Shown here: in pieces, positions 1 to 64,000 of the stretch
Position numbering within the stretch: the stretch's first letter is position 1
How the letters are laid out: each line of letters starts with the position of its first letter
Assembly (NCBI RefSeq): GCF_023501975.1
Contig: NZ_JAMFLH010000007.1
Span: 124,001 to 188,000 of the forward strand
Reading direction: 5' to 3'
Source: Altererythrobacter sp. KTW20L
Lineage (GTDB): Bacteria > Pseudomonadota > Alphaproteobacteria > Sphingomonadales > Sphingomonadaceae
DNA: 64,000 nt
The notes under the pieces: model-generated
Seen by the model: the letters and a program-made list of their open reading frames with translations, nothing else
Database searches by the model: none
What the model was told of the DNA's origin: nothing
Made by a program: the position numbers and the translations under genes

Positions 1-159
1 TGAAACCTTACCAGGCATCGCCCGATCCTTGGATCCGTAGGTATCGATTTGGACGAACTTCTCACCGTCGGCCTCGACTAGACTAATAGTTGCTTCAACG
101 TCCGAATGTTTCGAGAGGCGGTCTAATTCTTTTGGTTCAAACCCGCGAACAACAGCCAT
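1..159 (-). CDS. Small conserved hypothetical protein, 3' part outside window
   Basis: A 53-codon open frame runs off the left edge of the window, so only the N-terminal part is visible. Its ATG shares its A with the TGA stop of carA (TGATG), so the two are probably translationally coupled and co-transcribed. The visible protein begins MAVVRGFEPKELDRL and continues through a stretch reading EADGEKFVQIDTYGSKD. It resembles a family of small proteins (about 65-75 residues) that is widespread in bacteria and sometimes carries misleading annotations such as methionyl-tRNA formyltransferase; I recall the pattern but cannot assign a function. No signal peptide or membrane segment is visible. It could be a housekeeping partner of carA or an unrelated gene in the same transcript. 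Confidence 0.7.
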   Translation of the reverse strand, partial: MAVVRGFEPKELDRLSKHSDVEATISLVEADGEKFVQIDTYGSKDRAMPGKVS

Positions 160-1352
160 CAGCTTGCCCCCCTCCCCAACATCCCCACAAACTTCTCGAA
201 CAGGTAGAAGCTGTCCTGCGGCCCCGGGCTTGCCTCGGGGTGGTACTGTACGCCGAAGGCCCGCTTGCCGCTGATCGCGATGCCGCAGTTGCTGCCGTCG
301 AACAGCGAGCGGTGGGTTTCCACCACGCCTGCGGGAAGAGATGCGGCGTCCACCGCGAAGCCGTGATTCATTGAGGTGATCTCGACCAGACCCGCAGTCT
401 CGCCCCAGCCCTCGCCCACGCGCTGGACGGGGTGGTTGGCGCCGCGGTGGCCCTGGTGCATTTTCAGCGTCTTGCCGCCTGCCGCCAGCGCCAGCATCTG
501 GTGGCCGAGGCAGATGCCGAAGATCGGCATGTCCATATCGAGCAGCGCCTTGATCACCGGCACGGCATATTCCCCCGTCGCCGCCGGATCGCCGGGGCCG
601 TTGGACAGGAACACGCCATCGGGCTTCAGCGCCAGCACCTCGTCCAGCCCGGTCTTGGCCGGGACCACCGTTACCCGTGCCCCTGCGGCCACGAGGTTGC
701 GGAAAATGTTGTCCTTGCTTCCATAGTCGATGGCGACGACGTGCGGGCGTGCATCGCGCGGGCTGCCGGCATAGCCCTGCCCCAGCTTCCACGATCCGCC
801 TTCCCAGTCATGATGCTTGTGACGCGTAACCTTCTGAGCGAGGTCCATGCCTTCCAGCCCGGGCCATTCCTGCGCCCGCTGCACCAGCGCATCGAGGTCG
901 AACTTGCCATCGGGCGCATGGGCGATCACCGCATTGGGTGCGCCCTGCATGCGGATGCGGCGGGTCAGCGCGCGGGTGTCCACACCGCTAAGGCCGATCT
1001 TGCCGTGGTCCTTCATCCACACCTCGAACTCGCGGGTGGAGCGGAAGTTGGAATTGCGGGTGATCTTCTCGCGCACAACGCAGCCGACCGCGCCCTCAAC
1101 TGCGCTTTCGAAATCCTCGTCGTTCGTGCCGACATTGCCGATGTGCGGGAAGGTGAAGGTGACTATCTGCGCGGCATAGGAGGGGTCGGTCAGGACTTCC
1201 TGGTACCCCGTCATCGCGGTGTTGAAGCACACCTCGCCCACGGCATGGCCCACTGCGCCGAAACCCTTGCCCCAGACGATCGTGCCGTCTGCCAATACGA
1301 GACAACCGGTTGCCCCTTTGGGTTGCGCAAGCGAAGGCGCGGAAAAGGCCAT
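159..1352 (-). CDS. carA: Carbamoyl-phosphate synthase small subunit (glutaminase)
   Basis: This subunit hydrolyses glutamine and passes ammonia to CarB for carbamoyl phosphate, which feeds arginine and pyrimidine synthesis in the cytosol. The 397-residue length matches the family. The N-terminal CPSase small domain is followed by a class I amidotransferase domain with the nucleophile Cys at about residue 281 in FGICLGHQ and the His-Glu pair in VQYHPEAS at about 371-373. A plausible promoter lies 50-75 bases upstream. carB is not visible; instead the stop codon overlaps the start of a small hypothetical gene. Identification is firm. Confidence 0.97.
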   Translation of the reverse strand: MAFSAPSLAQPKGATGCLVLADGTIVWGKGFGAVGHAVGEVCFNTAMTGYQEVLTDPSYAAQIVTFTFPHIGNVGTNDEDFESAVEGAVGCVVREKITRNSNFRSTREFEVWMKDHGKIGLSGVDTRALTRRIRMQGAPNAVIAHAPDGKFDLDALVQRAQEWPGLEGMDLAQKVTRHKHHDWEGGSWKLGQGYAGSPRDARPHVVAIDYGSKDNIFRNLVAAGARVTVVPAKTGLDEVLALKPDGVFLSNGPGDPAATGEYAVPVIKALLDMDMPIFGICLGHQMLALAAGGKTLKMHQGHRGANHPVQRVGEGWGETAGLVEITSMNHGFAVDAASLPAGVVETHRSLFDGSNCGIAISGKRAFGVQYHPEASPGPQDSFYLFEKFVGMLGRGAS

Positions 1353-1402
1353 GATGGTCTCCCGTGTGCAAGTAAAACGATGATGCGTGCTAAGAGGTGG
1401 CC

Positions 1403-1429
1403 GCTATAGCTGGCGCGCCGATGCGTCAA
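1403..1429 (-). promoter_or_regulatory. Possible carA promoter
   Basis: On the minus strand TTGACG (1429-1424) is followed after 15 bases by TATAGC (1408-1403), about 50 bases before the carA ATG. The spacer is shorter than ideal, so this is a candidate only. The same 155-base divergent region must also hold the promoter of the YqeY gene. Confidence 0.35.
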
Positions 1430-1507
1430 GGCTTGGGCGAACTATATTTGCCTCAGCCCCGCCCATTCCCTAGGGGAGCGCGAAACCATCCACAGGAAAG
1501 TGCCACC

Positions 1508-1960
1508 ATGCTGCGCGATACGATCAAAGCCGAAACCATTGCCGCGATGAAGGCGGGCGACAAGCCCCGCACCGCCGCGCTCCGCCTGGTCGGCGCCAAG
1601 ATCAAGGACCGCGATATCGAGCTGCGCACCGGCAAGGCGCCGGACAATGACGACGACCTGGTGGTCGACGTCCTGCGCAAGATGGCCAAGCAGCGCCGCG
1701 AATCGATAGCGCTCTATGAACAGGGCGGCCGTGAAGAACTGGCCGCTGCCGAACGCGCGGAGCTTGCGGTGATCGAGGAATTCCTGCCCCAAACCATGAG
1801 CGACGAGGCGACCACCGCCGCGATTCTGGCGATCAAGGCGGAGCTCGGTGTCGATAGCGTGAAGGACATGGGCAAGGTCATGGCCGAACTGAAAGCGCGG
1901 CATGGCTCGCAGCTCGATATGAGCAAGGCCAGCGGGCTGGTGAAGGCGGCGCTTGCTTGA
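1508..1960 (+). CDS. GatB/YqeY domain-containing protein
   Basis: A 150-residue cytosolic protein of the YqeY family, which shares the C-terminal tRNA-contacting helical domain of the amidotransferase subunit GatB; the cellular role is unsettled. The whole protein is one YqeY domain, from MLRDTIKAE through a conserved LRLVGAKIKDRDIE segment to GLVKAALA. The longest frame begins at 1397, but the ATG at 1508 is preferred because an AGGAAAG ribosome site lies just before it and because family members begin here. It precedes dnaG by 32 bases, and YqeY genes are often found beside dnaG and rpoD, as here. Confidence 0.9.
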   Translation: MLRDTIKAETIAAMKAGDKPRTAALRLVGAKIKDRDIELRTGKAPDNDDDLVVDVLRKMAKQRRESIALYEQGGREELAAAERAELAVIEEFLPQTMSDEATTAAILAIKAELGVDSVKDMGKVMAELKARHGSQLDMSKASGLVKAALA

Positions 1961-1992
1961 TCAAACGGGGCCATTCGTGGAAGGGGTAGTTC

Positions 1993-3906
1993 ATGGCCCT
2001 CTCACCACAATGGCTGGACGAACTGCGCGCCCGCGTCACGCTGTCCACCGTGATCATGCGCACGGTCAAGCTGACGCGCGCGGGGCGAGAGTGGAAGGCG
2101 TGCTGTCCGTTCCATAACGAGAAGTCGCCCAGCTTCACTGTCAACGACCAGAAGGGCTTCTATCACTGCTTCGGCTGCCAGGCGCATGGCGACGTGATCA
2201 GCTGGATGACCGACCAGCGCGGCCTCAGCTTCATGGATGCGGTGAAGGAACTGGCGGCGCAGGCGGGGATGGAAGTCCCCCGCGCCGATCCGCGCGAGGC
2301 CGAGGCGGCCGAGCAGCGGGCTGGCCTGCACGATGTGATGCAGGCGGCGCAGGACTGGTTTGTTGCCCAGCTAGCCAGCCCGAAGGGAGAGGTCGCCCGC
2401 CGATACCTCGATCGGCGCGGGTTCAACCAGCGGACGATTGAACGGTTCGGCTTCGGCTTCGCGCCCGATGATCGCACCGCCCTGAAGACTGCCCTCGCCC
2501 AGTTCGACGAACCGCTGCTGGTGGAAGCAGGCCTGCTGATCCAGTTGGAAGACAAGCCGACCTATGACCGGTTCCGTGGCCGCCTGATGCTGCCGATCCA
2601 AGATGCGCGCGAGCGGGTGATCGCCTTTGGAGGCCGCGTGCTGGAAGACCGGGACGGCGTGGCCAAGTATTTGAACAGCCCCGACACGCCTTTGTTCGAC
2701 AAGGGTCGCACGCTCTACAACCTGCACCGCGCCGGTCCCGCCAGCAGGAAGTCAGGCCGCATCGTGGTGGTCGAAGGCTATCTGGACGTGATCGCCCTGG
2801 CCGCCGCGGGGATCGAGGATGCCGTGGCCCCAATGGGCACCGCCCTGACCGAACGGCAGGTCGAACTGCTGTGGCGCATGGTGGACAAGCCGCTGCTGTG
2901 CTTCGACGGCGACAATGCCGGCAAGCGCGCGGCGATGAAAGCCGCCGTGCGCGCCCTGCCCCTGCTGCGGCCCGGTCACTCCCTGCAGATCGTGCAGCTC
3001 CCCGCGGGGCTCGATCCCGATGACGTAGTGAATAACCAGGGTGTCCCCGCGATGGAGGCGCTGCTCGCCAGTCCGATATCGCTGCTCGACCTGGTGTGGG
3101 AGCAGGAACAGGAGGCCAGCCCCCTCACCTCGCCAGAGGACAAGGCGGGGTTCAAGGAGCGGCTGGTGGCCCATGCCGATGCCATAGAGAACCAGGACAT
3201 CAAGGCGCTCTACCGCCGCGAGTTGCTCGATCGCTATTCGGCCTTTGCCTTTCCGAAACGCGAGTTCCAGCCCCGGCAGCAGTCCGCCCAGGGCAAGGCC
3301 GCGTGGAAGCCCGGCAAGCGCGACATGCGCCCCGAGGCCGCGCCGCTTTCTCCGCAGATGATCGCCCGGCTCAAGCGTTCGGGCGCGCAGATTCGCGACA
3401 AGCTGGCCCAGGCCGTGCTAGCCGGGCTGGTGCGCTATCCCGACCAGATCGAGGCCCATTCGGAGCAATTGCTACGACTGTCCTCCGTGATGCCGGAGAC
3501 CACCCCGGCAGTAGATTTCCTGCTCGATGCCGCCGAAACCCTTGAAGCGGGGGGAAATACGCCCATATCCGCGCCAGGCATCCTGCCGCCGCCGCTGGAC
3601 AGCAATCGCTTTTCCTTCCTTTTGGAAGGTTCCCATCCGGACGACGCGAGGGAGGACCTGGCCGAGGCGATTGCCCTGCTCGTGGAAAGACCCGGGCTGG
3701 AAGACGCTATAACCGCGGCCACTGCCCGCTTCGATACCGATCCGGAAGGCGCTTTTGCCGAGCAGCAACGCTTGCGCAAACGAAAGCTGGAAATCGAGGA
3801 GCGTATCGGGCAAATGGCACGCAAACGCGCCGCCGCCACATCGGCCGGCAATGGACATTCTGCCGGGGAAACCTCTTCCTCCTCCGGCGAGCAGGGAACG
3901 GATTGA
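1993..3906 (+). CDS. dnaG: DNA primase
   Basis: Synthesises RNA primers for the replication fork and interacts with the DnaB helicase through its C-terminus. At 637 residues it has the expected order. First comes a CHC2 zinc-binding domain with Cys38, His41, Cys59 and Cys62. The catalytic core follows, with a Toprim motif VVVEGYLD (Glu about 261) and the DGD motif in CFDGDNAG (about 305-307). Last is a helical C-terminal region. The stop lies 6 bases from rpoD, giving the classic primase-sigma factor pair of the macromolecular synthesis operon, here without rpsU in front. Confidence 0.97.
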   Translation: MALSPQWLDELRARVTLSTVIMRTVKLTRAGREWKACCPFHNEKSPSFTVNDQKGFYHCFGCQAHGDVISWMTDQRGLSFMDAVKELAAQAGMEVPRADPREAEAAEQRAGLHDVMQAAQDWFVAQLASPKGEVARRYLDRRGFNQRTIERFGFGFAPDDRTALKTALAQFDEPLLVEAGLLIQLEDKPTYDRFRGRLMLPIQDARERVIAFGGRVLEDRDGVAKYLNSPDTPLFDKGRTLYNLHRAGPASRKSGRIVVVEGYLDVIALAAAGIEDAVAPMGTALTERQVELLWRMVDKPLLCFDGDNAGKRAAMKAAVRALPLLRPGHSLQIVQLPAGLDPDDVVNNQGVPAMEALLASPISLLDLVWEQEQEASPLTSPEDKAGFKERLVAHADAIENQDIKALYRRELLDRYSAFAFPKREFQPRQQSAQGKAAWKPGKRDMRPEAAPLSPQMIARLKRSGAQIRDKLAQAVLAGLVRYPDQIEAHSEQLLRLSSVMPETTPAVDFLLDAAETLEAGGNTPISAPGILPPPLDSNRFSFLLEGSHPDDAREDLAEAIALLVERPGLEDAITAATARFDTDPEGAFAEQQRLRKRKLEIEERIGQMARKRAAATSAGNGHSAGETSSSSGEQGTD

Positions 3907-3912
3907 AGCCTA

Positions 3913-5940
3913 ATGGCGCCCGAAGACAACAGCACCCAGACCGACGATGCCCCGCTGATCGACCTCAACGAGGCATCGATCAAGAAGCTGCTCGCGAAGG
4001 CCCGCCGCCGCGGTTACATCACCTACGACGAGTTGAACGACGCGCTGCCGTCGGACCAGATGAGCCCCGACCAGATCGAGGACATCCAGACCGCCATTTC
4101 CGAAATGGGCGTGCAGATCGTCGAGAACGACGAAGACGCGGCTGAAGAGGATAGCGAAGGCAATCCTACCGAAGCCGCCGCCGAGGAAGAGGCCGAAGAC
4201 GAGGCTGACGAGGACAAGAACGTCCCCGAGAAGAAGCGCACCGTGGGCGTGGGCGAACGGACCGACGATCCGGTCCGCATGTACCTGCGCGAAATGGGCG
4301 CGGTCGAACTGCTCAGCCGTGAGGGCGAAATCGCCATCGCCAAGCGGATCGAGGCCGGGCGCGACACCATGATCATGGGTCTGTGCGAAAGCCCGATTAC
4401 CTTCCACGCCATCATCATGTGGTCCGAAGCGCTCAACAACGGCGAGATGCAGCTGCGCGAGATTCTCGATCTTGACGCCATGCTGTCGAAGGAGCCCCCC
4501 GTCGAAAAGATGGAGGAAGGCGCCGAGGATGACGACGACGACGGCGAAATCTCCGAAGCCACTGCCGGTCCGACCATCCGCGAGGAAGAGGAAGAAGAAG
4601 AGCCCGAGGAAGAGCTCGACGAGGACGGCGAACCCGTTACCCGTCGGCGCGAGGAAGAGGACGAGGAGGACAACACCATGTCCCTCGCCCAGATGGAAGC
4701 CGCGCTCAAGCCCGATGCGCTCGAAACCTTCGCTCGCATCACTGACCTGTTCAAGAAATTCGAGAAGCTGCAGCTTGAGCGCGTGGACGTGCTCGGTCGC
4801 GGCGATGCCTTCCCCAAGGCCAAGGAAAACAAGTACGAAGAGCTGCGCGAACAGCTCACTGCCGAGGTGGAAAGCGTGCAGTTCCACGCCACCAAGATCG
4901 AATACCTGGTGGACAACCTCTATGCCTTCAACCGCCGCCTGACCGCGCTGGGCGGGCAGATGCTGCGCCTGGCCGAACGCCACAAGGTGAAGCGCGCCGA
5001 TTTCCTCGACGGCTATGTCGGGCGCGAGCTGGACGAAGCATGGCTGGCGCAGATGGCGGCCAAGGATAAGAAGTGGGCCGCCTTCGCCGAGAAAGAAGCC
5101 GATTCGGTCGAACGCATCCGCGCCGAGATCAGCGACATCGCCTCTGCCACCGGCATGAGCCTCAACGAATTCCGCCGCATCGTGAACATGGTGCAGAAGG
5201 CCGAGCGCGAGGCGCGCATTGCCAAGAAGGAAATGGTCGAGGCAAACCTGCGCCTGGTAATCTCGATAGCCAAGAAATACACCAACCGCGGCCTGCAGTT
5301 CCTGGATCTTATCCAGGAAGGCAACATCGGCCTTATGAAGGCGGTCGACAAGTTCGAGTATCGCCGCGGCTACAAGTTCAGCACCTATGCCACCTGGTGG
5401 ATCCGCCAGGCGATCACCCGCTCCATCGCCGACCAGGCGCGCACCATACGCATCCCGGTCCACATGATCGAAACGATCAACAAGCTGGTGCGTACCAGCC
5501 GCCAGTTCCTCCACGAGCAGGGCCGCGAACCGACGCCGGAAGAAATGGCCGAGCGCTTGTCGATGCCGCTGGAGAAGGTCCGCAAGGTGATGAAGATCGC
5601 CAAGGAACCGATCTCCCTCGAAACGCCGATCGGCGACGAGGAAGATTCGCACCTCGGCGATTTCATCGAGGACAAGAACGCGGTGATCCCGGTGGACGCC
5701 GCGATCCAGGCGAACCTGCGCGAAACGGTCACCCGCGTGCTCGCCAGCCTGACCCCGCGCGAGGAACGCGTGCTGCGCATGCGCTTCGGCATCGGCATGA
5801 ACACCGATCACACGCTGGAGGAAGTCGGCCAGCAGTTCAGCGTGACCCGCGAACGTATCCGCCAGATCGAGGCGAAAGCGCTGCGCAAGCTCAAGCATCC
5901 GAGCCGGTCGCGCAAGATGCGCAGCTTCCTCGACCAGTAA
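3913..5940 (+). CDS. rpoD: RNA polymerase primary sigma factor RpoD (sigma-70)
   Basis: The housekeeping sigma factor directs core polymerase to -35/-10 promoters. The 675-residue protein has region 1.1 at the N-terminus and the non-conserved region. Regions 2.1-2.4 run from about residue 440 ([14 protein letters not shown], then [15 protein letters not shown]). Region 3 follows, and region 4 from about 613 contains [19 protein letters not shown]. Two strongly acidic Asp/Glu stretches are visible at about residues 73-103 and 203-255, the second within the region 1-2 insert; such acidic inserts are common in alphaproteobacterial RpoD. It directly follows dnaG. Identification is firm. Confidence 0.98.
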
Positions 5941-5964
5941 GTTTCCGAACCGCAGGGGGATTCG

Positions 5965-6522
5965 ATGTTGAGACTGGGCCTCGCCCTGGCGTCATGCCAG
6001 ATTGTGACGACCGCCTTCGCACCGGCAATGGCCCAGGATGCCGCCCAACCTCTAGAGCAAAAGCTTGTCCTGGCGAGGCAGATCGTCGAATACGGCTTCC
6101 CGCCAGAAACGCGCATGGACGTGTTCGGCGCGGTGATGCATCAGGTTGTTGCCCAGTTGAACGCGGCCACGCCCGACCTTGCCGATGATCCGGAAATCTT
6201 CGGAATCATCAACCGCTTCCAGAACGAAGCCCTGAGCCTGGGCATGGCCACTTTGACGGGGCACATGGATGGCATGATGGAGGGAATGGCTGTCGGCTAT
6301 GCAGAGAGCTTCTCGCTGCCCGAGTTGCAGGCGCTCCATGCCTATGTCTCAACGCCCGAAGGGCACGGCTTCATGGCAAAAACTGCCGCGGTCAACTCGC
6401 ACCCGGCGATGGTTGCCGCCTCCCAGGGGTTCATCAATGAATACCTTGGCCAGGTTCCGGCATTGCAGGAAGAACTGCGCGCCGAACTGACCGAAGTGCT
6501 GGAGCGCCGCGCAGCAGAGTAG
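5965..6522 (+). CDS. Secreted DUF2059-like protein
   Basis: A 185-residue protein with an N-terminal signal peptide ending near APAMAQ (residue about 25), so probably periplasmic. The remainder is helical with a pattern like DUF2059 proteins (LPELQALHAYVSTPEG, GFMAKTAAVNSH), whose function is unknown. A CAGGGGGA ribosome site precedes the ATG. It lies 24 bases downstream of rpoD on the same strand and could be read through from the primase-sigma transcript. No enzyme motif is visible. Confidence 0.75.
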   Translation: MLRLGLALASCQIVTTAFAPAMAQDAAQPLEQKLVLARQIVEYGFPPETRMDVFGAVMHQVVAQLNAATPDLADDPEIFGIINRFQNEALSLGMATLTGHMDGMMEGMAVGYAESFSLPELQALHAYVSTPEGHGFMAKTAAVNSHPAMVAASQGFINEYLGQVPALQEELRAELTEVLERRAAE

Positions 6523-6612
6523 CAGACCTATCAAGCTGCTTCGCGGTCGGGCCTTCCTTTTGTGCTTCCGACAGCTAGGATAGCGGCAATTGTTCCTGGG
6601 GAGGAGATTGCC

Positions 6613-7503
6613 ATGCCGCGCATCCGCGAAATTTTCGCAACCATTGCCATGCTCGCAACGCTGTCCATGGCCACGCCAGCCACGGCGCAGCACTGCGACC
6701 GCGCCTGTCTTGGCAACCTCGTGACGACCTATGTCGATGCCGTGCTGGCCCGCGATCATTCCACCCTGCCCGTCACGCCCGATGTGCGGGTGACTGAGAA
6801 CTCCCGCGTGATTGCTCTGGCTGAAGGGCTGTTCGCTCGGAACACCAGGCGCGGCACCTTCCGCCACGACTACCTCGACACCACACGCCAGGTCGCTGCT
6901 GCCCATGTTGAGCTTAGCGAGGATGACAAGCCGGTCCTGCTTTCGGTTGCGCTGCATGTCGAAGGCGGACGGATTGCCGGAATCGAAAGCGTGGTGGAAA
7001 CCGTGGAGCCTGGCGACCTCTTCCAGCCCCGCGTGCTCGGCACGCCGGTCCGCGGGCTGGACGATCAGATACCTGCCGGCCAGCGGATGACCCGCGAGGC
7101 CATGCTTGCGCAGGCCCTGACCTATGTCGAAGGGCTGCGGGTGGGGAGTTTCATAGATTCCGCAACACAGTTCGCGCCGGAAACCTATCGCGTGGAAAAT
7201 GGCGTCATAACTGCAGGCGAAGGCTGCGCTTTTGCGGCCTGCGGTATGTATGAAGGCGGGATCATGCTCCACCCGTCGATCATCCCCAGCGTCGTCGCGA
7301 TCGACGAGGAAAACGGCACCGTCCTTCTGTGGATGAATTTCGGCGATACCGGCTCCTATGGTCCGGGCGAAGCACTGGTTACGTTCGAAGCATTCAAGGT
7401 GTGGGGCGGCCAGATCCACGCGATCAACGCGTTCTTCACGTTCCTACCCGCACGGATGCAGCGCTTCTGGCCATCGGAAGAACCGCTGCCCCGCCGGTTC
7501 TGA
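6613..7503 (+). CDS. Secreted protein of unknown function, DUF8021-like
   Basis: A 296-residue protein with a signal peptide (MPRIREIFATIAMLATLS, cleavage after TPATAQ) followed by a mature start HCDRACLGN. The longest frame starts at 6562, but the ATG at 6613 has a GGGGAGGAG ribosome site and puts the signal peptide at the N-terminus. The pattern CDRACL followed by a helix, then an ARD-xxxLP segment and VRVTEN, resembles DUF8021/NTF2-like proteins as I remember them, which are secreted in bacteria and fungi. No catalytic site can be named. It stands between the DUF2059-like gene and rpiB with separate spacing. Confidence 0.65.
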   Translation: MPRIREIFATIAMLATLSMATPATAQHCDRACLGNLVTTYVDAVLARDHSTLPVTPDVRVTENSRVIALAEGLFARNTRRGTFRHDYLDTTRQVAAAHVELSEDDKPVLLSVALHVEGGRIAGIESVVETVEPGDLFQPRVLGTPVRGLDDQIPAGQRMTREAMLAQALTYVEGLRVGSFIDSATQFAPETYRVENGVITAGEGCAFAACGMYEGGIMLHPSIIPSVVAIDEENGTVLLWMNFGDTGSYGPGEALVTFEAFKVWGGQIHAINAFFTFLPARMQRFWPSEEPLPRRF

Positions 7504-7589
7504 CCGGATCGCCTTGGACAGCCCCACTTGTGGGGAAGAAAGTCCTTTTGCTGTGGCATAGCGCGCCGGCAATCACTATGTGGCGACGC

Positions 7590-8065
7590 ATGAAGATTGC
7601 AATTGCCTCGGATCATGCCGCCTTCGACCTGAAAGCCCAACTGGCGCAGGACCTGCGCGACTGGGGGCATGAAGTGATCGACCTCGGCCCGACGAGTGCC
7701 GACCGGGTGGATTATCCGGACTTCGGCTACAAGCTGGCCGAAGCCATCGCCGCTGGCGAAGTCGAGCGTGGCGTGGCGCTGTGCGGTTCCGGCATTGGCA
7801 TCTCCATCGCGGTCAACCGCCACCCTGCCGCCCGCTGCGCACTGGTCAATGATCCGTATTCCGCTGCCCTGGCGCGAGAGCATAATGACGCCAACGTGAT
7901 CGCCATGGGCGCGCGCCTGGTCGGACCGGACCTGGCGCGCACCTGCCTCCAGACCTTCCTCGTCGCCGAGTTCGCTGGCGGCCGCCACGAACAGCGCGTC
8001 GAAAAGCTGACCCATCCCCGGTTCCCCCACCCCCCGCCCCCTCACACCACGCAGGAAAGTGCCTG

Positions 8066-8066
<1 letters not shown>
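7590..8066 (+). CDS. rpiB: Ribose-5-phosphate isomerase B
   Basis: Interconverts ribose 5-phosphate and ribulose 5-phosphate in the non-oxidative pentose phosphate pathway. The 158-residue LacA/RpiB fold starts with [15 protein letters not shown], has [12 protein letters not shown] and the active-site cysteine in [14 protein letters not shown]. The ATG at 7590 is chosen because the family begins at this KIAIASDH motif; an ATG four codons earlier (7578) is possible. The C-terminus carries an odd Pro/His-rich tail. The stop overlaps the glyA start as TGATG, so the pair is an operon, and rpiB-glyA is a common alphaproteobacterial pairing. Confidence 0.94.
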
Positions 8067-9379
<1,313 letters not shown>

Positions 9380-9384
9380 TTGCG

Positions 9385-9618
9385 ATGCCCGATCCTGATA
9401 AGCCCAATGAAAAACCCATCGACAGCCGGATCCTCGTGGATGCGGTCGCCGAGGTGAAGGAAATGGGCCGTGACGGCATGGCCCATCCTTCCACCAGGCC
9501 GGTGCTGACCGGTGCCGCCGTGGGCGCAGTGGCGGGCTGGATCCTGCCGGTCATACCGCTCGGCCTCGGCTTGGTCGCGGGTGCAGGCTATATGCTCTAC
9601 AAACGGATACGCCCCTAA
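9385..9618 (+). CDS. Small membrane protein of unknown function
   Basis: A 77-residue protein with a polar, charged N-terminal half and one glycine-rich hydrophobic stretch ([20 protein letters not shown]) that could form a membrane hairpin, ending in a basic YKRIRP tail. The longest frame starts inside glyA; the ATG at 9385 has a GGGAGGTAA ribosome site spaced correctly. It sits between glyA and nrdR with 5 and 1 bases of spacing, so it is almost certainly co-translated with them. I do not recognise a characterised family. Confidence 0.75.
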
Positions 9619-9619
9619 A

Positions 9620-10081
9620 TTGCGTTGCCCGTTCTGCGCCCATGACGACAGCCAGGTAAAGGATTCGCGTCCGACCGAGGACAACACCGCGATCCGCCGC
9701 CGCCGACAGTGCGAAAGCTGCGGCGGGCGCTTCACTACGTTCGAACGGGTGCAATTGCGCGATGTCACCGTGGTGAAAAGCGGCGGGAAACGCGAGCCTT
9801 TCGACCGCGCCAAGATTGAGCAGGCCATCGGCCTTGCATGTCGCAAGCGTGGGATCGAGCAGGAGCGGATCGACCAGCTCGTCTCGGGCATCCAGCGCCA
9901 GGTGGAAACCGCCGGTGAAGGCGAAGTGCCAAGCTCGCGCATTGGCGAGATGGTGATGGACGGCCTGAGGCAGATTGACAGCGTGGCCTATATCCGCTTC
10001 GCCTCGGTCTATCGCGATTTCAGCGAGGCGCGCGATTTCGAGGAATTCGCCAGCCAGGTGCGCGATGCCGCCAGCGAATAA
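9620..10081 (+). CDS. nrdR: Transcriptional repressor NrdR
   Basis: ATP/dATP-sensing zinc-ribbon repressor of ribonucleotide reductase genes. With a TTG start at 9620 the protein is 153 residues and begins (M)[17 protein letters not shown], exactly the family start. Zinc ligands are Cys3, Cys6, Cys31 and Cys34, followed by an ATP-cone domain ([20 protein letters not shown]). No ATG start would keep the first zinc ligands, which decides for TTG. The start lies 1 base after the preceding stop and the end overlaps trmJ by 17 bases. Confidence 0.92.
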
Positions 10082-10787
10082 TCCGCCGGTATTCGTCCTG
10101 GTGCGCCCGCAACTGGGCGAGAATATCGGCAAGGCGGCGCGCGCCATGCTCAATTTCGGCCTGTGCGAAATGCGCCTCGTCGCCCCGCGCGATGGCTGGC
10201 CCAATCCCTCGGCCGGCCCCGCCGCTGCGGGTGCCGACATGGTGCTGGAGAACGCGCAGGTGTTTGCCAGTACCGCCGAAGCCGTAGCCGATTGCGCCCA
10301 CGTCTATGCCACCACGGTGCGCAAGCGCGGGGTCACCAAGCCGGTGGTGATGCCCGACCAGGCAGTGCGCGAAGTCCACGCCCAGCAGGGCCGCAGCGCC
10401 ATCCTGTTCGGGCCCGAGCGTTCGGGCCTCGAAACCGACGACGTGGCCCTGGCCCGCAAGATCGTGACCGTGCCGATCAACCCTGCATTCCCCTCGCTCA
10501 ACCTGGCCCAGGCCGTGATCCTGATGGCCTATGAGTGGTCGAAGGGTATCGATCTGGCCATGCCGCCCGAGGAGGAGCTCCTGCCCCCAGCACCGCAGGA
10601 GGAGCTGGAGGGCCTAATTGCCCACTTCAATCGATTGCTTGAACCTCGCGGCTACTATCGCGTGACCGATCGCGCCGAAGCCACCCATCGCAACCTTCGC
10701 ACCGTTCTCACCAAGCCGGGATGGAACCATCTGGAGATCCGCACGCTGCGAGGTGTCCTCACCTGCCTCGAGAAGTTCAGGCATTAG
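10065..10787 (+). CDS. trmJ: tRNA/rRNA methyltransferase of the TrmH (SPOUT) family, TrmJ-like
   Basis: A 240-residue SPOUT methyltransferase, most like TrmJ, which 2'-O-methylates residue 32 of tRNA. Family motifs are [19 protein letters not shown] at the N-terminus, LFGPERSGL at about residue 113 and [15 protein letters not shown] forming the knotted cofactor site. A C-terminal helical extension (about residues 160-240) fits TrmJ better than short TrmL. The ATG at 10065 lies inside the end of nrdR, so translation is coupled. Target specificity is inferred from family only. Confidence 0.85.
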
Positions 10788-10843
10788 GCGAAGACTTGGC
10801 ACCAAATTGTGCTTTCATGGGTCATCTGTTGGGAGAGAACCAA

Positions 10844-11185
10844 ATGAAGCGCATTATCACCATCGCATTTCTTGCTGCCTCAACCACGGGGACTGCCGCA
10901 TATGCGCAGGAACGTGACAGTGGGCGCGGGCCAGTAGATCAGGCACCGGTTCAATCCACTGCGGACGAGGGCGAGAGCGAAGAGGAAGAGAGCTATCTGA
11001 ACGAGGTTGTCTGTCGCTCCGAGCCTGTGACGGGTTCACGCACCCGGGTCAACCGCACCTGCCTCACACGCCGGGACTGGAGTCTCCTGAGCGAGGATAC
11101 CCGGCGAGGAATTGACCACCTGGATCGCGACGCCAACCAGTCCGTTGCCGCAGGTGCCCAAAATTCGCCGGCAGGCGGTTTCTAA
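10844..11185 (+). CDS. Small secreted hypothetical protein
   Basis: A 113-residue protein with a signal peptide MKRIITIAFLAASTTG ending near AYAQ. The mature part has an acidic stretch (EGESEEEES) followed by a segment with two cysteines, VVCRSEPVTGSRTRVNRTCLTR, a pattern seen in small secreted sphingomonad proteins, and a DWSLLSEDTR segment. The ATG at 10844 is preferred to the longer frame because of GGGAGAGAA just upstream and the signal peptide. No function is known to me. It stands alone between trmJ and rpsD. Confidence 0.7.
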   Translation: MKRIITIAFLAASTTGTAAYAQERDSGRGPVDQAPVQSTADEGESEEEESYLNEVVCRSEPVTGSRTRVNRTCLTRRDWSLLSEDTRRGIDHLDRDANQSVAAGAQNSPAGGF

Positions 11186-11197
11186 GCCGCTAACTCC

Positions 11198-11225
11198 TTG
11201 ACTTTCTCATGGCGGCAACTAAACG
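11198..11225 (+). promoter_or_regulatory. Possible rpsD promoter
   Basis: TTGACT (11198-11203) and TAAACG (11220-11225) are separated by 16 bases, leaving a leader of about 150 bases before rpsD. A long leader would suit autoregulation by S4, but I see no specific operator structure. Confidence 0.4.
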
Positions 11226-11384
11226 CGCGCCTTCACTTCGTCGGTCCGCTCCTTCCGGGGCGTACCTTCGATTGGCCCCGCACCCCGGTGAAGCGGTGGC
11301 CGCATTGTCGCAGATCGGCGGCAGTGGTGCGTACCGGGTTGAAGCGCCACCACAGTGGATGGCGATGCAGATTGGAGAAAGACC

Positions 11385-11999
11385 ATGACGAAGCGCACCA
11401 GCGCCAAGCACAAACTCGACCGCCGTATGGGCGAGAACATCTGGGGCCGTCCGAATTCCCCGGTGAACAAGCGCTCCTATGGCCCGGGCCAGCACGGCCA
11501 GCGCCGCAAGGGCAAGATGTCGGACTTCGGCCTGCAGCTTCGCGCCAAGCAGAAGCTGAAGGGCTACTACGGCGATGTGACGGAAAAGCAGTTCCGCCGC
11601 ACCTATGACGAAGCCACCAAGATGAAGGGCGACTCGAGCCAGAACCTCATCGGCCTGCTCGAACGCCGCCTGGACATGGTCGTCTATCGCGCCAAGTTCG
11701 CTCCCACCGTGTTCGCCGCCCGCCAGGTCGTCAGCCACGGCCACATCCGCGTGAACGGCGTGAAGTGCAACATCGCCAGCCGCCGCATCAATGTGGGCGA
11801 CGTGATCAGCCTGGGCGACAAGGCCAAGAACATGGCCCTGATCATCGAAGCGCAGAGCCTGCCGGAACGCGACATCCCCGACTATGTCTCGGTCGATGGC
11901 ACCGACAAGGTGACCTTCACCCGCGTCCCCAAGTTGGACGAGGTGCCCTATCCGGTGACCATGGAACCCAACCTGGTGGTGGAATTCTACTCGCGCTAA
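11385..11999 (+). CDS. rpsD: 30S ribosomal protein S4
   Basis: Primary 16S rRNA-binding protein that nucleates assembly of the 30S body and contributes to decoding accuracy. The 204-residue protein starts [21 protein letters not shown], has the N-terminal S4 domain and a C-terminal S4 RNA-binding fold ([30 protein letters not shown]). Start at 11385 is set by TTGGAGAAAG upstream and by the conserved N-terminus; the longer frame from 11355 is rejected. The gene is single, followed by a clear terminator. Confidence 0.97.
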
Positions 12000-12025
12000 G
12001 CGACATTCCCCTCCGGTTACGAACG

Positions 12026-12056
12026 GGGCGGTCCTGCGGGGCCGCCCTTTTCTTTT
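12026..12056 (+). terminator. Rho-independent terminator after rpsD
   Basis: A GC-rich stem of GGGCGG(T)CC at 12026-12034 pairs with GGCCGCCC at 12040-12047 with one bulged T and a 5-base loop, followed by TTTTCTTTT. It begins 26 bases after the rpsD stop. Confidence 0.85.
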
Positions 12057-12076
12057 GTGCGAGGCAGGCCGCCGCA

Positions 12077-12106
12077 AAGGTGACACAAGTGACAGGGTGT
12101 CACCTT
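12077..12106. repeat. Perfect 10-bp hairpin made of GTGACA/TGTCAC words
   Basis: AAGGTGACAC (12077-12086) and GTGTCACCTT (12097-12106) form a perfect 10-bp stem around a 10-base loop which itself contains AGTGACAG; another AGTGACACC occurs at about 12159-12168. The right arm is followed by CTTTTCC. It could be a second terminator or a protein-binding palindrome. The 427 bases between rpsD and tgt (12001-12427) hold only this hairpin, the terminator before it and the repeat at 12317-12424; I see no gene. Confidence 0.6.
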
Positions 12107-12316
12107 CTTTTCCGCCCCCAAAGCGCTGATATCGCCCCAGAATCACCCCCGCGGACAAAGTGACACCCCCCGGGAGACACAGGCCCCGCCCCTGCCCGCA
12201 AGGCGCGGGACGACGACGCGGGAGATGATCTGGCGGCATGGAAGCACGGGCTGGCCCTCGGCTATGGCTGTGTGCCGAGGGGTGGAGCACAGTGCGGGGG
12301 GTGTAGGAAAGGCCAA

Positions 12317-12424
12317 AGCCCCCGCCCCTTTAGGGGAGGGGGTTGGGGGTGGGGACTATCCGGCAGGCGCGGCTGAAGCGGCCAGCCCCCTCCCCTCGAT
12401 CCCCTCCCCCAAAGGGGCGGGGAA
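12317..12424. repeat. GC-rich palindromic element, copy A (intergenic)
   Basis: Two inverted arms of about 36-40 bases, each of the form CCCCGCCCCTTT-GGGGAGGGGG, enclose about 30 bases. The left arm lies at 12319-12354 and the right arm at 12384-12423. The same architecture (an arm that is itself a hairpin, then a G-rich string reading GGTTGGGGGTGGGG) recurs inside dnaE2 and imuB, so this is one member of a dispersed family. It ends 4 bases before the tgt stop and might also stop transcription. Confidence 0.8.
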
Positions 12425-12427
12425 GCA

Positions 12428-14507
<2,080 letters not shown>

Positions 14508-14526
14508 GCGCCCAATCGCTAGCGGC

Positions 14527-15294
14527 TCATTCGCGCAACTTCCACCCCGTGCGGAAAATGAACGCGATAATCGCAATGCACACCGCGACGAACGCCAGCG
14601 TCATGCCCAGCGCCACGCCAATCGGCACGTCGGCGGTGCCGGTAAAAGTCCACCTGAGGCCGTTGATGAGGTAGAAGATCGGGTTGAACTGCGCGACCGT
14701 GCGCCACGGCTCGCCCAGCATGTCGATCGAATAGAACGTGCCGCCAAGGAAGGTCAGAGGGGTGAGGATCAGCATGGGCACGATCTGCAACCGCTCGAAC
14801 CCGTCAGCCCATATGCCGAGGATGAAGCCGAACAGGCTGAAGGCCGTCGTCACCAGCATGATATAGCCCAGCGCCAGCAGCGGGTGGGCGATGGAGTAAT
14901 CGACGAACAGCAGCGCTGTCGCCAGGATGATCGCGGAAATGATCAGCGACTTGGCCACCGCCGCGCCGACAAAGCCGATAAGCGTCTCGGCCACGCCGAC
15001 AGGAGCGCTCAGCAGCTCGTAGATCGCGCCGGTGAACTTGGGCATGTAGATGCCGAAGCTGGCGTTGCTGGTGCTTTCCGACAGCAGGGTAAGCATGAGG
15101 AGGCCCGGCACGATGAAGGCGCCATAGGACACCCCGCCGATTTCCTGGATGCGCCCGCCAATCGCCGCGCCGAACACAATGAAATAGAGCGATGTCGTCA
15201 GTACCGGCGACAGGATCGAGCCGAACACCGTGCGGAAGAAGCGCTGCAGTTCGTTCTTGAGGATGGCGAAGGCGCCGACAAGGTTCAAGCTCAT
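14527..15294 (-). CDS. ABC-2 type transporter permease
   Basis: Inner-membrane subunit of an exporter, 255 residues with about six hydrophobic segments and the ABC-2 family layout (GAFIVPGLLMLTLLSES near the second segment, FNPIFYLINGLRW near the fifth). Its start overlaps the stop of the ATPase gene by 4 bases, so the two form one exporter. The substrate is unknown; similar pairs are annotated as multidrug or Nod-factor type exporters. It lies between queA and tgt without an obvious link to queuosine. Confidence 0.9.
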   Translation of the reverse strand: MSLNLVGAFAILKNELQRFFRTVFGSILSPVLTTSLYFIVFGAAIGGRIQEIGGVSYGAFIVPGLLMLTLLSESTSNASFGIYMPKFTGAIYELLSAPVGVAETLIGFVGAAVAKSLIISAIILATALLFVDYSIAHPLLALGYIMLVTTAFSLFGFILGIWADGFERLQIVPMLILTPLTFLGGTFYSIDMLGEPWRTVAQFNPIFYLINGLRWTFTGTADVPIGVALGMTLAFVAVCIAIIAFIFRTGWKLRE

Positions 15295-16250
15295 GCCGCG
15301 GCCTCCGCCGGCTGGGTGAGGAGGCCGACGAAGATTTCCTCCAGCGTCGATTCGGCAGTTTCCAGGCCGGTGAAGGCGATCTGGTTGCGGGTCAGGTCCT
15401 GCGCCAGCTCTGCCACCTCGCGCTTGCCCTTGCCCGTCCCGTCGCCGCCGCGATAGACCAGCTTCATGCCGTCATCCTCCAGTGTCAGCGGATAGTACGC
15501 CAGGGCAGGCGGGATCGCGGTCATCGGTTCTGCCAGAATGAAATGGGCTTCAGTGCGGCCGAGGCGGGCCATGATCGAAGCCTTGTCATCGGTCAGCAGG
15601 ATCTGACCCTTGTTGATCACGCCCACGCGGTCGGCCATTTCCTCGGCTTCCTCAATGTAGTGGGTGGTGAGGATGATGGTCACGCCGCGCGCGCGCAGGG
15701 CGCCGATCTGTTCCCACATGTCGCGTCGCAGTTCCACGTCAACGCCGGCGGTGGGTTCATCGAGGAACAATAGGTCGGGATCGTGGGCCAGCGCCTTGGC
15801 GATCATCACCCGGCGCTTCATGCCGCCCGACAGCTTGCGGATCGGCTCGTCGCGCTTGTCCCACAGGCTCAGCGCGCGCAGCACTTCCTCGATCCGCGCC
15901 TCGTCCGACGGCAGACCGAACAGCCCGCGTGAGTAACGCACCTGGCGGATCACCTTGTCGAACATGTCGAAACTTAATTCCTGCGGCACCAGCCCGATGC
16001 GGCGGCGGACCTGCCGCCAGTTCTGCTCGACATCCAGCCCGAAAGCCTCGATCGTCCCGCCGCTCGGCCGCACCAGCCCGCAGACCGCACCGATCAGCGT
16101 GGTCTTGCCCGCACCGTTGGGGCCGAGCAGGGCAAAGATCTCGCCCTTGCGGATTTGCAGGTCAACTCCGCCAAGCGCGACATTGCCGCCCTTGTAGGTC
16201 TTGGTGAGATTGCGGATATCCAGAATCGGATCGGAAATAGCTGTGACCAT
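15291..16250 (-). CDS. ABC transporter ATP-binding protein
   Basis: The ATPase of the exporter encoded with the following permease. In 319 residues it has Walker A GPNGAGKT at about 43-50, the signature LSGGMKRR at about 140, Walker [13 protein letters not shown], and the switch His in [14 protein letters not shown]-terminal extension of about 90 residues follows the ATPase domain, as in the CcmA/NodI/DrrA type exporters. The start MVTAISDP fits; queA ends 42 bases upstream. Confidence 0.93.
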
Positions 16251-16292
16251 GGCGCGGGAGATTGGCCCGGCCGACCGGTTTTACAAGCGTAC

Positions 16293-17333
16293 TTATTCTT
16301 CGGCAGGCAATAACAGCGAACTATCGCCGTAAGAATAGAAGCGGTATTCTTGCGCTACGGCATGAGCATAGGCCGCCTGCATCCGCTCCCGCCCCATCAG
16401 CGCGCTGACCAGCATGAACAGCGTCGATTTGGGCAGGTGGAAATTGGTCATCAGGCCATCCACGGCGCAAAAACGGTAGCCCGGCGTGATGAAGATGGCG
16501 GTGTCGCCCTCGAAGGGATGGATCGTGCCCGTCTCGTCCGCCGCGCTTTCCAGCAGGCGGAGCGCCGTGGTGCCCGCCGCGATGATCCGCCCGCCCGCTG
16601 CCCGCGCCGCGTTCAATGCCTCTGCCGTGGCGGCATCGATCCGGCCGAATTCGGCGTGCATGGCGTGGTCAGCGGTATCCTCGGCCTTGACCGGAAGGAA
16701 GGTGCCCGCCCCAACATGCAGCGTCAGCGTATGGCACTTTACGCCTGCCGCATCGAGCGCGGCCAGCAGGTCCGGCGTGAAATGGAGCGAGGCCGTGGGC
16801 GCGGCAACAGCGCCATCCTCGCGCGCAAACACGGTCTGGTAATCGGCCCGGTCGGCCTCGTCCAAGGCGCGCTTCTGGGCGATATAGGGCGGCAAGGGCA
16901 TCCGCCCCGCCCGCTCAAGCAGAACTTCCACCGGCTCGTCGCCAGCAAAGACGAGCGTGAAGCTGCCATCTTCGTGGCGCTTTTCGGCAATGACGCTGAC
17001 CCCGGCGGGGAAGGTCAATTCATCGCCCTCGCGCACCCGCTTGGCATTGCGGATGAAGGCCTGCCAGCGGCGCAGGTCGATCCGTTTGTGGAGGGTGGCG
17101 CCGATGCGCGCCTCACCCCGCGTGCCTTCGAGCTGGGCGGGAATCACGCGGGTGTCGTTGAACACCATGACATCGCCAGCCCGCAGCATCTGCGGCAGGT
17201 CACGCACGCCGCGATCTTCGAATGGCGCATCGCCTCCGCGCACCACCAGCATCCGCGCGGCATCGCGTGGGCGGACAGGGCGCAGGGCTATGCGTTCGGG
17301 CGGGAGGTCGAAATCGAACAGGTCAACGCGCAT
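16293..17333 (-). CDS. queA: S-adenosylmethionine:tRNA ribosyltransferase-isomerase
   Basis: Transfers and rearranges the ribose of SAM onto preQ1 at tRNA position 34 to give epoxyqueuosine, the step after Tgt. The 346-residue protein starts [19 protein letters not shown] and contains the conserved [26 protein letters not shown] and [17 protein letters not shown] segments. It is upstream of the exporter genes and tgt on the same strand, so queA and tgt may share a transcript. A palindromic element separates it from the cyclophilin gene upstream. Confidence 0.97.
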
Positions 17334-17375
17334 GGGGAGTGGCTAGACTTTCCAGCTCGATAAATCACGCCATGA

Positions 17376-17442
17376 TCCGTTCGTGTCGAGCGAAGTCGAG
17401 ACACTGGCGCGCGGCATCTCGACTACGCTCGATGCGAACGGA
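17376..17442. repeat. Second type of palindromic element (29-base arms)
   Basis: The left arm 17376-17404 (TCCGTTCGTGTCGAGCGAAG and on) pairs with the right arm 17414-17442 (ending GCTCGATGCGAACGGA) over 29 positions with two G-T pairs and three mismatches, around a 9-base loop. Paired substitutions keep the stem, which suggests selection on the structure. The GTCGAGCGAAGTCGAG core is a motif I associate with dispersed intergenic repeats of sphingomonads. It lies between the cyclophilin and queA genes and no second copy is in the window. Confidence 0.75.
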
Positions 17443-17468
17443 GCAGAGATCGACAGCCTTTTACGCCA

Positions 17469-18209
17469 TCAATCGACGATCGGCGCGCTCAGCATGTCGG
17501 CGGTGATCGTCTGTGTCGGACGTTCGGGCTGCGGCATCAGCTGCGGCACATTGTCCGAAGCGATGCTGGCCTGGATGATGCGCGTGGGATTAGCCGGCGG
17601 CTCGCCGCGGACAATGGCATCCACCCCGTCCATGCCTGAAATGACCCGGCCGAAATTGGTGTAATTCCGGTCCAGCGCAAAGCGCGGATAGAACACGATG
17701 AAGAACTGGCTGTTGGCGCTGTCTTCCGCCTGAGCACGGGCCATCGATACAGTGCCGCGCACGTGGGGCAGCATGTTGAACTCGGCCGCGAGGTCGGGAA
17801 GCTGCGAGCCGCCCTGTCCGGTGCCGGTGGGATCGCCGGTCTGTGCCATGAAGCCATCGATCACGCGGTGGAAGATCACCCCGTTATAGAACCCCTGGCG
17901 GGTGAGCGTCTTGATCCGCTCGACATGGTTGGGCGCCCATTGCGGGACCAGGCGGACTGCCACGCGGGTGCCGTTCGACAGGTCGAGATACCAGATGTTG
18001 TCCGGATCCCGTGTGATGTCGAAATCGGCCGCCAGCGGGATGCGGGCATTGGCCTGGGCCACGGCCTCGGCATGGGCCTCTGCCTCCTGTGCGCGCTCCA
18101 GAGTGCCCGGCTGCTGGGCAGCCGCGGGCATGGCTAGCGCAAGGCCTGCGGCCATAAGGCACAACACGGCGAAAAAGCGCGTGAATTTCTGGACGATTGT
18201 CTGGATCAT
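17469..18209 (-). CDS. Exported cyclophilin-type peptidyl-prolyl isomerase
   Basis: Periplasmic prolyl isomerase of 246 residues. A signal peptide covers about residues 1-35 (FFAVLCLMAAGLALAMPAAAQ), then a short helical linker, then a cyclophilin domain with GFYNGVIFHRVIDGFMAQTGDPTGTG and SQFFIVF. The Arg of FHRVIDGF is the usual catalytic residue. The ATG at 18209 is preferred to the longer frame because it puts the signal peptide close to the N-terminus. It follows coaD on the same strand after about 100 bases. Confidence 0.92.
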   Translation of the reverse strand: MIQTIVQKFTRFFAVLCLMAAGLALAMPAAAQQPGTLERAQEAEAHAEAVAQANARIPLAADFDITRDPDNIWYLDLSNGTRVAVRLVPQWAPNHVERIKTLTRQGFYNGVIFHRVIDGFMAQTGDPTGTGQGGSQLPDLAAEFNMLPHVRGTVSMARAQAEDSANSQFFIVFYPRFALDRNYTNFGRVISGMDGVDAIVRGEPPANPTRIIQASIASDNVPQLMPQPERPTQTITADMLSAPIVD

Positions 18210-18312
18210 GGTCTGAATCGGATCGGTCCTGCAGATATACTGGAAAAGTCCCCTAGTGCCTCGGGGCTGACAGTTCAATGAACATGGAACCTGGCCCCAC
18301 AGTAACGCCGGA

Positions 18313-18828
18313 TCAGCGCCCGTCGCCCTTGCGGCCTAGCTGGTTCACCCGCGCCACGACCAGTTCGCGCACCTGCGGGCTGACGAAGCGGGCGATGTCA
18401 CCGCCGTAGAAGGCGATTTCCTTAACCAGCTTTGAGGCGATCGGCTGGAGCGAGATATCGGCCATCAGGAAGACCGTCTCGATCCCGGCATTCAATTGCT
18501 GGTTCATTCCGGCCATCTGGTATTCGTATTCAAAGTCCGCCACGGCGCGCAGCCCGCGCAGGATCATGCTTGCGCCCTCGCGCTCGGCCACGTCCATCAG
18601 CAGGGCATCGAAGCCCTTGATCTCCACGTTGGTCAGCCCAAGCCTCGCCACTTCGCCCGCCACCATCGCCATGCGCTCGTCATGGCTGAACATGGGGTCC
18701 TTGCTGGGATTGGTGGTCACGCCGATGATCAGCCGGTCCACCAACTTGGCCCCGCGCCGCATGATATCGGCATGGCCCAGCGTGAAGGGGTCGAAGGTGC
18801 CGGGATAAAGGCCGATGCGGTCGGTCAT
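18313..18828 (-). CDS. coaD: Phosphopantetheine adenylyltransferase
   Basis: Adds AMP to 4'-phosphopantetheine to give dephospho-CoA. At 171 residues, starting MTDRIGLYPGTFDPFTLGH, it has the nucleotidyltransferase TxGH motif (TLGH, residues 16-19) and the C-terminal ISLQPIASKLVKEI segment typical of the family. Start at 18828 is fixed by these N-terminal motifs. It lies 10 bases after ispA in the same transcript. panB, another CoA-pathway gene, is 36 kb away in this window. Confidence 0.96.
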   Translation of the reverse strand: MTDRIGLYPGTFDPFTLGHADIMRRGAKLVDRLIIGVTTNPSKDPMFSHDERMAMVAGEVARLGLTNVEIKGFDALLMDVAEREGASMILRGLRAVADFEYEYQMAGMNQQLNAGIETVFLMADISLQPIASKLVKEIAFYGGDIARFVSPQVRELVVARVNQLGRKGDGR

Positions 18829-18838
18829 CTTTGGACGC

Positions 18839-19744
18839 TCACCCTTCCCGCTCGACAATAAACCGCGCCAGCGCGCGCAGCAGGTCGGCTTCCTTGCCAT
18901 GGCTGGCGAGGTGGCCCACGGCCTGTTCGGACAGGAACCGCGCCTGTTCCCGGGCCTTGTCGGCACCCATCAGCGATACGAAGGTCGCCTTGCCCTGTTC
19001 AGCATCCTTGCGCAGCGCCTTGCCGGCCTTGGCCTCGTCGCCTTCATGATCCAGCAGGTCGTCGGCGATCTGGAAGGCGAGGCCGATGTCGCGGGCGAAG
19101 GCGCGCAGGTGGGCGCGGGCTTCTTCGGGCACTTTGGCCAGGATCGCGCCCATTTCCACCGCTGCCATAAGCAGCGCACCGGTTTTCAACTGCTGCAGGC
19201 GGGTAACGGCGCGCAGGTCAAAGTCTTCCTCGCCCGCCATGATGTCCATCACCTGGCCGCCGGCCATGCCGTTGTGCCCGCTCGCCCGCGCCAGCGCGCC
19301 GCACAGCTCGCTGCGCACGAAGGGATCACTGCCGACTTCCGGGCTGGTGAGCAGGTCGAAGGCCAGCGCATGGAGGCAATCGCCCGCCAGCACGGCAATC
19401 GCCTCGCCGAACGCGAGATGCACCGTGGGCTTGCCGTGGCGCATCTGGTCATCGTCCATGCACGGCAGGTCGTCATGGATAAGCGAATAGGCGTGGATCG
19501 CCTCGATCGCGCAACCGGCCTGAACGGCAGCGCTGCGGGACGAGCCATACATTTCGGCCACGGTAATCACCAGGAACGGCCGCACCCGCTTGCCGCCGCC
19601 GATCGCGGCATAGCGCATGGCCTCGACCAGTTTGGCGCGCGAATCCTCGGGCACGGGCAGCATGGCATCGAAAGCGGCATCGACCTCGCGCTGCACGCGT
19701 TGCAGGCTGCGGCCAAGCAGGTCGTCGGCCAGGGCAAGTCCCAC
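18839..19744 (-). CDS. ispA: Farnesyl/geranyl diphosphate synthase
   Basis: Polyprenyl synthase that condenses IPP with DMAPP and GPP to farnesyl diphosphate, feeding carotenoid, quinone and undecaprenyl synthesis. The 301-residue protein has the first Asp-rich motif DDLPCMDDD at residues 91-99, the conserved GGGKRVRPFLV, and a second motif DDLLD near residue 230. A GTG start at 19744 is chosen because it lies 4 bases after the xseB stop and gives the family length; the longer upstream frame overlaps all of xseB. The xseB-ispA pair is common; dxs is absent here. Confidence 0.92.
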   Translation of the reverse strand: MGLALADDLLGRSLQRVQREVDAAFDAMLPVPEDSRAKLVEAMRYAAIGGGKRVRPFLVITVAEMYGSSRSAAVQAGCAIEAIHAYSLIHDDLPCMDDDQMRHGKPTVHLAFGEAIAVLAGDCLHALAFDLLTSPEVGSDPFVRSELCGALARASGHNGMAGGQVMDIMAGEEDFDLRAVTRLQQLKTGALLMAAVEMGAILAKVPEEARAHLRAFARDIGLAFQIADDLLDHEGDEAKAGKALRKDAEQGKATFVSLMGADKAREQARFLSEQAVGHLASHGKEADLLRALARFIVEREG

Positions 19745-19748
19745 CGGC

Positions 19749-19997
19749 TTATTCCGCGTCAAACGGGACGGCGCCCGCAGGCTTGCCGTCCGGCCCGGCG
19801 ACGATCTTCTCGATCCGCGCTTGCGCCGCATCGAGCCGCGCCTGGCAATGGCCCCGCAGCGCCTCGCCGCGCTCGTACAGCGCAATCGATTCGTCGAGCG
19901 GCACGTCGCCGCTTTCCAGCCTGCGCACCACATCCTCGAGCGCACGCAAGGCGTCCTCGAAACTCATTTCGCCGATTTTTGGCCCCGTCTCATTCAT
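19749..19997 (-). CDS. xseB: Exodeoxyribonuclease VII small subunit
   Basis: Small subunit of the single-strand DNA exonuclease VII. The 82-residue helical protein contains MSFEDALRALEDVVRRLESGD and ALYERGEALRGHCQARLDAA, the two helices typical of XseB. The ATG at 19997 (MNETGPKIGE) is chosen over the longer frame. It begins the minus-strand array and diverges from purL, with 125 bases between them. xseA is not in the window. Confidence 0.94.
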   Translation of the reverse strand: MNETGPKIGEMSFEDALRALEDVVRRLESGDVPLDESIALYERGEALRGHCQARLDAAQARIEKIVAGPDGKPAGAVPFDAE

Positions 19998-20122
19998 GGC
20001 GCACGGTTTGGCCGCGCCAGCGCGCTTGGTCAAGCATGGCCAAATTGCGTGGGGCAAAAGTGAAGGCTCCAGTCTGCTGGGGGGACTAGCGACTCCCGCG
20101 CGCCCTCGCTAAGGCGGCGGGC

Positions 20123-22372
20123 ATGTCACAGATCACACCCGATGTCGTCGAGGCGCACGGCCTCAATTCCGAAGAATATGCCCGCGTGCTGCACGCGCTG
20201 GGGCGCGAGCCGAACCTGGTCGAGCTCGGCATCTTCTCGGTCATGTGGTCCGAACATTGCAGCTACAAGTCATCGCGGCTGCACCTGAAGAAGTTGCCCA
20301 CAGAGGCCCCGTGGGTGATCTGCGGTCCGGGCGAGAACGCCGGCGTGATCGACATCGGCGAAGGGCCGAACGGCACGAAGCTCGCCTGCATCTTCAAGAT
20401 GGAGAGCCACAACCACCCGTCCTACATCGAACCCTACCAGGGCGCGGCAACCGGCGTGGGCGGCATCCTGCGCGACGTGTTCACCATGGGCGCGCGGCCT
20501 GTCGCCAACCTTAATGCGCTGCGCTTCGGGCGGCCCGACCATCCCAAGATGAAGCATCTGGTGCAGGGTGTGGTTTCGGGCATCGGCGGCTATGGCAACT
20601 GCGTGGGCGTGCCGACCGTGGGCGGCGAGACCAATTTCCACAGCGCTTACGATGGTAATATCCTCGTCAACGCGATGACCGTGGGCGTGGCCGAGCAGGA
20701 CAAGATCTTTTATTCCGCCGCCACGGGCCTCGGCAATCCGATCGTCTATGTCGGCTCCAAGACCGGGCGCGACGGGATCCATGGCGCGACCATGGCCAGC
20801 GCCGATTTCGGCGAGGATGCCGATGCCAAGCGCCCCACCGTGCAGGTGGGCGATCCGTTCACCGAAAAGCTGCTTATCGAAGCCTGCCTCGAACTGATGG
20901 CGACCGATGCCATCGTGGCGATCCAGGATATGGGCGCTGCGGGGTTAACCTCAAGTTCGGTTGAGATGGCGACAAACGGCAAGGCCGGCATCCGGCTGGA
21001 CATGAACATGGTCCCCTGCCGCGAAGAGGGCATGACGCCATACGAAATGATGCTGAGCGAAAGCCAGGAGCGGATGCTCATGGTGCTGAAGCCCGGCAAG
21101 GAACCCATGGCCGAGGCGATCTTCAGGAAGTGGGAGCTCGATTTCGCAGTGATCGGCGAAGTGACCGACACCGGCCACATGGTGCTGGAGTTCAACGGCG
21201 AAGTGGTGTGCGACATTCCGCTCGGCCCGCTTGCTGCCGATGCGCCGCTCTATGACCGACCCTATCTCAGCCGTGAAGAATACAAGGCCTGGGCTGGCAC
21301 GAAGCCGCTCGAGAATATCCCCGGCGGCGATGATATCGGCGCGGACCTGCTCAAGATGATGGCCTGCCCTGACCTCGCAAGCCGCAAGTGGATCTGGGAG
21401 CAGTACGACAGCCAGGTGGGCGCCGATACGCTGCAAACCGGCGGCGACGCGGCCGTCGTGCGCATCCACGACACCACCCGCGCGCTGGCGATGACCACCG
21501 ATTCCACCCCGCGCTACGTCTATGCCGATCCGTACCTGGGCGGCATGCAGGCCATTGCCGAAGCCTATCGCAACCTCTGCGCCGTGGGTGCAACACCGCT
21601 GGCGGTGACCAACTGCCTCAACTTCGCCAACCCGCAACGGCCCGAGATCATGGCCCAGCTGGTCCATGCATTGGATGGCATGGGCGAGGCCTGCCGCGTG
21701 CTCGACTTCCCGATCGTGTCGGGCAATGTCAGTTTGTATAACGAGAGCAAGGCCACCGGCGGCGGCAGCGCAATCCTCCCCACCCCCGCCATCGGCGGCG
21801 TCGGCGTAATCGAGGATTACGCCAAGATGATGACCATGGGCATCAAGCAGGCGGGCGATGCGATCTACCTGATCGGCGCGGAACCGTGGGCCACCCCCAA
21901 CCCGCACCGCAGCCTTGTCGGACGGTCGCTCTGGCTGCGCGAGATCCACGGGCGCGAGGAAGGCCGCTGCCCGCCAGTGGACCTGACGCTGGAGAAGTAC
22001 AACGGCGAATTCATCCGCGAACTGATCGCGGCGGGTCTCGTCAACGCGGTGCACGATGTGTCCGACGGCGGCATGGCCGTGGCGCTGGCCGAAATGGCGC
22101 TGAAGGGCAGCATCGGCGCCGAGGTGGAGAACCACCCCGACTATGACCCCGCCCGCTGGTGGTTCGGCGAGGACCAAGGCCGCTATCTCATCACCGTGCC
22201 CGACGTGGCGGCCTTCCAGGCCCAATTGGCCAAGGGCACGCGGAACGAGGATACGGCGGCCAGCGGCGTGCGGCGGATTGGTACGACCGGGGGCACCCGC
22301 GTGTTCGGCGTGGAGCTGGATGCGTTGAAGGAAGCGAACCTGTCGTTCTTCAGGGAGTGGATGGAAGGGTGA
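20123..22372 (+). CDS. purL: Phosphoribosylformylglycinamidine synthase subunit PurL
   Basis: ATP-dependent amidation of FGAR to FGAM in purine synthesis, acting with PurS and PurQ, which are not in this window. The 749-residue length is that of the three-subunit form rather than the large enterobacterial PurL. Motifs include the ATP-site [14 protein letters not shown], the [22 protein letters not shown] segment and a second half repeating the AIRS-like fold ([13 protein letters not shown]). It diverges from xseB and converges on serB, with a hairpin-forming repeat between them. Confidence 0.97.
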
Positions 22373-22378
22373 CTTTCT

Positions 22379-22445
22379 CCTCCCCATTTTTGCGAATGCA
22401 CAAATGGGGAGGTGGCAGCGCGGCACGCGCTGGCGGAGGGGTTAT
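22379..22445. repeat. Palindromic element B between purL and serB
   Basis: CCTCCCCATTT (22379-22389) pairs perfectly with AAATGGGGAGG (22402-22412), with an inner TGC/GCA pair, and is followed by a degenerate second half with a GGCAGCG...CGCTGGC palindrome and GGAGGGG. The layout is similar to the other GC-rich elements but the sequence subtype differs. It fills the 73 bases between the convergent stops of purL and serB and may act as a two-way terminator. Confidence 0.65.
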
Positions 22446-23327
22446 CTACCGCACCCAATCCTTCTCCGGCACATCCAGCAACCTGAGCAGCGCGGTCAAA
22501 TTCCCCCGGTCCACCCAGCCATTGGCCGCCGCGCGGGCCTTGGGCTTGGCGTAGTAGGCAATGCCATAGGTGGCCGCCTCGATCATCGGGATATCGTTGG
22601 CCCCGTCGCCCGCGCCCATGCTCACGGCTTCATCGCCCAGCAGGCCGAGTTCTTCGCGCAGGACGGCCAGCTTGGTGTCGCTACCGCAGACTTCGCCCAC
22701 AAGACCGCCGGTCAGCTTGCCGCCAACGACCTCAAGCCGGTTGCCCGCCACCCGCTCGAACCCGATCTGGGCGGCGACTTCATCGGCGAAGTGGTGGAAT
22801 CCGCCGGTCACCAGCACCGTCTTGCAGCCGCGGCTCTTCAGCGTTTCGACCAGCACTTTCGCGCCGGGATTGGGGCGGATGCGTTCATCGAGGCAGCGGC
22901 GGATCGCGCCTTCCTCCAGCCCGGCGAGCAGGCCGACGCGCTCGCGCAAGGCGCTTTCGAAATCGAGTTCGCCCTGCATGGCGCGTTCGGTGATCTCGGC
23001 GATCTGGTCCTTGATCCCCGCATAGTCGGCCAGTTCGTCGATACATTCCTGCCCGATCATGGTGGAATCCATGTCCGACACGAAGACATGCGGCACCTGG
23101 AATGGCGCACGGGCGAGGATCGCGTCGCTCGGGGCGAAATGGCTGTCGATCACGCGGCGCAAGGTGGCCATGTCATCACCCACGATCGACAGTTCGAGCA
23201 CGTCGCTGCAGAAATCCAGCATCTCGGCCTGGGCTACGGCCAAGCCTACAGCACCAAGTTCGGCGCTGGCCGCTTCGAGCGCGGTTTCCAGTGTGGCAGG
23301 GTCTGCTATCAGGCGGGCAATGAGCAA
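22446..23327 (-). CDS. serB: Phosphoserine phosphatase
   Basis: Last step of serine synthesis. With a TTG start the protein is 293 residues: an N-terminal ACT-like region, then a HAD phosphatase domain with the nucleophile motif [10 protein letters not shown] (Asp85 and Asp87), the conserved [11 protein letters not shown] and [10 protein letters not shown] near the C-terminus. The TTG at 23327 is chosen because GGAG lies 8 bases upstream and the family begins (M)LIARLIADP; the longer frame reads into non-homologous sequence. Its start region overlaps the divergent miaA start by 8 bases. Confidence 0.9.
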
Positions 23328-24258
23328 GGGTAGAACTCCGCAAAACAAGGTGGCGCTCATCGCAGGGCCAACCGCCAGCGGCAAGAGCGATCTGGCCGTG
23401 CGGCTGGCGCTGGCGCTGGCCGATGTCGGGCGCGAGGCGGTGATTATCAACGCCGACAGCGCGCAGGTCTATGCCGATCTTGCCGTGCTGAGCGCCCGCC
23501 CGACCGAGGAAGAAATGCGCGGCATGCCGCATCGTCTGTTCGGCGCCTGGGACGGATCCACGGCCTGCTCGGCGGCGGACTGGGCCACGGCGGCCAAGGC
23601 GGAAATTGCCGCTGCGCACGAAACGGGCGCCGTGCCGATCCTCGTGGGCGGGACCGGGCTCTATATCCGCACGCTGCTCGATGGCATCGCGCCCGTGCCC
23701 GCCATCGACGAGGGCGTGCGGGCCGAGGTGCGCGCCCTGCCCCTCGATCAGGCCTATGCCGCGCTGCAAGCCGAAGACCCGGACCGCGCCGCCCTGCTCT
23801 CGCCTGCCGACAGCCAGCGGATCACTCGCGCGCTGGAAGTGGTGCGCTCCACCGGCAAGCCGCTCGGCCACTGGCACCAGCAACTGGAGGGCGGGATCGG
23901 CCACGCGGTCACCCTCGCCCCGCTGGTGCTCCTGCCGGAACGCGAGGCGCTCTATGCCCGCTGCGACGCGCGGTTTGCCGCCATGCTGGATCAGGGCGCG
24001 GTGGACGAAGTGGCCGCGCTGCTCGCCCGCAATCTCGACCCCGCCCTCCCTGTCATGCGCGCCATCGGGGTGGCCGAGATCGCCGCGATGCTGCGCCAGG
24101 AACTGTCAAGAGAGGAGTGTATCGCCAGCGGCAGCCAAGCCACACGCAACTATGCCAAGCGGCAATATACCTGGCTGCGGCACCAGCCCCCGGCAGATTG
24201 GCTCCGCATCGCGCCAGAAAATGTCTCAATCAACACTCACTTTGAAATATTCTTCTGA
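23320..24258 (+). CDS. miaA: tRNA dimethylallyltransferase
   Basis: Adds the dimethylallyl group to A37 of tRNAs that read codons beginning with U. The 312-residue protein has the P-loop GPTASGKS at 16-23, the DSAQVYADL segment, [10 protein letters not shown] and the C-terminal [14 protein letters not shown]. The ATG at 23320 fits the family start, with only a weak AGGCGGG ribosome site that lies within serB coding sequence. miaA and serB are therefore divergent with overlapping 5' ends, so their promoters must lie inside each other's reading frames. Confidence 0.94.
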
Positions 24259-24267
24259 TATTGTGGG

Positions 24268-24296
24268 TTGACAGGACATATCCTGTCTCATAGTGG
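24268..24296 (+). promoter_or_regulatory. Possible ilvB promoter with overlapping inverted repeat
   Basis: TTGACA (24268-24273) is a perfect -35; 17 bases on lies TAGTGG (24291-24296), a poor -10. A perfect inverted repeat GACAGGA-CATA-TCCTGTC (24270-24287) starts inside the -35 box and fills the spacer, where a regulator would block polymerase. This is an inference from position only. Confidence 0.45.
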
Positions 24297-24336
24297 GGCC
24301 GCCTTCCGAAGGAGTAAGCCAAGTGAGTGCGTGGAA

Positions 24337-26079
24337 ATGAGTGGGGAACGCAGCGGCGCTGCCATATTGTGCGAGATGCTGGTCCGCCACGAAGTCGAAT
24401 TCGTGTTCGGCTATCCGGGCGGAGCGGTCCTGCCGATCTATGACGAGCTGTTCTCGGACGATCGCGTGCGCCACATCCTTGTCCGGCACGAAGCCGGCGC
24501 CGCCCATGCGGCCGAAGGCTATGCCCGTTCGACCGGCAAGCCCGGCGTGGTGCTGGTCACCAGCGGCCCCGGCGCGACCAACGCGGTCACCGGCATTGCC
24601 GATGCCTTCCTCGATTCGATCCCCATGGTGGTCATCACCGGTCAGGTGGCGACCAACCTGATCGGCACCGATGCCTTCCAGGAAGCCGACACCATCGGCA
24701 TCACCCGCCACTGCTGCAAGCACAACTACCTGGTGAAAGACCCGGCCGACCTTGCCGCGACCATCGACGAGGCGTTCGAGATCGCCACCACCGGCCGCCC
24801 CGGCCCGGTCGTGATCGACATTCCCAAGAACGTGCAGGTCGCCACGGCCGCGTTCAGCGCCGCGCCGGTGCAACGTCCGCGCCGCTACAACCCGCGCATG
24901 GTGGCAGCGCCCGAGGAAATCGCCGAAGCAATCGAGCTGATCGCCGGTGCCTCGCGCCCGATCTTCTATACCGGCGGCGGCGTCATCAACTCCGGCCCGC
25001 GCGCCAGCGAGCTGCTGCGCCAGTTCCAGGCGCTGGTGGGCGCGCCCGTCACCTCCACGCTGATGGGCCTTGGCGCATTCCCCGATGGCCATCACGACTG
25101 GCTGGGCATGCTGGGGATGCACGGCACGCTGGAAGCCAACATGGCGATGAACCGGTGCGACGTGATGGTGAACATCGGCGCACGTTTCGATGACCGGGTG
25201 ACGGGCAGGCTCGATGCGTTCTCGCCGCATTCCACCAAGATCCACATCGATATCGACCGTTCCTCCATCAACAAGGTGATCCCGGTCGATCTGGGTATTG
25301 TCGGCGATTGCGCCACGGTGCTCGAACAGCTGATCGAGGCATGGGGCAAGCGCAAGGCGGCCGACCTTTCGGCCTGGAAGGCGCAGATCGGCGAGTGGCG
25401 CGGGCGTGACAGCCTGGCCTATCCCGCCAGCGACAGCGTGATCATGCCGCAGCACGCGGTCCAGCGGCTCCACGCGCTGACGCACCATCTCGATCCGATC
25501 ATCACCACCGAAGTGGGCCAGCACCAGATGTGGGCGGCGCAGTATTTCGGCTTCACCGGTCCCAACCGCTGGCTGACCAGCGGCGGCCTTGGCACGATGG
25601 GCTATGGCATGCCCGCCGCCATCGGCGCGCAGCTCGGCAATCCCGGCAGGCTGGTGATCGACATTGCAGGCGAAGCCTCGATCCAGATGAACATCCAGGA
25701 GATGGGCACGGCCAGCCAGTTCCGCCTGCCGATCAAGGTGTTCATCCTCAATAACGAATACATGGGCATGGTCCGCCAGTGGCAGGAACTGACCTATGAG
25801 AGCCGCTATTCCAACTCCTACTCCGACAGCCTGCCCGATTTCGTCGCGCTGGCCGAAGCATACGGCTGGAAGGGCATCCGCATCACCTGCGAGGACGAGC
25901 TGGACGCGGGCATCAAGGCGATGATGGAGCACGATGGCCCGGTTATGGTCGATTGCCAGGTGTCGAAGGACGCCAACTGCTTCCCGATGATCCCCAGCGG
26001 CGCGGCGCATACCGAGATGCTGCTCTACGGCGACATGGTGGCCGGAACTCTGGATGATGAAGCGAAGGCGCTGGTGTGA
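24337..26079 (+). CDS. ilvB: Acetolactate synthase large subunit
   Basis: ThDP and FAD-dependent enzyme that makes acetolactate or acetohydroxybutyrate for valine, leucine and isoleucine. The 580-residue protein has the catalytic Glu of [15 protein letters not shown] (about residue 52), [11 protein letters not shown], and the ThDP/Mg motif [13 protein letters not shown] with [12 protein letters not shown]. The ATG at 24337 gives a family-like start [10 protein letters not shown]. Its nearest ribosome site is 22 bases away, better placed for a 5-codon GTG frame at 24323 whose TGA overlaps this ATG. The stop overlaps ilvN as TGATG. Confidence 0.96.
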
Positions 26080-26594
26080 TGAAGATCAAGCAAACCGAGA
26101 GCGAGCGCCACGTGCTCAACATCACGGTCGATAACGAGGCCGGGATCCTGGCCAAGATCGCCGGGCTGTTCACCGCGCGCGGCTATAATATCGACAGCCT
26201 GACCGTCGCCGACATATCGGACAACCACAAGGTCAGCCGCATCACCATCGTCACGCACGGCCCGCCGCACGTGATCGACCAGATCGAGGCGCAGCTTGAC
26301 CGGCTGGTGCCCGTCCACCGCGTGATCGACCTCACCCAGTCCGGCCCGCACGTCGAGCGCGAGCTGGCCCTGATCAAGGTGTCCGGCACCGGAGATTCCC
26401 GCGTCGAAGCCCTGCGCATCGCCGACGTGTTCCGCGCCAAGGTGGTCGATACCACGACCTCCAGCTTCATCTTCGAACTGACCGGCGTGCCCGAGAAGAT
26501 CGACAGCTTTGTCGCCCTGATGCGCGAACTGGGGCTGGTCGAAGTGGGCCGCACCGGCGTGGTCGGGATGATGCGCGGGCCGCAGGGCGCGTAA
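26079..26594 (+). CDS. ilvN: Acetolactate synthase small (regulatory) subunit
   Basis: Regulatory partner of the large subunit that confers valine feedback inhibition. The 171-residue protein has an N-terminal ACT domain (HVLNITVDNEAGILAKIAGL, RGYNIDSLTV) and the C-terminal ALS small-subunit domain (VVDTTTSSFIFELTG). The ATG at 26079 shares a base with the ilvB stop; a GTG one codon earlier is in frame but less likely. Translational coupling would keep the two subunits in proportion. Confidence 0.96.
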   Translation: MKIKQTESERHVLNITVDNEAGILAKIAGLFTARGYNIDSLTVADISDNHKVSRITIVTHGPPHVIDQIEAQLDRLVPVHRVIDLTQSGPHVERELALIKVSGTGDSRVEALRIADVFRAKVVDTTTSSFIFELTGVPEKIDSFVALMRELGLVEVGRTGVVGMMRGPQGA

Positions 26595-26693
26595 ACCAGT
26601 TTCAAAAAAGATTTTCGCCCCAAGGCGTAAATGCCGCTAGAGGCACCCCCGCGAATTTCACTCCCCGCGCCAAGGGGGAAGACGAGAACTTAA

Positions 26694-27728
<1,035 letters not shown>

Positions 27729-27734
27729 GCGCTA

Positions 27735-27780
27735 ACCGGCGGGGCTGTTGCGACAATTCGCGACAATTACCCCCGCCGGT
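27735..27780. terminator. Long perfect stem after ilvC, unusual terminator candidate
   Basis: ACCGGCGGGG (27735-27744) and CCCCGCCGGT (27771-27780) form a perfect 10-bp stem around a 26-base loop holding a tandem CGACAATT repeat. No T-run follows, so a simple intrinsic terminator is doubtful; it may be a processing or Rho-linked 3' end. Confidence 0.45.
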
Positions 27781-27892
27781 CCGCTGCACGGCATTACGGT
27801 TCACGGTGGACATTGGCTGCGTGCATCGCCACATTGCACGCCTGAGTTTTGCATAGTCAACACACAGCCAATACCACCGGGAGACCCCTCAC

Positions 27893-28540
27893 ATGCGTAA
27901 ATCACTTCTCGCCATCGCCGCAGCAGCCGGCGTTGCGACCCTTTCCGTCGGCGCGCTCCAGGCCCAGGGCGGCCCGCCCGCCCCCGCACTGAACCCCGCC
28001 AACGCTACCAGCGGCACCTATACCGCCGATGCAGCTCACTCGATGGTCGGCTGGGGCGTGAGCCACCTTGGTTTCAACGACTATTTCGGCATCTTCGGTG
28101 ACGTGGCGGGCACCCTCACGCTCGACACCGCCAACCTTGCCGCGTCCAGCGTTGACGTGACCATCCCGCTCGCTTCGGTCATCGTGCCGAGCGCCGGGCT
28201 GAAGGAGCATCTCCATCGCGCCGGTGCCGATGGCGGCGCCCCCGATTTCTTCGGCCCCAACCCCGAGCCCGCCCGCTTCGTGTCCACTGCGGTCCACTCG
28301 ACCGGACCGACCACCGCGCACATCGATGGCAACCTCACGCTGAACGGTGTGACCGCACCGGTCACCATCCAGGCCGAACTGTCGGGCATGGGCACCAACG
28401 GCATGAACCAGAAGGAAACCCTGGGCTTCCACGGCAAGACCACGATCAAGCGCTCGGAATGGAACATGGCCTGGGGCATTCCCTTCGGCATCGGCGATGA
28501 TATCGCCCTCGACATCACCGTGGCCTTCGAAAAGAACTGA
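27893..28540 (+). CDS. Periplasmic YceI family protein
   Basis: A 215-residue protein with a signal peptide (MRKSLLAIAAAAGVATLS) and a YceI lipocalin-like domain, which binds polyisoprenoid-type lipids in characterised members. Visible family segments are GTYTADAAHSMVGWGVSHLGF at the start of the domain, LNGVTAPVTIQAELSG, and IKRSEWNMAWGIPFGIGDDI. The start has GGGAGA upstream. It lies between ilvC and leuA but is bounded by a hairpin and a strong terminator, so it is probably its own unit. Confidence 0.92.
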   Translation: MRKSLLAIAAAAGVATLSVGALQAQGGPPAPALNPANATSGTYTADAAHSMVGWGVSHLGFNDYFGIFGDVAGTLTLDTANLAASSVDVTIPLASVIVPSAGLKEHLHRAGADGGAPDFFGPNPEPARFVSTAVHSTGPTTAHIDGNLTLNGVTAPVTIQAELSGMGTNGMNQKETLGFHGKTTIKRSEWNMAWGIPFGIGDDIALDITVAFEKN

Positions 28541-28566
28541 TCGCCACTCAGCTATGCGACAATGGA

Positions 28567-28606
28567 GCGCGCGGTCTCTGCGGAGATCGCGCGCTTCGTG
28601 TTTTTT
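28567..28606 (+). terminator. Strong intrinsic terminator after the YceI gene
   Basis: GCGCGCGGTCTC (28567-28578) pairs with GAGATCGCGCGC (28583-28594) over 12 positions with one G-U pair and a 4-base loop, followed by TTCGTGTTTTTT. It isolates the leuA leader from upstream transcription. Confidence 0.92.
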
Positions 28607-28651
28607 GCAGGCCTAGACTTTTCTTAACCACGGCCCCATATGGTGCCCACC

Positions 28652-28699
28652 ATGAAAGTCCGCGCGCTCCTATCGCTGCTTCGACTTACACGCCCTTAG
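28652..28699 (+). CDS. leuL: leuA leader peptide, leucine-rich
   Basis: A 15-codon frame, MKVRALLSLLRLTRP then TAG, with five leucine codons (CTC, CTA, CTG, CTT, CTT) between residues 6 and 12. It lies 130 bases before leuA, after a strong terminator, and its end forms one arm of a conserved-looking stem. This is the layout of a leucine-responsive attenuation leader. The ribosome site is weak (only a TGGTGC-like string), and the symbol is by analogy to other leu leaders. The frame is too short for most gene callers. Confidence 0.75.
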   Translation: MKVRALLSLLRLTRP

Positions 28700-28821
28700 G
28701 CGTGTCAATTCCCGTGCGCGCCCCATGCGGGCAATGCGCCGGAACCCGCCTAAGGGCCACTTCGCACCACAGTTGAAATTTCCGCCCGCCTCTTGCCGCG
28801 CGGGCGATAAGCGATAAGGGC
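28692..28821 (+). promoter_or_regulatory. Attenuator region of leuA with competing stems
   Basis: CCCTTAGGCG (28693-28702), overlapping the leader stop codon, pairs perfectly with CGCCTAAGGG (28747-28756), enclosing a GCGC-GCCC hairpin. The arm GCCCTTA (28692-28698) can instead pair with TAAGGGC at 28815-28821, which contains the leuA ribosome site. A further CGCCCGC/GCGGGCG stem (28783-28789 with 28800-28806) precedes that site. There is no T-run, so control could be at translation start rather than classical termination. A ribosome stalled on the leucine codons would cover GCCCTTA and free the ribosome site. Confidence 0.6.
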
Positions 28822-28829
28822 TTCAAGCC

Positions 28830-30521
28830 ATGTCCATGCTCAAGGATCCGAGCCGAAAATACCAGGCCTTCCCGCAGGTGCCCCTGCAGGATAGGCAATG
28901 GCCTTCGCGCACCATCACCAAGGCCCCCCGCTGGCTCTCGACCGACCTGCGCGATGGCAACCAGTCGATCATCGACCCGATGGATGGGGTGAAGAAAAAC
29001 CGCTTCTTCGACCTCTTGGTGGAAGTGGGCGTAAAGGAGATCGAAGTCGGTTTCCCCAGCGCGGGCGCGACCGAATTCGATTTCATCTCCGGCCTCGTCC
29101 AGTCGGGCAAGGTGCCTGATGACGTGGTAATCCAGGTCCTCACCCAGTCGCGCGAAGACCTGATCAAGCGCAGCTTCGAGAGCCTGGAAGGCGCGCACTC
29201 GGCCATTGTCCACGTCTATAACGCGTTGAGCCCCGCCTGGCGCGAAATCGTGTTCCGCATGACGCCAGCCGAGGTAAAGGCCATCGCCGTGTCCGGCGCA
29301 AAGCTGCTGCGTGACGAAGCGGCCAAGCGCCCCGGCACCCGCTGGCAGTTCGAATACAGTCCGGAAACCTTCTCCACCGCCGAGCTCGATTTCAGCCTCG
29401 AGGTGTGCGAAGCGGTGATGGAGGTGTTGCAGCCCACGGCCGACAGCCCGATCATCCTCAACCTGCCGGCCACGGTGGAAGCGGCCACGCCCAACATCTA
29501 TGCCGACCAGATCGAGTATTTCTGCCGCAACCTGCCCAACCGGCAGGCGGCGGTGATATCGCTCCACACCCACAACGATCGCGGCACCGGCGTTGCGGCG
29601 GCGGAACTGGGCCTGATGGCTGGCGCAGACCGGATCGAGGGCTGCCTGTTCGGCAATGGCGAACGCACCGGCAACTGCTGCCTCGTCACAATGGCGATGA
29701 ACATGTACACGCAAGGATTGGATCCTGAGCTGGATTTCAGCAACATCGACAAGGTCATCGAGACGGTCGAATACTGCAACCAGATCCCCGTCCACCCGCG
29801 CCACCCCTATGGCGGCGAACTGGTGTTCACGGCCTTTTCGGGCAGCCACCAGGACGCAATCAAGAAGGGCTTCGAAGCGCAGCAGCAGCGCAATGACCAC
29901 CTGTGGCGCGTGCCCTACCTGCCGATCGATCCGGCCGACCTGGGGCGCAGCTACGAGGCTGTGATCCGCGTCAATTCGCAGAGCGGCAAGGGCGGCTTTG
30001 CCTGGGTGCTGGAACAGGACCAGGGGCTGAAGCTGCCGAAGAAGCTTCAGGCCGATTTTTCCGGCCACGTGCAGCGCATGGCCGATGACCTGGGGCGCGA
30101 GTTGAACGCCGCCGACATCTGGCGGTGCTTCCGCGAGGCCTATTTCATCGGCGACGTGCCGAAGCGTTTCCGGCTGGTCGATTACGAGGAAAGCAAGGCG
30201 GGCGACGGGACGCACATATTCACCGGAACCATCAAGGTTGACGGCGAGGAACAGCGCATCGCCGGGCGCGGCAAGGGCCTGCTCTCCACCATCCTGGCGA
30301 CCATGCGCGAGGCCTATGCGCTCGATTTCGAAGTGCTCGACTATGTCGAACATGCGCTCGGGTCAGGGATAGATGCCCGGGCGGCGGCCTATATCGAATG
30401 CCGCCTGCCCGATGGCAGCAGCGCCTGGGGCGTGGGGATCGACGAGGACGTGGCGACGGCCAGCGTGCGGGCAATCCTGTCGGCTGCCGACGGCGTGTCT
30501 GCCCGGGTAGTTGCTGCATAG
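28830..30521 (+). CDS. leuA: 2-isopropylmalate synthase (long form)
   Basis: First committed step of leucine synthesis, condensing acetyl-CoA with 2-oxoisovalerate. The 563-residue protein is the longer LeuA type, with [17 protein letters not shown] at the start of the HMG-CoA-lyase-like barrel, the metal-binding LHTHNDRG, a GNGERTGN motif, and a C-terminal LeuA dimer/allosteric domain ([15 protein letters not shown]). AAGGG lies 9 bases before the ATG. Regulation by the leader peptide upstream is proposed. It completes the ilvB-ilvN-ilvC-leuA group. Confidence 0.97.
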
Positions 30522-30604
30522 GTAAAGCTCCGGAGCGCAGGCCAAGCGCTTTACCAAGGGCATCGGGGGCACAGCGATGGCAGCTTCAACTGCGGTCGGC
30601 CCCT

Positions 30605-32230
30605 ATGCTCCACTATGCGCTTCACCTTCTGTTTGTCGCCACCGCGGGCGTGCTCGCGGTGCTGCTGGTGCGACTGCACCGGCAGACCGCATCGCGCATG
30701 GCCCCTGCCCTGCCCCCGCTGCCCGCGAAACCGGACCACGGCGATCCCCAAGCCGAGGCTGACGCTGACGAGCGGTGGAGCGCATTCCTGATCGGCATGA
30801 GCCACGAACTGCGCACACCAATGAACGCGGTCATCGGCTTTACCGAGATGCTGCTGGAGGCTGACCTGCCCGAATCACAGCACCAGCAGGTGCGCCTGAT
30901 CGCCGATTCGGGCCGCGCCATGCTGCGCCTGCTGAACGACGTGCTCGACATCTCGCGCATCAAGGCGGGACAAGTCCGGCTGGTCGAAGAGGAAACCGAT
31001 CTCGCCGAAGAGCTGCGCCAGGCAATCGCCCTGATGCAGCCCATTGCTGCGGCCAAGGGCCTCGACCTCTCGCTTGACCTGTCGGACGAGGTGCCCGCGC
31101 GGCTGGCGCTCGACCGGCTGCGGTTGCGCCAGGTTGTGCTCAACCTGATCGGCAATGCTCTCAAATTCACCGATCGCGGGCATGTGAGAGTGGGACTTGC
31201 TCTCGCGGCGGACCAAGTGGCGATTACGGTGCGCGACACCGGCCGGGGCATCGCTGCCGAGCGCCTGCCAGGCCTGTTCACGCCCTTCCCGCCCGAACAC
31301 GGCACCGCCGAGCGCCATTATGGCGGGACCGGCCTGGGCCTGCCAATCTGCCAGCAGCTCGTGCGGCTGATGGGCGGCACGATCGACGTCGACTCCATTG
31401 CCGGACAAGGCAGCCTGTTCGCCATCCGCCTGCCCTTGCGCGATGTCGGGCGGGCAAGTGCTGCGCCTGTTGCAGCCGCTGCCCCGCCCGAAACGGCACC
31501 CTCGCTACGCGGCCGCCGGGTGCTGGTGGCCGAGGACCACCCGATCAACCAGCAACTGATCCTCGCCATGACGGGGGCTCTGGGGCTGGACGTGAAGCTT
31601 GCAACCAATGGCCGCGAGGCTGTGGATATGGCACTGGCTGCGCAGGAGGCAGGACATCCGTTCGAACTGGTGCTGATGGACGTGCAGATGCCGATGATGG
31701 ACGGACTTGCGGCGGCGCGGGCGCTGCGGGCGGCCGGCCTTGGTCCGGGGAAACTGGCGATCATCGCACTGACCGCCAACTGCCATCCCGAGGATATCGC
31801 TGCGGTGCTTGATGCCGGGATGCAGGCCCACTTGGCCAAGCCGCTTATGCTGGCGGACCTCGAACGCGTGCTGGCCGACCAGTTGCGCTCTGACATCCCA
31901 GGCAGCCGAACCCCCGAACCGTGCGACGTGCTGCGCCAGCCCGAAGGCATCAGCGCCACGATCCATTCGCTCGATTTCCGCTACCGCCAGCGCAAGGCCG
32001 AGCTGTTCGACCTGATCGAAGCCGCACATGCAAGGCGAGATGCGCTTACCGACTGGGAAACAATCGCAACCGGCCTCCACCGGCTGGCCGGCACGGCGGC
32101 CAATTTCGGCGATGCGGAACTGGGCAATGTGGCCCGTCGGATCGAACGCGAGTTGCGGGCCACGATGGACAGCGATGCCCGGCACGCGGCACTGGCGAGC
32201 CATTTCACCGCACTGCGCGAAGCCGCCTAG
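30605..32230 (+). CDS. Hybrid sensor histidine kinase with receiver and HPt-like domain
   Basis: A 541-residue membrane phosphorelay protein. One N-terminal membrane segment (about residues 5-23) is followed directly by HisKA with SHELRTP (His67), a HATPase domain with DTGRGIAAERLPG and GGTGLGLPICQQL, a receiver domain (Asp359 in LMDVQMPMMDG) and a C-terminal HPt-like domain (LHRLAGTAANFG, His492). The longer frame overlapping leuA is rejected as out-of-phase shadow; the ATG at 30605 gives the membrane anchor. No periplasmic sensor domain is present, so the signal is probably cytosolic or in the membrane. Its target regulator is not nearby. Confidence 0.88.
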   Translation: MLHYALHLLFVATAGVLAVLLVRLHRQTASRMAPALPPLPAKPDHGDPQAEADADERWSAFLIGMSHELRTPMNAVIGFTEMLLEADLPESQHQQVRLIADSGRAMLRLLNDVLDISRIKAGQVRLVEEETDLAEELRQAIALMQPIAAAKGLDLSLDLSDEVPARLALDRLRLRQVVLNLIGNALKFTDRGHVRVGLALAADQVAITVRDTGRGIAAERLPGLFTPFPPEHGTAERHYGGTGLGLPICQQLVRLMGGTIDVDSIAGQGSLFAIRLPLRDVGRASAAPVAAAAPPETAPSLRGRRVLVAEDHPINQQLILAMTGALGLDVKLATNGREAVDMALAAQEAGHPFELVLMDVQMPMMDGLAAARALRAAGLGPGKLAIIALTANCHPEDIAAVLDAGMQAHLAKPLMLADLERVLADQLRSDIPGSRTPEPCDVLRQPEGISATIHSLDFRYRQRKAELFDLIEAAHARRDALTDWETIATGLHRLAGTAANFGDAELGNVARRIERELRATMDSDARHAALASHFTALREAA

Positions 32231-32799
32231 GGGTCCTGCGGCGCGGTTACTGCCCAGATCGTCTCGGCCATGGCGTCGAGTTCGCTGAAGTCCACGCCCT
32301 TGCCCACCGGATCGCGGGAATTCAGCCTGATTCGCGGAAGGCCCGGTGCCAGCAGGCTGCGCCGAAGCGCGCGTTGCAGCAGGCGCATTCGCATCAGCAC
32401 TTCCTGCGCAGCCACATCGGGCGAGCGCGTGCGCGCCGCCTGCCATCCGGCCTCGATCTGGCCCATGCGCTCGGCCACGACCTCGTTATAGCGCCGATGC
32501 GGCCCGCGGTGGAGTGGCAGGCCCAGCACCATCGCTGCCTGCTCCAGCGCGGGCAGCAGCAGGCCGTTGCAGCGAAAATCGTCGAACCCGATCAGGTCGC
32601 AGCCAACCGCATCGAACAGCGCGCGCAGCTTGCGATCGAGCAGCAACTGGCGCGGGAGGAGGTGGTGACGCTGCATTCCTGTCCGATAGCCGGGCTTGCC
32701 CGGTTTGTTGACCGAGCGGAACGGCAACCTGCCGCGCAGCAGCGCAGTGCCCCGGATTTTCGGTGTGCCGGCAATTCCGGCTAGCGCGACCCTCTCCAC
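32227..32799 (-). CDS. AHH-type putative nuclease
   Basis: A protein of up to 190 residues with the motif QRHHLLPRQLL, then GCDLIGFDDFRCNGLLLPALE and LPLHRGPHRRYN. This matches the AHH branch of the HNH/endonuclease VII fold as I recall it, with the double His as probable metal/catalytic residues. The start is uncertain: a GTG at 32799 overlaps the upstream gene by 19 bases. The stop overlaps the convergent hybrid kinase stop by 4 bases. AHH domains occur in toxins, but this free-standing chromosomal form has no secretion signal or visible immunity gene. Substrate unknown. Confidence 0.65.
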   Translation of the reverse strand: MERVALAGIAGTPKIRGTALLRGRLPFRSVNKPGKPGYRTGMQRHHLLPRQLLLDRKLRALFDAVGCDLIGFDDFRCNGLLLPALEQAAMVLGLPLHRGPHRRYNEVVAERMGQIEAGWQAARTRSPDVAAQEVLMRMRLLQRALRRSLLAPGLPRIRLNSRDPVGKGVDFSELDAMAETIWAVTAPQDP

Positions 32800-33506
32800 A
32801 CATGGAGAATGCCTGCTTCCGCGCGCGGTTCAAGTAGCAATGTTTCTCCGCTAGGTCCGGTCAACGACATGGTCTGGTCCACCCGGCCATTCTCGACCAG
32901 CCAGTGGAGCAGACGCAGGGCTACCTTGGCCGCCTGTTGCTGGTCCTGCCCGGGGTCCGGTTCAAGCCGCAGTTCCTGGCCGGTGAACAATGCCAGCCCT
33001 TCGCTCAGGATGGCTCCATCGGGTTGTGGCAGCAGGGCGGTGAGGCCGAGCCCGGGAAACGCTCCGCCGCCGATCCAGCGGGTTACCACGTCGCGGAAAT
33101 AGTCCGGGCCGCAAATCGTGCGGGCCGGACCCCACACGATCGCGCGCAGGTGCTCCAGCCCGGCCAATTCAGCGGCCAGCCATGCAAGACAGCGCAGCAC
33201 GGGGACCATCGGGCCGCCGCTGGTGAGGTGCGGACCGGGAGTCAGGGCCACGCCCTCGCAGCTTGCCGGATCAAAGCCCTCGGGCAGGCCAAACAGATGT
33301 CCATCGGCCACACCTGGGCCGGGTTTGCCCGGCGCGAGGCCTGCGATATCGAAGGTCAGGCCGTTCGCCAGAAGTTCGGCCCAGCGCATTTCCTGGCCAG
33401 GACCATCGCTTTCCAGCGTTACCGCGAATTGGCCCTGAGCGACCGAAAGCGACTGGATTTCAGACAAGGGGGGACGGTGACCGGGCGCAAACAGCAGCAC
33501 GACCAT
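32781..33506 (-). CDS. Hypothetical protein, unrecognised
   Basis: A 241-residue protein if started at the ATG at 33506 (MVVLLFAPGHRPPLSEIQSL); the open frame extends to 33626. It is cytosolic by composition, with several tryptophans, a HLTSGGPMVPVLRCLAWLAAELAGL segment resembling the core of DUF4261-like proteins, and no membrane segment. I do not recognise a defined family with confidence. Its end overlaps the AHH gene start, so the two are likely co-expressed. The 233 bases between it and recJ hold the divergent promoters; nothing else stands out there. Confidence 0.6.
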   Translation of the reverse strand: MVVLLFAPGHRPPLSEIQSLSVAQGQFAVTLESDGPGQEMRWAELLANGLTFDIAGLAPGKPGPGVADGHLFGLPEGFDPASCEGVALTPGPHLTSGGPMVPVLRCLAWLAAELAGLEHLRAIVWGPARTICGPDYFRDVVTRWIGGGAFPGLGLTALLPQPDGAILSEGLALFTGQELRLEPDPGQDQQQAAKVALRLLHWLVENGRVDQTMSLTGPSGETLLLEPRAEAGILHVWRGSR

Positions 33507-33739
33507 CTGATCCGTTCTGTTTTCGGCTGGGTGATGCGCTAGCCCTATGGCGTCATACCCCCTCGTCCCGGGAAAAATCCTGTCCTCCTTACAATTGGAT
33601 AACCGCCTAGGCGATAATTCGAACAAGGCAAGCTGGCCACTCCAAATGGAACCACTTCGGAACAGTCCGCCGGTAGCGGATCACGCAGGGAGCGGGCAAC
33701 GCCTTCCCACAGACGCCGCCAACGGCTAATCGTTCCGTC

Positions 33740-35557
33740 ATGCTCGACACCCCCCCTGTACTTGGTATCAATTGTTCCCTTTCGGGCAAGTCCTGGCAGT
33801 GGCTGGGTGGCAATATGCAGTTGACAACCGGGGTTGGCGAATCGGGCGAATTGTCCGCCAGCGCCCCCGGAATCGCTTCGGGCGAGGATATCGTGGCGCA
33901 ATTGCTGATGGCGCGCGGTGTTGCCCCTGCGGACCTCGCCTTGCACCGCGAGCCCAGCCTGCGCGGTTTCCTGCCCGACCCGTCGGAATTCCGCGACATG
34001 GACCGGGCCGCCGAGCGCATGGCCCAGGCAGTGATCGCCCGCGAACGGATGACGATCTACGGCGACTACGATGTCGACGGGGCGACGAGCAGCGCGCTGC
34101 TGATCCGGCTGATGCGAATGTTGGGCCATGATGCAGGGCATTACATACCAGACAGGTTGCTGGAGGGTTACGGACCTTCGGGTAAGGCACTCGTAAGATT
34201 GGGACAGGAAGGTTCCAGCCTCGTGGTAACGGTCGATTGCGGGGCGATGGCCCACGAGGCGCTGGCCGCCGCGCACGATGCCGGGGTCGATGTGATCGTG
34301 GTCGATCACCACAAGTGTTCGCCCGAACTTCCGCGTGCGCTGGCCCTGGTCAATCCCAACCGACTCGACGAGAACGACCTTGCCGCATCGCACGGCCACC
34401 TTGCCGCCGTGGGCGTGGCCTTCCTGCTCGCCGTGGCCGTGGTGCGGACGCTGCGGGCGCGGGACTTTTTTGCCGACCGGCCAGAACCTGACTTGTTCAG
34501 CCTTCTCGACCTGGTGGCCTTGGGCACGGTGGCCGATGTCGCCGCCATCCGCGGGCTCAACCGCGCCTTCGTTGCCCAAGGCCTCAAGGTCATGGCGCAC
34601 CGCCGCAATGTGGGGATGTCGGCGCTGATCGACGCCTCGCGACTGACCCGTGCGCCGAGTTGCAGCGATTGCGGATTTGCCCTGGGGCCGCGCATCAACG
34701 CCGGCGGGCGCGTGGGCGAATCGACGCTGGGTGTGCGCCTGCTGACCACCGAAGATCCCGCCGAGGCAGCGGCCATTGCCGCACAGCTATCGCAACTGAA
34801 CGAGGAACGCCGCGCGATCGAGGCCGAAGTGCAGGAGGCTGCCGAGGCGCAACTGGCAGCCCAGCACAACCGCGCAGTGCACATCGTCGCGGGACACGGC
34901 TGGCACCCGGGGGTGATCGGCATCGTCGCCGGGCGCATCAAGGAAAAGACCGGCAAGCCGGCGCTGGTGATCGCTCTGGATAACGAGACTAGCCAAGGCA
35001 AAGGCTCAGGCCGCTCGATTGCAGGGGTGGACCTCGGCGCGGCGATCATTGCCGCCCGCGAGAACGGCCTGCTGGTGGCGGGCGGCGGCCATGCCATGGC
35101 GGCGGGCCTGACCATCGACGAAGCGCAACTGGAGGCGTTTTCGGACTGGCTTGAAGGCCACCTCGCCGGTCCGGTCGCCCGCGCTTCGGCCGGGCAGGTG
35201 CTGCGGCTCGACCTGTCGCTCGCGCCGCGCGGGCTTAATCCCTCGCTGGTCGAGACGCTCGATGCGGCAGGTCCGTTCGGCGTTGGCTGGCCGGGGCCGC
35301 GCATCGCCGTGGGGCCGGTGCGGCTGGTCAAGGCCGATATTGTGGGCAACGCGCACCTGCGGCTGATCGCGGCGGGCGATGACGGCGCCTCGTTCAAGGC
35401 CATCGCCTTTCGCGCGGCAGAGAGCGCCATGGGGCAGGCGCTGCTGCATGGCTCACGTGGCCGCAAGGTGTGGCTGGCAGGCCGGGCGAAGATCGACGAC
35501 TGGGGCCCGCGCCCTGCCGCGGAGCTGCACCTGGAAGACGCCGCCTGGGCCGATTAA
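33740..35557 (+). CDS. recJ: Single-stranded-DNA-specific exonuclease RecJ
   Basis: 5'-3' single-strand exonuclease used in recombination and mismatch and base-excision repair. The 605-residue protein has DHH motif I GDYDVDG (from about residue 108), VTVDCG, the name-giving DHH at about 189-191 in VVDHHKC, and a DHHA1 domain with GSGRSIAGVDLG, followed by an OB-type C-terminus. The N-terminus MLDTPPVLGINCSLSGKSW fits the alphaproteobacterial type. No good ribosome site is visible at 33740. It is followed by the tRNA genes. Confidence 0.95.
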   Translation: MLDTPPVLGINCSLSGKSWQWLGGNMQLTTGVGESGELSASAPGIASGEDIVAQLLMARGVAPADLALHREPSLRGFLPDPSEFRDMDRAAERMAQAVIARERMTIYGDYDVDGATSSALLIRLMRMLGHDAGHYIPDRLLEGYGPSGKALVRLGQEGSSLVVTVDCGAMAHEALAAAHDAGVDVIVVDHHKCSPELPRALALVNPNRLDENDLAASHGHLAAVGVAFLLAVAVVRTLRARDFFADRPEPDLFSLLDLVALGTVADVAAIRGLNRAFVAQGLKVMAHRRNVGMSALIDASRLTRAPSCSDCGFALGPRINAGGRVGESTLGVRLLTTEDPAEAAAIAAQLSQLNEERRAIEAEVQEAAEAQLAAQHNRAVHIVAGHGWHPGVIGIVAGRIKEKTGKPALVIALDNETSQGKGSGRSIAGVDLGAAIIAARENGLLVAGGGHAMAAGLTIDEAQLEAFSDWLEGHLAGPVARASAGQVLRLDLSLAPRGLNPSLVETLDAAGPFGVGWPGPRIAVGPVRLVKADIVGNAHLRLIAAGDDGASFKAIAFRAAESAMGQALLHGSRGRKVWLAGRAKIDDWGPRPAAELHLEDAAWAD

Positions 35558-35613
35558 TGGCGGTTTGATGGAGATGGTAGGCAGTCCCGGCACAAATCCC
35601 GTACCGGCAGGGC

Positions 35614-35642
35614 TTGACCGCTTGGCAAAGCGCCCGTAAGTG
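35614..35642 (+). promoter_or_regulatory. Probable promoter of the tRNA-Glu pair
   Basis: TTGACC (35614-35619), a 17-base spacer and TAAGTG (35637-35642) lie 19 bases before the first tRNA. Confidence 0.5.
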
Positions 35643-35660
35643 CGCCGCTCGCACCGCAGT

Positions 35661-35735
35661 GGCCCCTTCGTCTAGCGGTTAGGACGCGGCCCTTTCACGG
35701 CTGAAACACGGGTTCGATTCCCGTAGGGGTCACCA
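35661..35735 (+). tRNA. tRNA-Glu (anticodon TTC)
   Basis: A 75-base cloverleaf with encoded CCA. The acceptor GGCCCCT pairs with AGGGGTC, the anticodon stem CGGCC/GGCTG encloses loop CTTTCAC giving anticodon TTC, and the T-arm has GGTTCGATTCC. It reads GAA and, by wobble, GAG. It also supplies glutamyl-tRNA for tetrapyrrole synthesis in alphaproteobacteria only indirectly, as most use the glycine route. Confidence 0.97.
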
Positions 35736-35785
35736 CCGGTGCGAATGATTCGGCCATGCGGTTTTGCGCACGCCGCCGGCCATGC

Positions 35786-35860
35786 GGCCCCTTCGTCTAG
35801 CGGTCAGGACGCGGCCCTCTCACGGCTGAAACACGGGTTCGATTCCCGTAGGGGTCACCA
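35786..35860 (+). tRNA. tRNA-Glu (anticodon CTC)
   Basis: A near duplicate of the preceding tRNA, 50 bases downstream, also with encoded CCA. The anticodon loop reads CTCTCAC, giving CTC, and one D-loop base differs. Only these two substitutions are visible across 75 bases, so this copy probably arose by tandem duplication followed by an anticodon change to read GAG. In this GC-rich genome GAG is a frequent codon. Confidence 0.97.
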
Positions 35861-35953
35861 GCCACCGTGTGGTCGGTCACACTGCGGCCATAACTCAAAT
35901 CACCTTCTTTTGACGGTTTCGCAGCAGCAATCTTGCGGCTAAGGCTGCGCGCC

Positions 35954-37147
35954 ATGCAGGGGCGTTTCATTCCGTTCGGTGGATTGGTCATCGCCCTGGT
36001 GACCGGCCTGGTGATGGCCCTTTCCGGGGTGGACCTGGCGATCACCGCCGGTGTCACCCTGGTATGGTGCGCCTCGTTCTGGCTTGCCATGCCCGCCCCT
36101 CCCCCGCCCGCCACCCCGGCGCTGGAAGGCGTGCAGCTTACCCGTTCGGGCATGCGCGACCTGATCGAGCATTCGGGCCTGCCCATGCTGATGACCGACG
36201 GCAACCGCATCATCGTGGCCAACATGGCCGCACGCGAGGCGATCGGAGCGCACGTTGTGGGGCAGGATGCACGCGTGGCATTGCGCCATCCGGCTGCAGT
36301 GGACCTGCTCGCGCGGCCCCAGGGTGGCAGCGTGACTGTGCAGGGCCTGACCGGGCCGCGCAGCAACTGGCAGATGTCATGCCACCGGATCGACGAGCGC
36401 TACAGCCTGATCGAACTGATCAACCGCACGTCGGAAGCCGATGTCAGCCGCGCCCATACAGATTTCGTCGCCAATGCCAGCCACGAGCTGCGCACCCCGC
36501 TGGCCTCGATCATCGGCTATATGGAGACGCTCGTGGAATCGGGGGCCGAGCCCGGTTCGGACATCGCCCCGAAGCAGGCGGAAAAATTCTATGCCACCGT
36601 GCTGCGTGAAGCGCGGCGGCTGCAAACGCTGGTGGACGACCTGATGAGCCTGAGCCGGGTCGAGGCGGAGAAGCACGACCAGCCACGCGAGAAGGTCGAT
36701 CTCGGCTACACTGTGCGCCAGGCGGCGCGCGATGGCGCAGGGGCCGAACGGCTGAACCGGGTCAAGTTCGAACTACCTTCCGACGAAGTGATCGTGCGCG
36801 GGGACCAGAACCAGCTGGAACAGCTGGTGCGCAACCTGGTCGACAACGCCCTGAAATACGGCAGTGCCGACAAGCCGGTCACCGTGGCGCTATCCCTGGC
36901 AGAGCGCGACATGGCGCTGCTCACAGTGCAGGATCGCGGCGAAGGCATCGCTGCCGAACACCTGCCCCATCTCACCCGGCGGTTCTACCGCACCGATCCC
37001 AGTCGCAGCCGCGCGGCTGGCGGGACCGGGCTTGGCCTCGCCATCGTCAAGCATATCGTGGAGCGCCATCGCGGCAGGCTGGATATCTCCAGCCAGCCCG
37101 GCGTTGGCACCAAGGTGAGCGTGTGGCTTCCCCTCCTGGCAGATTAG
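35954..37147 (+). CDS. phoR: Phosphate regulon sensor histidine kinase PhoR
   Basis: Sensor kinase for phosphate limitation, partner of PhoB encoded 7 kb downstream. The 397-residue protein has two close N-terminal membrane segments (about residues 7-45), a PAS-like region (LIEHSGLPMLMTDGN), HisKA with the phosphorylated His177 in SHELRTPLASIIGY, and a HATPase domain with NLVDNALKYG and GGTGLGLAIVKHI. The first ATG of the frame is at 35954. The kinase is identified as PhoR mainly by the pst/pho context. Confidence 0.93.
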   Translation: MQGRFIPFGGLVIALVTGLVMALSGVDLAITAGVTLVWCASFWLAMPAPPPPATPALEGVQLTRSGMRDLIEHSGLPMLMTDGNRIIVANMAAREAIGAHVVGQDARVALRHPAAVDLLARPQGGSVTVQGLTGPRSNWQMSCHRIDERYSLIELINRTSEADVSRAHTDFVANASHELRTPLASIIGYMETLVESGAEPGSDIAPKQAEKFYATVLREARRLQTLVDDLMSLSRVEAEKHDQPREKVDLGYTVRQAARDGAGAERLNRVKFELPSDEVIVRGDQNQLEQLVRNLVDNALKYGSADKPVTVALSLAERDMALLTVQDRGEGIAAEHLPHLTRRFYRTDPSRSRAAGGTGLGLAIVKHIVERHRGRLDISSQPGVGTKVSVWLPLLAD

Positions 37148-37182
37148 GCCCTGCCGGCCGATTGATCCCAGCGCATCCATAG

Positions 37183-37220
37183 CTGTCATAAAACGGTGGA
37201 TACCGTCACAAAACTGTAAA
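37183..37220 (+). promoter_or_regulatory. Double Pho box before the porin gene
   Basis: Two units of the 7-4-7 pattern occur: CTGTCAT-AAAA-CGGTGGA (37183-37200) and CCGTCAC-AAAA-CTGTAAA (37203-37220). The PhoB consensus is a direct repeat of CTGTCAT spaced by 4. It lies 61 bases before the porin ATG. Confidence 0.8.
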
Positions 37221-37280
37221 GGAGCGGTCATAGGGGCGTCGAATGGTTGTCACATTCAGGACAGAATCGGACCTATCCGC

Positions 37281-38594
37281 ATGAACAAGCTCCTTCTGGC
37301 CTCGCTCGTCGCCAGTACCGCAATTGTTTCTCCCGCCCAGGCGCAAGACAACGATGCCGCCGCCTTGCGGGCGCAGATCGCCGCCATGCAGGCGCAGATC
37401 GACGCAATGGCTGCGCGCCTCGACCGGATGGAAACGGTAGCGACTCCAGCTCCCGCTCCCGCAGCTTCCGGCGACAGCGCGGAAATAGGCTTCAACGGCG
37501 CTCCCGAGATTGAGGCATCCGGCGGCTGGTCCTTCAAGCCGTTCGGTCGGCTCAACATGGATGCCGGCACGGTGAGCTTCCCTGCAGGCATCGCCAGCAC
37601 CGACGGCTTCGGCAGCGCGTTCCGGCGCGCCCGGCTCGGCATGGAAGGCGATATTCCCGGTGGCTTCGGTTACAAGGTCGAGGTCGATTTTGCCGGAAAC
37701 TCGGCCGTGCTTACCGATGCCATCCTGAGCTACGAGCACGGCGGGCTGACCCTGACTGCGGGCCAGCAAAACAATTTCCAGTCGATGGAGGAACTGACGA
37801 GCAGCCGCTGGTCCACCTTCATCGAGCGTGCCGCCTTCACCGATGCTTTCGGCTTCGAGCGACGCCTGGGCCTTGGTGCGCAATACCGCAGCGGCGATGT
37901 GATCGTGCAGGGGGGCGTCTTCAGCGACAACTCGGAAGACCTGCCCGGCAAGAACTGGTCAATCGATGGCCGCGTCGTTTTTGCGCCAAAGGTTGGCGAT
38001 ACCCAGCTGCATTTCGGCGGATCGCTCCACCTCGCCCAGCTCGAAACCGGCGGCACGGTGCGCTACCGCCAGCGTCCGCTGGTCAACTTCACCCCCCACC
38101 GCCCGCTTGCCACGCCGAACATGGCGGCGGACAGCGAATTCGGCGTCGGGCTTGAATCCGCGATGGTATCGGGCCGCTTCCACGCCGCGGGCGAAGCGTT
38201 CTGGCAGACCGTGGATATTCCAGCGTTTACAGGTGATCCCACATTCTTCGGCGGCTTTGTCGAGGTTGGCTATTACCTTACATCGGGTGACAGGCGCGGC
38301 TATCGCGGCGGCAGATGGGATCGCACCCGTCCGGCAAAACCGATTGACGAAGGCGGCCCCGGCGCCTGGCAGGTTAACCTGCGTTACGATCATCTCGACC
38401 TCAGCGACGGGCCGATCACCGGTGGTACCCAGGATGGCTATTTCGCTTCGGTTGTCTGGGTGCCGACCGACTATACCCGGCTGACACTCAATTATGGCCA
38501 CCTCGAATATGCCGACGCCGCCCTTCCCCTGCCTTCGGGCAGCCGCTCGTGGTCGGCCGACGTGCTCGCCCTGCGCGGACAGATCGACTTCTGA
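37281..38594 (+). CDS. OprP/OprO-like phosphate-selective porin
   Basis: Outer-membrane channel, 437 residues. A signal peptide ends at QAQ (about residue 22), a short coiled coil follows (AQIAAMQAQIDAMAARLDRM), then a beta-barrel with FKPFGRLNMDAGTVSF and RRARLGMEGDIPGGFGYKVEVD, typical of the OprO/OprP family, ending in a terminal aromatic (RGQIDF). A double Pho box precedes it and pstS follows, so phosphate or polyphosphate uptake in starvation is the likely role. Its place between phoR and pstS is a compact regulon layout. Confidence 0.9.
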   Translation: MNKLLLASLVASTAIVSPAQAQDNDAAALRAQIAAMQAQIDAMAARLDRMETVATPAPAPAASGDSAEIGFNGAPEIEASGGWSFKPFGRLNMDAGTVSFPAGIASTDGFGSAFRRARLGMEGDIPGGFGYKVEVDFAGNSAVLTDAILSYEHGGLTLTAGQQNNFQSMEELTSSRWSTFIERAAFTDAFGFERRLGLGAQYRSGDVIVQGGVFSDNSEDLPGKNWSIDGRVVFAPKVGDTQLHFGGSLHLAQLETGGTVRYRQRPLVNFTPHRPLATPNMAADSEFGVGLESAMVSGRFHAAGEAFWQTVDIPAFTGDPTFFGGFVEVGYYLTSGDRRGYRGGRWDRTRPAKPIDEGGPGAWQVNLRYDHLDLSDGPITGGTQDGYFASVVWVPTDYTRLTLNYGHLEYADAALPLPSGSRSWSADVLALRGQIDF

Positions 38595-38653
38595 CCGCGC
38601 GTTTCCCCTGCCCCTTTCCCCGGACACGGTTATGACCGATAGATGTCTGGAGC

Positions 38654-38684
38654 GTGTCACCAATCTGTCGCCTTTGCGTAATAG
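38654..38684 (+). promoter_or_regulatory. Pho box and -10 of pstS
   Basis: GTGTCAC-CAAT-CTGTCGC (38654-38671) is a 7-4-7 Pho-box repeat, followed 7 bases on by TAATAG (38679-38684) as -10. The ATG of pstS is 41 bases downstream. Confidence 0.75.
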
Positions 38685-38724
38685 TGCGCCCCTACCGATC
38701 ACATACGAGAAGTGGAAAACGACC

Positions 38725-39771
38725 ATGACCAATGCTCTTAGATTCGCCACCGTCGCTCTCGGCGCTCTGGCTTTGGCCGCTTGCGGCAATTCCGGTTCGG
38801 GTGGCGGTGGCAGCCAGACGATCAATGTCGTTGGTTCGTCTACGGTCTACCCCTTCGCCACCGTGGTGTCCGAAGCGTTCACCCGCAATTTTCCCGATTT
38901 CTCCGCTCCGCTGGTCGAATCGAACGGCACGGGCGCCGGCATCTCGCTGTTCTGCAGCGGCACCGGCGCGCAGACGCCCAGCATCGCCAATGCCTCGCGC
39001 CGGATGAAGATCAGCGAGTTCGAAAGCTGCCAGGCCAATGGCGTGACCGACGTGGTCGAAATCCAGATCGGCATGGATGGCGTGGTGCTGGCCTCGGCCA
39101 TCGGCGGGCTCGACCTGCAACTGACCCCGGCGATGGTCTATCGCGCCATGGCCGCCAACCCCTATGGCGAGGCACAGACGACGCGCACCTGGGCTGATGT
39201 CGACCCCTCGCTGCCCGCGCTGCCGATCCTCGTCTATGGCCCGCCGACCACCTCGGGCACGCGCGACAGCTTCGAGGAACTGATCATGATGGCCGGCTGC
39301 GACGCCAATCCGGCGATGGCCACTTTGAAGGACCAGGACGCCGACCGCCACGACCAGGTCTGCACCGAAGTGCGCTCCGATGGCCCCTATGTCGACCAGG
39401 GCGAGCAGGACAACCTGATCGTGCAGAAGATCGCGGGCAATCCCAACGCCGTGGGCGTGTTCGGCTTCTCCTATCTGGAAGAAAACCTCGACCGGGTGCG
39501 CGGCGTGCCGCTGGGCGGGATCGAGCCGACCTACGACAACCTCGCGTCGTTCGCCTATCCGGGTGCGCGGGCGATGTTCATCTATGTCAAGAAGGCCCAT
39601 GTCGACGCAGTGCCCGGCCTGCGTGAATTCCTCGCTGCCTGGTCGGAAAGCTGGGGACGAGACGGCTCGCTGGCCCAGATCGGCCTTGTCGTGAATCCGG
39701 ATGACGTTATGGCGCGTAGCAATGCCGCCGTGACCGAGCTTCCGGTCATGACCGCCGCCGATTTCGAATAG
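38725..39771 (+). CDS. pstS: Phosphate ABC transporter substrate-binding protein PstS
   Basis: Periplasmic phosphate receptor anchored as a lipoprotein: the signal peptide ends in the lipobox LALAAC, then a Gly/Ser linker. The 348-residue protein has phosphate-binding segments VGSSTVYPF and ESNGTGAGISLFC and a TSGTRDSFEEL segment. The ATG at 38725 is chosen over the longer frame because of the lipoprotein signal. It heads pstS-pstC-pstA-pstB-phoU-phoB. Confidence 0.95.
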   Translation: MTNALRFATVALGALALAACGNSGSGGGGSQTINVVGSSTVYPFATVVSEAFTRNFPDFSAPLVESNGTGAGISLFCSGTGAQTPSIANASRRMKISEFESCQANGVTDVVEIQIGMDGVVLASAIGGLDLQLTPAMVYRAMAANPYGEAQTTRTWADVDPSLPALPILVYGPPTTSGTRDSFEELIMMAGCDANPAMATLKDQDADRHDQVCTEVRSDGPYVDQGEQDNLIVQKIAGNPNAVGVFGFSYLEENLDRVRGVPLGGIEPTYDNLASFAYPGARAMFIYVKKAHVDAVPGLREFLAAWSESWGRDGSLAQIGLVVNPDDVMARSNAAVTELPVMTAADFE

Positions 39772-39788
39772 GAGCCGAGCCCGCCGTC

Positions 39789-41168
39789 ATGTCATCAGCC
39801 ATTCCGCTTCTCCTCGCCATCGGGCTGGGGCTGGCCGGATGGCTGGTGGCTCGCGCGCGCGCCTGGCAGTTCCGCAAGGATGCTGCCGGGCGCAGGCTCT
39901 CCTCGCTACCGATCTATCACGCCTGGTATGCCGGGCTGTGGATCGGCCTGCCGGTCCTGGTCTTCGCGATCATCTGGAGCGCGATTTCCGGCAACCTGAT
40001 CATGAGCCACGTGCTGTCGGACCCTGCAGCTGCCGGGCTGCCGGAATTCGGCATGCAGCGCGATGCGATCATCAACGAAGCGCGCAATGTCGCGGCCGGT
40101 CTTGCCGACCGCGTGCTGATCCCCGAGGCGCAAGGACTGGTCGAACCGTTCCGCGAGGCGACGGCGCTCTATGGCTGGATCGGCGTGGTGGTGGCCCTGG
40201 TGCTTGGCCTGGCCGGCGGAGCCTGGGCCTTCACGCGCCTGAAGCCCGATTTCGGCGCCCGCTCGCGGGTGGAAAAGGGCGTGTTGTCGGTGCTGTTCGT
40301 CGCCTCGCTGGTGGCGATCCTGACCACGCTGGGCATCTTCCTCACCCTGGTGTTCGAGACCGTGCGGTTCTTCGGCATGGTTTCGCCGATAGATTTCCTG
40401 TTCGGCACCCACTGGGGGCCGGATCCGATGTCGATGAACCCGGACGGAGACCGCTACGGCGCGATTCCGCTGTTCTGGGGCACGATCTTCATCGGCGCGA
40501 TCATCGCCATGATCGTGGCCATCCCGCTGGGCCTGATGAGCGCGATCTACCTTTCCCAGTATGCCCACCCCCAGGTGCGCAAGTGGGTCAAGCCCGCTCT
40601 GGAGATCCTGGCTGGCGTGCCGACCGTGGTTTACGGCTATTTCGCGGCCCTGACCGTTGCTCCGGCGGTCCGCGACATGGCAGTCGCCATCGGCATCTCC
40701 AACGCCTCGTCCGAAAGCGCGCTGGCGGCGGGCATGGTGATGGGCATCATGATCATCCCGCTGGTCTCCTCGATTTCCGACGATTCGATCACCGCCGTGC
40801 CGCAGGCCATGCGCGATGGATCGCTGGCCATGGGCGCCACCAAGAACGAGACGATCCGCCGCGTGCTGATCCCCGCCGCCCTGCCCGGCATCGTGGCGGG
40901 CATCATGCTGGCTGTCAGCCGCGCCATCGGCGAAACGATGATCGTGGTGATGGCCGCAGGCGCCGCCGCCAACCTCACCGCCAACCCGTTCGAGGCAATG
41001 ACCACGGTCACCTTCCAGATCGTCGCCATGCTGACCGGCGAGGCCAGCCTCGAATCACCCGCCACGCTCAGCGCCTTTGCCCTCGGCTTCGTGCTGTTCA
41101 TCATCACCCTGGCGCTCAACGTGATTGCGCTCCGCGTGGTCAAACGGTTCCGGGAGGCTTATGAGTGA
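39789..41168 (+). CDS. pstC: Phosphate ABC transporter permease PstC
   Basis: Inner-membrane permease, 459 residues, about 140 longer than the E. coli protein because of an N-terminal region with two to three extra hydrophobic segments, a form common in alphaproteobacteria. The binding-protein-dependent permease core is in the C-terminal half, with the EAA-type loop around VPQAMRDGSLAMGATKNETIRRV. Overlaps pstA by 8 bases. Confidence 0.95.
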   Translation: MSSAIPLLLAIGLGLAGWLVARARAWQFRKDAAGRRLSSLPIYHAWYAGLWIGLPVLVFAIIWSAISGNLIMSHVLSDPAAAGLPEFGMQRDAIINEARNVAAGLADRVLIPEAQGLVEPFREATALYGWIGVVVALVLGLAGGAWAFTRLKPDFGARSRVEKGVLSVLFVASLVAILTTLGIFLTLVFETVRFFGMVSPIDFLFGTHWGPDPMSMNPDGDRYGAIPLFWGTIFIGAIIAMIVAIPLGLMSAIYLSQYAHPQVRKWVKPALEILAGVPTVVYGYFAALTVAPAVRDMAVAIGISNASSESALAAGMVMGIMIIPLVSSISDDSITAVPQAMRDGSLAMGATKNETIRRVLIPAALPGIVAGIMLAVSRAIGETMIVVMAAGAAANLTANPFEAMTTVTFQIVAMLTGEASLESPATLSAFALGFVLFIITLALNVIALRVVKRFREAYE

Positions 41169-42420
41169 CATGACCCAGCCCGTAACCGCCCCCACCCGCA
41201 CCCCCGAGTTCGAGGCGCGCTTGAAGAAGCGCTATGCCGCCGAGCGGCGTTTCAAGGCGCTGGGCCTCGGCGCGGTCGGCTTCTCGATCCTGGTGCTGGT
41301 GTTCCTGCTGGGCACCATGCTGCTGAACGGGATCGGCGGCTTCCAGCGTACAGTGTTCGAAGTGCCGGTCGATTTCAGCCGCATGAGCCTGACCGTGCTC
41401 GACAGCGGTAACGAAGGTGCGAAGATGCGGGCCTTGCAGGCCCAGGGCCTGCCCGAAATCGTGCAGTTCGCTGCCGAAGAGACGCTTGGCGAGGAAGGTG
41501 CCGCTCAGGTCAACCCGCTGGCCTGGCGCGACGTGGCGAGCGAGCTCATCGCCGACCCATCGCTGCTGCGCACCAGCACGACATTCGACCTGCCCGCCAG
41601 CGGCCGCCTCGCCTCGGCCTTTGCGGGCGACGGGCAGGCCGCCCTGCAACCGCTGGCCCGCGAAATGGAGCAGCGCGGCCTGTTGATGAACAAGCTGGAC
41701 CTGGGCTTCCTCACCCGCTCCGACGCCACCGATTCGCAGCTTGTCGGCATCTGGGGGGCGCTCAAGGGCTCGATCTATACCATGATCGTTACCCTGCTGC
41801 TGGCCTTCCCGGTCGGGGTGCTGGCGGCGCTCTATCTGGAAGAATACGCGCCCAAGAACCGCTGGACCGACATTATCGAGGTGTCCATCAACAACCTGGC
41901 CGCAGTGCCTTCGATCATCTTCGGCCTGCTCGGCCTCGCGGTGTTCCTTACTCTGTTCCCCGGCTTGCGATCAGCGCCGGTGATCGGCGGCATGACCCTG
42001 GCGCTGATGACCATGCCGGTGATCGTGATTTCCGGCCGCAACGCCATCAAGGCCGTGCCCCCGTCGATCCGCGATGGTGCGTTGGCGGTGGGTGCCTCGC
42101 CGGTGCAGGTGGTATTCCACCATGTCCTGCCACTGGCACTGCCCGGCATCCTGACCGGCACCATCATCGGCATGGCCCGCGCGCTGGGCGAGACCGCGCC
42201 GCTGCTGCTGATCGGCATGCGCGCCTTTGTCTCCTCCCCGCCCGAAGGCTTTACCGACAACGCCACGGTCCTGCCGATGCAGATCTACCTGTGGTCCGAC
42301 CAGGTATCGCGCGGCTTTGTTGAACGCACCAGCGCGGCGATTATCGTGCTATTGGTATTCCTCCTCATGATGAATGGCCTCGCCATCTATCTGCGCAACA
42401 GGTTCGAGAAGAAATGGTGA
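41161..42420 (+). CDS. pstA: Phosphate ABC transporter permease PstA
   Basis: Second permease, 419 residues. An N-terminal extension (about residues 1-190, one membrane segment followed by a periplasmic region, DUF3333-like) precedes the permease core with the coupling loop [23 protein letters not shown]. The ATG at 41161 inside the pstC end is preceded by GGGAGG; the longer frame from 41125 is rejected. The stop overlaps pstB by 7 bases. Confidence 0.95.
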
Positions 42421-43235
42421 CCGAGCAAGAGCTGACGACCGAGACCGCGGCCGACCCCGCCGCCAATGAAGGCCTGAGCGATCCCAAAATCCGGGCAACC
42501 GACGTGTCGGTCTACTATGGCGACAAGAAGGCCATCGACCAGGTCTCGATCGATATCCATGCCGAACACGTGACCTCGTTCATCGGCCCATCTGGTTGTG
42601 GCAAGTCCACCTTCCTGCGTACTCTCAACCGCATGAACGACACCATCCCGTCGGCCAGGGTCGAAGGCGTGATCGAGCTGGACGGCGAGGATATCTACCA
42701 GTCGGGCATGGACGTGGTGCAACTGCGCGCGCGGGTCGGCATGGTGTTCCAGAAGCCCAACCCCTTCCCCAAGTCGATTTACGACAACATCGCCTATGGC
42801 CCCCGCATCCACGGCCTGGCCCAGGGCAAGACCGAAATCGACGAGATCGTCGAGCGAAGCCTGCGCCGCGCGGGCTTGTGGGAGGAAGTGAAGGACCGGC
42901 TGGAGGAATCAGGCACGGCCCTGTCTGGCGGCCAGCAGCAGCGCCTTTGCATCGCCCGCGCCATCGCGGTCGATCCCGAAGTCATCCTGATGGACGAGCC
43001 TTGTTCGGCGCTCGATCCCATCGCCACGGCCAAGATCGAGGAACTAATCGACGAGTTGCGTGGTAGATATGCCATCGTGATCGTCACCCACTCGATGCAG
43101 CAGGCGGCGCGCGTTTCGCAGCGGACGGCCTTCTTCCACCTCGGCAACCTGGTGGAGTATGGTCACACGTCGGACATATTCACCAATCCCCGCCTCAAGC
43201 GGACGCAGGATTACATCACCGGCAGGTACGGTTAG
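42414..43235 (+). CDS. pstB: Phosphate ABC transporter ATP-binding protein PstB
   Basis: ATPase of the Pst importer, 273 residues. Walker [10 protein letters not shown] at about 58-66, the Q-loop in [17 protein letters not shown], signature [14 protein letters not shown], Walker [14 protein letters not shown], and the switch His in VTHSMQQA. Preceded by overlapping pstA and followed by phoU after 8 bases. Confidence 0.97.
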
Positions 43236-43243
43236 GAACTGGC

Positions 43244-43912
43244 ATGGCAGAGCATACGGTCAAGGCGTTCGACGAGGACATCACCCGCCTGCGCGGCCTG
43301 ATCGCGGAGCTTGGCGGCCTGGCCGAACTGGCGATCCAGCAGGCGATGGAGGCCATCGTCACCGGAGACGAGGAACTGGCCCGTGAAGTGGTCGAGCGCG
43401 ACAAGAAGCTCGACGCGCTGGAAGCCGAAGTCGATGCCATGGCCATCCGCGTGCTCGCCCTGCGCGCACCCATGGCCGATGACCTGCGCGAAATCATCGC
43501 CGCGCTCAAGATCGCCGGCGTGGTCGAGCGGATCGGCGACTATGCCAAGAACATCGCCAAGCGCACCGGGCGGATCGAGGGCCGCAGCCGGTTCGAGCCG
43601 TTGACCCTGCTGCCCGCCATGGCCGATGTCGCCGCCGAAATGGTCCACGACGTGCTCACCGCCTATGCCGCGCGTGATCCCATCGTGGCGCGCGAGGTAA
43701 TCGCGCGGGATGCGAAGGTCGATGCCTTCTACGACAGCATCTTCCGCAACCTTGTCAGCTACATGGTCGAAAACCCCGCCACCATCAGCAGCGCGGCGCA
43801 ACTGCTGTTCGTGGCGCGCAACCTCGAACGCATTGGCGACCATGCCACCAACGTGGCCGAAATGGTCCACTTCGTCGCGCTCGGCTCCTACCCAAGCGAA
43901 ATCGAGCGTTGA
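43244..43912 (+). CDS. phoU: Phosphate signalling protein PhoU
   Basis: Negative regulator that links the Pst transporter state to PhoR. The 222-residue protein has the two three-helix PhoU repeats, each with the metal-binding-like acidic motif (EVVERDKKLDALEAEVD in the first, EVIARDAKVDAFYDSIF in the second) and LERIGDHATNVAEMV near the C-terminus. Co-transcribed with pstB. Confidence 0.96.
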   Translation: MAEHTVKAFDEDITRLRGLIAELGGLAELAIQQAMEAIVTGDEELAREVVERDKKLDALEAEVDAMAIRVLALRAPMADDLREIIAALKIAGVVERIGDYAKNIAKRTGRIEGRSRFEPLTLLPAMADVAAEMVHDVLTAYAARDPIVAREVIARDAKVDAFYDSIFRNLVSYMVENPATISSAAQLLFVARNLERIGDHATNVAEMVHFVALGSYPSEIER

Positions 43913-43919
43913 AACATTC

Positions 43920-43937
43920 CTGACGCAAATGTGACAT
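43920..43937 (+). promoter_or_regulatory. Weak Pho-box-like repeat before phoB
   Basis: CTGACGC-AAAT-GTGACAT has 7-4-7 spacing but several mismatches to CTGTCAT. It could support autoregulation of phoB, which lies 55 bases downstream. Confidence 0.35.
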
Positions 43938-43991
43938 AAGACAGCGCCGAACCAAGGAGCCGCAATCCGGCGGCCTGACAGGAAATGCTGA

Positions 43992-44681
43992 ATGTCCGCT
44001 CCCAAACTGCTGCTGGTTGAAGATGATACGGCGTTGGCCGAACTGCTCGAATACCGCTTCGAGAACGAGGGTTATGACGTGCGCGTCACCCCCGATGGCG
44101 AGGAAGCCATGGTGCTGGCCGCCGAAGACACGCCCGATCTCGTCATCCTCGATTGGATGATCGAAGGGATCAGCGGGATCGAGGTCTGCCGCCGCCTGCG
44201 CCGCAACAAGGAAACCGCCCACGTCCCGATCATCATGCTCACCGCACGCGAGGGCGAGGATGACCGGGTGCGCGGACTGGAAACGGGCGCGGATGACTAT
44301 GTCACCAAGCCCTTCAGCCCTCGCGAGTTGCTGGCCCGCGTTTCGGCCGTATTGCGCCGCGTGCGCCCTGCCCTGGCCGGCGAGGCGATCGAGGCGGGCG
44401 ACCTCAGGCTCGACCCCGTCGCCCACCGGGTGGAACGACGCGGCCGCCAGTTGCAGATCGGCCCGACCGAATACCGCCTGATCAAGTTCTTCATGGAACA
44501 CCCGCGCCGTGTGTTCAGCCGCAACCAGTTGCTCGACGCGGTCTGGGGCACCGGCAGCGAGATCGAGGAGCGCACGGTCGATGTCCACATCCGCCGTCTG
44601 CGCAAGGCCATTGCGGTGGAAAACGCCCGCGACCCGATCCGCACCGTGCGGTCCGCCGGTTACGCGCTGGAGCCGGTTTAG
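43992..44681 (+). CDS. phoB: Phosphate regulon response regulator PhoB
   Basis: OmpR-type regulator, 229 residues. The receiver domain has the acidic pair EDD at residues 10-12, the phosphorylated Asp54 in VILDWMIEG and the conserved Lys of YVTKPFSPREL; the winged-helix domain has IGPTEYRLIKFFMEHP and ERTVDVHIRRLRKAI. It would bind the Pho boxes seen before the porin and pstS. Unlike the frequent phoB-phoR order, here phoR opens and phoB closes the cluster. Confidence 0.96.
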   Translation: MSAPKLLLVEDDTALAELLEYRFENEGYDVRVTPDGEEAMVLAAEDTPDLVILDWMIEGISGIEVCRRLRRNKETAHVPIIMLTAREGEDDRVRGLETGADDYVTKPFSPRELLARVSAVLRRVRPALAGEAIEAGDLRLDPVAHRVERRGRQLQIGPTEYRLIKFFMEHPRRVFSRNQLLDAVWGTGSEIEERTVDVHIRRLRKAIAVENARDPIRTVRSAGYALEPV

Positions 44682-44684
44682 GCG

Positions 44685-45407
44685 TCAACGGCACACCCCG
44701 CCGAACCCGCGCACCTCCTGATCGAGGTGGAAGTGATCGGCGTGGGCAGCGTTGTAATCGGGTGACAAGACGGTGCCGAACAGGCCACAGGCCGAATCGC
44801 GCACTGCGCGCAGGAATTCCGCCTCCTCCCCTTCACCATTCCAGTCACCCAGCAGGCTGATGCGGCGGCCGTCCTCCAGCACGAAATCGGCGATATCGAT
44901 AGCGTTGCCGGTGGCGTGCTCGCTCCAGTTGCCGCTGTCCTGGCCGTAGATCCGGCGGCAGGAATAGGTGCCCATGTGCTCGATCCGCGCCAGCGGCGAG
45001 CCGAGCAATTCCACTGCCGCGGGTTCCACCCCGTGCCGCAGCCATAGCTGGAGGCCAGTTGCCACCGGGCAGGTCATTTGTGGCGCGGCGGGTGCGATAT
45101 AGCTGCCGCCTAGCGCGGTGCGATCGGTGCGCAGGCACTGCCCCTCGCCGCTTGGCGGCAAGGCTTCGAACGCCACGTCGCCGCGGGTGAGGACGGCGCG
45201 GCATTCCTCGACATCGTCCTGCAAGGCGGCCAGCTTGGTGCCCGTGGCCCAGCCAATGGGATGGGCAAGTTCGAGCGGAGCCCAGGGATCGTGCTGCGGA
45301 TTGTCCAGCATCCAGCCCCGCACCGCCATCACCAGGCTGGCGAGCAGCAGCAGGCCCACCGCAATGCGGTCGATCCGGAAAATTCTTCGTTTCGGCGGTT
45401 GCACCAT
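44685..45407 (-). CDS. Extensin-like C-terminal domain protein
   Basis: A 240-residue protein with one N-terminal membrane anchor (about residues 13-29) and a periplasmic extensin-like domain related to D,D/L,D-carboxypeptidase folds: SEHATGNAIDIADF and HADHFHLD provide the probable metal-binding His and Asp residues, and several cysteines (QCLRTD, YSCRRIYG, SACGLFG) could form disulphides. Likely cell-wall linked. It starts 2 bases after the dnaE2 stop on the same strand, so it may be read from the SOS transcript, though a repair role is not implied. Confidence 0.85.
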   Translation of the reverse strand: MVQPPKRRIFRIDRIAVGLLLLASLVMAVRGWMLDNPQHDPWAPLELAHPIGWATGTKLAALQDDVEECRAVLTRGDVAFEALPPSGEGQCLRTDRTALGGSYIAPAAPQMTCPVATGLQLWLRHGVEPAAVELLGSPLARIEHMGTYSCRRIYGQDSGNWSEHATGNAIDIADFVLEDGRRISLLGDWNGEGEEAEFLRAVRDSACGLFGTVLSPDYNAAHADHFHLDQEVRGFGGVCR

Positions 45408-45409
45408 CC

Positions 45410-48400
45410 CTAGTGAAAGTCACGAGAGCGCGGAATGATCCGGGCATCGCGCGGATGGCCCCGCAAAGTGGGCGGCAACTGGTCGATCATGTCGCGCGGG
45501 CGGATGGTCTCCCCGTTCTGACCCAGAGTTCCGGCATGGTCGGCGCGGGCCAATGGCGCCTGCAGCAGGTCGTCCGACAGCAGGTGGAGCTGGTGGGTCG
45601 CATCGGTCATGTGGTGGGCGATGACGTGGATCACCTCGTCATCGTACTCCACCCGGCCGCGCACTTCCATCAGCCGCGATCCCATCACCACCTTGCGCTG
45701 GCGGTCCTTCAGGTCGGGCCAGACGACGAGGTTGATGACCCCGGTCTCGTCCTCCAGCGTGATGAAGCACACGCCCTTGGCGCTGCCGGGCCGCTGGCGG
45801 ATCAGCACCACGCCGGCCACCTGCACCATCGAGCGGAACTTGCGGTCGCGCAGGTCGCAGGCGCGCACGAAGCCGCGTTCGCCCAGGCTGGCGCGCAGGA
45901 AGGCGAGCGGGTGGGCCTTCAGCGACAGGCGCGTGGTCTGGTAATCGGCCACCACTTCTTCGCTCAGCGGCATCTGCGGCAGGATAGCGCGGTGTTTCTC
46001 CGCCCCCTCGTCGCGCGCTTCTGCATGGGCGAACAGCGGCAGGTCGGGCGCACCCACCAGGCTGCGGGCATCCCACAGTGCCTGCCTGCGGGAAAGGTTG
46101 AGCGATCCGAAGGCATCCGCGCTGGCAAGCCGCTCGACATGGGCCGGGCCAATCCGCGCCCGCGCCCGCAGGTCCGCCACATCGGCAAAAGCCCCGCCCT
46201 CCACGCGCGCAGCGACGATGGCGGCGGCGACATGTTCGGGCAGGCCATCAACCTGCCGCAGGCCAAGGCGCAAGGCCATTTTCTCCCTCTCCCCTTCAGG
46301 GGAGGGGGTCGGGGGGTGGGGGACTGCAGGCGCAGCGTCTGCCGCCCCCACACCCAACCCTCTCCCCTGAAGGGGAGAGGGCTCTTTCTCCAAAGTACAA
46401 TCCCAGTCCGAACAGTTCACATCCACCGGCAGCACCGGCACCCCATGCTCGCGCGCATCACGCACGATCTGCGCCGGGGCATAGAACCCCATCGGCTGCG
46501 AATTGAGCAGCGCGGCGCCAAAAGCTGCGGGAAAGTGGCATTTCAGCCAGCTCGATACATAGACGAGGTGCGCGAAGCTGGCGGCGTGGCTTTCGGGAAA
46601 GCCGTATTCGCCAAAGCCCCTGATCTGGTTGAAGCAGCGCTGGGCGAAATCGCGGTCATATCCGCGCGCCACCATGCGTTCGACCATCATGTCCTGCAAT
46701 TCGTCCACCATTCCGCGGCTGCGGAACGTGGCCATGGCCTTGCGCAGGCGGTTCGCTTCCAACCCGGAGAACTTCGCTGCATCCAGCGCGATCTTCATCG
46801 CCTGCTCCTGGAAGATCGGCACGCCCAGCGTCCGGCCGAGGATGCTGGTCAACTCGTCGGGCGGGCCATGTTCCGGCCCCGGCGCGGGGATGACGACCTG
46901 CTCCTCGCCCCGGCGGCGCTTGAGGTAGGGGTGGACCATGTCGCCCTGGATCGGGCCGGGCCGCACGATGGCCACCTGGATGACGAGGTCATAGAACTCG
47001 CGCGGGCGCAGGCGGGGCAACATGTTCATCTGCGCGCGGCTTTCCACCTGGAACACGCCGAGCGAATCGCCCTTGCGCAGCATGGCGTAGGTTTCCGGAT
47101 CCTCGCGCGGGACGCTCGCCAGCGTCAGGTCGCGGCCATGGTGTGCGCCCAGCAAGTCGAGGCATTTGCGGATGCAGGTGAGCATGCCCAGCGCCAGCAC
47201 ATCGACCTTGAGGATGCCCAGCGTGTCGATGTCGTCCTTGTCCCATTCGATGAAGGTCCGGTCGGGCATGGCCCCGTTGCCGATCGGCACGGTCTCGGTC
47301 AGCAGGCTTTCGGTCAGGATGAAACCGCCGACGTGCTGGCCCAGGTGGCGCGGCATGCCGATCATCTGTTCGGTCAGCTTGAGCACGCGCCTGAGGTGCG
47401 GATCGGACAGGTCCATGCCGGTTTCGGCCACGTGCTTCACGCCGATCTCGTGCCCGTGCCCGCCCCAGACAGTGCGCGACAGCGCGGCGGTGACATCTTC
47501 CGACAGGCCCATCGCCTTGCCCACCTGGCGGATCGCCATGCGCGGACGGTAATGGATCACCGTGGCGCAGAGCCCGGCGCGGTGGCGACCATACTTGGCA
47601 TAGATATGCTGGATCACCTCCTCGCGCCGCTCATGCTCGAAATCGACGTCGATATCGGGCGGCTCCTTGCGTTCTTCGGAGATGAAGCGGTCGAACAGCA
47701 ACTGGTGCTTGGCCGGATCCACGCTGGTAATGCCCAGCACATAGCAGACCGCCGAATTGGCCGCAGAGCCCCGCCCCTGGCACAGGATCGGGGGGTCCTG
47801 CGCGCGGGCGAAATCGACGATATCCTTGATGGTGAGGAAGTATCGCGCCAGTTCCAGCTTGGCGATCAAGGCCAGCTCACGTTCCAGCACATCCTCAACA
47901 GATTGCGGCAAGCCATTGGGATAGCGCCATTGTGCCCCCTCCCATGTCTGCTGCTCAAGGTATTCCTGCGGGTCCATGCCATCGGGGTAGATCTCGCGCG
48001 GGTATTCATAGCGCAACTCCTCCAGGCTGAACCGGCAGGCATCGGCCACCTTGCGGGCGGCAGTGATGGCGTGGGGCCAGCGGGCGAACAGCTGCTGCAT
48101 CTGTTCGGGGCTTTTGAGGTGCCGCTCGGCATTGGCGTGGAGCAGGCGGCCGGCGGCGGCAACCGTGGTCTTGTGGCGGATCGCGGTCATCACGTCCTGC
48201 AAGGGGCGGCGGTCGGGCGCGTGGTAATGCACGTCGTTGGTTGCCAGGATCGTGCAGCCATTGGCCCGCGCCAGGGCATCCAATCGCTCGATCCGCGCTA
48301 CGTCGTCCCCGCGATAGAGGTAGCTGGCGGCGATGTGCCGCAGGGTGGGAAGCTGACGGGTCAGATGCGGCAGAAGGTCGGCCAGATCAGCGACAATCCT

Positions 48401-49024
48401 TCTCCCCTCCCGCTTGCGGGAGGGGCCGGGGGTGGGCCCGGTCCCATCGGCGTTCGCCGCATTCCCACCCCTAACCCCTCCCGCAAGCGGGAGGGGAATG
48501 ACGTTGTCCTCCACCGCTACGGTGAATTCGTGGGACAAATCGTCCGACGGCAACAGGATAAGCTGCACGCCCTCGCTATGCTCCGCCAGCATGGCGAGGC
48601 TGATGTCGCAGGCTCCCTTGTCCTGCCATTCGCCATCCAGCGTGCCCATGCGCCCGGCCGAGATCAGGCGGCACAGGCGGCCATAGGCGGCGCGGTCGGT
48701 CGGATAGGCGAGGAAGACGAGCCCTTCTGCCAGTTCCAACCGGCAGCCGATTACCGGGCGCAATTTCAGCGTCCGCGCTTCGGCATGGAGGCGGACCACC
48801 CCGGCAAAGGAATTGGCATCGGCAATGCCAATCGCATCATAGCCCAACGCGCGGGCCTGCAGCACCAGGTCCACCGCATCGGACGCACCGCGCAGGAACG
48901 AAAAGCAGCTCGCCACGCCCAGCTCCACGAAGGGCGCCGGCGGTGGCGGCGCAATCCCTTCCGGGCCGAGTTCGTGGTCCAGCGCGATCGTGCGGCGCGG
49001 CATGAGGAGGTCGTTTTCAGGCAT
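45410..49024 (-). CDS. dnaE2: Error-prone DNA polymerase DnaE2
   Basis: The C-family translesion polymerase that works with ImuA and ImuB in SOS mutagenesis. The 1204-residue protein has an N-terminal PHP domain (FVELGVASCFSFLRGASDA), catalytic aspartates in PPDIDVDFEHERR at about residue 453-458, and a C-terminal OB-fold (VQVAGVVLIRQRPGSAKG). It is longer than usual because two palindromic elements lie in frame, at about residues 176-207 and 881-913, encoding Pro/Gly/Arg-rich peptides. Both remain open with no frameshift, so the polymerase is probably functional. It starts 3 bases after the UdgX gene. Confidence 0.96.
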   Translation of the reverse strand: MPENDLLMPRRTIALDHELGPEGIAPPPPAPFVELGVASCFSFLRGASDAVDLVLQARALGYDAIGIADANSFAGVVRLHAEARTLKLRPVIGCRLELAEGLVFLAYPTDRAAYGRLCRLISAGRMGTLDGEWQDKGACDISLAMLAEHSEGVQLILLPSDDLSHEFTVAVEDNVIPLPLAGGVRGGNAANADGTGPTPGPSRKREGRRIVADLADLLPHLTRQLPTLRHIAASYLYRGDDVARIERLDALARANGCTILATNDVHYHAPDRRPLQDVMTAIRHKTTVAAAGRLLHANAERHLKSPEQMQQLFARWPHAITAARKVADACRFSLEELRYEYPREIYPDGMDPQEYLEQQTWEGAQWRYPNGLPQSVEDVLERELALIAKLELARYFLTIKDIVDFARAQDPPILCQGRGSAANSAVCYVLGITSVDPAKHQLLFDRFISEERKEPPDIDVDFEHERREEVIQHIYAKYGRHRAGLCATVIHYRPRMAIRQVGKAMGLSEDVTAALSRTVWGGHGHEIGVKHVAETGMDLSDPHLRRVLKLTEQMIGMPRHLGQHVGGFILTESLLTETVPIGNGAMPDRTFIEWDKDDIDTLGILKVDVLALGMLTCIRKCLDLLGAHHGRDLTLASVPREDPETYAMLRKGDSLGVFQVESRAQMNMLPRLRPREFYDLVIQVAIVRPGPIQGDMVHPYLKRRRGEEQVVIPAPGPEHGPPDELTSILGRTLGVPIFQEQAMKIALDAAKFSGLEANRLRKAMATFRSRGMVDELQDMMVERMVARGYDRDFAQRCFNQIRGFGEYGFPESHAASFAHLVYVSSWLKCHFPAAFGAALLNSQPMGFYAPAQIVRDAREHGVPVLPVDVNCSDWDCTLEKEPSPLQGRGLGVGAADAAPAVPHPPTPSPEGEREKMALRLGLRQVDGLPEHVAAAIVAARVEGGAFADVADLRARARIGPAHVERLASADAFGSLNLSRRQALWDARSLVGAPDLPLFAHAEARDEGAEKHRAILPQMPLSEEVVADYQTTRLSLKAHPLAFLRASLGERGFVRACDLRDRKFRSMVQVAGVVLIRQRPGSAKGVCFITLEDETGVINLVVWPDLKDRQRKVVMGSRLMEVRGRVEYDDEVIHVIAHHMTDATHQLHLLSDDLLQAPLARADHAGTLGQNGETIRPRDMIDQLPPTLRGHPRDARIIPRSRDFH
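46285..46381. repeat. GC-rich palindromic element, copy C (inside dnaE2)
   Basis: A 97-base element bounded by perfect 20-base inverted repeats, CCCTCTCCCCTTCAGGGGAG at the left (46285-46304) and its complement at 46362-46381, each arm itself hairpin-forming. It is read in frame by dnaE2 and inserts a Pro/Gly/Glu-rich peptide between SDWDCTLEKE and ALRLGLRQ, segments that are normally close together in DnaE2. Confidence 0.9.
48404..48496. repeat. GC-rich palindromic element, copy D (inside dnaE2)
   Basis: A 93-base element (31 codons) with perfect 22-base inverted ends at 48404-48425 and 48475-48496, each of the form CCCCTCCCGC-TT/AA-GCGGGAGGGG. It is read in frame and adds a peptide beginning PLPLAGGVRGG and ending PSRKREG within the PHP-domain region, about residues 176-207. 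Confidence 0.9.
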
Positions 49025-49027
49025 ATG

Positions 49028-50488
49028 CTAACGCCCGGCTAGCTCCGCCAGCCTGCCCGCCACGGCCGCAAGGTCGGCATCGAACAGCCGCTCCTGTTCC
49101 TCGCGCCCTGCTCCGTCGAGCCGGAGCAGGTACGAAGGATGCGCGGTGATCCACAACTCGCTGCCATCGCCCAGCCCATGCGCCCGCCCCCGCTCGCGCG
49201 AGATGGACACGGTGCGGCCCAGCATGGAGCGCGCCGCGCTGGCCCCCAGTGCCAGCACCAGTTTCGGCTTTACCAGCGCCCGCTCATCCTCGATCCACCA
49301 GCGGCAGGTGTCGATTTCCTTGGCGGTGGGGGACTGGTGGAGCCGCCGCTTTCCCCTCATCACGAACTTGAAGTGCTTAACCCCGTTGGTGACATAGGTC
49401 GCCGCCCGGTCGATCCCGGCCTGTTCGAGGTGTTCATCCAGCAAGTGCCCGGCAGGACCAACGAAGGGCCTTCCGGCAAGGTCTTCCTGGTCGCCCGGCT
49501 GTTCGCCCACGATCATCAGATCCGCATCCTGCGGCCCCTCGCCCATCACGGCGCGGGTTTCGAGTTCGCCGATGGGGCAGCGGCGGCACATGTGGATCGC
49601 CTTGTCGATGGCGGACAGGCTGTCCGGGCGGTCTTCGGGGGCAATGGCTCCGGCATCGATCATGGTCGCCTCGCGGCCCTGCGCGCCTGCCACCAGGTCG
49701 GCAATCAGCGCGGTTTCGGGCATGTTCTTCCAGTACTTGCGCGGCATTTCCTTGAGCATGGCCCCGATCTTGAGCCGCGCGGGGTTGAAGATGGAGGCAT
49801 AGTAGCGCCGCCAGAGTTCCTCCATCGCATCGCCCGCCGGGGCATCGGCCTTCTGCGCGGGTGGCCCCTCGCACAATGCATCGCCATCCCAGTGGAGCGA
49901 GCCCTGCGGCGTCAGGATCGACCAGCGCATGTTGGCGAAGCGGCGCACGAAGAACCCGGCATTGGCGCGCAGGATATGATGCTCGGGCTCAAACCAGGCG
50001 ACGTAGTGCTCGGCGGCTTCCGGCCCCAGCGCATCGGCATCTGTCGGCACGAGGCGGAAGCGGACGAAGGCACGCATCTTGTGCATGTCGCGCCGCACCT
50101 GGCGGATGAATTCATCGAGGCGCCGCACATCGGCATCGGCCCGGTCTTCCAGTGCACGCGGATTGCCCTGCAAGCGCCACAGCAGGCGGTAGAGCAGGCC
50201 GAAGCGATCCGGGTCCGAATGGCACATTGCAGTCTGCGCCGCCTGGACGAAGGCCTTGCTGGCCCGCACGGCCCGCGCATCGGACGGCGGCGGGGAAAGG
50301 CGCGTGTCGCCAGACGCAAACAGACTGCCCGTCGCCCCGGGCTCGATCCAGGCGATCCTGTCGGGCGGCACATCGCACTGCACCAGCCCCCTCGCCCGCT
50401 CGCGCCAGAAGGCGAAGTCGTCCGCCTCGGGCAGTTGCACCGCATAGAACGCGCCGAGCCGCGGCTTCAGCTTGCCGCGGGTGGTCAT
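49028..50488 (-). CDS. UdgX-type uracil-DNA binding protein fused to DUF4130
   Basis: A 486-residue two-domain protein. The N-terminal half (to about 250) fits the DUF4130/TIGR03915 type, with no known activity. The C-terminal half is a family-4-like uracil-DNA glycosylase with GEQPGDQEDLAGRPFVGPAG (from about residue 325) and the R-loop RGKRRLHQSP near 381. In UdgX this KRRxHQ loop carries a His that bonds covalently to the sugar after uracil removal, so this enzyme is expected to crosslink to uracil DNA. Two CxxC-like and further cysteines (MCRRCPIGELETR) fit an iron-sulphur cluster. It overlaps the radical SAM gene by 4 bases and precedes dnaE2 by 3. Confidence 0.9.
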   Translation of the reverse strand: MTTRGKLKPRLGAFYAVQLPEADDFAFWRERARGLVQCDVPPDRIAWIEPGATGSLFASGDTRLSPPPSDARAVRASKAFVQAAQTAMCHSDPDRFGLLYRLLWRLQGNPRALEDRADADVRRLDEFIRQVRRDMHKMRAFVRFRLVPTDADALGPEAAEHYVAWFEPEHHILRANAGFFVRRFANMRWSILTPQGSLHWDGDALCEGPPAQKADAPAGDAMEELWRRYYASIFNPARLKIGAMLKEMPRKYWKNMPETALIADLVAGAQGREATMIDAGAIAPEDRPDSLSAIDKAIHMCRRCPIGELETRAVMGEGPQDADLMIVGEQPGDQEDLAGRPFVGPAGHLLDEHLEQAGIDRAATYVTNGVKHFKFVMRGKRRLHQSPTAKEIDTCRWWIEDERALVKPKLVLALGASAARSMLGRTVSISRERGRAHGLGDGSELWITAHPSYLLRLDGAGREEQERLFDADLAAVAGRLAELAGR

Positions 50489-51729
50489 GCCGCGAACAGC
50501 TCCAGCTGCTCCTGCTTTGGCGCCAGGAGGCTGCGCAGATCGGCCCCGTCGGTCAGCATAGTGGGCCGCCAGTCGCAGGTGATGATGAACGGGCGGATCT
50601 TCGCCACCGAAGTGGTCAGCCTGCCCACATCGTCGAGTCTGAGCGTGCGATGGCGGCGGGTGGCGAGGATCTGGCCCACCGCGCGCGTCCCCAACCCCGG
50701 CACGCGCAGCAACATCTCGCGCGAGCTGCGGTTCACATCCACGGGAAAACGCTCACGAAACTTCAGCGCCCAAGCGAGCTTGGGATCGATATCGAGCGGC
50801 AGGTTGCCCGCCGCATCGGTCGCCTCGACTACCTCGTGCGGGGCAAAGCCATAGAACCGCATCAGCCAGTCCGACTGGTACAACCGGTGCTCGCGGATCA
50901 GCGGCGGGCGCTTCAGCGGCAGCACGGCGCTGGCATCGGGGATCGGGCTGAAGGCGGAATAATAGACCCGGCGCAGGCGAAACCGGCCATAAAGCTGGCT
51001 CGCCTTGCCGACGATATCGGCATCGCTGGCGCTGTCCGCCCCCACGATCATCTGGGTGGACTGTCCGGCAGGGGCGAATTTCGGCGCGTGGCGGAAGTGC
51101 TTCTTCCCGTCGCGCGCCTCGTCGATCGATGCCTTCATGCCGCCCATTGCGCCTTCGATCATGCCGGCGTTCTTGTCGGGTGCCAGGCGGGTGAGCCCGG
51201 CCACGGTGGGCAATTCGACATTGATCGATAGGCGGTCGGCCAGGAGCCCTGCGCGGTGGATCAGGTCGGGCGAGGCTTCGGGAATGGTCTTGAGGTGAAT
51301 GTAACCACGGAAATCGTTTTCATCCCGCAGGATGCGCGCCACTTCTACCATCTGTTCCATCGTATGGTCGGCGTTCTTGACGATGCCGGAGGAGAGGAAC
51401 AGCCCTTCGATATAGTTACGCCGATAGAAGCTCAGCGTCAGGTCCGCCACTTCCTGCGGGGTGAACCTGGCACGGACCACGTTCGAGCTCTTGCGATTGA
51501 CGCAATAATGGCAATCGAAAATGCAGTGGTTGGTCAACAGGATCTTGAGTAGCGAGATGCAGCGGCCATCGGGCGCATAGGAATGGCAGATGCCCATTCC
51601 TTCGGTCGAGCCAACACCCTTCCCGCCGCTGGAATTGCGCTTGGAGGTGCCCGACGAGGCGCAGGAGGCATCGTATTTCGCCGCATCGGCGAGGATGGCG
51701 AGCTTTTCCAAGGTGCTGGGTCGGGACAT
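50485..51729 (-). CDS. Radical SAM protein, putative DNA modification/repair (TIGR03916 type)
   Basis: A 414-residue radical SAM enzyme that usually accompanies DUF4130/UdgX genes; its substrate is unknown. The cluster motif is Cys69-x3-Cys73-x2-Cys76 in CIFDCHYCVNRKS. A C-terminal helix-hairpin-helix (LLRVPGLGTRAVGQILATRR, about residues 335-370) suggests DNA binding. The protein ends QEQLELFAA; QLELF matches the sliding-clamp binding pentapeptide pattern QL(S/D)LF closely. The start MSRPSTLEKLAILADAAKYD fits the family, and lies only 2 bases after a LexA box, with no room for a ribosome site. imuB ends 48 bases upstream. Confidence 0.9.
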   Translation of the reverse strand: MSRPSTLEKLAILADAAKYDASCASSGTSKRNSSGGKGVGSTEGMGICHSYAPDGRCISLLKILLTNHCIFDCHYCVNRKSSNVVRARFTPQEVADLTLSFYRRNYIEGLFLSSGIVKNADHTMEQMVEVARILRDENDFRGYIHLKTIPEASPDLIHRAGLLADRLSINVELPTVAGLTRLAPDKNAGMIEGAMGGMKASIDEARDGKKHFRHAPKFAPAGQSTQMIVGADSASDADIVGKASQLYGRFRLRRVYYSAFSPIPDASAVLPLKRPPLIREHRLYQSDWLMRFYGFAPHEVVEATDAAGNLPLDIDPKLAWALKFRERFPVDVNRSSREMLLRVPGLGTRAVGQILATRRHRTLRLDDVGRLTTSVAKIRPFIITCDWRPTMLTDGADLRSLLAPKQEQLELFAA

Positions 51730-51731
51730 TT

Positions 51732-51746
51732 GTTCTATGTATGTTC
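51732..51746 (-). promoter_or_regulatory. LexA (SOS) box before the radical SAM gene
   Basis: GTTC-TATGTAT-GTTC on the plus strand is an exact alphaproteobacterial LexA box (GTTC-N7-GTTC). It lies in the 48-base gap after imuB and ends 2 bases before the radical SAM ATG. A promoter overlapping it would make a leaderless or almost leaderless mRNA for radical SAM-UdgX-dnaE2. Confidence 0.85.
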
Positions 51747-51777
51747 TACCGCCGGATTCGCCTAGCGCTTTGTCGGC

Positions 51778-53430
51778 TCAGGCAAATAATCCCTGCAAGA
51801 ACCAGTCGGGTATGCCGCCATTGCGATCGGTGCCGCGCCCGTCGCCTGCAAGGCCGGCGCGGAAGATCCAGTAGCGGCGGCCCTCACCATCCTCGATTCG
51901 GTAATAGTCGCGCAGGCGGACATGGCCCTTCTCGCGCCACCATTCGGGGGCGATCCTCTCGGGCCCTTCCACCCGCGCCACCTCATGCACGCCGCCCCGC
52001 CAGCTGAACCGCCGAGGATGGCCGTCCGGGCTGGCATAGAGCACGGCGATCTTCTCAGGACTATCCAGTAGTTTCAGCGGCCTGGCATGGAAATCGAGCA
52101 TATGCTGTGAAGCGGGTTCTGGCTCCAGCGCGCTTGCCCAACCTTGCGCGCGTTCGGGCACGTGGCTGCCACGCGGGACCGGACGGCGCACGGCCGCTGC
52201 CCCCAGCCTGACCGAAATACGGTCGATACAGGCGGCGAGCGAGGTGCCGTGCTGTTCGGCAGCAGCCTCAAGGTCCGCCTGGGCCAGGGCCAGCGGTTCG
52301 GCCCAGCTGGCACTGAGGCGCGCCATCTCGATGCCGAAACCCGCCTCCACATCGTCGAGCCGGGCGGCGAACAGGCGGCAGATGTGGGCTGCATCGCGGG
52401 TGGCGGCGGCCAGTTCCAGCCGGCGCAGCACCACCTCGCCATCGACCCGCCACAGCCCCAGTTCGAGCCGCCGTGCCCCGCTGCCCCGCGCCTCCAGTTC
52501 GCGCACCAGGTCTGCCGCAAGGTCGGCCAGTACCTGATCCAGCAGCGGGCGGTGACGGATCGGCTCCATCAGGCGGCGCTGCACCAGCGGCATGGCCACG
52601 GCGAGGACCGGCAGCAGCGGCTCGGGCACGCGGCCCGCCAATTGGTCGAGCCGGATCAGGGGATTGGCGGCGGGCGAGCGGCGGTTGCGGAAGCGGCGCT
52701 GCACTGCGTCGCGGCCCAGTTCCGCCATGTCGCCCACCCGCTTGAGGCCGAGGCGGCGCAGCACCAGCAGCACATCTGCATCAAGCCGCAATGACGCCAC
52801 CGGCAGGCCGAACAATGCGGCGGCTACGTCTGCCCCCGGCGGCAGGATCGCTGCGGGCGGGCCATAGTGTGCCAGCGCCCAGGCCGCGCCTGCCGTGGGG
52901 GCGATGGCGACGCGGGCGGCGAGGCCCTGCGCGGCCAGCCTGTCCTGCACATCGGCTAGCAGCCGTTCCTCCCCGCCAAACAGGTGGGCCACGGCGCTGA
53001 CATCGACCAGCAGGCCATCGGGCGCATCCATCGCCGACCACGGCCCCCAGCGCTGGGCCCACAGGGCCAGCCGTTCGAGGAAGGCAAGGTCGCCCGCCGG
53101 ATCGCTCGGCACCACCTGCAATTGCGGGCACAGGGTGCGCGCATCGGCCAGCATCATGCCGGGCGCGGCACCTGCATCTTGCCCGGCAGTATTGGCGGCA
53201 TCGATCCGCGGGCCGTGCGCGGTTTCGGTGATGAGCGCCAGCGGACCTTCTTCAAGCCCCCTCTTCTTCAGAAGAGGGGGTTGGGGGTGGTGGCGGGATG
53301 CAGGCGACGTGGCAGGCGGGCACCACCCCCCGGCCCCCTCCTCTGAAGAAGAGGGGGAGAAAGAGCGCCTGTCTCTGTTCTCAGCCTGCCGCCAGCGATC
53401 CAGCGCCAGCGACATGCACCAGATCGCCAT
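51778..53430 (-). CDS. imuB: ImuB, inactive Y-family polymerase subunit of the mutasome
   Basis: Hub of the ImuA-ImuB-DnaE2 translesion complex; it normally lacks polymerase activity and tethers DnaE2 to the clamp. With the ATG at 53430 (MAIWCMSLALDRWR) the protein is 550 residues; an ATG at 53514 is possible. The Y-family core is seen in LLVDVSAVAHLFGGEE and LAARVAIAPTAGAAWALA, and the C-terminus has the ImuB-specific RLRDYYRIEDGEGRRYWIFR. A QHMLDF string (QxxLxF) near residue 440 might bind the clamp. A palindromic element is read in frame at about residues 24-58. The start overlaps imuA by 50 bases. Confidence 0.9.
   Translation of the reverse strand: MAIWCMSLALDRWRQAENRDRRSFSPSSSEEGAGGWCPPATSPASRHHPQPPLLKKRGLEEGPLALITETAHGPRIDAANTAGQDAGAAPGMMLADARTLCPQLQVVPSDPAGDLAFLERLALWAQRWGPWSAMDAPDGLLVDVSAVAHLFGGEERLLADVQDRLAAQGLAARVAIAPTAGAAWALAHYGPPAAILPPGADVAAALFGLPVASLRLDADVLLVLRRLGLKRVGDMAELGRDAVQRRFRNRRSPAANPLIRLDQLAGRVPEPLLPVLAVAMPLVQRRLMEPIRHRPLLDQVLADLAADLVRELEARGSGARRLELGLWRVDGEVVLRRLELAAATRDAAHICRLFAARLDDVEAGFGIEMARLSASWAEPLALAQADLEAAAEQHGTSLAACIDRISVRLGAAAVRRPVPRGSHVPERAQGWASALEPEPASQHMLDFHARPLKLLDSPEKIAVLYASPDGHPRRFSWRGGVHEVARVEGPERIAPEWWREKGHVRLRDYYRIEDGEGRRYWIFRAGLAGDGRGTDRNGGIPDWFLQGLFA
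53257..53357. repeat. GC-rich palindromic element, copy E (inside imuB)
   Basis: A 101-base element with 24-base inverted ends at 53257-53280 and 53334-53357 that differ at one position; the arms read CCCCCTCTTCTTCAG and are self-complementary. It lies in frame in imuB and separates DRWRQAENRDRR from GPLALI, which are adjacent in typical ImuB proteins. The arm sequence differs from copies A, C and D although the plan is the same. Confidence 0.88.
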
Positions 53431-54160
53431 GATCCGGCGAGCGGTCCGGCGAGAGGTCTGTGGAGGCGTCTGGCCGCTCGGCGACACGTTCGGCAACAAG
53501 GGCCTTTCGGTCATCGCGCAGGATCCATTCGGATGGGGGGTGCATGCGGGCGCGGAACAGGTCGGCGTGCCAGCTTGGCAGGCCGGGGGCGGCGGGGTTC
53601 CAGCAGCCGCGCGGCGACGGGGCGGAGCGCACTTCCCAGCGCATGCGGGCCGAGCCAAGGTCGCGCTTGGCATCGTGACGCACCAGGAACAGCGGAATGC
53701 CGTGCTTTTCCGCCGCCAGGCTGAGCCGGCGCGAGGCGGTGAGACCCAGTTCGCGCGGGTTGCCGTGGATCTCGCCGATCACACAGGCAAGGTCGCGGCA
53801 GCGCATGCCTTCCTCCAGCGCGAACAGCGCATCGGCGGCACCTTTCGCCGCGACATGGATCACCCGGTGGCGCAATTCCGGTGGCAGGCCGGGGCGGTAG
53901 GGCCGCCCGGTCTTCTTGCGCGAGGCTTCGTCCTGCACCCACAACAGCGGCCTTTCCTCCAGCCTGTCGTCACCACTGTTGCGCAGGTCATCCAGCGCCA
54001 GCGCGAGCGCGCAGGCCACGCCGCCCGCTTCGTGCGAGGGGGCGAAAATCTCGCTGTGCAGCACCCGGCCCTGCCGGCGCGCCAGCCCCGGCCGCCAGCG
54101 TGACGCCGCATTGCTGTCGGGCACCAGCTGGGATGCCCTTGGAAGAGAAGAAAGGTCCAT
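53381..54160 (-). CDS. imuA: ImuA, RecA-like mutasome protein
   Basis: First gene of the SOS mutagenesis cassette, 259 residues. ImuA is a distant RecA/SulA-type protein needed for DnaE2-dependent mutagenesis, and acts on RecA and ImuB. Family segments include GRVLHSEIFAPSHEAGGVACALALAL, LLWVQDEASRKKTGRPY and ASRRLSLAAEKHGIPLFLVRHDA. No classical Walker A is visible. A GGAG site lies 8 bases before the ATG and a LexA box 16 bases before it. Confidence 0.9.
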   Translation of the reverse strand: MDLSSLPRASQLVPDSNAASRWRPGLARRQGRVLHSEIFAPSHEAGGVACALALALDDLRNSGDDRLEERPLLWVQDEASRKKTGRPYRPGLPPELRHRVIHVAAKGAADALFALEEGMRCRDLACVIGEIHGNPRELGLTASRRLSLAAEKHGIPLFLVRHDAKRDLGSARMRWEVRSAPSPRGCWNPAAPGLPSWHADLFRARMHPPSEWILRDDRKALVAERVAERPDASTDLSPDRSPDHGDLVHVAGAGSLAAG

Positions 54161-54175
54161 GCGAATCGCTCCGAT

Positions 54176-54190
54176 GTTCTATTTATGTTC
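54176..54190 (-). promoter_or_regulatory. LexA (SOS) box before imuA
   Basis: GTTC-TATTTAT-GTTC on the plus strand is an exact alphaproteobacterial LexA box. On the minus strand TTGCCA followed after 17 bases by CATAAA would put the -10 within the box, the usual arrangement for LexA repression. The divergent gene at 54293 starts about 100 bases to the other side. Confidence 0.9.
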
Positions 54191-54292
54191 TCATCGATCG
54201 CACTTGGCAACGGTACTTTGGCCGTGGTGCCCTGCCGGAACAAGCCAGCCCCCACACTCGTTGCCGCACCATACCCCAACAGGAGATACCCC

Positions 54293-54763
54293 ATGAGCAC
54301 TGACGCCGAACTGAAGCAGAAATTCTGGAAGGCGCTGGCCGACAGCCCCTTCGTGTTCCTTGGCCGCGATGGCGAGCCGCACTCGGCCGTGCCGATGACC
54401 GCCCAGCTCGACAAGGATGCGACAGGCAAGATCTGGTTCTTCACCACCAAGGACCATCCGCTGGCCAAGATGGGCCCGGCCACGGCCACCTTCAGCGCCA
54501 AGGACAACCAGCTGTTCGCCCGCTTTTCCGGCATGCTGACCGAGGAGTACAGCAAGGAACGCCGCAAAATGGAATGGAGCCCGATGATGGATGCCTGGTT
54601 CCCCGGCGGCCAGGACGATCCCAACCTGCTGATGCTGCGGATGGACCTGGGCGCAGCGGAGATCTGGAACAGCGACCTCGGCATGGTGGATAACATGAAG
54701 ATGCTGCTGGGCTTTGACACCCGGGACGATGCGAAGGCCGAGCATACCGAGACGCTGCTCTGA
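54293..54763 (+). CDS. Pyridoxamine 5'-phosphate oxidase-like general stress protein
   Basis: A 156-residue split-barrel flavin-binding protein of the general-stress-26 type. Family features are the N-terminal helix ([19 protein letters not shown]), the barrel segment [13 protein letters not shown] and the [20 protein letters not shown] segment, then an alpha-beta end. The cofactor and substrate are unknown; relatives bind FMN, FAD or F420. The ATG at 54293 has AGGAGATA upstream and is chosen over the frame from 54185. It diverges from the imuA SOS box but is not evidently LexA-controlled. Confidence 0.85.
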
Positions 54764-54818
54764 CACCTGCCATGGCGGGCGGGCTTGCTGGCAGCAGGTC
54801 CGCCCACTAGAAGGGCGC

Positions 54819-55688
54819 ATGTCCACGACCTTCAACCTCGACACATCGACCAGCCGCGCCAATCCCACGCCCCAGCCGATGAAGCGGCTGACCGTGCCGG
54901 GTATCCGCACCCGCAAGCAGGATGGCGTGACTGCCGAACCGATCGTGATGCTGACCGCCTACACCGCGCGGCAGGCGCAATTGCTCGATGCCCATTGCGA
55001 CATGCTGCTGGTGGGGGATTCGCTGGGCCAGGTAATCTATGGCCTGCCCTCCACCGTGCCGGTCACGCTCGACATGATGGCACTGCACGGCGCGGCGGTG
55101 GTGCGCGGATCGTACCATGCGGCGGTGATCGTGGACATGCCGTTCGGCTCCTACGAGGAATCGCCCGCACAGGCCTTTGCCAGCGCCTCCACCCTGCTGA
55201 AAGCCAGCGGCGCGGCGGGCGTGAAGCTGGAAGGCGGCGCGGCCATGGCGCCGACCGTGGCCTTCCTGACCGAACGCGGCATTCCAGTGATGGGCCACGT
55301 CGGCCTCACCCCGCAGGCGGTCAACGTGCTGGGCGGCTATGCCGCACGCGGCCGCAGCGATGCCGAGGCGGACAAGATCATGGCCGACGCCAAGGCGCTG
55401 GACGATGCGGGCGCCTTTGCCATCGTGGTCGAAGGCGTGGTCGAACCCATCGCCATCGCGGTGACAGAAGCCGTATCCTGCCCCACCATCGGCATCGGCG
55501 CTTCGGCCCGGTGCGACGGGCAGGTGCTGGTGACCGACGACATGCTGGGCATGTTCGAGCGCGTGCCGCGGTTCGTGAAGCGCTACGACAATATCGCCGA
55601 AAGCATCGCGAGCGCGGTGAAGGCCTATGCCGCCGAAGTGCGCGACCGGACGTTCCCCGGACCGGACCAGACCTACCAGCCGAAATAA
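54819..55688 (+). CDS. panB: 3-methyl-2-oxobutanoate hydroxymethyltransferase
   Basis: First step of pantothenate synthesis, using 5,10-methylene-THF and 2-oxoisovalerate, the valine precursor. The 289-residue barrel has [28 protein letters not shown] with the metal-binding Asp, KLEGG and [12 protein letters not shown]. An N-terminal extension of about 20 residues (to [12 protein letters not shown]) precedes the core. The start at 54819 is chosen because upstream residues look non-homologous. panC is not adjacent. Confidence 0.95.
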
Positions 55689-55772
55689 GTGCGGCTCCCA
55701 GGCAATTAGGGCAGGCTTGCGCTCGATCACGCGCTGGCCTAGCGGGCGCGCCACACCACAGGATAATTCCGC

Positions 55773-56846
55773 ATGGCCACGCTGCTGCGCTACTATACCT
55801 TCTCGATCGTTTTCATGCTCATCTGCTTCGGCCTTGCCATCTGGTATGGCGTGGCGAGCACCGGCACGCTTGGCGGCACGCTGCAGCTGTTGTGGATCGT
55901 GCTGATCCTCTCGATCCTGGAAATCTCGCTCAGCTTCGACAATGCCGTGGTGAATGCCTCGATCCTCAAGGAAATGGACGAGGTGTGGCAGCGCCGCTTC
56001 CTGATCTACGGCATTGCCATCGCGGTATTCGGCACGCGGATCGTGTTCCCGCTGGCAATCGTGGCCGTGGCCGCCGGGATCGGACCGATGGCCGCGATTG
56101 ACCTGTCACTCAACAACCCGGCCGAATACGAACGGATCGTTTCGGGCGCCCATGTGGGTATTGCCGGATTTGGCGGTGCGTTCCTGGCCATGGTCGGTCT
56201 CAAGTTCTTCTTCGATGCCGACAAGGACGTCCACTGGATCGCCACTATCGAACAGCAGCTGACCAAGGTTTCCGCGCTGCCATCGATCGAGATCGGCCTG
56301 CTGCTGCTGGTGCTGTGGGGCATATCCTCGCTGTTGCCCGATGCCGATGCCCTGACTTTCCTCACCGCCGGGTTGACCGGCCTGCTCACCTTCATTGCGG
56401 TCGATGCGCTGGGCACATGGCTCGATCTGCGCGAACAGGCGAAGAAGGCCAGCGGCATGGTCGTGCGATCGGGTCTTGGCGGCTTCCTCTACCTCGAAGT
56501 GCTCGACGCCTCGTTCAGTTTCGACGGGGTGATCGGTGCCTTTGCCCTGTCCAACAACATGATCGTGATCGCCATCGGCCTGTCGATCGGGGCGATGTTC
56601 GTGCGCTCGATGACGGTGCACCTGGTGCGCCAGGGCACGCTTGCGCAGTATCGCTTCCTTGAACACGGCGCGTTCTGGGCGATCATCGTGCTGGGCGGGA
56701 TCATGCTCACTTCGGCGGTGTGGCATATTCCCGAAGCGATCACCGGGTTGATCGGTGCGGTGCTGATCGGGCTAAGCCTGTGGTGGTCGATACGCCACAA
56801 GCGGCGCGAGCAGGTGGTGGAAAGCCAGCAACAGCTGGCCGGCTAG
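55773..56846 (+). CDS. DUF475 / TerC-like integral membrane protein
   Basis: A 357-residue protein with about nine membrane segments and two internally related halves, each with the acidic motif LSFDNAVVNASIL or FSFDGVIGAFALSNN, which is characteristic of the TerC/YjbE metal-linked superfamily. Relatives are associated with tellurite resistance or manganese export, so metal-ion transport is the likely role. Start at the ATG with family-like MATLLRYYTFSIVFML. It converges on the SBF transporter gene with 12 bases between stops. Confidence 0.85.
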   Translation: MATLLRYYTFSIVFMLICFGLAIWYGVASTGTLGGTLQLLWIVLILSILEISLSFDNAVVNASILKEMDEVWQRRFLIYGIAIAVFGTRIVFPLAIVAVAAGIGPMAAIDLSLNNPAEYERIVSGAHVGIAGFGGAFLAMVGLKFFFDADKDVHWIATIEQQLTKVSALPSIEIGLLLLVLWGISSLLPDADALTFLTAGLTGLLTFIAVDALGTWLDLREQAKKASGMVVRSGLGGFLYLEVLDASFSFDGVIGAFALSNNMIVIAIGLSIGAMFVRSMTVHLVRQGTLAQYRFLEHGAFWAIIVLGGIMLTSAVWHIPEAITGLIGAVLIGLSLWWSIRHKRREQVVESQQQLAG

Positions 56847-56858
56847 GCCCGCCATCCC

Positions 56859-57821
56859 CTAAGCTCTGTGCCCCAATCGCTTGGCGAGAGGGGCCGACAG
56901 CACCAGTTGCAGCAGGTGATAGACCAGCACCGGCAATAGCAGCAGACCTGCCACGGCAGGCGGGAAAAGCACCGCGGCGAGCGGCGCGCCAAGGGCAATG
57001 CTCTTTTGTGCTCCGGCAAACAGGAACGATATGCGGTCCGCTCGCGCCAGGCCCAATGCGCCGCCGAGCAGCCACGATCCGCCAAAGCCGATGGCAAGGA
57101 ACAGGCTCACCAGCGCCAGCAGCACGGTCCATTGCATAGGGCCTACCAGGCTCCACAGACCCTGCTCCACCGCGCCCGAGAACGCCACATAGACCGCAAT
57201 GGCGATGGCGATGCGGTCCATCCAGGTCACCACCGGGCGATGGTCCTTCACCCACTTACCGGCAAACCCTTGCGCCAGTTGCCCCAGCACGAATGGCAGC
57301 AGCAGGATCAGCGCGATACGCTCCAGCGCGCCAAGGTCGATATCGACCGCAGCAGTACCGGCCAGCAGCGCCAGCAGCGGCGCGGTGATGAAGACGCCCG
57401 CCACGTTGATCACTGCGGCGGCCACCACCGACACGGCCACATTGCCTCCCGCCAGCGAAGAATAGGCCGTGGCCGATTGCACGGTGGACGGCAGCACGCC
57501 GAGGAACAGCAGCCCCAGTGCCACCTGTTCGGGCAGCACGCCCGCGCCCAGCTTGGCCAGCACCCAGCCCGCCGCGCCCATGCCGATGAAGCACCAGCCC
57601 ATCAGTGGCAGCAGGAAGCGCAGGTTGCCGATCCCCGCCAGCACCTCGGCCCGGGGCAGGCGGAGGCCGTTGAGCAGGAACAGCAGGAAGATCGCACCAT
57701 CCGATATGCCGCGCGCAATCACCCGCCCCTCCCCCGTTACCGGCAGAACCGAGGCAAGGAGGATCGCCAGCAGCAGCAGGCGGACCAGCGGATCGAACGG
57801 AGCGAGCAGGCGAGCGAGCAT
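56859..57821 (-). CDS. Bile acid:sodium symporter (SBF-like) family transporter
   Basis: Integral membrane carrier of 320 residues with about ten hydrophobic segments and the SBF-like pattern PEQVALGLLFLGVLPSTVQSATAYSSLAGGNVAVSVV. The family moves small organic anions with sodium; the substrate here is unknown. It lies downstream of prsT on the same strand with 56 bases between them, so partial co-transcription with the PEP-CTERM group is possible but functional linkage is not evident. Confidence 0.88.
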   Translation of the reverse strand: MLARLLAPFDPLVRLLLLAILLASVLPVTGEGRVIARGISDGAIFLLFLLNGLRLPRAEVLAGIGNLRFLLPLMGWCFIGMGAAGWVLAKLGAGVLPEQVALGLLFLGVLPSTVQSATAYSSLAGGNVAVSVVAAAVINVAGVFITAPLLALLAGTAAVDIDLGALERIALILLLPFVLGQLAQGFAGKWVKDHRPVVTWMDRIAIAIAVYVAFSGAVEQGLWSLVGPMQWTVLLALVSLFLAIGFGGSWLLGGALGLARADRISFLFAGAQKSIALGAPLAAVLFPPAVAGLLLLPVLVYHLLQLVLSAPLAKRLGHRA

Positions 57822-57877
57822 TGGCTTGCAGTGGCGTGGGAAAGGCAGGCTGTCTAGGCACTCGCCAACAGATGGAA

Positions 57878-59656
57878 TTACTGCGAGGGCGCAATCCCCC
57901 TGCCCGCCGCCTTGCCCAGCAGGACGGCAGATGCCGCCTCGTTCCCCGCCATCGCATTGATCCGTCCGAACACCTGCGCCACACGGGCATTGCCGCGCTG
58001 GAGCGTGTGGGCGGCGGCGGCACTGTCCAGCGCCCGGTCAGGGTTGCCGATCAGGGCCTCCATCTCCGCAAGGTCTGCCAGCAGCAGCGGATCGCGCGGT
58101 CCGACCCCTATGGACGCGGCGTAGCGCAGCAGCGCGGTGGCGCGCGCCGGATTACCCGCGTCGCGCTGCATCCGGCCAAGCAGGGCGGCGGCCTGTTGCT
58201 GGCGCGGGTTCTGCGCCAGGTGGGCGGCAAGCAGGTTGCGCGCATCGGCTCCCTGCCCTTCTGCCGCCAGGGCCGCGACCATCCGCCGCACCAGCGGCCA
58301 GTCGGCGCGGACCGTACCCGCCTGTCGATAGTGCTCCAGCGCTGCGGCATTGTTGCCGGACAGCAGCTCCACGTCGCCTGCCACCACCTGCAGGTCCGCC
58401 GAACCGGCAAACTGCCCGAGGAAGCCCGCCACCATGGCACCAGCCTCATCGGCACGACCCTCGGACAGCATCTGGCGCATCTGGAGCACCGGGTTCTCGG
58501 GAAATTCTATCCGCCCCGATCCATCGCGCGGCAGAAAGGCAGGTAGCGGATTGGCCGAGGCACGGGCGAGCCGGGCTGCCCGGTCGAGATACTGCCCGGC
58601 CCGGTCGCGCTCTCCCCGTTGCTCGTGCGCGCGGGCTGCCAGGAGCAGCATATAGGGCGTTGCATCGGGGCGCTGGGCATGGGGCTCCAGCAGGGCAATC
58701 GCCACGTTCGCTTCGCCGTTGGCCACCAGAGCGCGGGCATACATCAGCAGTGCAGTGTCATTGAACGGCTGGAGGCGGCGCAGTTCATTGAACTTTTCCG
58801 CCGCGACTGCCGGATTGCCCGACCGGTATTCGAGTATGCCGGTGACCGTCAGCCCCACGGCAGTAGCATCATAGACGCCCCCGGTGCGCCACCACAGGCG
58901 CCGCGCCAGATCATCCTCACCCGCCCGCGCCGCCAGCACGGCCTGGAGGAAAAATCCCATCAGTGCCCGGTCGTCCTCTTCCAGCAGCGCCCGCACCACC
59001 ACCAGCATTCGTGCATTTTCGCCCGCATCGCCCAGCGTGGCGGCATAGTGCCCCATCAGCTCCACGTCGTCGGGCGACAGCTCCAGCGCCCGGCGGAACA
59101 GCGGCAGCGAGGCGCGCAGGCCCTCTGCATCGCGGGTCAACTGGGCAAGGAATTCGAGCGCGCGCGGGTCTTCCCCGTCCAGTTCCACCGCGCGGCGTGC
59201 CGCTTCCAGGGCAAGCTGGTGATCGCCGATGCGGTAGCGCATGCGTCCGATATCGACCCACAGCGGCGCGGTTTCACCGCCCAGGGCCAGGCGCTGTTCA
59301 TAGGCCGCGATGGCAGCGGCGAAGTCTTCCTCCGACACTTCCAGCCGGGCCAGCGCATGGAGCCCGCGGGCGCGGGTCTCGGCGGAAAAGTCCGCCTCGC
59401 CCAGCCATTGCCGGGCATCGGCGAAATCGCCCTGCAACAGCTCGCCCTCGCCCACCAACGCAGCCACCGCGGCGCGCGGCGCGCCCTCCTCCAACGCGCG
59501 CTTGCCCGCCAGTTCGGCCGCCACGCCATCCCCGCGCTCCAGCGCCTCCAGCGCTTCGGCAATGGCGTCATCGCCCGGCGCAGCCGCCAGCGGAGCGGCC
59601 AGCACAGCCGCACCCAGCAACAGCGCAACAAGGAGACGTTCAGGCTTGCAGGTCAT
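57878..59656 (-). CDS. prsT: PrsT-like TPR repeat protein
   Basis: A 592-residue exported protein: signal peptide (LLVALLLGAAVLAAPLAAA) then helical TPR repeats along most of the length (for example ARQWLGEADFSAETRA, HQLALEAARRAVELDGED and ALEHYRQAGTVRADWP). Such TPR proteins stand next to prsR and prsK in PEP-CTERM/exosortase loci and are thought to help polysaccharide or protein-sorting machinery. The ATG at 59656 puts the signal peptide first; it overlaps the end of prsR by 17 bases. The gene name is from context. Confidence 0.8.
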   Translation of the reverse strand: MTCKPERLLVALLLGAAVLAAPLAAAPGDDAIAEALEALERGDGVAAELAGKRALEEGAPRAAVAALVGEGELLQGDFADARQWLGEADFSAETRARGLHALARLEVSEEDFAAAIAAYEQRLALGGETAPLWVDIGRMRYRIGDHQLALEAARRAVELDGEDPRALEFLAQLTRDAEGLRASLPLFRRALELSPDDVELMGHYAATLGDAGENARMLVVVRALLEEDDRALMGFFLQAVLAARAGEDDLARRLWWRTGGVYDATAVGLTVTGILEYRSGNPAVAAEKFNELRRLQPFNDTALLMYARALVANGEANVAIALLEPHAQRPDATPYMLLLAARAHEQRGERDRAGQYLDRAARLARASANPLPAFLPRDGSGRIEFPENPVLQMRQMLSEGRADEAGAMVAGFLGQFAGSADLQVVAGDVELLSGNNAAALEHYRQAGTVRADWPLVRRMVAALAAEGQGADARNLLAAHLAQNPRQQQAAALLGRMQRDAGNPARATALLRYAASIGVGPRDPLLLADLAEMEALIGNPDRALDSAAAAHTLQRGNARVAQVFGRINAMAGNEAASAVLLGKAAGRGIAPSQ

Positions 59657-61004
59657 ACTGCTTGAGCAGGTCATACAGGGTTGGCCGGCTGATCCCGAGC
59701 AGCTTGGCCGAGCTCGAGATGTTGCCCTCGCTGCGGGCCAAGGCATGGCGGATCACCTTGCGGTCGGCCTGTTCGCGTGCGCTCTTGAGGTTGAGCACGC
59801 CAGCCCCCTCTTCGTCTGCGCCCAGGTCAAGATCGGCCGCCGTCACCAGCTTGCCATCGGCCATGATGACCGCGCGCTTCACCCGGTTTTCCAGCTCGCG
59901 CACATTGCCCTGCCACGGCCAGCCATCGATTGCCGCCAGGGCGTCGGGAGCAAGCCCGCTGACCGACGGGTTCATCTCCTCGGAAAAGCGCTTGAGGAAG
60001 GCCTTGGCCAGCAGCACCGCATCTCCCGGCCGTTCGGCCAGCGAGGGAACCTTGATGACCACTTCGGCCAGACGATAGAACAGGTCTTCACGGAAGGTGC
60101 CTGCGCCGATCATCTGTTCGAGGTTCTGGTGTGTGGCGCAGACGATTCGGGTGTCGACATCGATCTGTTTGCGCCCGCCGATCCGTTCGATCACCCGCTC
60201 CTGGATGAAGCGCAGCAGCTTGACCTGCAGCGGCAGCGGGATATCGCCCACTTCGTCGAGGAACAGCGTGCCGCCATTGGCCAGCTCGATCTTGCCTTCG
60301 GTGGTCTTGACCGCGCCGGTGAACGCGCCTTTCTCGTGGCCGAACAGTTCGCTTTCCAGCAGGTTTTCCGGAATCGCCGCGCAGTTGATGGCGATGAACG
60401 ATCCGTTCCGCCGGTCGCTGGCATCGTGCAGCCCGCGCGCCAGCAGTTCCTTGCCGGTGCCGCTGGCGCCGAGCAACATGACCGAGACATTGGTGTTGGC
60501 CACGCGCTCGATGGTGCGCGCCACTTTCACCATCTCGGGCGCGGCGGTGATCATCCGGCCCAGCACGCGGTTGCCCTCACCCGTCCGCTCAGCCAGCAGC
60601 CGGTTCTCCGCCTCAATCTGGTGCAGGTTGAAGGCACGCCGCACAATCAGGCCCAGTTGTTCGATATCAACCGGCTTCTGGTAGAAATCATAGGCCCCGC
60701 GTTCGATGGCATTGAGCGCGGATTCCCGCGCACCATGGCCGCTGGCCACGATCACCTTGGTATCGGGTTTCAGCGCCATGATCGCATCGAGCACGGCAAA
60801 GCCCTCGGTCGTGCCATCGGGATCCGGTGGCAGTCCAAGGTCCAGCGTGACCACGGCGGGTTCCTCAGCCCGCAAGGCGGCAATGGCGCTGTCGCGGTCG
60901 CCCACGATGACAACTTCGAAATCGTCATAGGCCCATTTGAGCTGGGCCTGCAGGCCCTCGTCGTCCTCGACGATCAGGAGCTTGGGTTTGGCGTTCGTCT
61001 TCAT
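59640..61004 (-). CDS. prsR: PrsR-like sigma-54 dependent response regulator
   Basis: A 454-residue NtrC-type regulator. A receiver domain has Asp55 in VVTLDLGLPPDP, the AAA+ domain has a Walker A GASGTGKE, the sigma-54 contacting loop EKGAFTGA and ARFREDLFYRLAEV, and a Fis-type HTH ends the protein (NISSSAKLLGISRPTLYDLLKQY). In PEP-CTERM loci this family controls the exopolysaccharide and sorted-protein genes from sigma-54 promoters. The start overlaps the stop of prsK by 4 bases. Confidence 0.93.
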   Translation of the reverse strand: MKTNAKPKLLIVEDDEGLQAQLKWAYDDFEVVIVGDRDSAIAALRAEEPAVVTLDLGLPPDPDGTTEGFAVLDAIMALKPDTKVIVASGHGARESALNAIERGAYDFYQKPVDIEQLGLIVRRAFNLHQIEAENRLLAERTGEGNRVLGRMITAAPEMVKVARTIERVANTNVSVMLLGASGTGKELLARGLHDASDRRNGSFIAINCAAIPENLLESELFGHEKGAFTGAVKTTEGKIELANGGTLFLDEVGDIPLPLQVKLLRFIQERVIERIGGRKQIDVDTRIVCATHQNLEQMIGAGTFREDLFYRLAEVVIKVPSLAERPGDAVLLAKAFLKRFSEEMNPSVSGLAPDALAAIDGWPWQGNVRELENRVKRAVIMADGKLVTAADLDLGADEEGAGVLNLKSAREQADRKVIRHALARSEGNISSSAKLLGISRPTLYDLLKQYDLQA

Positions 61005-63136
61005 GCGACCTCCGCGGATGTGCCGGACGTGTCGCTGTCCGTGCTGTCATTGATTGCTGTCATCATGTGGGTTGTGGTGGCGAGCGGTAGCCGCACGAGG
61101 AAACGCGTGCCGATGCCTTCGCGCGATTCCACGTCGAGCCGCCCGCCCATTGCGCGGACGAGTTCGCGTGCCTCGAAAGCGCCGATGCCGAAGCCGCCCT
61201 GCTTGGACGAATGGAACGGTCGGAACAGCCGCGTGCGGATGAATTCCGGGCTCATGCCCGAACCCGAATCCACCACTTCGATCACCGCGTTGGCGCCGTC
61301 GGTCCGCATATCGAGGAACACCGGCGCGCCCTCGCCGCTCGCTTCGATGGCGTTCTGCACCAGGTGGACCAGCGCCTGTTCCAGCCCCTCCGCATCGCCG
61401 CGCACGGTGCAGGCATCGCGGTCGAGGAGGACCAGCTGGTCTCGCGCCTCATATTGCCGCGCCACCTTTGCCAGCACCTGGTCGAGCTCGAACATCGCCA
61501 GCGGCCCGTGGCCCTGCCCGCCATAGCGGCCCAGCCGGTGCAGCAGCCCTTGCAGCTTGTCGGTCGAATTCTTCAGCGTCAGGATCATGTCGGCCCGGAA
61601 GGCCGGCTTGTCGGCATGGATCTCGGCGTTGCGCGCCAGCAGCGAAAGCTGGCTGGCAAGGTTCTTGATATCGTGCATCACGAAAGCAATGCGGCGGTTG
61701 AATTCGTCGAACCGCTGCGCTTCGCCCAGCGCATCCTGGCTGGTCTGTTCGGCCAGATAGCTCGCCAGCTGGCGGCCGATCACCCGCAGCAGGTCAAAGT
61801 CCTCCCAGTCGAGCATCCGCGCGATCGGCGGGCGCGACAGGACGACCACGCCCACCAGCCGCTCGAAATGGAGCAGCGGGACCAGTGCCCAGGCATTGTC
61901 ATCCGCCAGCAGCCAGCCGGGAATGGCGGCGGGCGGGATATCCTGGGTACGTCCGGCGCGAATATCGTCGAGATCGAGGATGAACTGGCTCTCCTCGAAG
62001 AACCGCATACCGGCCAGGTCCATTGCGGGCGCGGGTACTTCGATCTGCGGCCAGTTCCAGCGCGCGGCAATGGCCAGCCCGCCCTCCTCGCGCGGAGTGA
62101 GCAGCAGCCCCGAGGCGCTGTCGGTGATATCGGCCACGGCCTGGACCGCACGCTCTGGCAGCGGCGCGGCCTGGGGTCCGGCGCGGCCGATTGTATCGGT
62201 AAAGCGCAGCCATTCGGCCCGATAGTCATAGCGATGCTGGAACAGGTTTTTCGCCACGGTCACCCGCAGCCAGCCGCGCACCTTCTTGGACGGGATAAGC
62301 GCCAGGACCAGTGCCGTCGCCATCAGCACGAAGACCGCCTGCAGCACGCGCGACCAGTCGCTGCCGGCATAGGCAATCGCCTGGGCGATCAGCACCATCA
62401 GCACAAGGTAGCCACCGATTACGCCCAGCGAGAACGAACGGAAGGCAAAGCTGCGCGATGGCTGGAACCGCAGCTCGCTCTGGCTGCGCACCGTGCCATA
62501 GCCCATCAGAGCCACTAACACGACCATGGCCAACCCGCGCAGGTCCACCAGCGGCATGGGGAAGGCATGGGCAAGATAGGTGATGGTGTAGAGATTGAGG
62601 TCGAACAGCCACAGCAAGGCCAGCGCGGCAGCCGGCCAGCGCAGGGAAGAGCGCGCCTGCTGCGCGGCCCCGGCATAAAGGTTGTGCACCAGCACCAGGG
62701 CGCCGATGCAGAACAGCAGGCGGAACGTCACCGCGAAGGTGAGGATCAGGTCATAGGTCGCAGGCGGCGCGGCATACTGGATGCGCACGAGCGTGAGCGC
62801 GATCTGGGCAAATTCGACAAAGGCCAGGGCATAGACCACCGGGCGGATCGGCTTGAGCGTGGTGTCGCGGCTGTCATGGGCGAACAGGCCGAACAGCAAC
62901 CACAGCCAGGCGAGGTAAGTGGCACTGATCCCCAGTTGCACCAGCTCGTTCTGCGGCCCCAGGGAGACCGTCCCCAGCGCCCACAACGCGCTCAGGGCCA
63001 GCGCCAGGTTGACCTTGGCAAGCAGCGATCCCGCCGCCTCGCGATGCGAAGCATGCCACAGGGCGAGGATGATCGCCCCGCAGGCGGCAAGGATATGAGA
63101 CCCCTGCGCCGCATAGTGCCAGACCAGTTCCATCAT
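61001..63136 (-). CDS. prsK: PrsK-like membrane sensor histidine kinase
   Basis: A 711-residue kinase with about eight N-terminal membrane segments (residues about 10-290), a GAF-like domain (about 310-470, GLLLTPREEGGLAIAARWNWP), a kinase core with an unusual H-box FVMHDIKNLASQLSLLARN and a HATPase domain with GSGMSPEFIRTRLFRPFHSSK. The long membrane part and H-box are typical of the PEP-CTERM kinase PrsK, which activates PrsR. The first ATG gives ORF MARRCAM; starting at 63136 overlaps the sugar transferase stop and fits a coupled start. Confidence 0.92.
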   Translation of the reverse strand: MMELVWHYAAQGSHILAACGAIILALWHASHREAAGSLLAKVNLALALSALWALGTVSLGPQNELVQLGISATYLAWLWLLFGLFAHDSRDTTLKPIRPVVYALAFVEFAQIALTLVRIQYAAPPATYDLILTFAVTFRLLFCIGALVLVHNLYAGAAQQARSSLRWPAAALALLWLFDLNLYTITYLAHAFPMPLVDLRGLAMVVLVALMGYGTVRSQSELRFQPSRSFAFRSFSLGVIGGYLVLMVLIAQAIAYAGSDWSRVLQAVFVLMATALVLALIPSKKVRGWLRVTVAKNLFQHRYDYRAEWLRFTDTIGRAGPQAAPLPERAVQAVADITDSASGLLLTPREEGGLAIAARWNWPQIEVPAPAMDLAGMRFFEESQFILDLDDIRAGRTQDIPPAAIPGWLLADDNAWALVPLLHFERLVGVVVLSRPPIARMLDWEDFDLLRVIGRQLASYLAEQTSQDALGEAQRFDEFNRRIAFVMHDIKNLASQLSLLARNAEIHADKPAFRADMILTLKNSTDKLQGLLHRLGRYGGQGHGPLAMFELDQVLAKVARQYEARDQLVLLDRDACTVRGDAEGLEQALVHLVQNAIEASGEGAPVFLDMRTDGANAVIEVVDSGSGMSPEFIRTRLFRPFHSSKQGGFGIGAFEARELVRAMGGRLDVESREGIGTRFLVRLPLATTTHMMTAINDSTDSDTSGTSAEVA

Positions 63137-64000
63137 CGCGCACCTTCGGGCCACAGGACCACCCGCAGGGTCTGCAGCAGGATCAGCAGGTCGAGGAACG
63201 GCGTGTAGTTCTTGGCATAGTAGAGGTCGTATTCGAGCTTGTGGCGCGAATCCTCGATCGATGCGCCATAGGGATAGTTGATCTGTGCCCAGCCAGTGAT
63301 GCCAGGCTTCACCATGTGGCGTTCGGCGTAATAGGGCAGCTTTTCTTCCAGATCGTCCACGAACTGCGGCACTTCGGGCCGCGGGCCGACAAAGCTCATC
63401 TCGCCTTTCAGCACGGTCCAGACCTGCGGCAGCTCATCGATCCGCAGCTTGCGGATCAGGCTGCCCACGCGGGTGACACGTGGATCGGACTTCTGCGCCC
63501 ACTGCGCCCCATCCTTTTCCGCATCGGTGCGCATCGAGCGCAGCTTGATGAGCGTGAATGTCTGGCCATAGAGCCCCACGCGCCGCTGGCGGAAGAAGGC
63601 CGGCCCCTTGCTGTCCAGTTTCACCGCCAGGGCGAACAGCGCAATCAGCGGGAAGCTGAGGACCAGCAGCAACAGGCTCGCCACAATGTCGAACACCCGT
63701 TTCATCGCGCCCGACAACATGCGGCTGGAAGAAAAACCGTCGGAGAAGATCAGCCACGAGGGGTTGAGCGTGTCGAGATCGACCCGCCCGGTCTCGCGCT
63801 CCAGGAAGCTGGAAAAGTCGTTCACGTGGACGCCCAGCGTCTTGATGCGCAACAGGTCCTTCAGGGGCAGGGCATTGCGCCGTTCCTCAAGCGCCAGCAC
63901 CACCTCGCTTGCGCCAAGGTTGGCGACATGGCGCTGCAGGTCATCGATGGCGCTGCGCTGGATCGCCTGCTCGATCACCGGATTGTTCGCCCCCATGCCG
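63133..64000 (-). CDS. PEP-CTERM/EpsB-type sugar transferase, 5' part outside window
   Basis: The C-terminal 288 or so residues of a bacterial sugar transferase that starts an exopolysaccharide repeat by loading a sugar phosphate on undecaprenyl phosphate. The catalytic domain begins at a membrane segment ([20 protein letters not shown]) and has [22 protein letters not shown] and [12 protein letters not shown] with [16 protein letters not shown]. The family (TIGR03013) is about 450 residues, so the N-terminus, a nucleotide-binding-like domain, lies beyond 64000. The gene's continuation should lead to the rest of the polysaccharide cluster. Confidence 0.93.

Follow-up and report, generated by a model that had tools for sequence, protein, structure and literature searches.

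A damage-switched unit in the window (the whole stretch of 64,000 nucleotides that was analysed) is predicted to make a TIGR03916 radical SAM protein (rSAM), a uracil-trapping UdgX and the polymerase DnaE2 together, and a clamp-like tail on rSAM hints that the three work at one spot on damaged DNA. At roughly even odds, we propose that this is an SOS module for lesion processing, tethered to the clamp and in this locus coupled to DnaE2. The locus comprises five genes on the minus strand, namely imuA (259 aa; 53381..54160), imuB (550 aa; 51778..53430), rSAM (414 aa; 50485..51729), a DUF4130-UdgX fusion gene (486 aa; 49028..50488) and dnaE2 (1204 aa; 45410..49024). The first two overlap by 50 bases and are followed by a gap of 48 bases; rSAM overlaps the fusion gene by 4 bases (ATGA), and 3 bases separate the latter from dnaE2. 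Two LexA boxes were recognised by pattern match: box 1 (GAACATAAATAGAAC; 54176..54190, minus strand) upstream of imuA, and box 2 (GAACATACATAGAAC; 51732..51746, minus strand), which ends 2 bases before the rSAM ATG and is further marked by its conserved position. An earlier sequence-only reading of this DNA had described the strand, order, spacing and both boxes, and these were confirmed to the base. It had also called the locus one operon; because box 2 stands before rSAM, two SOS units, box1-imuA-imuB and box2-rSAM-DUF4130::UdgX-dnaE2, are a better description. As the last gene of the second unit, dnaE2 appears to hang on the rSAM promoter, a point which that reading had missed. No terminator was found between the imuAB and rSAM units, and read-through from imuAB is therefore possible. 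Judged from the open-licence literature, the box2-rSAM-udgX-dnaE2 unit is apparently unreported.

The LexA operator pattern is a matter of general knowledge, and by itself a match to it is weak evidence: the window holds 4 sites against 1.2 expected (3 of 100 shuffles reach 4), and the genome 82 against 54 for a reversed control pattern. The conserved position upstream of rSAM is stronger. Whether rSAM is linked to dnaE2 or not, a box precedes it in 47/47 loci (chance about 0.2) and in 73/80 loci from the best 80 of 594 relatives (chance about 0.4), the latter a set that is mostly alphaproteobacterial because only the best 80 were kept. In other classes of the phylum CTGTN8ACAG lies at most 250 bp from rSAM in 16 of 20 loci, a count that stands without a chance rate. 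Box 1 likewise recurs upstream of imuA, in 20 linked loci and 22 further loci of the clade defined below. The predicted box 2 is thus a conserved operator-like promoter site, as expected of a LexA regulon member, and the strong conservation of its position in sequence supports the LexA control implied earlier. The other LexA-pattern sites of the genome are only mildly helpful: nine stretches of the 82 were read, picked mostly for A/T-rich spacers, and neither recA nor lexA was seen at them. By our own reading of the translations, one of the nine sites precedes a ribonucleotide reductase and another a RadA-like gene.

Family models identify most of the encoded proteins. DnaE2 scores 1386 bits against NF004225 (cut-off 939), in keeping with its place in a mutasome, and ImuB, of the putative inactive Y-family polymerase type, matches IMS, IMS_C and DUF6504 above their cut-offs (scanned as 551 aa, one codon extra). 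Upstream of these Y-family domains lies a gene in the position of imuA, whose name rests on that position together with a sub-threshold match to NF033429 (25 bits, cut-off 150). The rSAM protein reaches 567 bits with TIGR03916 (cut-off 343.5) and has the CX3CX2C motif of the family, C69-x3-C73-x2-C76 (51502..51525, minus strand), invariant in 36/36 sequences and forming the core radical SAM cluster motif; its score with Pfam Radical_SAM, 25.4 bits, lies below the cut-off of 29.5. Equally invariant (36/36) are C23, C48 with H49, and C57 (51559..51663, minus strand), a possible auxiliary Fe-S site by their conservation, although most of the C23-C57 stretch is of low confidence in the structure model; these three N-terminal cysteines presumably echo the auxiliary cluster of lipoyl synthase. 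Despite the sub-cut-off Pfam score the core barrel of the model is like those of HydE (Z 17.9, rmsd 2.6, 215 aligned), lipoyl synthase (Z 17.8, rmsd 3.3, 222 aligned) and biotin synthase, the closest solved structures listed. Their matches barely cover rSAM after residue 314, and the clamp-type tail is a further addition in rSAM. The C-terminal part gives weak helix-hairpin-helix matches to ComEA and RuvA (E 0.03-0.5). Relatives of rSAM are also carried by plasmids (158 records) and by two contigs of a viral collection. The open-licence literature yielded no description of a substrate for either TIGR03916 or DUF4130.

The sequence-only reading, whose gene list stands, had overlooked that rSAM ends in a putative sliding-clamp-type peptide, QLELF (50494..50508, minus strand, by pattern match). 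The strict pentapeptide (QLELF or QLSLF) forms the C-terminus of 155 of 178 distinct rSAM proteins, in part closely related, as against 2 of the 4985 blocks of 14 residues from elsewhere in these proteins and a mean of 1.1 (maximum 4) in shuffled tails; with the hexapeptide included the count is 170/178 (shuffled mean 6.8, maximum 13). In the structure model the tail has a pLDDT below 50, so that a QLxLF-type peptide sits in a flexible tail, as in beta-clamp clients. The same type of docking is used by replicative and translesion polymerases, and the rule for such motifs is general knowledge, but short motifs can mislead. Indeed, the clamp pattern alone is no proof, because its strict form matches somewhere in 50 of 52 DnaE2 proteins; we take these matches to be a conserved polymerase segment, their positions being assumed. 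D/ELPLF, with 47 occurrences in 51 DnaE2, about 0.8 of the way along the protein, may be the clamp motif of DnaE2 itself. No C-terminal clamp pattern was found in UdgX (133 proteins), DUF4130 (157), DnaE2 (52), ImuB (72) or ImuA (55). One of 16 stand-alone UdgX proteins does carry a clamp-type peptide: its gene stands between imuB and dnaE2 (locus L288, in a genome that lacks rSAM), and the protein starts MMARTQLSLGF, with a clamp-type hexapeptide. The rSAM tail is apparently unreported, as judged from the open-licence literature, and offers an inexpensive and decisive handle on where rSAM works.

In the fusion protein residues 22-259 (49712..50425, minus strand) form the DUF4130/TIGR03915 domain (214 bits, cut-off 112) and residues 261-476 (49061..49708, minus strand) the UdgX domain (TIGR03914, 312 bits, cut-off 190). 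The AlphaFold model of DUF4130 has a mean pLDDT of 80, and Foldseek gave no PDB match below E 0.001. In a second structural comparison the best 20 rows were a PAP phosphatase (Z 7.8, rmsd 4.6, 180 aligned), 14 RecJ or RecJ-Cdc45 entries and 5 replisome chains, which we take to be Cdc45; all 20 matches would then be DHH-type. Since a Z of 7.8 falls in the common range of the tool, this fold is a lead only. The UdgX domain aligns with solved UdgX chains at E about 1e-43 over 179 residues, and alignment to 6iod shows GEQPG, KRRLH and HPSYLLR intact, corresponding to motif A (GEQPG), the KRRxH loop and motif B (HPSxLLR) as defined in the passages seen of PMC10359453. The KRRLH loop (49337..49351, minus strand), aligned to the solved chains, holds the cross-linking histidine, and cross-linking is thus predicted for the protein of the window. 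According to the same passages UdgX captures uracil instead of turning it over, and its physiological role is largely unknown.

The conservation of the locus was traced in a clade of Sphingomonadaceae/Erythrobacteraceae genomes whose listed ImuB is at least 64% identical. Genes were scored as linked if they shared a contig within 20 kb, so that contig breaks count as unlinked; the base was 150 rSAM genomes and 145 ImuB genomes among the matches listed. On these terms rSAM is linked to imuB, on the same strand and in the same order, in 49 of the 51 clade genomes with both genes; of the other two, rSAM is near a contig end in G312 and far off in G474. The order imuA-imuB-box-rSAM-DUF4130-UdgX-dnaE2 holds in 19/19 linked loci that reach far enough, and also in L111, the 20th linked locus (L084) being cut by a contig break after rSAM. 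Among relatives the distance between the box1 and box2 units spans 0.06-6.3 kb, whereas that between UdgX and dnaE2 does not exceed about 135 bp; where gapped loci were read, imuB and rSAM are separated by seemingly unrelated genes, mostly on the opposite strand. Linkage by chance is rejected, given the 49/51 clade genomes listed and the recurrence of UdgX near imu/dnaE2 elsewhere.

Clade loci without rSAM at imuB bear on the history of the cassette. There are 22, made up of G474 and 21 of the 22 genomes with ImuB but no rSAM place listed (G345, with an rSAM fragment, was left out). In 12 of the 22 imuA, imuB and dnaE2 are contiguous, in 6 box 2 precedes dnaE2 with rSAM and UdgX absent, and in 3 box2-UdgX-dnaE2 remains without rSAM. 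Since these loci keep imuAB-dnaE2, the mutasome does not need the cassette. In the tree, from which one short DnaE2 (L091, 155 aa) was removed by the length filter, the box-only and UdgX-only loci form no clusters of their own, and the simplest reading, with several forks weak, is of basal lineages with contiguous imuA-imuB-dnaE2, then gain of the cassette and then several losses. This suggests that the cassette was lost repeatedly within the clade.

Among the genomes listed the five-gene arrangement is confined to this one clade. Linkage of rSAM to imuB was 0/45, among the matches listed, in genomes of the same family with a more distant ImuB, and rSAM was found beside imuAB-dnaE2 in 0/15 class-sample loci outside the family (stretches of 14-15 kb) and in 0/20 loci of other classes, within the stretch fetched. 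A divergent case in Henriciella is the sole out-of-clade linkage among the best 80 of 594 relatives, and within the class sample the window and one further genome (G110) are the only places with imuB and dnaE2 close to rSAM. With the imuB-rSAM spacing also free, the five genes can be rejected as one conserved unit, and outside the clade the majority of the rSAM operons examined are found apart from imuAB-dnaE2, contrary to the earlier picture of a single unit. The association nevertheless extends beyond close relatives, because the linkage is kept across the clade and UdgX has been placed independently in imu/dnaE2 clusters elsewhere. Thus 4 of 16 stand-alone UdgX genes lie in such clusters (0.03 expected), in three other families and without rSAM; for the other 12 no such neighbour appears within the fetched stretch, some of the 16 stretches being short or ending at contig edges. 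DnaE2 occurs in 25/26 UdgX genomes against 98/215 genomes without UdgX, with kinship ignored, the exception (G046, with rSAM and UdgX) being a member of the class sample. By contrast with this separable UdgX, which is the part that recurs with dnaE2, rSAM and DUF4130 belong together: both occur in 17/17 rSAM genomes of the class sample, and one extra DUF4130 genome carries an rSAM fragment. Six rSAM loci have no UDG.

These distributions bear directly on whether the proteins share more than a promoter. An operon inserted once between imuB and dnaE2 and kept for its promoter, its products repairing separate lesions, would account for the gain and losses in the tree, for the unlinked rSAM operons outside the clade and for box 2 remaining alone before dnaE2. 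We consider such mere co-regulation possible but rather unlikely, as the independent placing of UdgX in three other families, its co-occurrence with DnaE2 and the clamp-type rSAM tail all suggest a shared site of action and speak against it. The five proteins may act together, as the earlier reading inferred. In the clamp-tethered module that we favor, DNA damage would cause LexA to leave box 2, and a leaderless or near-leaderless message would yield rSAM, DUF4130-UdgX and DnaE2 together. rSAM would dock on the beta clamp by its flexible C-terminal QL(E/S)LF tail and, where a fork has stalled or a single-strand gap is left, would act with DUF4130 on a damaged base through radical chemistry. 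The DUF4130-fused UdgX would excise uracil there and remain covalently bound to the abasic site, protecting it from nicking, while the gap would be filled by DnaE2, which would share the clamp with ImuA and ImuB; the whole would form a lesion-processing arm located where error-prone synthesis takes place. Outside the clade, most rSAM genomes examined encode the SOS module away from the mutasome; in the clade it would have been inserted before dnaE2, and hence would set the DnaE2 supply. More tentatively, and at clearly less than even odds, rSAM-DUF4130-UdgX could belong to the DnaE2 mutasome as an arm that has so far escaped notice, with rSAM as a clamp client processing a base lesion by radical chemistry and UdgX capping uracil or abasic sites within the same gap, so that a single clamp would serve both DnaE2 synthesis and lesion handling. 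If the module is real, SOS mutagenesis in bacteria extends to the processing of bases where the polymerase works, and this would bear on how mutation spectra are set under stress. The natural losses, which divide the module between rSAM with DUF4130 on one side and UdgX, the companion of dnaE2, on the other, are a guide to its genetic dissection.

An SOS base-excision clean-up, acting after the mutasome and uncoupled from it, in which a UDG counters misincorporated bases and rSAM reverses a photoproduct, appears improbable. Roles of this kind are proposed in the passages seen of PMC8565304 and PMC3765255, the conserved LexA box agrees with them, and a UDG beyond house-keeping repair would fit since three further UDG-superfamily genes are present in the genome. 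Yet spore photoproduct lyase, which may still rank lower, is not among the structural matches listed for rSAM, and the KRRLH loop together with uracil capture (PMC10359453, in the part seen) argues that UdgX is no ordinary clean-up UDG. An anti-phage or modification system, in which rSAM-DUF4130 would add a base modification or take one away while UdgX acted on foreign uracil-DNA, is very improbable: the NCBIfam name of TIGR03916, 'DNA modification/repair', and the plasmid and viral-collection relatives agree with it, but PADLOC models match none of DUF4130-UdgX, rSAM and ImuB, and the LexA box and clamp-type tail fit damage tolerance better.

Several known systems share parts of this locus. 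The Mycobacterium smegmatis UdgX (solved chains 6ail, 6io9 and others), as described in the passages seen of PMC10359453, shares GEQPG, the cross-linking histidine of KRRxH and HPSxLLR, and differs in that the UdgX of the window has an N-terminal DUF4130 and sits behind rSAM in an SOS unit. The ImuA-ImuB-DnaE2 cassette of PMC12926913 shares imuA, imuB, dnaE2 and the LexA box before imuA; in the part seen it is without the second LexA box and rSAM-DUF4130-UdgX insert of the window, and 'radical', 'uracil' and 'UDG' are absent from its main text. In the relevant passages of PMC3765255, DUF4130 is named with a radical SAM protein and a UDG in the SRAP/ImuB-C gene network, with a guess of thymine modification; there the radical SAM protein is called SplB-like, whereas our models rank the HydE, lipoyl synthase and biotin synthase folds first. 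SOS control of an rSAM-UDG pair is already in print: the passages seen of PMC8565304 report SOS regulation of a COG1573-COG4277 (UDG-rSAM) operon in Bacteroidetes, with Alphaproteobacteria and Verrucomicrobia cited. By name this operon has the same two families as the window, COG4277 being TIGR03916 on our reading, and the same LexA control. Those passages mention neither a clamp-type tail nor a joining to dnaE2, whereas the unit in the window would also transcribe dnaE2.

The natural unit at this locus consists of the second LexA box (box2), the TIGR03916 radical SAM gene (rSAM), the DUF4130::UdgX fusion gene and dnaE2. What is new here is this box2 unit bearing dnaE2, the separability of UdgX from rSAM-DUF4130, the recurrence of UdgX in other mutasome clusters and, as predicted from sequence, a clamp-type tail on rSAM. 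Re-reading of the coordinates confirmed exactly the positions that the sequence-only reading had given for all five genes and both LexA boxes. In the window imuA and imuB overlap by 50 bases, imuB and rSAM are spaced by 48 bases that include box2, the rSAM end and the UdgX start share an ATGA, and UdgX is followed by dnaE2 after 3 bases; the tight junctions from rSAM through UdgX to dnaE2 point to translational coupling of these three genes. Just 2 bases separate the end of box2 from the rSAM ATG that follows it, and in 36 of 47 loci the box starts 16–18 bases 5' of the extrapolated rSAM start (53 bases at most over all 47), a distance that suggests a leaderless rSAM message. As a separate observation, three long imperfect palindromes lie in frame within imuB (53257-53357) and dnaE2 (48403-48497 and 46285-46381), with arms of 31–37 bases that are 86–91% complementary. 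Insertions of 34, 21 and 11 residues at these sites are absent from most of eight aligned relatives, and the palindromes look like coding palindromic repeat elements.

The proposed linkage of these SOS genes proved to be real and clade-wide, with conserved LexA boxes. In the family sample of 249 genomes, rSAM was detected above cut-off in 159 and ImuB at an E-value of 1e-60 in 224. Among genomes listed with both genes, these were linked (same contig, within 20 kb) in 49 of 51 when ImuB was at least 64% identical to that of the window (the clade), and in 0 of 45 when it was less than 64% identical. In a survey of the best 80 of 594 rSAM relatives, ImuB preceded and DnaE2 followed rSAM in 12 loci, with named members including Alteraurantiacibacter, Croceicoccus, Novosphingobium and Qipengyuania; beyond these 12, two loci (L115, L118) run off the contig and in a third (L126) dnaE2 alone was seen. 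The rSAM pair lay beside imuB/dnaE2 in 0/15 class-sample loci outside the family, counting the fragment locus L043, and in 0/20 loci from other classes of the phylum, judged over the stretches read (14–15 kb for the class sample). In Henriciella pelagia (L186), imuA-imuB-dnaE2 is divergent from rSAM-DUF4130-UdgX, with about 330 bases between them, and the exact GAACN7GAAC was not found 5' of rSAM on the rSAM strand. Five class-sample genomes, three of them from one genus (the five being G022, G120, G190, G186 and G232), carry rSAM and DnaE2 non-adjacently on one contig, about 41–84 kb apart.

The idea that all five genes form a single conserved unit did not hold, since the imuB-rSAM distance varies within the clade. 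The imuB and rSAM matches are separated by 63 to 6305 bases in the 49 clade genomes, with strand and order constant, and in 15 gapped loci the intervening DNA holds seemingly unrelated genes, mostly on the opposite strand, which on our own reading of the translations are PilZ-like, alpha/beta hydrolase-like, TerC-like and carbonic-anhydrase-like. rSAM, DUF4130, UdgX and dnaE2 were contiguous in all 19 linked loci that reach far enough, with the DnaE2 match following that of UdgX after 4–135 bases, and also in a further clade locus, L111.

GAACN7GAAC was found 5' of rSAM in 47/47 and 73/80 loci, whether dnaE2-linked or not, against chance expectations of 0.2 and 0.4 respectively, the two sets sharing species. 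CTGTN8ACAG was found within 250 bases of rSAM in 16 of 20 loci from other classes, and both patterns are taken by us to be LexA operators. For Bacteroidetes, SOS control of the rSAM-UDG operon is reported in PMC8565304.

A natural dissection of the unit is offered by 22 clade loci chosen for having no rSAM listed beside imuB. The full gene order is present in one of these (L111), imuA-imuB-dnaE2 is contiguous and lacks box2 in 12, box2 lies within 165 bases of dnaE2 in 6, and 3 show box2-UdgX-dnaE2 with no rSAM or DUF4130 match; GEQPG, KRRLH and HPSYLLR are retained in each UdgX of this last group. A 41-row ImuB+DnaE2 tree, with several weak forks and a long outgroup branch, places the contiguous state basally, followed by gain of the cassette and then losses. 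The labels were clustered overall (12 changes, equally low in 0/200 shuffles), and box-only and UdgX-only loci, each taken by itself, showed no clustering on this tree. One cassette gain with several losses would be the simplest reading.

UdgX also joins mutasome clusters independently of rSAM. In the class sample (241 alphaproteobacterial genomes), UdgX above cut-off was represented by 27 genes in 26 genomes, 11 fused and 16 stand-alone, and imu/dnaE2 genes adjoin 4 of the 16, where about 0.03 would be expected by chance assuming a 4-Mb genome and 3.5 kb on each side. These four loci (L288-L291) span three family codes (f63, f85, f11), and the class-sample profile search gave no rSAM match in their genomes. 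L288 reads imuA-imuB-UdgX-dnaE2, with UdgX in the same slot between imuB and dnaE2 as in the window and an ATGA common to the UdgX stop and dnaE2 start; L289 reads UdgX-box-dnaE2; L290 and L291 read UdgX-imuB-dnaE2, with imuA detected between in L291 only. Motif A of UdgX is GETPG, not GEQPG, in L288 and L289. The L288 UdgX (L288:4645-5325), from a genome missing rSAM, has the N-terminus MMARTQLSLGF, a clamp-type hexapeptide seen in 1/16 stand-alone UdgX.

rSAM and DUF4130 belong together, and UdgX is separable from them. DUF4130 occurs in 18/241 alphaproteobacterial genomes, of which 17 carry rSAM above cut-off and the remaining one an rSAM fragment; at the 17 rSAM loci, UdgX is attached in 11, the window counted, and DUF4130 stands alone in 6. 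rSAM and DUF4130 are also found without a UDG on one Clostridia plasmid and one Acinetobacter plasmid; L147 departs from this pairing, having no DUF4130 match in 8 kb. DnaE2 was above cut-off in 25/26 UdgX genomes versus 98/215 without UdgX (Fisher 1.9e-7, kinship ignored), and in 16/17 rSAM genomes versus 107/224 others (1.2e-4). TIGR03916 relatives were further noted on 158 plasmid records (58 Phaeobacter, 15 Paracoccus) and on two contigs classed as viral (L307 and L308; 73% and 69% identity). With 659 bits, L239 in genome G548, which lies outside the class, scored highest for TIGR03916 in the phylum sample; its tail is GQLALF, and it has DUF4130 but no UDG match in its vicinity.

The rSAM proteins end in QLELF, QLSLF, QMALW and similar sequences, and QLxLF is the docking peptide for the bacterial sliding clamp. 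In the window this putative docking element is a flexible tail encoded at 50494-50508 on the minus strand, with pLDDT below 50 in the model. The strict pattern falls within the last 14 residues of 155/178 distinct rSAM proteins (shuffled tails: mean 1.1, maximum 4), and elsewhere in these proteins in 2/4985 blocks; it was absent from the C-termini of UdgX (0/133), DUF4130 (0/157), DnaE2 (0/52), ImuB (0/72) and ImuA (0/55). Either the pentapeptide or the hexapeptide is present in 170/178 (shuffled mean 6.8, maximum 13), and 5 of the 8 misses still have QxxLF. TIGR03916 proteins with QLELF-type tails come from Alphaproteobacteria, from further classes of the same phylum and, in one case, from a Clostridia plasmid, and no description of them was found in the open-licence literature.

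The window UdgX has every motif of the cross-linking class, and the host genome encodes three further UDG-superfamily genes. Many charged and aromatic positions of DUF4130 are invariant, and fold searches with its model gave no assignable fold. Structure comparison of the rSAM model showed a core resembling the HydE, lipoyl synthase and biotin synthase folds, with matches that barely cover the region beyond residue 314; for this C-terminal region, weak profile matches to ComEA and RuvA hint at a DNA-binding segment of helix-hairpin-helix type. Besides CX3CX2C, C23, C48 and C57 are invariant in 36/36 rSAM proteins, in a region where the model is mostly unreliable. Lipoyl synthase carries a second, cysteine-bound Fe-S cluster, and by analogy C23, C48 and C57 may bind a second cluster in rSAM.
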